From positions 1 to 23,742 of IMG/VR virus record IMGVR_UViG_3300020215_000139: 23,742 nucleotides of DNA; one strand, written 5' to 3'. Below, in pieces: positions 1 to 23,742 of this stretch. Both the position numbers and the translations under genes were made by a program. The notes below the pieces were generated by a model. It was given only the letters and a program-made list of their open reading frames with translations. It was not told where the DNA came from and ran no database searches. Source of the DNA: a virus. Position 1 is the stretch's first letter, and every line of letters begins with the position of its first letter.

Positions 1-2
1 CG

Positions 3-305
3 GTCGCCGGCCGGTCCTTCGTCGTTCGGCCGGCGGAGATCATCAACTGCCAGGGCCGGCGGACGCGCGCCGTCGGCCGGCTGCTCGAAGCGCGGCGGGC
101 GGCGGTCTATCTGGCGGCCGTGGGCGGCGACCTGGGAAGCCGGGCGCTGATGCGGGCCACGGGCCTGGACCAGAACACGGTGCGGCCGATCAAGCGCGCC
201 ATCGAGGACAGCCGCGAGCTGAAGGCCGAGCTGGACGCCCTGCTGGACGACATGACGGCGCAGATGCAGATGGCCCTGCGGTCGGCAGGGGCGGTGGCGG
301 CGTGA
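3..305 (+). CDS. Partial HTH-like protein, 5' end cut by window
   Basis: The frame is open from the left edge, so the true start lies upstream; about 100 residues are visible. An internal GTG at 120 is possible but unnecessary, since coding-like sequence continues above it. The visible part is rich in Arg, Ala and Leu. The stretch LMRATGLDQNTVRPIKRAIE reads like a helix-turn-helix (helix, GL turn, recognition helix with NTVRPIKR), followed by a charged helix. This suggests a small DNA-binding or replication-control protein, but I do not recognise the family. Its stop (TGA 303-305) overlaps the start of the HNH gene, so it belongs to the same operon. Confidence 0.6.
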   Translation, partial: VAGRSFVVRPAEIINCQGRRTRAVGRLLEARRAAVYLAAVGGDLGSRALMRATGLDQNTVRPIKRAIEDSRELKAELDALLDDMTAQMQMALRSAGAVAA

Positions 306-655
306 TGCCCATTAAGCCCGAGAACCGGAAGCGATACCCCAAGGCTTGGAGCTTCATCAGCCTGGAGCGGCGCTATGCTGCCGGGTGGCGATGTGAGGGC
401 TCACCTCAGTACCCCGATTGCCGCGCCGAGGACGGCGAGCCTCACCCTGTGACCGGCTCAAACGTGGTCCTGACGGTCGCGCATCTGGACCACCAACCGG
501 AAAACTGTCGGCCGGAGAACCTCCGCGCGTGGTGTCAGCGGTGCCATAACACCTATGACCTGGCCCATCGTCTCAGGAATGCGGCGGCGACTAGGCGCGC
601 GGCCCAGGCGGCAAGGCAGGCGAGTGGCGACCTGTTCGAGGACGCCGATGCGTGA
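305..655 (+). CDS. HNH endonuclease
   Basis: A 116-aa protein from ATG 305; GTG 302 in the same frame would add one residue. Visible motifs are C30 and C39, AHLDH at 59-63, N72 in PENLRAWC, and CQRCH at 77-81. This is the usual arrangement of small phage HNH nucleases: four cysteines hold a structural zinc, and the His/Asn/His set binds the catalytic metal. Such proteins nick or cut double-stranded DNA and often assist terminase or act as homing-like nucleases. Here the gene sits in the replication operon rather than beside the terminase. It overlaps both neighbours (stop 653-655 lies inside the primase gene). Codon choice is less GC3-biased than in the structural genes, which fits a mobile cargo gene. 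The family call is firm; the role is inference. Confidence 0.88.
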   Translation: MPIKPENRKRYPKAWSFISLERRYAAGWRCEGSPQYPDCRAEDGEPHPVTGSNVVLTVAHLDHQPENCRPENLRAWCQRCHNTYDLAHRLRNAAATRRAAQAARQASGDLFEDADA

Positions 656-1742
656 GCCGCTCCCTCCGCTGCCCTACAGCTGGGCCCAGGTGAAGCACCG
701 GCTCCAGCAGGATCTGACGCGCGTGCTGGAGCGGCTGGGGATCTACGACCAGCCCAAGAACGGGCTCATCACGCCCCTGAACCCGACGCGGGCCGACCGG
801 CATCCGGGGTCGTTCGTCATCTGGACCGCCGGCGAGGCCGTGGGGGCGTGGAAGGATTACGCCACCGGCGACGAGGGCGACCTGTTCATGCTCATCATGT
901 ACCTGGGCCGGCTGCAGCGTCGGATCGACGCCTATTGGTGGGCGCTGGATCACCTGGGCCTGGCGCGCGGCGAGGTCCGCACCAAGGAACAGGACGCCCA
1001 GGACCGCGACCGCATCGCCCGCGACCGCGCGGCGGCGGCCGCGAAGGAAGCCAAGAAGTCGGCGGAGAAGTCGGCCAGCCTGTTCAAGCTGTGGCTGGGC
1101 CTGCCCGAGGGGATCATCGGCACGCCGGCGGAACGCTACCTTCGCGAGGCGCGGGGCCTGCCGATCGAGCAACTGCCCTATCCCATCGGCGCCCTGCGCT
1201 GGGCGCGGGACGTGGAGTGGATCGACCCCGAGACCGGGGAGGTCAAGACCTGGTCCAACGTGATGATGGCGGCGGTGACCAAGGGGGCCAAGGTCATCGG
1301 CCTGCACCGCACCTTCCTGAAGCCGGACGGCAGCGGCAAGGCGCCGGGCAAGGCCAAGTTCATGATCGGCCCCACAGCCGGCGGCGCGATCCGCCTGACC
1401 AAGGGCAAGGGCGGACTGACCCCCGGCGAGGCGGAGAAGAAGGGGGCGCGCTGTCCGCTGATCCTGGGGGAGGGGATCGAGACCACCCTTACCCCCGCCA
1501 TCGCCCGGCCCGACTATCGCGCCTGGGCGGCGGGGAGCCTCGACCACATGGCCCTGATCGAGTGGCCCGAGTGCGCCAGCGCCGTGGTTCTGCTTCGGGA
1601 CAACGACTGGGCGCCCGAGGCGCAGCGGGCGTTCGAGAAGGTGCATCGGCACTGGGAAAAGCAGGGCGCCGGGCGGCCGGTGGCGGTGGTCTCCAGCACG
1701 TCGGGGAGCGACCTGAACGACATGGTGCGGGGGGTGGGATGA
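648..1742 (+). CDS. TOPRIM-domain primase-like protein
   Basis: A 364-aa protein. I chose ATG 648, which overlaps the HNH stop by 8 bases; the frame is open back to 555, but that part is the shadow of the HNH gene. The N-terminal third (about 20-110) contains the ADRHPGSFVIW and AWKDYATGDEGDLFMLIMYL segments typical of phage primase-like proteins that bind nucleotides or DNA. A charged Ala/Lys/Arg helix follows (about 120-155). The C-terminal half carries a TOPRIM fold: LILGEGIETT at 271-280 gives the catalytic Glu275, and RDND at 317-320 gives the DxD metal-binding pair. GSDLNDM near the end is usual for this group. It probably primes phage DNA replication together with the ATPase encoded at 3023. 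No CHC2 zinc finger is visible. Confidence 0.85.
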   Translation: MREPLPPLPYSWAQVKHRLQQDLTRVLERLGIYDQPKNGLITPLNPTRADRHPGSFVIWTAGEAVGAWKDYATGDEGDLFMLIMYLGRLQRRIDAYWWALDHLGLARGEVRTKEQDAQDRDRIARDRAAAAAKEAKKSAEKSASLFKLWLGLPEGIIGTPAERYLREARGLPIEQLPYPIGALRWARDVEWIDPETGEVKTWSNVMMAAVTKGAKVIGLHRTFLKPDGSGKAPGKAKFMIGPTAGGAIRLTKGKGGLTPGEAEKKGARCPLILGEGIETTLTPAIARPDYRAWAAGSLDHMALIEWPECASAVVLLRDNDWAPEAQRAFEKVHRHWEKQGAGRPVAVVSSTSGSDLNDMVRGVG

Positions 1743-2242
1743 GCCTGCTGCCCATGGTCACCTTTGACGTGATCGAACGTGAGGAGCTGAACCGTTGCCT
1801 CACGGCATGGGGCCACTTGATGGGCCCGTGCATCCGGCCGGCGAAAGGCTGGTCCCACGGCTTGCGCCATGATGGCGAGCTTGTCGCCGTGGTCGCGACG
1901 GACGGCCTGATCCGCCCGACCTGCGCCGGCTTCACGCGCGACCAGGCGGTGGAGTTGTCACGCGTCTGCGCCGTGCGGCGAGACCTTTGCCGCGTCGCCG
2001 TCCGACTCTGGCGGGAATTCGTGTTCCGCCAGCTGGCCGCCGGCGAGGGCTACACCTGGGCTGTCAGCTATCAGGATCAGCGCCTCCACGTCGGCGATCT
2101 CTACCGGTTCGACGGGTGGTTGCCCGTCGCGACGTCGCGCAGCGGGACCGACAAGCGAAGCGGCAAGAAGGGACGTCGAAAGGTCATTTGGGCCTGGTCG
2201 CCCGATCCCTTGGCTATGGCGGCGCGGAGGGCGGCGGGATGA
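1739..2242 (+). CDS. GNAT-fold protein, Mom-like or XF1762-like
   Basis: A 167-aa protein whose ATG at 1739 overlaps the primase stop by four bases (ATGA). The open frame extends back to 848, but that is primase shadow. The order of segments is that of a GNAT acyltransferase: VELSRVCAV strand, a helix with RLWREFVFRQL, then WAVSYQDQRLHVGDLYRFDGW. The last resembles the S-Y-x-D...H-x-G-x-x-Y-x-x-x-G-W signature of the phage Mu Mom family, which modifies adenine in phage DNA and blocks restriction enzymes. The C-terminus is Lys/Arg-rich (about 140-155), fitting nucleic-acid contact. The DNA methyltransferase two genes downstream makes a DNA-modification role attractive. The alternative is a phage GNAT of unknown substrate. 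The fold assignment is moderate and the substrate is inference. Confidence 0.5.
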   Translation: MSLLPMVTFDVIEREELNRCLTAWGHLMGPCIRPAKGWSHGLRHDGELVAVVATDGLIRPTCAGFTRDQAVELSRVCAVRRDLCRVAVRLWREFVFRQLAAGEGYTWAVSYQDQRLHVGDLYRFDGWLPVATSRSGTDKRSGKKGRRKVIWAWSPDPLAMAARRAAG

Positions 2243-2325
2243 AGCCCGACAGCACCGCAGTGATGGCTCGCCGGAACGCAGCCGATCCGGGCACGCCGCT
2301 CCTCGATGGATTGGGGGGGGGATGA
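2239..2325 (+). CDS. 28-codon mini-ORF, leader of the methyltransferase
   Basis: ATG 2239 overlaps the stop of the upstream gene (ATGA), and its own TGA (2323-2325) overlaps the ATG of the methyltransferase at 2322, so translation could be coupled through it. The peptide contains DSTAVMARRN and ends LGGG encoded by a G9 run. DSTAVMARRN closely resembles GHTAVMAQRQ at residues 11-20 of the downstream methyltransferase. The mini-ORF may therefore be a decayed duplicate of that N-terminus, or an N-terminal extension cut off by a one-base change in the G tract. No other domain is possible at this size. Confidence 0.4.
   Translation: MKPDSTAVMARRNAADPGTPLLDGLGGG
2313..2321 (+). repeat. G9 homopolymer before methyltransferase start
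   Basis: Nine consecutive G residues end immediately before ATG 2322. They encode the last Gly codons of the mini-ORF and lie where a ribosome binding site would be. One extra G would fuse the mini-ORF to the methyltransferase in frame. Tracts of this kind slip easily during replication and are also error-prone in sequencing. Confidence 0.9.
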
Positions 2326-3026
2326 CTGAGCAGCCCGCCCTGCTGCCGAGCGGCCACACGGCTGTTATGGCCCAGCGCCAGCCGACGCAGACCGATAGCC
2401 TGGACTACTTCCCGACGCCCCCTTGGGCCGCCAGGGCTGGCGCGGAGCTGATTGCGCAGCTGGACCCGGAGGGCCTGGGCGTGTGCTGGGAGCCGGCCTT
2501 CGGGGGCGGCCACATGGCCCACGGGCTGGCAGACTACTTCGGTCAGGTCTTGGTTAGCGACATCCACGATCACGACAGCCAGGGGGTGAACCTGCTGGAT
2601 TTCCTGTCGCCGGACGCCGACGGGTTCGGCGGTGGCTCAGTGGATTGGATCATCACCAACCCGCCCTTCATCCACGGCGAGGCTTTCATTCGCGCGGGGT
2701 GGAAGCGAGCCCGGCGCGGCGTCGCGATGCTGCTGCGCCTCGCCTTCATCGAAACCATCGGGCGGTATCGGCTGCACGTCGAGGACTGCCCCCTGACCCT
2801 GCTCGCGCCGTTCAGCGAGCGGGTCCCCATGGTGAAGGGGCGTTGGGACCCGGACGCCTCCAGCGCCACCGCCTACGCCTGGTTCATCTACGCGAAGGGG
2901 GCGGCTGGGCCGACCCGGTTGCAGCTAGTCCCGCCGGGGTCGGCCGCGCGGCTAGCCCGGCCCGACGACCTGGTGCGGTTCGCGGGCGCCGCGCCTCAGG
3001 GCAACCTTTTCAGTGAGCGTCCATGA
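2322..3026 (+). CDS. Phage DNA adenine-type methyltransferase
   Basis: A 234-aa class I SAM-dependent methyltransferase. Visible elements are the N-terminal DYFPTPPW segment (28-35) typical of this phage group, motif I EPAFGGG at 57-63 (SAM binding), an acidic residue after strand 2 in VSDIHDH, and catalytic motif IV NPPF at 113-116. The last marks amino-methyltransferases acting on adenine N6 (or cytosine N4). There is no target recognition domain of restriction-system size, so it is probably a solitary phage enzyme that protects DNA or alters regulation. It starts inside the stop of the mini-ORF and ends with ATGA overlap into the helicase gene. Codon use is somewhat less GC3-biased than in the structural genes. 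Target sequence unknown. Confidence 0.85.
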   Translation: MTEQPALLPSGHTAVMAQRQPTQTDSLDYFPTPPWAARAGAELIAQLDPEGLGVCWEPAFGGGHMAHGLADYFGQVLVSDIHDHDSQGVNLLDFLSPDADGFGGGSVDWIITNPPFIHGEAFIRAGWKRARRGVAMLLRLAFIETIGRYRLHVEDCPLTLLAPFSERVPMVKGRWDPDASSATAYAWFIYAKGAAGPTRLQLVPPGSAARLARPDDLVRFAGAAPQGNLFSERP

Positions 3027-4936
3027 CCAAGCCCGCCAACCCCTTCGACCAGGTCGCGGCGCTGATCCCCGATTTCGAGGACGACGCCGAAGCCCTGATG
3101 ACCCTGCGCCAGGCGGCGCGGGTCGATCCGCTGCGCGGGTGCCCGATGAACGTGGCCGCCAAGGGCGAGAACGAACATCTGATCGAGCCCGGCAAGTGGC
3201 GGGCGGAGAACTTCGATCATCCGAGGACCGGCCTGCCGCTCAACTGCCCCGTTTCGCCCCTGGGGAAGCTGGGCAAGACGTTCTTCTTCCTGAACACCCT
3301 GGGCGAGGTCCACGAGCTGACCGACAGCGCCAGCGGTAAGGGCCCCATCGACGCTCTGTTCGCCGGGCGGCCGCTCTACCTCGAATGGGCCTGGCCCCGG
3401 TGGGCGGCTCCCAAGCGGAAGGGGGAGCCCTGGTCCGTGAAGGGCTATGAGGCCGACGAGTGCCGGAGGGACCTGTTCGCGGCCTGCGCCTACAAAGGCA
3501 CGTTCGAGCTCGAGGACCGGGTGCGCGGCCGCGGGGCCTGGCGCAACGACGACGGGGGCCTGATCTACCACGCCGGCGACGCCGTGTGGATCGACGGGAG
3601 GTGGAAGCCGCCCGGGGAGCATGGGCGATTCATCTATCCAGGCCGGCCCAAGATCGGGCGGCCGGCGGAGCGGGTCGAACCGGAAGGGGAGGGCTCACCC
3701 GGCGCCATCCTGCTGGAGGCGCTGGACAGCTGGAACTGGGAGCGCAAGGGCCTGGACAGCAAGCTGGCCCTGGGCTGGCTGATGACAGCTTTTGTCGGCG
3801 GCGCCCTGGAGCAGCGGCCGGTGGCCTATGTGGTCGGCACCGAAGGGGCGGGGAAGTCCACCCTTCAGAAGCTGTTCCGGCTGCTGATGAACGGGGCGCT
3901 GCTGGCGACGTCGAACACGACGCAGGCCGGCATTTACCAGAAGGTCAAACAGGACAGCGTGGCGGTCCTGGTCGACGAGATGGAGGCCAAGAGCGACACC
4001 CGGCTTACCGACAAGATCCTGGAACTCGCGCGGATCGCCTACAGCGGCGACAAGATGCAGCGCGGGGGCAAGGATGGCGTGGGCCAGGAATTCGCCGTGA
4101 TGAGCAGCTTCCTGATGTCGTCGATCGCCATGCCGGCCGTCGACGCCCAGGACGCCAGCCGGATGGCCGTGCTCATGCTCCGAGAGCGGGAGATTCCGCA
4201 GCCCGGCGAGAAGGCCGTCGACGTGCTTAAGGAACTCGGCCTCAGGGACGGCGCCAAGGCCCAGGCCATCGGCCGCCAGCTGCTGGCGCGGGCCTTCTCC
4301 TGGTTCACCATGGAGGGCAACCGCACCCGCTGGGAACGGCTGCTGGAGGCCTTTCGCGAGGCGCTGAAGGCGGCCGGCCATGAGGATCGCTCGGCCGACA
4401 CCTTCGGGGCCCTCGCGGCCGGCTGTCACATGGCGTTGCGGGACGTCATGCCCGACGACAGCGAGCTGAAGGCCTGGGGGGAGATGCTGGAGGCCCGCAC
4501 CCTCACCGAAACGGCCACGCGCGAGAAGACCTGGCGGCGCTGCCTGACCCACGCCTTGGACGCCGTGCCCGACGCCCTGAAGCACGAAAACCTGTCGAGC
4601 GCGGGGGCGGTGCTCTCGCGGTTCGCCGAGGACGGCAAATTTTCGCTGGAGACAGTGGACAAGGTGCTGGCCAAGTGCGGCATGGCGCTCAGCTGGGAAC
4701 AGGGGGCGCCGCCCTCCTTCGAGTACGCCCGGCTGTTCGTGCCGGCCAAGAGCGCGGCCCTTCATGGCCTGTTCAAGGATACGCCCTGGGCCGGTCGCCC
4801 TGGCACGCCCGGCCCCTGGATCGGGGTGCTGCGTCAGATGCCGCGCCACCTGTGGGAGAACGGCAAGTGCCTGAAGGGGCTGGACCGCAAGGCCAGCGGA
4901 ATCTTCATCTACCTCGCGGCGGCGCTGGAGGCCTGA
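3023..4936 (+). CDS. Replicative helicase/primase-type P-loop ATPase
   Basis: A 637-aa protein overlapping the methyltransferase stop by four bases. Walker A is GTEGAGKST at 272-280 and Walker B is VAVLVDEME at 313-321. A sensor-like stretch SSFLMSSIAMP follows, then DASRM with a candidate arginine finger. This layout, with about 250 residues before the P-loop and a helical C-terminal domain, fits phage and plasmid D5/P4-like or SF3-related replicative helicases. It probably unwinds phage DNA with the TOPRIM protein acting as primase. It is the last gene of the left operon; a hairpin at 5001-5041 and a long non-coding region follow. The ATPase assignment is firm; the exact helicase superfamily is not settled from sequence alone. 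Confidence 0.8.
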   Translation: MTKPANPFDQVAALIPDFEDDAEALMTLRQAARVDPLRGCPMNVAAKGENEHLIEPGKWRAENFDHPRTGLPLNCPVSPLGKLGKTFFFLNTLGEVHELTDSASGKGPIDALFAGRPLYLEWAWPRWAAPKRKGEPWSVKGYEADECRRDLFAACAYKGTFELEDRVRGRGAWRNDDGGLIYHAGDAVWIDGRWKPPGEHGRFIYPGRPKIGRPAERVEPEGEGSPGAILLEALDSWNWERKGLDSKLALGWLMTAFVGGALEQRPVAYVVGTEGAGKSTLQKLFRLLMNGALLATSNTTQAGIYQKVKQDSVAVLVDEMEAKSDTRLTDKILELARIAYSGDKMQRGGKDGVGQEFAVMSSFLMSSIAMPAVDAQDASRMAVLMLREREIPQPGEKAVDVLKELGLRDGAKAQAIGRQLLARAFSWFTMEGNRTRWERLLEAFREALKAAGHEDRSADTFGALAAGCHMALRDVMPDDSELKAWGEMLEARTLTETATREKTWRRCLTHALDAVPDALKHENLSSAGAVLSRFAEDGKFSLETVDKVLAKCGMALSWEQGAPPSFEYARLFVPAKSAALHGLFKDTPWAGRPGTPGPWIGVLRQMPRHLWENGKCLKGLDRKASGIFIYLAAALEA

Positions 4937-5000
4937 GCTGCGCGCCTGGCCTTTCCTCGCCCAGCTGCGAGAGCCTGAAGGTTTCAAAGCCAAGATTGTG

Positions 5001-5041
5001 GGGCGTCAACCGGGCTGCGATCAGCAGCCTGGTTGACGCCC
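5001..5041 (+). terminator. 18-bp hairpin after helicase gene, no U-tract
   Basis: Bases 5001-5018 pair with 5024-5041 around a five-base loop GATCA. The only irregularity is one G-U pair, so the RNA stem is continuous. No T run follows, so it is not a classical intrinsic terminator. It could stop transcription with a factor, protect the mRNA 3' end, or, as DNA, be a protein-binding palindrome (GGGCGTCAAC...GTTGACGCCC). Confidence 0.6.
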
Positions 5042-5151
5042 GGTGAGGCGCAGCCGACCGCGCAGCGGGCGGCGGTGCGCGCCTCACACCGCCTGTTGAT
5101 CCCGCGCCCCGACCCGGACCCGGACCCCGTGATGAGGGTGTTTTAGGGCCT

Positions 5152-5162
5152 TATCCCTCCCC
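5152..5162 (+). promoter_or_regulatory. TATCCCTCCCC motif, copy 1
   Basis: Exact 11-base match to the motif found five times on this strand. This copy lies 320 bases before the small terminase ATG and upstream of the iteron-like array, so it could drive a leader through that region. Function inferred from recurrence. Confidence 0.5.
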
Positions 5163-5213
5163 GACCCGAGCCCCCTTATCGAGGAGATGGGCGGATCGTC
5201 GGCCCAGGCCGTG

Positions 5214-5449
5214 GGTTCCACGGGTTCCGGGTGAGTTCCCCGGATAGTTGAGCGCCGACAACGCCTTACCCCCGCTGACACCCTCGGAACCGGTGGAACC
5301 GTGCGTCGCCTCCTATGCAGGCGCGAGAGGGGCCGAAGCCCGCACATAGGCGAGCAGATTAGGGTTCCAAGAGTTCCATAGGTTCCACCCCTGTTAAGGC
5401 GCTGAAAAAGCGGAAAAAATGGGGAACTCGATGCGGAACCGCCGGAACC
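5214..5449. repeat. Iteron-like array of GGTTCC/GGAACC elements
   Basis: Eleven GTTCC or GGAAC pentamers occur in four blocks of alternating orientation. GTTCC begins at 5215, 5224, 5235; GGAAC at 5286, 5295; GTTCC at 5364, 5373, 5382; GGAAC at 5423, 5435, 5444. Eight are full GGTTCC/GGAACC hexamers. Spacing within blocks is mostly nine bases (others 11 and 12), giving tandem nonamers such as AGGGTTCCA. Arrays like this bind replication initiators, repressors or small terminases. Position directly before the small terminase gene and after the helicase gene allows either an origin or a packaging site. Confidence 0.75.
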
Positions 5450-5471
5450 GGCAATATAAAAGGGGCCGAAA

Positions 5472-6038
5472 ATGCAATTGCCGCTGATCCAGGGGGTGCA
5501 GCCGTCGGCCGGGCGGCGGCGTGGGCGGCCGCCAGGATCCAAGGGCAAGCGATCGGGGGACCTGCGGGCCTATATCGAGGCGGTCTATGGGGGGCTGACA
5601 CCTGGCCAGCAGATGGCCCAGGTCGGCCTGGTCACGGCGCGCGAGCTGCGCGAGGCGAAGGCCGCGGCGAAGGCGTCGGGCCTGTCGCCGCTGCTACAGG
5701 CCATGGTGACGAAGGCGCAGCTCTTGGCCCTGCAGCTGGGTTGCGAGCCAAAAGAGGCCTGGCTGTTGATGATGAAGGAGCGGGAGGGCCTGCTACCCTA
5801 TGTCCACCAGCGCCAGGCGCCGGCCGAGGGGCCGAAGCGGCCGGCGGGCGAGGGCCAGCCGACGCTGATCGTGGCCGATGTCGAGGTGTCGGACGTGGCG
5901 CATACCGACTGGGAAGAACCTGAGGTTTTTCAAGGGCCTAGCCCAACGCCCCTGCTGGAAGTCGCACAGGCGAAGTCGCACGACGAGGCGGAATCCCTTA
6001 TGCCGCAAGGGGTTGAGGGCGACGAAGCCGCTGATTGA
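5472..6038 (+). CDS. Putative terminase small subunit
   Basis: A 188-aa protein with AGGGG six bases before ATG 5472. The N-terminus is basic (RRRGRPPGSKGKR, about 15-27) and could contact DNA. A segment DLRAYIEAVYGGLTPGQQMA follows, then helices up to KEREGLLPYVHQRQAP (about 102-117) and an acidic tail. This order (basic linker, DLR..I...YGG...QQMA, LLPY..Q) is what I know from proteins encoded directly before the large terminase in alphaproteobacterial phages. The expected role is recognition of the packaging start site and regulation of the TerL ATPase. Gene position supports the call; there is no catalytic motif to confirm it. The GGTTCC array just upstream is a natural candidate binding site. 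Confidence 0.6.
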   Translation: MQLPLIQGVQPSAGRRRGRPPGSKGKRSGDLRAYIEAVYGGLTPGQQMAQVGLVTARELREAKAAAKASGLSPLLQAMVTKAQLLALQLGCEPKEAWLLMMKEREGLLPYVHQRQAPAEGPKRPAGEGQPTLIVADVEVSDVAHTDWEEPEVFQGPSPTPLLEVAQAKSHDEAESLMPQGVEGDEAAD

Positions 6039-6194
6039 AAATCAGCGGGCCGCCGGCGCTGGCGCCCAGCTGCGGCGACCTGGTCGGCCTGGGCCGCACC
6101 CCCCCGGGGGCCTCTTGACCCCCCACCCCCGAAACCGCAACCCCCCGGTTCTCCCTGGGGGGGCTGGTCCGTCGGCGATTGCACTTTTCCGGCC

Positions 6195-6205
6195 TATCCC
6201 TCCCC
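6195..6205 (+). promoter_or_regulatory. TATCCCTCCCC motif, copy 2
   Basis: Exact 11-mer, 69 bases before the TTG start of the large terminase gene. It lies in a 225-base gap (6039-6263) that holds C-rich tracts and an imperfect CCCCCC/GGGGGG dyad near 6140, and no gene. Confidence 0.5.
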
Positions 6206-6263
6206 CGTGTGAGGCGGCCCAACTTGACCCCGTCGCGAAGGGTCGGGGTTAGGGAAGCGCTTC

Positions 6264-7739
6264 TTGGAGCCGCAGGGTACGCAGATCGACTTTCGCAACT
6301 ACGCCGGGCCGGTGGCCCGCGCGTTCGAACTGTCGAGGGCCAAGATCACTCCGATCATCGGCCCGACGGGTGGGGGGAAGACTCAGGCGGCCTGTCGCCG
6401 CATCCTCCGCGTTGCTCTCGCCCAGGACCCTAGCCCAAGAGACGGCGTACGCAAGGCCCGTATTACGGTGGTCTGCCCGACCTATCGCCGGGCCCACGAC
6501 ACGGTGATCCCCAGCTATCTCCAGGTTTGGCCCAAGTCCTGGGGCAGCTACCGGGGCGGCAAGGGCGATCCGGTCGACCACATCTTCGACATCCCCAACG
6601 GTGGGAAGCCCCTGCACATCGAGGTGCTGTTCCGCGCGGTACAGGACGAGTCGCTGGAGGAGTTCGTCCGCGGCATCCAGACGACGGCTTGGTGGTTCCC
6701 CGAGATGGACACCATGCCCCAGGAAGACCTGCTGTCGCTGGCCTCCAACCGGGTCGGCCGCTATCCCGAGCCCGACGACCGTCCCGATTTCGAGGAAGGC
6801 AAGCTGCCGGCCTACGCCGGCGTTTGGGGCGACGCCAACGCGCCGGTCATCGGCAGCTGGTTCCACACCCGCTTCTACCTGGAGCGGCACCTTCACCGCG
6901 AGACCGACAAGGTCTTTTTCCAGCCGCCGGCCCTTCTGGAGGACGGAACCCAGAATCCGGCCGCCGAAAACCTGCACAATCTTCGGAAAATCAACGCGAA
7001 TTACTACACCGATCTCGCGGCGACGATGGAAGATTACGACATCGGCCGCCTGCTGATGTGCAAACCCGGCTATTCGCGCTTCGGCAAGCCGGTCCACGAC
7101 CAGTTCGACCATGCCACCATGGTGTCCCTGGTCCAACTAGCGGCCCTGCCCGACGTCGAACTGGAAATCTCGATCGACGCGGGCAACACCCTCATGCCGG
7201 CGGCCACCTTCGCCCAGCGAGTGATGGGCCAACGGCGGGTCCTGGCGGAGATCGCGCCCCACTATCAGATGGACCTGGTCGAATTCGCCCAGGAAATCCG
7301 CCGGGTGCGCGAAACCCTGTTTGGCCACGTCAAGGCGGCCAAAATCCGGGTCGATCCCTCGGCCGGGGCGCGCACCACCACCAACCGCCAGATCACCTAT
7401 GCCCAGCTGATCCAGCAGATCACGGGCATCCCGGTCCTGCCCGCCCCCTCCAACGACCCGCTGAAGCGCCGTTCGGCCCTGGTCCAGGTCATGAAACGGC
7501 GGAACGGCTACATCATCGACGGCACGCGGTGTCCGAACCTGGTGGCGGCCCTGTCGGGGGGCTTCCGGTTCAAGAAGGTGGGCAACATCTGGGCCCCCAA
7601 CCCCGAGAAGAACGAACACAGCCACGTCGCTGAGGCCGAAGAGTACGGCGCCCTGTCGTCGGAGGGCCTTGGCCTTATCCCTCCCCCCCGCCAGCCGGCG
7701 CAGTCTGGCCAGCGTCGGGCGATCCTGCCTGGAGGGTGA
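6264..7739 (+). CDS. Terminase large subunit (TerL)
   Basis: A 491-aa packaging ATPase and nuclease. The start is TTG 6264, preceded by AGGGA eight bases upstream; no ATG lies close in frame. Walker A is GPTGGGKT at 33-40. WWFPEMDTM at 143-151 is the Walker B-like strand with the acidic pair E147/D149. The C-terminal nuclease half has SIDAGN (D305), a strand with VDPSAG (D364) and a final HVAEAEEYGAL element where families usually show an acidic residue within HxxDA. It pumps DNA through the portal and cuts the concatemer. It is shorter than T7 gp19. The last codons overlap another TATCCCTCCCC copy at 7676. Identification is secure. Confidence 0.93.
   Translation: MEPQGTQIDFRNYAGPVARAFELSRAKITPIIGPTGGGKTQAACRRILRVALAQDPSPRDGVRKARITVVCPTYRRAHDTVIPSYLQVWPKSWGSYRGGKGDPVDHIFDIPNGGKPLHIEVLFRAVQDESLEEFVRGIQTTAWWFPEMDTMPQEDLLSLASNRVGRYPEPDDRPDFEEGKLPAYAGVWGDANAPVIGSWFHTRFYLERHLHRETDKVFFQPPALLEDGTQNPAAENLHNLRKINANYYTDLAATMEDYDIGRLLMCKPGYSRFGKPVHDQFDHATMVSLVQLAALPDVELEISIDAGNTLMPAATFAQRVMGQRRVLAEIAPHYQMDLVEFAQEIRRVRETLFGHVKAAKIRVDPSAGARTTTNRQITYAQLIQQITGIPVLPAPSNDPLKRRSALVQVMKRRNGYIIDGTRCPNLVAALSGGFRFKKVGNIWAPNPEKNEHSHVAEAEEYGALSSEGLGLIPPPRQPAQSGQRRAILPGG
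7676..7686 (+). promoter_or_regulatory. TATCCCTCCCC motif, copy 3
   Basis: Exact 11-mer inside the 3' end of the terminase gene, where it encodes part of LIPPP. It lies 69 bases before ATG 7745, the same distance as copy 2 to the terminase start. It could begin a head-gene transcript. Confidence 0.5.
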
Positions 7740-7744
7740 CGGCG

Positions 7745-7996
7745 ATGAGCCTGTTCGAGCGTGAGGACGGCGACTGGCGGCCTTGGAGCTTCGTGCACCA
7801 CGACGCCCGGCACCGCGACATCATGCCGGACACCCCAAAGACCCCGCGCATCCCCAATCCGGGCGATCCGGACAACCGGCTGGACGACGAAGAGCGCCGC
7901 CGGCTGGGCTCGGGCGGCCGCAACGCCACCCGCCTGTCCAGAGACAGCGCCCCGGCCTCCACGGGGCCGGCCGTGACCCTTTCGGGGCTGCGGTGA
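7745..7996 (+). CDS. Small conserved-type phage protein between TerL and portal
   Basis: An 83-aa protein. I chose ATG 7745 because GGAGG at 7731-7735 lies nine bases upstream; GTG 7736 in the same frame is too close to that site. The sequence starts MSLFEREDGDWRPWSFVHHD, then a Pro/Asp/Arg-rich, probably disordered tail. ORFs of this style commonly sit between terminase and portal genes in alphaproteobacterial podoviral prophages. No function is known to me. It overlaps the portal start by four bases. Confidence 0.65.
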   Translation: MSLFEREDGDWRPWSFVHHDARHRDIMPDTPKTPRIPNPGDPDNRLDDEERRRLGSGGRNATRLSRDSAPASTGPAVTLSGLR

Positions 7997-9666
7997 CCGA
8001 ACTCCGCGTCAAGAGCGTCCTGCGTCACTGGGACCTGCTGAAGCAGGCCCGGATGCCGCACGAGAGCCAGTGGCAGGAGGTGGTCGATTACTTCATGCCG
8101 AAGTCGTCGGCGATGCTGAAGCCCGGCCCAAATGAGCTGCGCAGCCGGCGGGTGACGTCCAGCGTGCCTCAGACGGCCCTGGCGCGGAGTGCGGCGCTGG
8201 TCATGGGGTGGTCGGTGGACCCGACCCAGCCCTTCCTGGGCGCCAACGTCGAACGCGGGCTGGCCATGGCCGGCCGACGGCTGCGGCTGGGCGCCGAGGC
8301 GCTGGACTATCTCCAGGACCTGGAGTGGCAGGTGTTCGACCGCATGATGCTGCCCCAGAGCGGTTTCATGGAAAGCGCCAGCCGGATCACGCTCGAGCTG
8401 GTCGGGTTCGGCACGGCCGTGCAGTGGATCGGTCGGCGCCAGGGCTTCGGCCCCCGCTTCTCCAGCCGGCCCCTGCGGGCCTGCTGGATCGAGGTCAACC
8501 AGGACGGGGAGGTGGATACCCTGTTCTACGGCTTCCGCCTGCCGGCCTGGCGGTGCGCCGAGATCTATCCGGAGGCGGCCAAGGTCGACGGCATCGCGAA
8601 GCTGCTGGCCGACGAAAAAAAGGAGGCCACGGACGTGGAGCTGATCCACGTCGTGCGGCCGCGCCGGGGCGGCGAGCGGGGCGCGATCGCCACCCGCAAA
8701 CCCTTCGAGGAACTGGTGGTGGCCTGGGAGCACAAGGCCATCGTGCAGGAGCGGGGATACGACAGCTTCCCGTTCCAGGTGCCGCGCATCTCGCCGGAGA
8801 CCGACAGCCCCTACGGCGTGGGCCGCGCCTGGCGGACCCTGCCCGACGCCAAAGCGTACAACGTCCTGCAGGAGGCGGTGGAAATGGCCGTCGAGCTGCG
8901 GGTGCTGCCGCCGGTGATGACGCCCACCAACATCTTCGGGGGGCCGATGGACCGGCGGCCGGGGGCGGTCAATGAGTTCGACACCGCCGCGCTCGGCTTC
9001 ATGAGCGCCAAGGAAGCCTTCCAGGTCCTGAACCTGGGCGGCGATCCTTTCGTCGGGGCTGAGTGGATGGACCGGCTGGCCGGGAACATCGAACGCGGCC
9101 TGGACGTCGACTGGATGCGGATGCTGGCCAACCCCAACATGACCGCGACGCAGACGCTGGAGATCCGCGACCAGCAGATACGCCTGCTGTCCAGCCTGGT
9201 CCCGGGCATCGACCGCGGGTGGTTCGGCCTGGGGGCCGACCGGATGCTGGAGATCATGGTGGAGAGCCGCATGGTCCGCCAGCCGCCGGACGAACTGGCG
9301 GGCCAGGACGTCGACTGGGACTATCGCGGCCCGCTCGCCATCGCCCAGCGGCGGGGTCAGTTCGAGACCGTACAGCGCCTTCTGGCGCTCCAGGAAATGG
9401 CCGCCAAGGCCGACCCGACCCAGCCCGGCGTGGTGGCCATGGAAGAGGCCTTCCGTGGGGCGGCCGACGCCCTGGGCGCGGCGCCGGGGATGCTGAAGAC
9501 CCGCGAAGCTTACGCCGCCGAGGTCGAGGCCCGCGCCCAACAGGCCCAGGCCGCCGAGACCGACCGCCAGGCCATGGCCGCCACCACCGCCCTGCGGGAT
9601 GGCGCGCAGGGGCTGGCCAGCCTCGCCGGCATCGGCGGCGGGACGATTACCGCACAGGCAGCATGA
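7993..9666 (+). CDS. Portal / head-tail connector protein (T7 gp8-like)
   Basis: A 557-aa protein starting at GTG 7993, overlapping the previous stop (GTGA). The open frame upstream to 7783 is shadow of the small ORF. It fits the podoviral head-tail connector family: an N-terminal helix with LRHWDLLKQARMPHESQWQEV, a long mixed body, and NMTATQTLEIRDQQ at 382-395, matching the conserved MTAT(E/Q) region of T7-like portals. A long Ala/Gln-rich helical C-terminus (about 490-557) follows. Length is close to T7 gp8 (536). Twelve copies form the ring through which DNA is packaged and ejected and where the tail adaptor docks. Location after TerL and before scaffold agrees. Confidence 0.9.
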   Translation: MTELRVKSVLRHWDLLKQARMPHESQWQEVVDYFMPKSSAMLKPGPNELRSRRVTSSVPQTALARSAALVMGWSVDPTQPFLGANVERGLAMAGRRLRLGAEALDYLQDLEWQVFDRMMLPQSGFMESASRITLELVGFGTAVQWIGRRQGFGPRFSSRPLRACWIEVNQDGEVDTLFYGFRLPAWRCAEIYPEAAKVDGIAKLLADEKKEATDVELIHVVRPRRGGERGAIATRKPFEELVVAWEHKAIVQERGYDSFPFQVPRISPETDSPYGVGRAWRTLPDAKAYNVLQEAVEMAVELRVLPPVMTPTNIFGGPMDRRPGAVNEFDTAALGFMSAKEAFQVLNLGGDPFVGAEWMDRLAGNIERGLDVDWMRMLANPNMTATQTLEIRDQQIRLLSSLVPGIDRGWFGLGADRMLEIMVESRMVRQPPDELAGQDVDWDYRGPLAIAQRRGQFETVQRLLALQEMAAKADPTQPGVVAMEEAFRGAADALGAAPGMLKTREAYAAEVEARAQQAQAAETDRQAMAATTALRDGAQGLASLAGIGGGTITAQAA

Positions 9667-9675
9667 GAGGGCTGA
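9664..9675 (+). repeat. 12-base direct repeat TGAGAGGGCTGA, copy A
   Basis: It begins with the portal stop codon and supplies the GAGAGGG Shine-Dalgarno for ATG 9679. An identical 12-mer occurs at 10327. Confidence 0.7.
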
Positions 9676-9678
9676 CTT

Positions 9679-10038
9679 ATGACTTATCCTACAGCGTTAG
9701 AGGCTGCGGAGCGCAACTGCCGCCGCCACAATTCGCAGCCAGGCGATGTGGAAATCACGGCCGCCGCCTATCCCCAAATCTTCGAAGCCTTCGAGGCGAT
9801 CAGCCACGACAGCGGCTTCAGCGCGGGCCACAAGAGCTACCACGTTCCGGCCTGCTGGGCTGACCGGATCCCGTCGATCGAGACGGTGCTGGCCGGCATG
9901 GACCCTGAGCAGCGGGAACACGGCTTCGTGCTCGGGGAAGGAACAGAGGTCGAGGCGCTCGTAGCGAGTCGGCCAGAACTGGCGCCGGCCCACGCGCTTC
10001 TGAACGCCTTCTTCGAAGATTTCCACGCCGCAGAATGA
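9679..10038 (+). CDS. Unknown small protein, likely cargo gene
   Basis: A 119-aa soluble acidic protein with GAGAGGG a few bases before ATG 9679. I do not recognise it. It is mostly helical, with an aromatic/His-rich middle (HKSYHVPACWADRIP) and an acidic end. Codons such as TTA, ACA and GTT early in the gene are unusual beside the strongly GC3-biased portal gene. It sits between portal and Bbp19-like genes, where T7-like genomes have no equivalent, so it is probably a late-acquired moron. Its stop overlaps the next ATG. Confidence 0.6.
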   Translation: MTYPTALEAAERNCRRHNSQPGDVEITAAAYPQIFEAFEAISHDSGFSAGHKSYHVPACWADRIPSIETVLAGMDPEQREHGFVLGEGTEVEALVASRPELAPAHALLNAFFEDFHAAE

Positions 10039-10436
10039 CCCGAGCCGCCCCCGTCATCGCCGACCCCGAGCGCCTGCTTGCCGTCCTGGTCCGCAACGAT
10101 CCCGAGGAGATCGCGGCGGCCTATCGGCGCGCGCTGGCGGGCGAGGATGGGCAGCTGGTGCTGATCCACCATCTGGCCCGAAGCCAGGTGGCCAAGGTCC
10201 AGGGAGCGGGCGTCAGCGACGCCGACCGCCACTACTTCGCCGGCATGATGGACGGGGCGTTGATGCTCCTGACGCAAGCCGGCTTCGACCCCGCCGCGGC
10301 CCAGATGGCCGTGGCCGCCAGCAGCTTGAGAGGGCTGAAGAACCATGGAACCGAACCCCGCCGCCGCGCCCGCAAATCCCGCGCCCCCAAACTCCCCGGG
10401 GGCTCCGCCGTCGGCTCCCCCGAACAACCCTTCTAG
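10035..10436 (+). CDS. Bbp19-like small phage protein
   Basis: A 133-aa protein with ATGA overlap to the preceding gene. The core, PEEIAAAYRRALAGEDGQLV through DADRHYFAGMMDGALMLL, follows the pattern of the small family typified by Bordetella phage BPP-1 Bbp19: a helix with a GxxVL-type segment, then an F..G...... helix. This family is encoded between portal and scaffold or capsid genes. The last 30 residues (Arg/Pro-rich) overlap the first 92 bases of the scaffold gene in another frame. Function unknown, probably head assembly. The family call rests on memory of the pattern and is moderate. Confidence 0.5.
   Translation: MTRAAPVIADPERLLAVLVRNDPEEIAAAYRRALAGEDGQLVLIHHLARSQVAKVQGAGVSDADRHYFAGMMDGALMLLTQAGFDPAAAQMAVAASSLRGLKNHGTEPRRRARKSRAPKLPGGSAVGSPEQPF
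10327..10338 (+). repeat. 12-base direct repeat TGAGAGGGCTGA, copy B
   Basis: Identical to 9664-9675. Here it lies in the 3' part of the Bbp19-like gene and provides GAGAGGG before ATG 10345 of the scaffold gene. The two copies bracket the unknown ORF and most of the Bbp19-like gene. Confidence 0.7.
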
Positions 10437-11286
10437 CGACGCCCCGGCGCCCAACGCCTGGGTCAGCCAGGAAGGCTGGGCCGAGCACCTGCCCGACGAT
10501 CTCAAGGGCGACGTCAACCTGTTCCGGTACAAGACACCGGAGGCAGCGTTGCGCGCCCTGCAGCTGGCCAACAAGCGGGCCGGCGTGCCCGTCGACCGCC
10601 TGGTGCAGATCCCCGAGAAGGGCCGGGCGGAGGATCCCGCCGGATGGGCCGCCATCGACAAGCTGAACGGCGTGCCCGACGACGTCGCCGGCTATGGCAT
10701 CGAGCTTCCGGAGGGGGCCGCGCCGGAGGTCAAGGCCCTGTTCGAGAAGCTGGCGGGGGACCTGAAGGCGGAGGGCGTCGGTAAGACGGCCTTCGGCAAG
10801 GTGCTAGCCGCCTATGTCGAGGGGCAGAAGGCTGACCAGGACGCCCGGACCAAGGCCAACAACGAACGCGAGGAGGCGATCCGCGCCGAGGTCGCCAAGG
10901 AATTCGGGGCCAAGCTCGACTACTACCGCACCGAGATCCCCAAGCTGTTCGAGATCAAGGGGGCGGACGGCAAGCCGCTGGTCAGCCCCGAGGGGCTGGA
11001 ACGGCTGAACGCCAAGGGCTGGGGCCAGGATCTCGACTTCCTGCGCATCCTGGGCTGGATGGTCGACCAGCGCGCGGAGCCGGGCGATCTGCCCGGCGGC
11101 GGCAACGCCAACACCGGGGCGCGGACGCTGACCCCCGCGGCGGCGAAGGCCGAACGCATCCAGCTGGAGAACGACCCGGTGAAGGGCAAGGCCCTGCGGG
11201 ACGCCCGCGACCCGCAGCACAGCCTGGTGGTCGCCGAACGCAACCGGCTGTTCGCCCTGGAGCGGGGCGAGACGCCCAAGGCTTGA
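10345..11286 (+). CDS. Capsid scaffolding protein (T7 gp9-like by position)
   Basis: A 313-aa protein. The first 35 residues are Pro/Ala/Asn/Ser-rich and disordered. A conserved-looking part follows, from WVSQEGWAEHLPDDLKGD through FRYKTPEAALRALQLANKR, then long charged helices (about 130-210) and a basic C-terminus ending near ERNRLFALERGETPKA. The position directly before the major capsid gene, the helical acidic nature and a length almost equal to T7 gp9 (307) support a scaffold that drives procapsid assembly and then leaves. The first 92 bases overlap the Bbp19-like gene. Its stop (TGA 11284-11286) touches a palindrome at 11285. Confidence 0.75.
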   Translation: MEPNPAAAPANPAPPNSPGAPPSAPPNNPSSDAPAPNAWVSQEGWAEHLPDDLKGDVNLFRYKTPEAALRALQLANKRAGVPVDRLVQIPEKGRAEDPAGWAAIDKLNGVPDDVAGYGIELPEGAAPEVKALFEKLAGDLKAEGVGKTAFGKVLAAYVEGQKADQDARTKANNEREEAIRAEVAKEFGAKLDYYRTEIPKLFEIKGADGKPLVSPEGLERLNAKGWGQDLDFLRILGWMVDQRAEPGDLPGGGNANTGARTLTPAAAKAERIQLENDPVKGKALRDARDPQHSLVVAERNRLFALERGETPKA

Positions 11287-11306
11287 CGAATTCGTCGAAC
11301 TAGTTC
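11285..11306. promoter_or_regulatory. Two abutting palindromes after scaffold gene
   Basis: GACGAATTCGTC (11285-11296) is a perfect 12-base palindrome followed directly by GAACTAGTTC (11297-11306), a perfect 10-base palindrome. They overlap the scaffold stop codon. They could be an operator or recombination site; no T-tract follows. Confidence 0.45.
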
Positions 11307-11453
11307 AACGAAACTGACATCGGTTCGGGCGCGCCGCTGAAAAGCGCCCATCCCGCCCCAAGCCGGGGGCCCCTGCTTCGCCAGGGTCCGGCACGGGCGG
11401 CGCCGGGGGGCGTCAACGCCTGAGGCTCGCGTCCGGACCTGAAGCCGGGGGCC

Positions 11454-11489
11454 GCGGCCGATCAAACCCTTTCCTTTGATCGAGGCCGC
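11454..11489 (+). terminator. Hairpin just before the major capsid gene
   Basis: GCGGCC+GATCAAA (11454-11466) pairs with TTTGATC+GGCCGC (11475-11489) around loop CCCTTTCC, with a two-base bulge (GA). A second short hairpin GCGCG-GGAA-CGCGC follows at 11488-11501. A stem this close to the capsid ATG (11520) more likely marks mRNA processing, stability or translation control than termination. Further dyads lie at 11327-11350 (GGGCGC/GCGCCC). Confidence 0.5.
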
Positions 11490-11519
11490 GCGGGAACGCG
11501 CGCCCGCAGCGAGGCAGTC

Positions 11520-12449
11520 ATGGACTATTCCCAGATCTCGTCCAACGACGTCGACGGCTTCCGCGCCAACCTCAACCTGGCGCCGCAGGTCACCGACAGC
11601 ATCTACATCCCGCACGTGATGGCGGACCTCTCCTATTCGGAAGAGGGAAAGCTGTTCAACATGGACGAGGTCGGCGAGTCCGACCCGGTCGATGTGGACA
11701 CCATCGTGCCGGACAGCCCCGAGGGGCTGGTGGATCAGACCCGCCGGGTCGGAACCCTGAAGGGCTTCCACGACGGCAAGTTCATCGAGTCCATCCAGAA
11801 GGTCCACCAGCTGGCGGACCCCACCAACCTGGTGATGGAAGCGATGATGGCCGGCAAGTGGCGCAAGCACGATTCCAAGATCCGCGAGAGCTTCTTCGCC
11901 GACGTTCGCACCGGCGAGGCTGGCGACGGCCCGGCGGCCAGCCTGCCCTCCAGCCAGGTGATCGGGGTGCAGAACCGCAAGTTCCTGCACCAGGACGAAG
12001 ACGCGGCCGCCTCGGGCGATCTGCCGCTGACCATCGGCAAGCTGCTCTATGCCCGATCGCTGCTTCGCAAGAGCAACATCAAGGGCGGCCAGTTGAAGAT
12101 TGCCGTAGACAGCGACGATGTCAGCTACCTGCTGTCGCGGACCCCGACGACCAGCAAGTACTACGCGAACCTGGCTCGGCTGGAGCAGGGCGAACTGGAT
12201 ACCTTCCTGGGCTTCCAGTTCCTCTACGACGAGAACCTGCCCAACAAGACCGGCGACGCCACTACCCGGCTGCTGCCCGCCTGGATCGACCGCGCCATGG
12301 TCTTCAAGGCGCGGGCTATCCACAACGCCACGATCACCCCGCGGGCCGACAAGTCCATGCGGCCCTACGCCTACTACGAGTCCGAGCACGGCGCCGCCCG
12401 TCGCTACGACAAGGGCGTGGTGAAGATCGAGGCCAAGAAGCCGAGCTAA
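11520..12449 (+). CDS. Major capsid protein
   Basis: A 309-aa protein with GAGG five bases before ATG 11520. It follows the scaffold gene and a structured 233-base leader. Its size (T7 gp10A is 345), balanced composition with few Cys, and segments such as RRVGTLKGFHDGKFIESIQK, FFADVRTGEAG and PAWIDRAMVFKARAIHNATI fit the T7-like/podoviral group of HK97-fold coat proteins. The role is to form the icosahedral shell on the scaffold. Codon use is among the most strongly biased in the window, as expected for the most abundant virion protein. Position and sequence style both support the call. Confidence 0.85.
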   Translation: MDYSQISSNDVDGFRANLNLAPQVTDSIYIPHVMADLSYSEEGKLFNMDEVGESDPVDVDTIVPDSPEGLVDQTRRVGTLKGFHDGKFIESIQKVHQLADPTNLVMEAMMAGKWRKHDSKIRESFFADVRTGEAGDGPAASLPSSQVIGVQNRKFLHQDEDAAASGDLPLTIGKLLYARSLLRKSNIKGGQLKIAVDSDDVSYLLSRTPTTSKYYANLARLEQGELDTFLGFQFLYDENLPNKTGDATTRLLPAWIDRAMVFKARAIHNATITPRADKSMRPYAYYESEHGAARRYDKGVVKIEAKKPS

Positions 12450-12546
12450 CCCCAGCCATCGGGGCTGGCGGAGACCGCCGGCCCCCACCGCCACCCTCGG
12501 GCCCTGAGCCTGGCCGGGCGACCGGCAATCGAAGAGAGACAGACAG

Positions 12547-13026
12547 ATGACCGCTTACATTGGAGCCCTGTATGGCGCGGCCCATGCCGCCGCTTCCTGG
12601 CAGGGCCTGAACCCCGCCTACCGCAATGGCCGCGTCGCCCGGCTGGTCAAGGATTACTGGACCGGCGACGCCGCCCAGAACGACACGGTGTCGCTGGGTT
12701 TTTTCGACTGGGGAACCGTCTTCGACGAACACAGCCGGATCAACTTCAGCGACTTCGGCACCTCGGTGAACCTCGACGTCGGCGACGCCACCAACCCGGA
12801 TGGCCTGATCGACGGCCAGGACATCTCGACCGCCGCCGGCAATGTCGAGCTGCTGAAGTCGGTCGCCATCGGCGACCGCCACAAGCCGCTGTGGCAGATG
12901 CTCGGCCACGCCAGCATCGACGCCGCCAAGGACATCGCGCCCCAGTGCGAGCTGCTGGCCACCTTCATGGACGCGAACCCGGCCAGCGGCACCCTGGCCT
13001 GGACGATCTACGGCTCGCCGCAATAG
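12547..13026 (+). CDS. Capsid decoration/cement-like structural protein
   Basis: A 159-aa protein after a 97-base gap containing a small CCAGCC/GGCTGG hairpin (12452-12468). AGAGAGA precedes the ATG. The sequence is beta-rich: repeated strand-like stretches such as NDTVSLGFFDWG, TSVNLDVGDATN and LAWTIYGSPQ, with a DGLIDGQDIS loop. This pattern, and the place immediately after the capsid gene, match small phage head-stabilising or decoration proteins. I cannot assign a named family. A clear intrinsic terminator follows at 13169, so this ends the head transcription unit. Confidence 0.55.
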   Translation: MTAYIGALYGAAHAAASWQGLNPAYRNGRVARLVKDYWTGDAAQNDTVSLGFFDWGTVFDEHSRINFSDFGTSVNLDVGDATNPDGLIDGQDISTAAGNVELLKSVAIGDRHKPLWQMLGHASIDAAKDIAPQCELLATFMDANPASGTLAWTIYGSPQ

Positions 13027-13043
13027 CGGCTTGAGCCCCAAGT

Positions 13044-13090
13044 TCCCGCCGGCCCCCTCCGCGTGCTCTCACATGCGAAGGCCGGCGGGA
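13044..13090 (+). other. Hairpin in the gap after the decoration gene
   Basis: TCCCGCCGGCC (13044-13054) pairs perfectly with GGCCGGCGGGA (13080-13090). The 25-base interior can form a second CGCGTG/CATGCG stem with one G-U pair. No T run follows. It may work with the terminator downstream. Confidence 0.5.
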
Positions 13091-13168
13091 CACCGTGGTG
13101 GGGGCCATTCCTCCCTTGTGGGCGAACCCTCCTGACCCGAGCCGGCTCCCGCCACGGACCAATTCGCG

Positions 13169-13201
13169 AAGGCGGGGCCTCAACTGAGCGCCCCGCCTTT
13201 T
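13169..13201 (+). terminator. Intrinsic terminator after head genes
   Basis: AAGGCGGGG (13169-13177) pairs with CCCCGCCTT (13191-13199) around a 13-base loop, followed by TT to give a TTTT run. It separates the head genes from the tail adaptor gene at 13221, whose GAGGA ribosome site begins about ten bases later. Confidence 0.75.
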
Positions 13202-13220
13202 CCAAATCGAGGACCCGCCC

Positions 13221-13850
13221 ATGACCGCCGCCGCCGCGCAGCTGATGATCGCCAACCTGGCCCTGGCGCACCTGGGCCTGCCCCAGGTCGAGACCCTGGC
13301 CCTGGACGACACGACGGAGTCGGCCCGAAAGCTGATCCCCTTCCTCGCCCCGGCGCGGGACCTGGTCCTGGCGCGGCACGGATGGCGGCGGGCCATGACC
13401 TACGCCACCCTGCCTGACAGCGGCGAGGCGGGCGACTGGCGGTTCGCCTACGTCCACCACCTGGACGCCGGGGCGCTGCGGGTGTTCGAGGTCGACCAGA
13501 CTTGCGGCCCGGTGATGTGGCAGGCCGGATCCCGCGACCAGGCCGGCGAGGAGCGGCTTGTGGTGCGGGCGAACAGCACGCCGGTGAAGGTGGCCTATGT
13601 TCGGCGCCTCGGGTGGGACGGCCTGCCCGTCCACATCTACGAGCCCATCGCCTGCCTGGCCGCCAGCCGGGGCGCGCTGGCCATCCAGGGCGACGAGCAG
13701 AAGAAACAGGCCCTGGCGCGGGAGTATGAGCGCCTGTTGGCGGCTGCGGTTGCCCAGGACGGTACGGAGGGTGGCCGGGGCTCCCCGGTGATCCAAGGCC
13801 GGCTGGCGGCGGCGCGACGGGGCGTCGTCGATGGGCGGCCGTGGGGCTAA
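13221..13850 (+). CDS. Tail tubular protein A / adaptor (T7 gp11-like)
   Basis: A 209-aa protein with GAGGA before ATG 13221. The N-terminal part is diagnostic in pattern: QLMIANLALAHLGLPQVETL, then TTESARKLIPFLAPARDLVL and RHGWRRAM. This corresponds to the family feature of an A.N..L..LG strand-helix, an E/A-rich helix and a Rd.vL..hpW block. T7 gp11 is 196 aa. It docks under the portal and connects it to the nozzle encoded at 14219. The C-terminus is charged and helical. It is separated from the nozzle gene by an unusual 368-base structured gap. Confidence 0.78.
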   Translation: MTAAAAQLMIANLALAHLGLPQVETLALDDTTESARKLIPFLAPARDLVLARHGWRRAMTYATLPDSGEAGDWRFAYVHHLDAGALRVFEVDQTCGPVMWQAGSRDQAGEERLVVRANSTPVKVAYVRRLGWDGLPVHIYEPIACLAASRGALAIQGDEQKKQALAREYERLLAAAVAQDGTEGGRGSPVIQGRLAAARRGVVDGRPWG

Positions 13851-13963
13851 GGCTCCACAGTTTTTGGCCGGGTGGTTGCGCGATAAGGGTGGCGAAACCG
13901 ACAAACGGGCGTAATGCTGTGGTGGTGGTCACCCACCACTGGCCCCCGAAAGGAGGCCTCGGC

Positions 13964-14029
13964 GGTGACCTCCAGTGCACCCGTGCAGGGTACGCCAGTC
14001 CCAGACCCTGATATTTCAGGGAACGACTA
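13964..14029 (+). CDS. Possible 21-aa peptide
   Basis: GTG 13964 is preceded at seven bases by a perfect AGGAGG (13951-13956). The peptide is short and Pro/Asp-rich (starts MTSSAPVQGTP, ends DISGND) and stops at TAG 14027-14029, inside the large hairpin. Codons such as AGT, GCA, CCT, ATT and TCA are atypical of the neighbours. It may be a leader peptide whose translation opens the hairpin, or chance. Confidence 0.3.
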
Positions 14030-14067
14030 GTTCGGGCCACGGGTGCATCCGTGGTCCGAATCGTTCC
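14020..14067 (+). other. Long bulged hairpin
   Basis: GGAACGA (14020-14026), a CTAG bulge (14027-14030), then TTCGGGCCACGG (14031-14042) pair with CCGTGGTCCGAATCGTTCC (14049-14067) around loop GTGCAT: 19 pairs with one G-U. No T-tract follows. It could be a structured RNA element or a DNA dyad. Confidence 0.55.
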
Positions 14068-14181
14068 GCCGCTGGAGACGAATCAATCTTTAGCGGCATT
14101 GTGAGTTGGGGCTAGAGCACGTTCCCCTCCTGTTCTCCAATTTTCGTTGATGTCCACAGGACATCCGCAGAAAGCGCCGTT

Positions 14182-14192
14182 TATCCCTCCCC
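14182..14192 (+). promoter_or_regulatory. TATCCCTCCCC motif, copy 4
   Basis: Exact 11-mer, 37 bases before ATG 14219 of the nozzle gene. A perfect 7-bp hairpin (GATGTCC-ACA-GGACATC) ends 17 bases upstream. The nozzle ATG lacks a strong Shine-Dalgarno. Confidence 0.55.
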
Positions 14193-14218
14193 CCTGACGC
14201 GCGCGCGAGAGTGCGGCC

Positions 14219-16474
14219 ATGGCGCGAGCAGCGGGTTTTCAGAACGCCTTCAACGCGGGTGAGCTGGAGGAAGGGGCCTGGTCGCGCTCCGACCTGGCGC
14301 AGCACGCCCATGGCATGGCGCTGGGCCTCAACCTGGTCGGGTCGGTCGCCGGGCCGGCGCTGCGGGCGCCGGGAACCTGGTTCGTCGGCCTCTCCATGGA
14401 CCAGGCTGCGCGATCCATCCTGATCCCCTTTGCCCGCGACCCCGGGGACGCCCAGCTGATCGAGATGGGGCCCGGTGTGTTCCGGGTCCGCTATGCGGAT
14501 GGCTCGCCCGTCATGGACGGGGGCTCGCCCCTGGAGGTGGCGCACGGCTGGGTCGAAGCCGACCTCGACAAGCTGGCCTGGGACCAGAACGGCGATGTGC
14601 TGATCCTGACCCACGCCGACGGGACGCGGCAGCGGCGGATCAAGCGGCTGGCGCCCGACAGCTGGGTGATCGACGACTATGACCACAAGAACGGCCCGTG
14701 GCGGTCGGAGAACGTCGACCGGACCTTCACCCTGACGGTGACCGGGACCAGCACGGTCTGCACCGAAGACCCCAACGTGGGCAGCATCGCCGAGGGGGAG
14801 ACCGTCACCCTGACGGCCAGCGCGGCCCTGTTCGACGATCCAGGGCACGTCGGTTCGCTGTGGCGGCTGCGCCAGAACGACGGCAACCACGGCTCGGAAA
14901 GCTGGACGCCGCGCCCTGACGTCAAGATCGGCCAGTTCGTCCTGTCGGCCGGGCGGATCTATTCGCGGGTGTCGGGCGGACCCCAGCCCTCGGCGGACCT
15001 GGGCGGCCTGACCATGCCCATCCACGAGAGCGGCACGGTCAGCGACGGCCGCTACAACTTCCTGTTCATGAACGATGGCGCCGGGGTGGTGGAGATCACC
15101 GCCATCAGCAGCGCCACGGTCGCCACCGGCACGGTGAAGCGGCCAATACCGCTGAAAGACGGCCAGTCGACCAGCTACTGGTCCGAGGGCGCCTGGAGCG
15201 ACCATCGCGGCTATCCAACCGCCAAGCCGGCCTTCCGCGAGGAGCGCCTGGCCCTGGCGGGGTCGCTGAGCGAGCCCGACAAGCTGTTCCTGAGCCGCAC
15301 CGCCGGGTTCACTGCCGACGACAGCGATTTCACGCCGGGCCTGGGCACCGGCCTGGTGATCGATTCCGACGCCGTCAGCCGGTTCGCCGGCGACGCCCCG
15401 TGCCGCGTGGTCTGGCTGATGAGCCTGCCCTACCTGATCGCCGGGACGACAGCCGGCCCCGTCATGGTGACCGGGGCCTCGATCGAGGAGCCGATCGCGC
15501 CGGCCTCCTACCTGGCGCGGCGGCTCAACGGCTTCGCCTGCAGCCGGGTCCCGCCGGTGCTGGCGGGCGACGGGGCGATCTACGTCCAGGCCGGCGGCAA
15601 GACCCTGCGGGAACTGAGCATCAACCCGGACAAGGGGGTGAACTACCGCGACCTCACCGTGGTGGCGGGCCACTTCGGGGCGCGCGGGTTCGCCCAGCTG
15701 GCCTGGCAGGGGACGGAAAACCTGTGCTGGGCGCGGCTGTCGGACGGCGGCCTGGCGGCCATGACCTATCACCTGGAGCAGAACGTCTATGGCCTGACCC
15801 GGCGGGTGCTGGCGGCGGGCGCCGACCAGGAAGAGGCCGGGGCCTGGACCGTCGAGTCCATCGCCTGCCTGCCCGGAACGCCGGACACGGTGTGGCTGAT
15901 CGCCAGCCGCCAGAAGGGCGAGGCGACCCAGCGGGCCATCCTGCGCATGGCGGACCGGGCGGAGGGCTGTTTCTACGACGCGGCCGAGCTGTATGCCGGC
16001 GCCCCGGTTTCGACGGTGACCGGCCTCGACCACCTGGAGGGCGAGACGGTGGCGGTGGTGGCGGACGGGGCCGAGGAAAAGGGCCTGGTGGTCAGCGGCG
16101 GGGCGGTGACCCTTCCCAACGGCCGCACCGCCAGCCGGATCGTGGTCGGCCTGCCCTACATGAGCCGGTATCGCAGCCCGCCGCTGGACCTGGGCGGGCC
16201 CGGCAACCTGCCGGGCGGACAGGTGACGCTCAAGGGCGGGGTGGTGGTGGTGCGCGGCGTCGAGTGCCTGGCCGGCGCCGACGACCAGGCGCGGTTGGAA
16301 CAGGTCGCGAGCCGGCGGCGCGATGAGGTCGCGGCGCCGGTCCCGCGCCGCCATGCCAAGCGGATCACCTTCGGCGGCGAGACCGCCCGCGAGGTGGCGG
16401 TGGTGGTCGAGACCGACTGCGGGTTCGACCTGGCCGTTCACAGCCTGAGGTACTGGGGAGAGGTCAATGCGTAG
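14219..16474 (+). CDS. Tail nozzle / tail tubular protein B (T7 gp12-like)
   Basis: A 751-aa protein (T7 gp12 is 794). The N-terminus FNAGELEEGAWSRSDLAQHAHGM...LGLNLVG then RAPGTWFVG matches the opening of podoviral nozzle proteins: FN.GE.sp....R.Dl..y..g...l.N, then RR.GT.fv. The rest is beta-rich with propeller-like repeats and Gly/Asp loops. It closes the distal end of the short tail below the adaptor and opens on ejection. It is preceded by TATCCCTCCCC at 14182 and only a weak GAGAG ribosome site. Its stop overlaps the next gene by eight bases. Confidence 0.8.
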   Translation: MARAAGFQNAFNAGELEEGAWSRSDLAQHAHGMALGLNLVGSVAGPALRAPGTWFVGLSMDQAARSILIPFARDPGDAQLIEMGPGVFRVRYADGSPVMDGGSPLEVAHGWVEADLDKLAWDQNGDVLILTHADGTRQRRIKRLAPDSWVIDDYDHKNGPWRSENVDRTFTLTVTGTSTVCTEDPNVGSIAEGETVTLTASAALFDDPGHVGSLWRLRQNDGNHGSESWTPRPDVKIGQFVLSAGRIYSRVSGGPQPSADLGGLTMPIHESGTVSDGRYNFLFMNDGAGVVEITAISSATVATGTVKRPIPLKDGQSTSYWSEGAWSDHRGYPTAKPAFREERLALAGSLSEPDKLFLSRTAGFTADDSDFTPGLGTGLVIDSDAVSRFAGDAPCRVVWLMSLPYLIAGTTAGPVMVTGASIEEPIAPASYLARRLNGFACSRVPPVLAGDGAIYVQAGGKTLRELSINPDKGVNYRDLTVVAGHFGARGFAQLAWQGTENLCWARLSDGGLAAMTYHLEQNVYGLTRRVLAAGADQEEAGAWTVESIACLPGTPDTVWLIASRQKGEATQRAILRMADRAEGCFYDAAELYAGAPVSTVTGLDHLEGETVAVVADGAEEKGLVVSGGAVTLPNGRTASRIVVGLPYMSRYRSPPLDLGGPGNLPGGQVTLKGGVVVVRGVECLAGADDQARLEQVASRRRDEVAAPVPRRHAKRITFGGETAREVAVVVETDCGFDLAVHSLRYWGEVNA

Positions 16475-16940
16475 GGGCGTCGGTGACCGGCAGATGCGGC
16501 TGCGGCCGTTCCGGTATGCGGACCTGGACGCGGTGACGCCGCGCGACGACTTCGCGCGCGAGATGGCGGCCCTGTCGCCGTATCGCCGGCTGCGCCTGGT
16601 CAACAGCTTCGCCTTTACCCTGGAGCGGGGGGCGGACCTGGCGCCACGCACCATACTGGCCTGCGGCGGAGTGCGCGGCCGGCGGGACGGGACCTGGTCG
16701 ATGTGGTGCTATGCGGCGGACCTGGACGCCCGCGGCTGGTCGATGGTGTCGCACGGCGCCGAGGGCCTTTGCCGCCTGGCCCTGGACACCCTGGAGGGTC
16801 GGGCGGTCGAGATGATGTGCGACACCGCGCATGAGGGCGCGGCCGCCTTTGCTCGCCGCCTGGGCTTCCGGGCTGATGCGGAGCCGCCGTTCGAGCGGGC
16901 CGGGGCGGTCTATCAGGTCTATGTGCGGGAGCGGCGCTGA
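16467..16940 (+). CDS. GNAT-like internal virion protein A (T7 gp13-like)
   Basis: A 157-aa protein. ATG 16467 has GGGGAGAGG just upstream; ATG 16494 (MRLRPFRYADLDAV) is a later possibility and fits the GNAT N-terminus better. The core has RLRPFRYADLDAVTP, a strand-turn ILACGGVRG, and a final helix AAAFARRLGFR then an AVYQVYVRERR strand, a degenerate GNAT fold. T7 gp13 (138 aa), also related to acyltransferases, occupies the same place between nozzle and gp14. It is probably needed for virion maturation rather than acetylation. Its stop overlaps the next ATG by one base. Confidence 0.65.
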   Translation: MRRGVGDRQMRLRPFRYADLDAVTPRDDFAREMAALSPYRRLRLVNSFAFTLERGADLAPRTILACGGVRGRRDGTWSMWCYAADLDARGWSMVSHGAEGLCRLALDTLEGRAVEMMCDTAHEGAAAFARRLGFRADAEPPFERAGAVYQVYVRERR

Positions 16941-17392
16941 TGTGGTGGGTCCAGATGATCCAGGCGGTGCTTCAGGCCGGCATGGCCAAGGCCCAGCAAG
17001 ACGCCGAGGAAAACCGCGCCGAACAGTTCGCCAAGATGGCGCGCGGAGAGGGCGCCGCCCAGGCCGCGCTGGACTGGGAGGAAGGCGCCCGCGTGCGCGG
17101 CAGGGCGGCCACGCTTGCGGCGGCCGGCGGCGGCGGTCTGACCGGCAGCGCCCTGGACGTTCTCGACGACCTGGGCCGGCAGGCGAAGTTCAAGGTCCGC
17201 TCCACCCTCTACAGCGCCGAGACAGACGCCCGGTTCGGGACGCGGGTGAGCAGCCTGGGGGCCATGGGCGCCGGTATCGCGGCGACCTCGCCGCTGCTGA
17301 GCGAATGGGCCGGCTCGCGCGCGGCGCAGCGGCAGGGCGGCGGCGGGGTCGGAAGCGGCCTCGGCGGCGCGATGGGCGGAATGGGGGGCTAG
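16940..17392 (+). CDS. Internal virion protein B (T7 gp14-like)
   Basis: A 150-aa protein starting at ATG 16940 (TGATG junction). The first 60 residues are a long Ala/Gln/Glu helix (QAVLQAGMAKAQQDAEEN). A Gly-rich hydrophobic segment GAMGAGIAATSPLL (about 108-121) and a Gly-rich C-terminus follow. Small ejection proteins at this site in T7-like phages are helical and form the outer-membrane part of the DNA-ejection channel. The call rests on order, size and composition; there is no catalytic motif. The gap to the next gene is three bases. Confidence 0.65.
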   Translation: MWWVQMIQAVLQAGMAKAQQDAEENRAEQFAKMARGEGAAQAALDWEEGARVRGRAATLAAAGGGGLTGSALDVLDDLGRQAKFKVRSTLYSAETDARFGTRVSSLGAMGAGIAATSPLLSEWAGSRAAQRQGGGGVGSGLGGAMGGMGG

Positions 17393-17395
17393 GCC

Positions 17396-19714
17396 ATGGC
17401 CAGGTTGCCGGACAGGATCGCCCTCGACGGGCCGCGCGGACGCCGGCCCCCGGAGCCGGACCACGGCCTGGGGGCGCTGTCACAGGGTGTCGGCATGGCC
17501 CTTGGCGGGCTGTCGGAGGGGCTGGAGCGGTCGGCGGGGCGGGAGGCGCAGCGCAAGCTGCAGGATTTCCAGCTGGACTTCCAGGCCCGGGCGGCCGAGC
17601 GGGCGGCCGCCTATGACGGCTCGACGGCGGGGTTCGCCCAGGCCGAGGCCTCCCTGTTCGACCAGGAAGTGGCGGCCTTCGAGAAGCAGGTTCCGGCCCA
17701 TGCGCGCGGGCAGTTCGGCGAGCTGCGCGACCGCGCGCGGGCCGGCCACCTGAGCCAGTCCATCGCCGTCGAGGGCCGGGCCCGCGCCGGAATCGAGGCC
17801 GAGCGGCGGGAGGCGCTGGACGCCCAAGCGATGGGCGCCGGCCAGCAGGCCTATCTGGGGGCCAAGTCGGAGATCCTGTCGCCGCTGTACGAGACCTTCG
17901 ACGGGTCGGACCCCGACGCCTTCCTGCCCGCCGTGCAGGCCCGCCATGACGCGGCGCTGGCCAAGGGCCGGGAGGCCGTGCCCGAACGACTGAGGGCGCG
18001 ATACGACGCCTGGGCGGCCGGCGAGCGGCTGAAAGAACAGGCCTGGGCGATGAAGCTGCGGGACGACCGCGAGGACGCCCAGCTGGTGCTGAACGCGCGG
18101 GCGAGGCTGGACACGGCCACGAACCAGGTGCTGAGCGACCCGACGCTGTACGAGGCCAGCGTGGGGATCGTCGATACCTCGCTGAAGGCGCTGGACGCCA
18201 ACGACCGCCTCGAGCTGGAAAAGCCGGCGAAGGCGCAGCTGGCGGTGGCCCGCATCCAGGGCCTGGCCAACCGCGACATGCGCGACCAGGCCAAGGCGGA
18301 GCTGAACAGCGGCCGGTACGACGATGTGCTGGCGCCGGGGCAGAAGGGCCAGCTGCTGGCCGGCCTGGAGCGAGAGACGTCGACCGACTATGTGCGCCGG
18401 GCGGACGTCGAGGGCCGCGCCGACAGCGACATCGCGGCCGCCGCGACCGGCCAGGAGCCGGGTCACACCAACAGCGCGGAAGTCGAATCGGCGCTGGGGC
18501 CGGCGGCGAGGGTCGAATACGACCGTCGGATGGCCGCCGCGAAGAAGTTGTACGGCGCTGTCGGGCCGCTGCACGAACTCAGCGCCGAGGGCATCGGCGA
18601 CCATCTGGAGAAGCAGCGGCCGGACCCGTCCAAGCCGAGCTACGCCGAGGACATGCGGGTGTACGCCGCCCTGGAAAAGGCGGCGCAGGAAGAGGTGGCG
18701 GCCCGCCGGCGCGACCCCGCCGCCTGGGCGATGGGCGCCGGCAGCGGCAACGGGCCCAGCGACTATCTGCGATCCAAGTTCGAGGCCTGGACCCAGGCGC
18801 CGCCCGCCCAGAAGGCCAAGGCGGCCCAGGACTATGCGCGCGCGACCCTGGCGCGACAGGCCGTCGCCGGCATTCCGCCGCCCCAGCAGCGGGTGCTGCC
18901 AAAGCCGGTCACCGGCGCGATCGCCGAGGGGGTCAAGAGCGGCGATCCCAAGACCCGGCGCGAGAACCTGGACATGATCGGCCGGATGCTCGATCAGTTC
19001 GGGCCGCATCGGCTGAAGGTGTCGCGGGAGCTGGAGGCGGCCGGGGTGCCGCGCGCCGACATCGAGGCGGTGGCCAGCGCGCTTGAGGGCGGAGACCCCG
19101 GCCTGCTGGGCTCCTACGCCAACGCCACGGCCAACCCGGACGCCTTCAAGAAGCTGGACGGCAAGGCCGAAAAGGGCCTGAAGGACCAGATCCTGCGGCA
19201 GGCCAAGCCCTACCTCGACAGCCTGGCGCCGCTCGATCCGACCATGAAGCACCAGAACGGGGTGCTGGACGTGGTCGCCGCCGAGGCGAGGGGCCTGGTC
19301 CTGAGGGGCATGGAGCCGGCGGCGGCGGTGGAAGCCGCCATGAAGCGGTATGACCGCTACAGTTTCCAGGACGGATACCGGGTGCCGAAGGCGGCCGCCA
19401 GCGGCGGGGACCTGAGGCTGATCCGGGGCGGCGCCAAGGCGGTGCTGAACGGGGTCACCGACCAGGACGGCAAGTGGCTGAGGGCCCCTGCGGGGCGGCC
19501 GGCGAAGGTGTGGGCCGACGACGTGCGGCGACGGGGCGTGTGGGTGACCCGGCCCGACGACAGCGGGGTGCAGCTGATGATCGGCACGCCCAGCGGCTTC
19601 TTTCCGGTGCTCGACGGCGGCGGGCGGCCCATCGTGCGGGACTGGCGGTATCTGATCGACAAGGGGCGGAAATCGACGCCCCGTTCCAGCGTCGGCCGCC
19701 TCCCCTCAGGGTAG
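17396..19714 (+). CDS. Internal virion protein C (T7 gp15-like)
   Basis: A 772-aa protein (T7 gp15 is 747). It is nearly all alpha-helical, rich in Ala, Arg, Glu and Leu, with many amphipathic coiled stretches, for example ERSAGREAQRKLQDFQLDFQ and RYDRRMAAAKK-like segments, and little low-complexity sequence until a short basic C-terminus (KGRKSTPRSS). Size and place between the gp14-like gene and the gp16-position gene identify it as the periplasmic ejection protein that forms part of the internal core and DNA channel. It ends a tightly packed unit starting at 14219; two perfect hairpins and a new TATCCCTCCCC copy follow. Confidence 0.7.
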   Translation: MARLPDRIALDGPRGRRPPEPDHGLGALSQGVGMALGGLSEGLERSAGREAQRKLQDFQLDFQARAAERAAAYDGSTAGFAQAEASLFDQEVAAFEKQVPAHARGQFGELRDRARAGHLSQSIAVEGRARAGIEAERREALDAQAMGAGQQAYLGAKSEILSPLYETFDGSDPDAFLPAVQARHDAALAKGREAVPERLRARYDAWAAGERLKEQAWAMKLRDDREDAQLVLNARARLDTATNQVLSDPTLYEASVGIVDTSLKALDANDRLELEKPAKAQLAVARIQGLANRDMRDQAKAELNSGRYDDVLAPGQKGQLLAGLERETSTDYVRRADVEGRADSDIAAAATGQEPGHTNSAEVESALGPAARVEYDRRMAAAKKLYGAVGPLHELSAEGIGDHLEKQRPDPSKPSYAEDMRVYAALEKAAQEEVAARRRDPAAWAMGAGSGNGPSDYLRSKFEAWTQAPPAQKAKAAQDYARATLARQAVAGIPPPQQRVLPKPVTGAIAEGVKSGDPKTRRENLDMIGRMLDQFGPHRLKVSRELEAAGVPRADIEAVASALEGGDPGLLGSYANATANPDAFKKLDGKAEKGLKDQILRQAKPYLDSLAPLDPTMKHQNGVLDVVAAEARGLVLRGMEPAAAVEAAMKRYDRYSFQDGYRVPKAAASGGDLRLIRGGAKAVLNGVTDQDGKWLRAPAGRPAKVWADDVRRRGVWVTRPDDSGVQLMIGTPSGFFPVLDGGGRPIVRDWRYLIDKGRKSTPRSSVGRLPSG

Positions 19715-19751
19715 CAAGCGCGCCTCCGCTTACGCTCCGGCGTTCGTCGCG

Positions 19752-19802
19752 GGAACGGCCAAATCGTTGGCCGTTCCAAAGCCGCGCCCCTAGAGGGGCG
19801 CG
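19752..19802 (+). terminator. Two tandem perfect hairpins after gp15-like gene
   Basis: GGAACGGCCAA (19752-19762) pairs with TTGGCCGTTCC (19767-19777) around ATCG. CGCGCCCCT (19783-19791) pairs with AGGGGCGCG (19794-19802) around AG. Neither has a long T-tract (AAA and TCTCG follow). They sit directly before TATCCCTCCCC copy 5, giving a terminator-then-start layout. Confidence 0.6.
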
Positions 19803-19815
19803 TCTCGCTCCTCAC

Positions 19816-19826
19816 TATCCCTCCCC
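19816..19826 (+). promoter_or_regulatory. TATCCCTCCCC motif, copy 5
   Basis: Exact 11-mer, 37 bases before ATG 19853, the same distance as copy 4 to its gene. It is preceded by CTCAC, and 13 bases before it ends the second hairpin. Confidence 0.55.
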
Positions 19827-19852
19827 CTCGCGCACGGGGTGACAGTGGCCCC

Positions 19853-22846
19853 ATGCCGCTGTTGTTGGACGATCCGGAACCCGACGTCATCGGGCTGGCG
19901 GAGGGGGCCTCCCTCCTGCCGGTCAGCGATGGCCTGGCGTTCGACGCCATCGCGCGGGACACCCGTCTGACGGGGCGTCTGGCCAGCTTCATGGAGGTGG
20001 CGGCCGAGCGGCGGTTCGACCGCCATACCCAGCGGATGACCGGCTATTCGGCCATGCTGGACCCCGACGAGGCCAACGACCGCTTCGGCATCGAGGGGGT
20101 GCTTCGCTTCGACAAGCCGGTTCTGCCCGTCGAGGCCGCCTGGATGCAGCGGTCGGCCAAGGAACGGCAGTATCGCGACTATGTCGTGGGCCGGGCGGAC
20201 CTGGCGTGGTGGCAGTCGCTGGCGGCCGGCATGTACGGGGCGATCACGGACCCGGTCAGCTGGCCCCTGCTGCTGGCGCCCGAGGTGCTGGGGGTGGCGC
20301 GGCTTGGACAGGCGGCGTGGGGGGCGCGCGGCGGCATGGCGGCCGTTCGGGCCGGGCGGCTGGCCAACGCCGGCCGCTTCGCCCTGGAGGGGGCCGCCGA
20401 GGGCGCCGTGGGCGGGGTGCTGTTCGAGGCGGCGAACATGCCGCTGCGCCGGGCCGAGGGCGAGGATTACCGGTTCGGCGACGCCCTGCGGAACATCACC
20501 ATGGGGGCGGTGTTCGGAGCCGGCGCCAAGGGCTTGCTGGGCGCCATCCTGCCGCCGGGGCTGGCCTCCAAAGACCCGGAGGTTCGCGCGGCGGCCGAGG
20601 GCGAGGCGGCGGCCCAGGCGGCCGAGATCGACGCCCTGCCCGACAGCCGCCTGCCCGAAGCGGTCGAGGCCCTGCCCGAGGACAGCCGCGGGCCAATGGC
20701 GGCGCTGGCCGTCGAGCGGATGGCCGACGACGCGCCGATGGGGATGGGGCCGCTGCTGGAGCGGCGGCTCGACGACGAACTGCGGGCCCTCGACGAGGTT
20801 CCAGGCGAGGGTCGGCCGCCGCTGGCGGCGCGGGCCCTGGAGGACGGGGTGGCGGTGACCACGCGCGGGACGGAGATTCCCGTGCGCTATGCCCTGGTCG
20901 AGATCGACGACCTGGTGACCAGCCACGACGACGACCTTGTGCGCAACCCGGACTTTCCCGGCGCCCTGCAGCCCCGCGAGCGGGAGCGGGCCGGCGCCAT
21001 CGCCCGGAATCGACAACTCCAGTCGGAGCTGAACCCCAAGCGCCTGATGCGCGAGGCGGGCGCCGAGACCGGCGCCCCCATCGTCAGCGCGGATGGCGTG
21101 GTGGAAAGCGGCAACGGCCGGACCATCGCCCTGCGCCGGGCGGCCAACGAGGGGGCGGAGGCCTGGGACCGCTACCGCGCCGAACTGGAGCGGCAGGGGT
21201 TCGACACGGAAGGCCTGGAACGGCCGGTGCTGGTTCGCGTCCGCACCGAAGCCATGACCGGCGAGGCGCGGGCGGCCCTGGCCCGCGAAATGAACGCCGA
21301 CGTGACCGAACGCCTGTCGGTCACCGAACAGGCCATGGCGGACGCCGCCAGCCTGGATGACGCGGCCCTGGAGATCCTGGAGGCGGGCGACGTCGGCGGG
21401 CCGGGAAACCGCGCCTTCCTTGCCCGCGTGGCCGGCGACCAGGCCAACACCCTGGCGGACGCGGAAGGCCGGCTGAGCGCCACCGGCGTGCAGCGCCTGA
21501 GGGCCGCGGTCACGGCGCGGGCCTATGGGGACCCGCGCCTGGTCGAGGCGGTGTTCGAGACGGCGGACGGCAATATCAAGATGATCGGCCAGGCCCTGGC
21601 CGACGCGGCGCCCAGCTGGGCGCGGATGCGGGCCGCGATCGCGAGGGGGCAGGCGGCGGCCGAACTGGACCTCACCGCCAACCTGAGGGCGGCTGTGGAC
21701 CTTGTGCGCCATGCGCGCCATAGTCGCGTTCCCCTGGGGCAGCTGGTCGCCGACCGGCTGGGCCAGGTGGAGATGTTCGGGGGCGAGGCCATCGCCCCCG
21801 AAACCGAGGCCTTCCTTCGGCTGTTCTTCCGCGACGAGGCGTTCAAGCGCGGGCGGGCGGCGGCCAGGGTGGCGGCGGCGCTGGACGATTACAGCCGGCG
21901 GGCGGGAGAGATCGCCCCCGGCCCGGACCTGTTTGGAGAGACCCCCGATGCCGCGGCAAAGCGCATCCTCGAAGACCTCGGCGTCCGGCTCGCCGCCGAA
22001 CCCGACGACGCGGCCGGAGACCTCCTCGACCGCCTCCGCGACGACCCGCCAGACGCCCCGCGCCCTGCGCCTGAGCCTGTTGTCCTCGACCTTCGCCCAT
22101 CTCGCGGCGACGGCGAGCGACCCGGCGGAGAAGGCGCACGACCTGAAGGCGGCGGCGCGGCTGAAGGCGCTGAGCGAGGAGGCCTAACCGATGGCGAACC
22201 CGCTGGACCTGCCGCTGGCCCGGCCGCTGACGGAAGCGGAGCGCAAGGCGCTGGCCGAGGCGATGGCCAGGGTCAAGGTGGTGCGAACCCCGCACAGGCC
22301 GCACCCGACCAAGCAATAGAGTTTCCCGACCAGGCCCATGCGGACCTGTTCACCGCCGGCCGGCGCCAACTGGCGGGCGAAGCCGTTCCCGACGCGGAGT
22401 GGCAGGCGCTGGCGGAGCGGATCGGCCGGTTGATCGACTGGACCGATGTCGGGTTCGTCACCGCGCGGGTGCGCAGCAGCTTCAAGGGGGACCTGCCGCC
22501 GCCGGCGGTGATGCGCCGGTTCGCCCAGGACTATGCGCGGGGCATGGTCGAGGAGCCGGAGCTGTGGTCGCTCAGCCTCTACGACCCCGACCGGATCGGC
22601 GAGGCCCTGCAGCCGGTGACCCTGGCGCCGGCGAAACCGCCGCCGGCCGAATCTGCGCCGGCCGTCGGCCGGGGCCGCGCCATCATCGCCGCCGATCCGG
22701 AGCTGAAGGCCCTGGAGGAGGACACGGCCGGCTTCATCCGCGACCAGGGCGTGGAGCTGCCCGACAACCCCGCCCTTGACCCCGACGTCATCGCCGAGGG
22801 CGTCCGCGCGGCCGCCATCTGCATCAAGGAAGGGTGGGTCGGATGA
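19853..22846 (+). CDS. Large ejection-type protein with DdrB/ParB-like domain (gp16 position)
   Basis: A 997-aa protein in the place of T7 gp16. Two Gly-rich hydrophobic segments (about 127-150 and 214-236) could insert into membranes. Residues about 344-430 resemble the DdrB-type ParB-like domain of phage polyvalent proteins: RYALVEIDDLVTSHD, LNPKRLMREAG, then DGVVESGNGRTIALRRA (about 415-428), which carries the ParB-type DG...GxGR signature. Helices follow to about 735. Residues about 737-823 are a Gly/Ala/Pro/Glu linker in which roughly half the codons end in A or T, unlike the rest, and two other-frame ORFs lie there. A compact C-terminal part (about 824-997) has normal codon use and no ATG or GTG start of its own near 22320. 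ATG 19853 has only a weak ribosome site. Confidence 0.7.
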   Translation: MPLLLDDPEPDVIGLAEGASLLPVSDGLAFDAIARDTRLTGRLASFMEVAAERRFDRHTQRMTGYSAMLDPDEANDRFGIEGVLRFDKPVLPVEAAWMQRSAKERQYRDYVVGRADLAWWQSLAAGMYGAITDPVSWPLLLAPEVLGVARLGQAAWGARGGMAAVRAGRLANAGRFALEGAAEGAVGGVLFEAANMPLRRAEGEDYRFGDALRNITMGAVFGAGAKGLLGAILPPGLASKDPEVRAAAEGEAAAQAAEIDALPDSRLPEAVEALPEDSRGPMAALAVERMADDAPMGMGPLLERRLDDELRALDEVPGEGRPPLAARALEDGVAVTTRGTEIPVRYALVEIDDLVTSHDDDLVRNPDFPGALQPRERERAGAIARNRQLQSELNPKRLMREAGAETGAPIVSADGVVESGNGRTIALRRAANEGAEAWDRYRAELERQGFDTEGLERPVLVRVRTEAMTGEARAALAREMNADVTERLSVTEQAMADAASLDDAALEILEAGDVGGPGNRAFLARVAGDQANTLADAEGRLSATGVQRLRAAVTARAYGDPRLVEAVFETADGNIKMIGQALADAAPSWARMRAAIARGQAAAELDLTANLRAAVDLVRHARHSRVPLGQLVADRLGQVEMFGGEAIAPETEAFLRLFFRDEAFKRGRAAARVAAALDDYSRRAGEIAPGPDLFGETPDAAAKRILEDLGVRLAAEPDDAAGDLLDRLRDDPPDAPRPAPEPVVLDLRPSRGDGERPGGEGARPEGGGAAEGAERGGLTDGEPAGPAAGPAADGSGAQGAGRGDGQGQGGANPAQAAPDQAIEFPDQAHADLFTAGRRQLAGEAVPDAEWQALAERIGRLIDWTDVGFVTARVRSSFKGDLPPPAVMRRFAQDYARGMVEEPELWSLSLYDPDRIGEALQPVTLAPAKPPPAESAPAVGRGRAIIAADPELKALEEDTAGFIRDQGVELPDNPALDPDVIAEGVRAAAICIKEGWVG
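21948..22187 (+). CDS. Nested small gene 1 in another frame (79 aa)
   Basis: ATG 21948 is preceded at seven bases by GGAGAG (21935-21940). The ORF lies wholly inside the 997-aa gene in a different frame. By hand count about 3 of 79 codons end in A or T, although the overlapping long frame becomes A/T-ending from about 22064. The protein is Ser/Thr/Pro-rich and basic at first (MPRQSASSKTSASGSPPNP), with a more ordered C-terminal half (LRLSLLSSTFAHLAATASD, then AEKAHDLKAAARLKALSEEA). Function unknown. Before 22060 both frames look coding, so the first part would be truly dual-coding. Alternatives are a frameshifted end of the upstream part of the long gene, or chance in GC-rich DNA. Confidence 0.5.
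   Translation: MPRQSASSKTSASGSPPNPTTRPETSSTASATTRQTPRALRLSLLSSTFAHLAATASDPAEKAHDLKAAARLKALSEEA
22191..22319 (+). CDS. Nested small gene 2 in another frame (42 aa)
   Basis: ATG 22191 is preceded at eight bases by GAGGAGG (22176-22182), among the best ribosome sites in the window, and lies three bases after the stop of nested gene 1. The 42-aa product begins MANPLDLPLARPLTEAERKA, continues with a charged helix and ends in a His/Pro/Lys-rich tail (TPHRPHPTKQ). About 3 of 42 codons end in A or T, against about half in the overlapping long frame. This helix is more protein-like than the Gly/Gln/Ala linker read from the same bases in the long frame. Function unknown; the pair looks like a two-gene translational unit. 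Confidence 0.55.
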   Translation: MANPLDLPLARPLTEAERKALAEAMARVKVVRTPHRPHPTKQ

Positions 22847-23172
22847 TCTGTATGCGGAAGCGGTGCGCGGTTGAGGCGAAGTGGGCTCCGAAGCTTTGCG
22901 TCCCGGCTAAGAACATCCCCATCGAGGCGCACCAGCCCATTGCGGCCATCCTGGGCTGCGTCGTTTGCGACCGCCACTTCGACGACATGAGCGCCAGCGA
23001 CTGGTTGGAGACCGATGACGGTCGGCCCTCCCCCTTGGTGGCCATTTTTAAGCAGCTTGTAGCGGGACGGGCGCCGCCGGATTTCGAGCGTGCCTTTCTC
23101 ACCAGGGTTTCCGTCAACAGCAGCGAATACCTCCGGTACGTCGCGGCCGTAACTGGGGTCCCCGAGCAATGA
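22843..23172 (+). CDS. Cys-rich small protein, possible zinc binder
   Basis: A 109-aa protein from ATG 22843, overlapping the previous stop by four bases; GTG 22834 in frame is possible. Cysteines at 3, 8, 19, 39 and 42 and His45 include CMRKRC and CVVCDRH, a spacing compatible with a small zinc-binding site. The second half (about 65-105) looks helical. I do not recognise the family. Codon use (GCT, CTT, GTT, TTT, GTA) is more relaxed than in the surrounding virion genes, suggesting late acquisition. Its ATGA link to the next gene keeps translation coupled through it. Confidence 0.6.
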   Translation: MICMRKRCAVEAKWAPKLCVPAKNIPIEAHQPIAAILGCVVCDRHFDDMSASDWLETDDGRPSPLVAIFKQLVAGRAPPDFERAFLTRVSVNSSEYLRYVAAVTGVPEQ

Positions 23173-23742
23173 CCCGCGCCTGTCACGGTCCCGTCCGCGC
23201 AGCCACCGGCGGCGCCTTCTCCGACGAGGAGATCGACGACGTCCTGTCGCGGCTGGAGGCCCGGTTCCAGCGCGCCAAGGGGCGCAGCCCCAATGGGGAC
23301 GAGGCGGCCGCCATGGCGGAGGCCGCCGGTGAGATGACCCGCGAGGCGGTCATGGATGCGCTGATCGCCCGGCGCCTGGAGGCGGCGGCGGCGAAGTCCC
23401 GCGCCAAGCGCCAGAAGATCCTGGCGGCCCTGCCCGGCGACGAGGGACAGAAGCGGATCGCCTACAACGTCGGCTCCGAGAAACAGGGGCTGTACAGCGC
23501 CTATTCGGTGGACGCCCAGGGCCGGGCCGCCGCCGATTCCCTGCTCGCCGAGGTCGACGCCGGCCTGCGTGCCGAACCCGGCCTTTGGGACCGGATCAGC
23601 AATGTGCTGTTCACCGGGGAAAAGGGCTTCGACCGCCTGGTGGCCAAGGAACTGGCGCGGCTGCGCGGGGCGTCGACCCCGGCGACCGGCGACCGGGGCG
23701 CGGAGATCGCCGCGCGGGTGTTCGCCAAGGCCCAGGACCGGG
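23169..23742 (+). CDS. Start of a large helical ejection-type protein, 3' end cut by window
   Basis: ATG 23169 overlaps the previous stop (ATGA), and the frame stays open to the right edge (191 residues seen). The sequence is Ala/Arg/Glu-rich and helical: FSDEEIDDVLSRLEARFQRA, a long helix MTREAVMDALIARRLEAAAAK, then GSEKQGLYSAYSVDAQGRAA and a further helix. It has strongly biased GC3 like the virion genes. Following gp13-, gp14-, gp15-like and DdrB/ParB genes, it is most likely the largest internal virion protein or another polyvalent protein. No lytic transglycosylase or other catalytic motif is visible in this part. Confidence 0.6.
   Translation, partial: MTRACHGPVRAATGGAFSDEEIDDVLSRLEARFQRAKGRSPNGDEAAAMAEAAGEMTREAVMDALIARRLEAAAAKSRAKRQKILAALPGDEGQKRIAYNVGSEKQGLYSAYSVDAQGRAAADSLLAEVDAGLRAEPGLWDRISNVLFTGEKGFDRLVAKELARLRGASTPATGDRGAEIAARVFAKAQDR

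Follow-up and report, generated by a model that had tools for sequence, protein, structure and literature searches.

A conserved small gene embedded in the linker of a phage DdrB-ParB polyvalent protein gene, and related nested genes in other phages

We identified a small open reading frame, ORF1, nested in the +1 frame of a gene for a large phage protein, and consider it almost certain to be a functional coding gene. Its overlap with the larger gene, its frame, its start site and the selection on it are established by sequence comparison, from which we infer its translation. Taking all observations together, the best explanation is very probably a gene embedded in the linker downstream of the DdrB module and expressed by internal initiation. 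A preliminary description of this DNA had proposed an embedded operon of two nested genes. For ORF1 the proposal stands, as there are homologues, a conserved start, a Shine-Dalgarno sequence, suppressed synonymous change and a foldable domain; the second frame, ORF2, is supported less and has no relatives. The term embedded operon is apt because other phages carry a nested array in which a relative of ORF1 is followed by a 129-aa gene.

The host gene and its nested reading frames

The window, meaning the whole stretch of DNA analyzed, comprises the 23,742 bases of an IMG/VR virus record, among them a podovirus-like virion cluster. The host gene (19853..22846, plus strand, as for all features below) encodes a 997-aa DdrB-ParB polyvalent or internal virion protein, identified through Pfam, PHROGs and homologues. 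It matches PF18763 with E=5.5e-29 and 101 bits (Pfam gathering score 27.6), phrog_5143 with E=2e-60, and the internal virion protein family phrog_342 with E=1e-6. The DdrB-ParB domain at aa 338-464 (20864..21244 by the Pfam match coordinates) is the one Pfam domain in the 997 residues, and giant relatives of the gene exceed 3000 codons. DdrB of phage P1 is the prototype of this domain (PMC5512222). Genes of the portal, major head, tail and internal virion protein families lie upstream, which makes this a late virion gene setting, and the 997-aa protein is probably part of the phage particle; the giant DarB-like protein of JC1, a related phage type, has been detected in virions by mass spectrometry (PMC9144972). 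As a homologous gene sits in a Brevundimonas genome bin, the host of the window phage is likely a member of the Caulobacterales.

Two other spots in the window deserve mention. A 112-aa ORF of unknown family (22834-23172) lies after the 997-aa gene and before the next virion gene; it is apparently missing in loci L011 and L013, and in L024 a different small ORF takes its place, which gives the spot the look of an insertion site. At 848-3026, a 464-aa gene with a weak Mom-like DNA modification match stands beside a 234-aa DNA methyltransferase gene, and the two are possibly a DNA-modification pair of the phage.

The coordinates and frames of the nested ORFs were confirmed, with ORF1 (79 aa, 21948..22187, family N1) and the window-specific ORF2 (42 aa, 22191..22319) both in the +1 frame of the host gene and separated by 3 bases. 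The Shine-Dalgarno sequence of ORF1, GGAGAG (21935..21940), coincides with the long-frame codons GGA GAG for the Gly-Glu of a DLFGE motif and ends 7 bases before the ATG. That of ORF2, GAGGAGG, is found in the sequence at 22176..22182, within the end of ORF1, and ends 8 bases before its ATG. Codon usage also shifts as first described: among the long-frame codons, 20 of the 41 that overlie the ORF1 core and 22 of the 43 along ORF2 end in A or T, where 5000 synonymous resamplings drawn from the host gene's own codons gave expectations of 3.7 and 2.5 and maxima of 12 and 9. Between about 22060 and 22320 the GC periodicity moves to the nested frame, whose third position is 0.90-0.97 GC against about 0.5 in the long frame, and the codon log-likelihood ratio is 31 for each nested ORF. 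Open length alone is no evidence, since 93-100% of the resampled sequences were likewise stop-free in the +1 frame. Taken by itself, the window shows no +1 codon signal over the first 38 or so codons of ORF1 (21948-22063), and the N-terminal residues of the ORF1 product, about 36 of them, show little +1 selection. AlphaFold2 predicts residues 1-36 to be disordered and aa 37-78 (22056..22181) to form a helical hairpin, with pLDDT of 94-98 for residues 41-79; the predicted hairpin begins where the +1 codon signal begins. Beyond 22320 the coding signal returns to the long frame, as had been noted, and aa 936-993 of the host protein (22658..22831), its C-terminal segment, are conserved in the original frame at 42-56% identity to relatives, with phmmer E-values down to 2e-12.

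ORF2 is probably a gene as well, on the evidence of its Shine-Dalgarno sequence, its position and a codon signal as strong as that of ORF1. It would most likely be the second gene of an embedded mini-operon, translated from the Shine-Dalgarno sequence inside the end of ORF1. Homologue searches found none for ORF2 and no convincing one for the long-frame segment between it and the conserved C-terminus (22320..22657), a lineage-specific insertion; relatives pass from the linker directly into the C-terminal segment. A recent origin is possible for ORF2, because approximately 22190-22655 is missing from all relatives. These absences would also suit a reading in which ORF1 is real and ORF2 is a recently acquired fragment of another gene, open by chance and without a product. 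We regard that as the less likely course, though one to be taken seriously, given the strong +1 codon signal along all 43 codons, the canonical Shine-Dalgarno sequence, and the recurrence of a two-gene layout with a different second gene in other phages.

ORF1 homologues and the internal start

About 30 other phage contigs and prophages carry a homologue of ORF1, with frame and location unchanged. One contig, 60% identical across the shared region, has a +1 peptide at the matching place, as do four more homologues (three viral contigs and the Brevundimonas bin) in which the long frame reaches the conserved C-terminus. Homologues 40-68% identical in the DdrB domain bear the +1 core LL(A/S)xTFxxLAxxExxPxxxAxxRxxAxxLxxLA at the corresponding position. 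Scanning with a seven-member alignment yielded 80 viral loci, and 32 nested ORFs, including that of the window, were listed with coordinates. The preliminary description had asked whether the nested genes also exist on their own; no free-standing copy was found, and the relatives of ORF1 are all nested. Likewise, a core HMM run on 388 Caulobacteraceae genomes returned two known nested copies, one weak match at an unrelated place and no free-standing copy, in a search whose sensitivity was limited by the short model and which missed the Brevundimonas copy. The pattern that the preliminary description had named as refuting, a retained linker with the nested frame interrupted by stops, was not seen in the near clade. 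The nested small genes are without annotation in all records checked.

In all 13 near-clade members, the GGAG of the Shine-Dalgarno sequence falls on the glycine codon of DLFG, which is always GGA, and an [A/G]TG start follows. GGA makes up 1-9% of the glycine codons in those 13 genes, and the product of these usages is 3e-19, a figure uncorrected for relatedness that overstates independence because the homologues are related. The near-clade starts read xAT|G or GGT|G across a long-frame codon ending in T, and the long-frame residue at this point varies among Asp, Asn, Gly and His. More widely, Shine-Dalgarno matches precede 27 of 32 N1 starts (partly chosen by hand) and 17 of 19 starts of the second nested family, N2, against 25% of control +1 ATG/GTG codons.

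The ribosome-binding site of ORF1 would be written into the long-frame DLFGE codons, so that ribosomes could start within the late mRNA; the internal start would yield a small protein, a disordered tail and a helical hairpin, alongside the large one. Internal initiation fits best because the start and Shine-Dalgarno sequence are conserved, +1 stops occur upstream, and the second ORF needs a start of its own. A programmed +1 ribosomal frameshift, joining the DdrB module to the nested peptide as a short alternative C-terminus, might account for the nested frame being +1 in every case and for the near-clade +1 frame being open from upstream of the ATG. It is nonetheless very improbable: +1 stops stand just before the nested start in L024, L047, L087 and L064, the ATG/GTG and Shine-Dalgarno sequence are conserved, no shared slippery site was seen by eye, and the second nested gene begins after the ORF1 stop with its own Shine-Dalgarno sequence and ATG.

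The preliminary description had also raised compensated frameshifts or a recent fusion, which is excluded for ORF1 because many independently assembled homologues share the arrangement. The low-complexity Gly/Ala character of the long frame, and the fact that ORF2 and the segment after it are specific to the window, could be taken to mean that sequencing mistakes or recent recombination fused two small genes into the long frame. We give this next to no weight: in numerous independent contigs, isolates and prophages the long frame runs on to its conserved C-terminus and the nested frame keeps to +1 without exception, and GC periodicity resumes in the long frame downstream in all 10 homologues compared.

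Distant relatives, a second nested family and selection in two frames

The N1 family is short and fast-diverging, and is linked only through HMMs built from nested peptides. Searched against 23,434 six-frame peptides, the near-clade HMM found untrained members in L047 (1e-5), L068 (0.02), L090, L070 and L052, and the best untrained members were nearly all +1 in a DdrB gene. HMMs of the near clade and of a distant group match each other moderately (L047 at 5e-7, the window at 1e-4, hhalign P=4e-5), and the hhalign probability of 71% is likewise moderate. BLASTP-type searches of cultured phages and plasmids gave no match for N1, the first alignment-based genome scan found no relative, and single-protein scans matched neither the nested pair nor the 772-aa gene. 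Searches of Pfam, PHROGs and NCBIfam with the nested products found no convincing family, the weak matches being at chance level. A weak match in L092 outside any DdrB gene and another in genome G134 (E=3e-4) were attributed to chance. An Acinetobacter plasmid, pANC7919.1 (L123), has an ORF1-related +1 ORF at 4109-4273 inside a gene annotated as a PLxRFG protein.

Another group of phages has a relative of ORF1 with N2 immediately downstream. N2 is a 129-aa gene that shares the +1 frame, has a Shine-Dalgarno sequence and ATG of its own, and differs from the ORF2 of the window. In each of the 27 viral contigs with N2, it lies +1 inside a host ORF of at least 1457 codons. Judging by CDS coordinates, six cultured phages also have it at +1, namely Parlo, Skulduggery, vB_KpnP_ZX1, Ruegeria 45A6, Vibrio D274 and 1.232.O, where the annotation has the giant gene only. 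Among seven close relatives, host position 3 differs by 0.08 in the N2 overlap (0.24-0.29 outside) and host position 1 by 0.20; judged from these sequences, the usual phase pattern of substitutions is reversed in favour of the +1 frame, as +1 coding predicts. Since selection on the +1 frame in places exceeds that on the host linker, this offers a clean case for the co-evolution of two frames. The AlphaFold2 model of the 129-aa product is all-helical with pLDDT of 80. Fold searches were uninformative for both families, the ORF1 hairpin being generic and the 129-aa model having no match below E=2.5.

Further +1 ORFs were observed in giant-gene linkers. One type (MIDPPxxxDTLExWQxHLK...) lies in a different linker, at codons 355-412 after the domain in L055 and 819-869 in L126 (Ruegeria phage 45A6), and the two are similar though the phages are distant. 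Related +1 ORFs (LLREEAM.../LSEEAVANV...) lie in a later linker of L059, L060 and L063, at about codons 420-550 after the domain. Upstream +1 ORFs are present at codons 469-514 in L128 (Klebsiella phage ZX1), with a weak SHOCT-like match, and at 335-387 in L124 (Serratia phage Parlo), both numbered within the part of the locus displayed. Single strong +1 signals were seen in other linkers at codons 965-1058 (L068), 1256-1345 (L070) and 521-580 (L106) after the domain.

The check on synonymous sites that had been suggested for ORF1 bore out the overlap. Among the four nearest sequences, long-frame third positions differ by 0.25-0.27 within the overlap and by 0.40-0.42 beyond it; the differences are flat across the three phases. 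In the helix segment, long-frame GC3 drops from 0.74-0.97 to 0.50-0.68 in 10 of 10 homologues compared. Selection is detectable in both frames of the overlaps, through wobble constraint and substitution phases. Across 80 non-redundant DdrB loci, a codon log-likelihood scan with a threshold ratio of at least 10 found 40 +1 signals and 3 +2 signals just after the domain; elsewhere, over 66,725 codons, it found 7 and 1. Two near members fall below the threshold (L011 at 8, L024 at 4), and about half of the DdrB loci, P1 among them, are without a signal. Similarity of the +1 peptides is exceptional in the near group and unexceptional over all sequences against a gene-codon-usage null; this all-sequence shuffle is compositionally biased and breaks shared descent, so substitution phases were used instead, and the similarity test overstates independence because the homologues are related. 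That there is no gene, the +1 peptide simply reflecting shared descent and the GC-rich composition of the linker, would suit the ordinary open length but is hardly credible, as the excess of A/T-ending codons lies above all 5000 resamplings, the inverted substitution phases contradict it, the rare GGA codon and the start are conserved, the hairpin is confidently predicted, and +1 signals far outnumber +2 signals.

Possible roles and comparison with known systems

We lean towards a broader view in which several families of small genes live obligately embedded in the linkers of giant polyvalent virion genes, which would serve them as standing nests, in the layout of overprinted operons. If so, annotation has missed such genes in phages of Caulobacterales, Vibrio, Ruegeria, Pseudomonas, Serratia and Klebsiella, and the nested proteins might act as partners dedicated to the injected protein, or be injected along with it as factors for host takeover. 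Homologous nested families do recur at the same location in distant phages and are unannotated in the cultured records checked, which suggests that gene callers miss a conserved class of proteins. Drawing on position, size and predicted structure, we tentatively suggest that the nested product may be a small helical partner in folding, docking, packaging or ejecting the polyvalent protein. Relatives in the cultured phages Parlo, Skulduggery and vB_KpnP_ZX1 make these ideas testable in the laboratory. In the literature searched, mostly outside the subscription journals, no description of the arrangement was found, and the nested families, their host genes, the two-gene nested array and its wide recurrence appear to be new.

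The host gene shares its DdrB-ParB domain and its place in a virion gene cluster with the DdrB/DarB polyvalent proteins of phages such as P1, for which Iyer et al. 2017 (PMC5512222) defined the domain; the passages searched in that paper hold no description of linker-nested genes. Unlike the host gene of the window, P1 ddrB has no +1 coding signal after the domain. P1 does have an annotated ORF inside ddrB, iddB ("internal to ddrB"); ORF1 and ORF2 are not its counterparts, as iddB is antisense and they are in the sense +1 frame, after the domain. An embedded Rz1 has been described for Bcep22-like phages (PMC9144972, PMC6606913). Rz1 in Rz resembles ORF1 in being a small gene wholly inside another phage gene, with its own internal start. 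In contrast to Rz1, the nested products have no Cys (in all those checked) and no lipoprotein signature, the host gene is that of a giant virion/antirestriction protein rather than Rz, and more than one nested gene occurs; ORF1 was rejected as an Rz1 spanin for its lack of Cys and because its host gene is not Rz.

Embedded genes as such are an already known kind. To our knowledge, most examples in dsDNA phages are isolated ones, such as Rz1. Small ssDNA phages of the phiX174 type have overprinted genes, in which one stretch gives two proteins in two frames through internal initiation. In contrast, the nested genes described here belong to dsDNA phages, lie in the linkers of very large genes, and form homologous families across distant phages.
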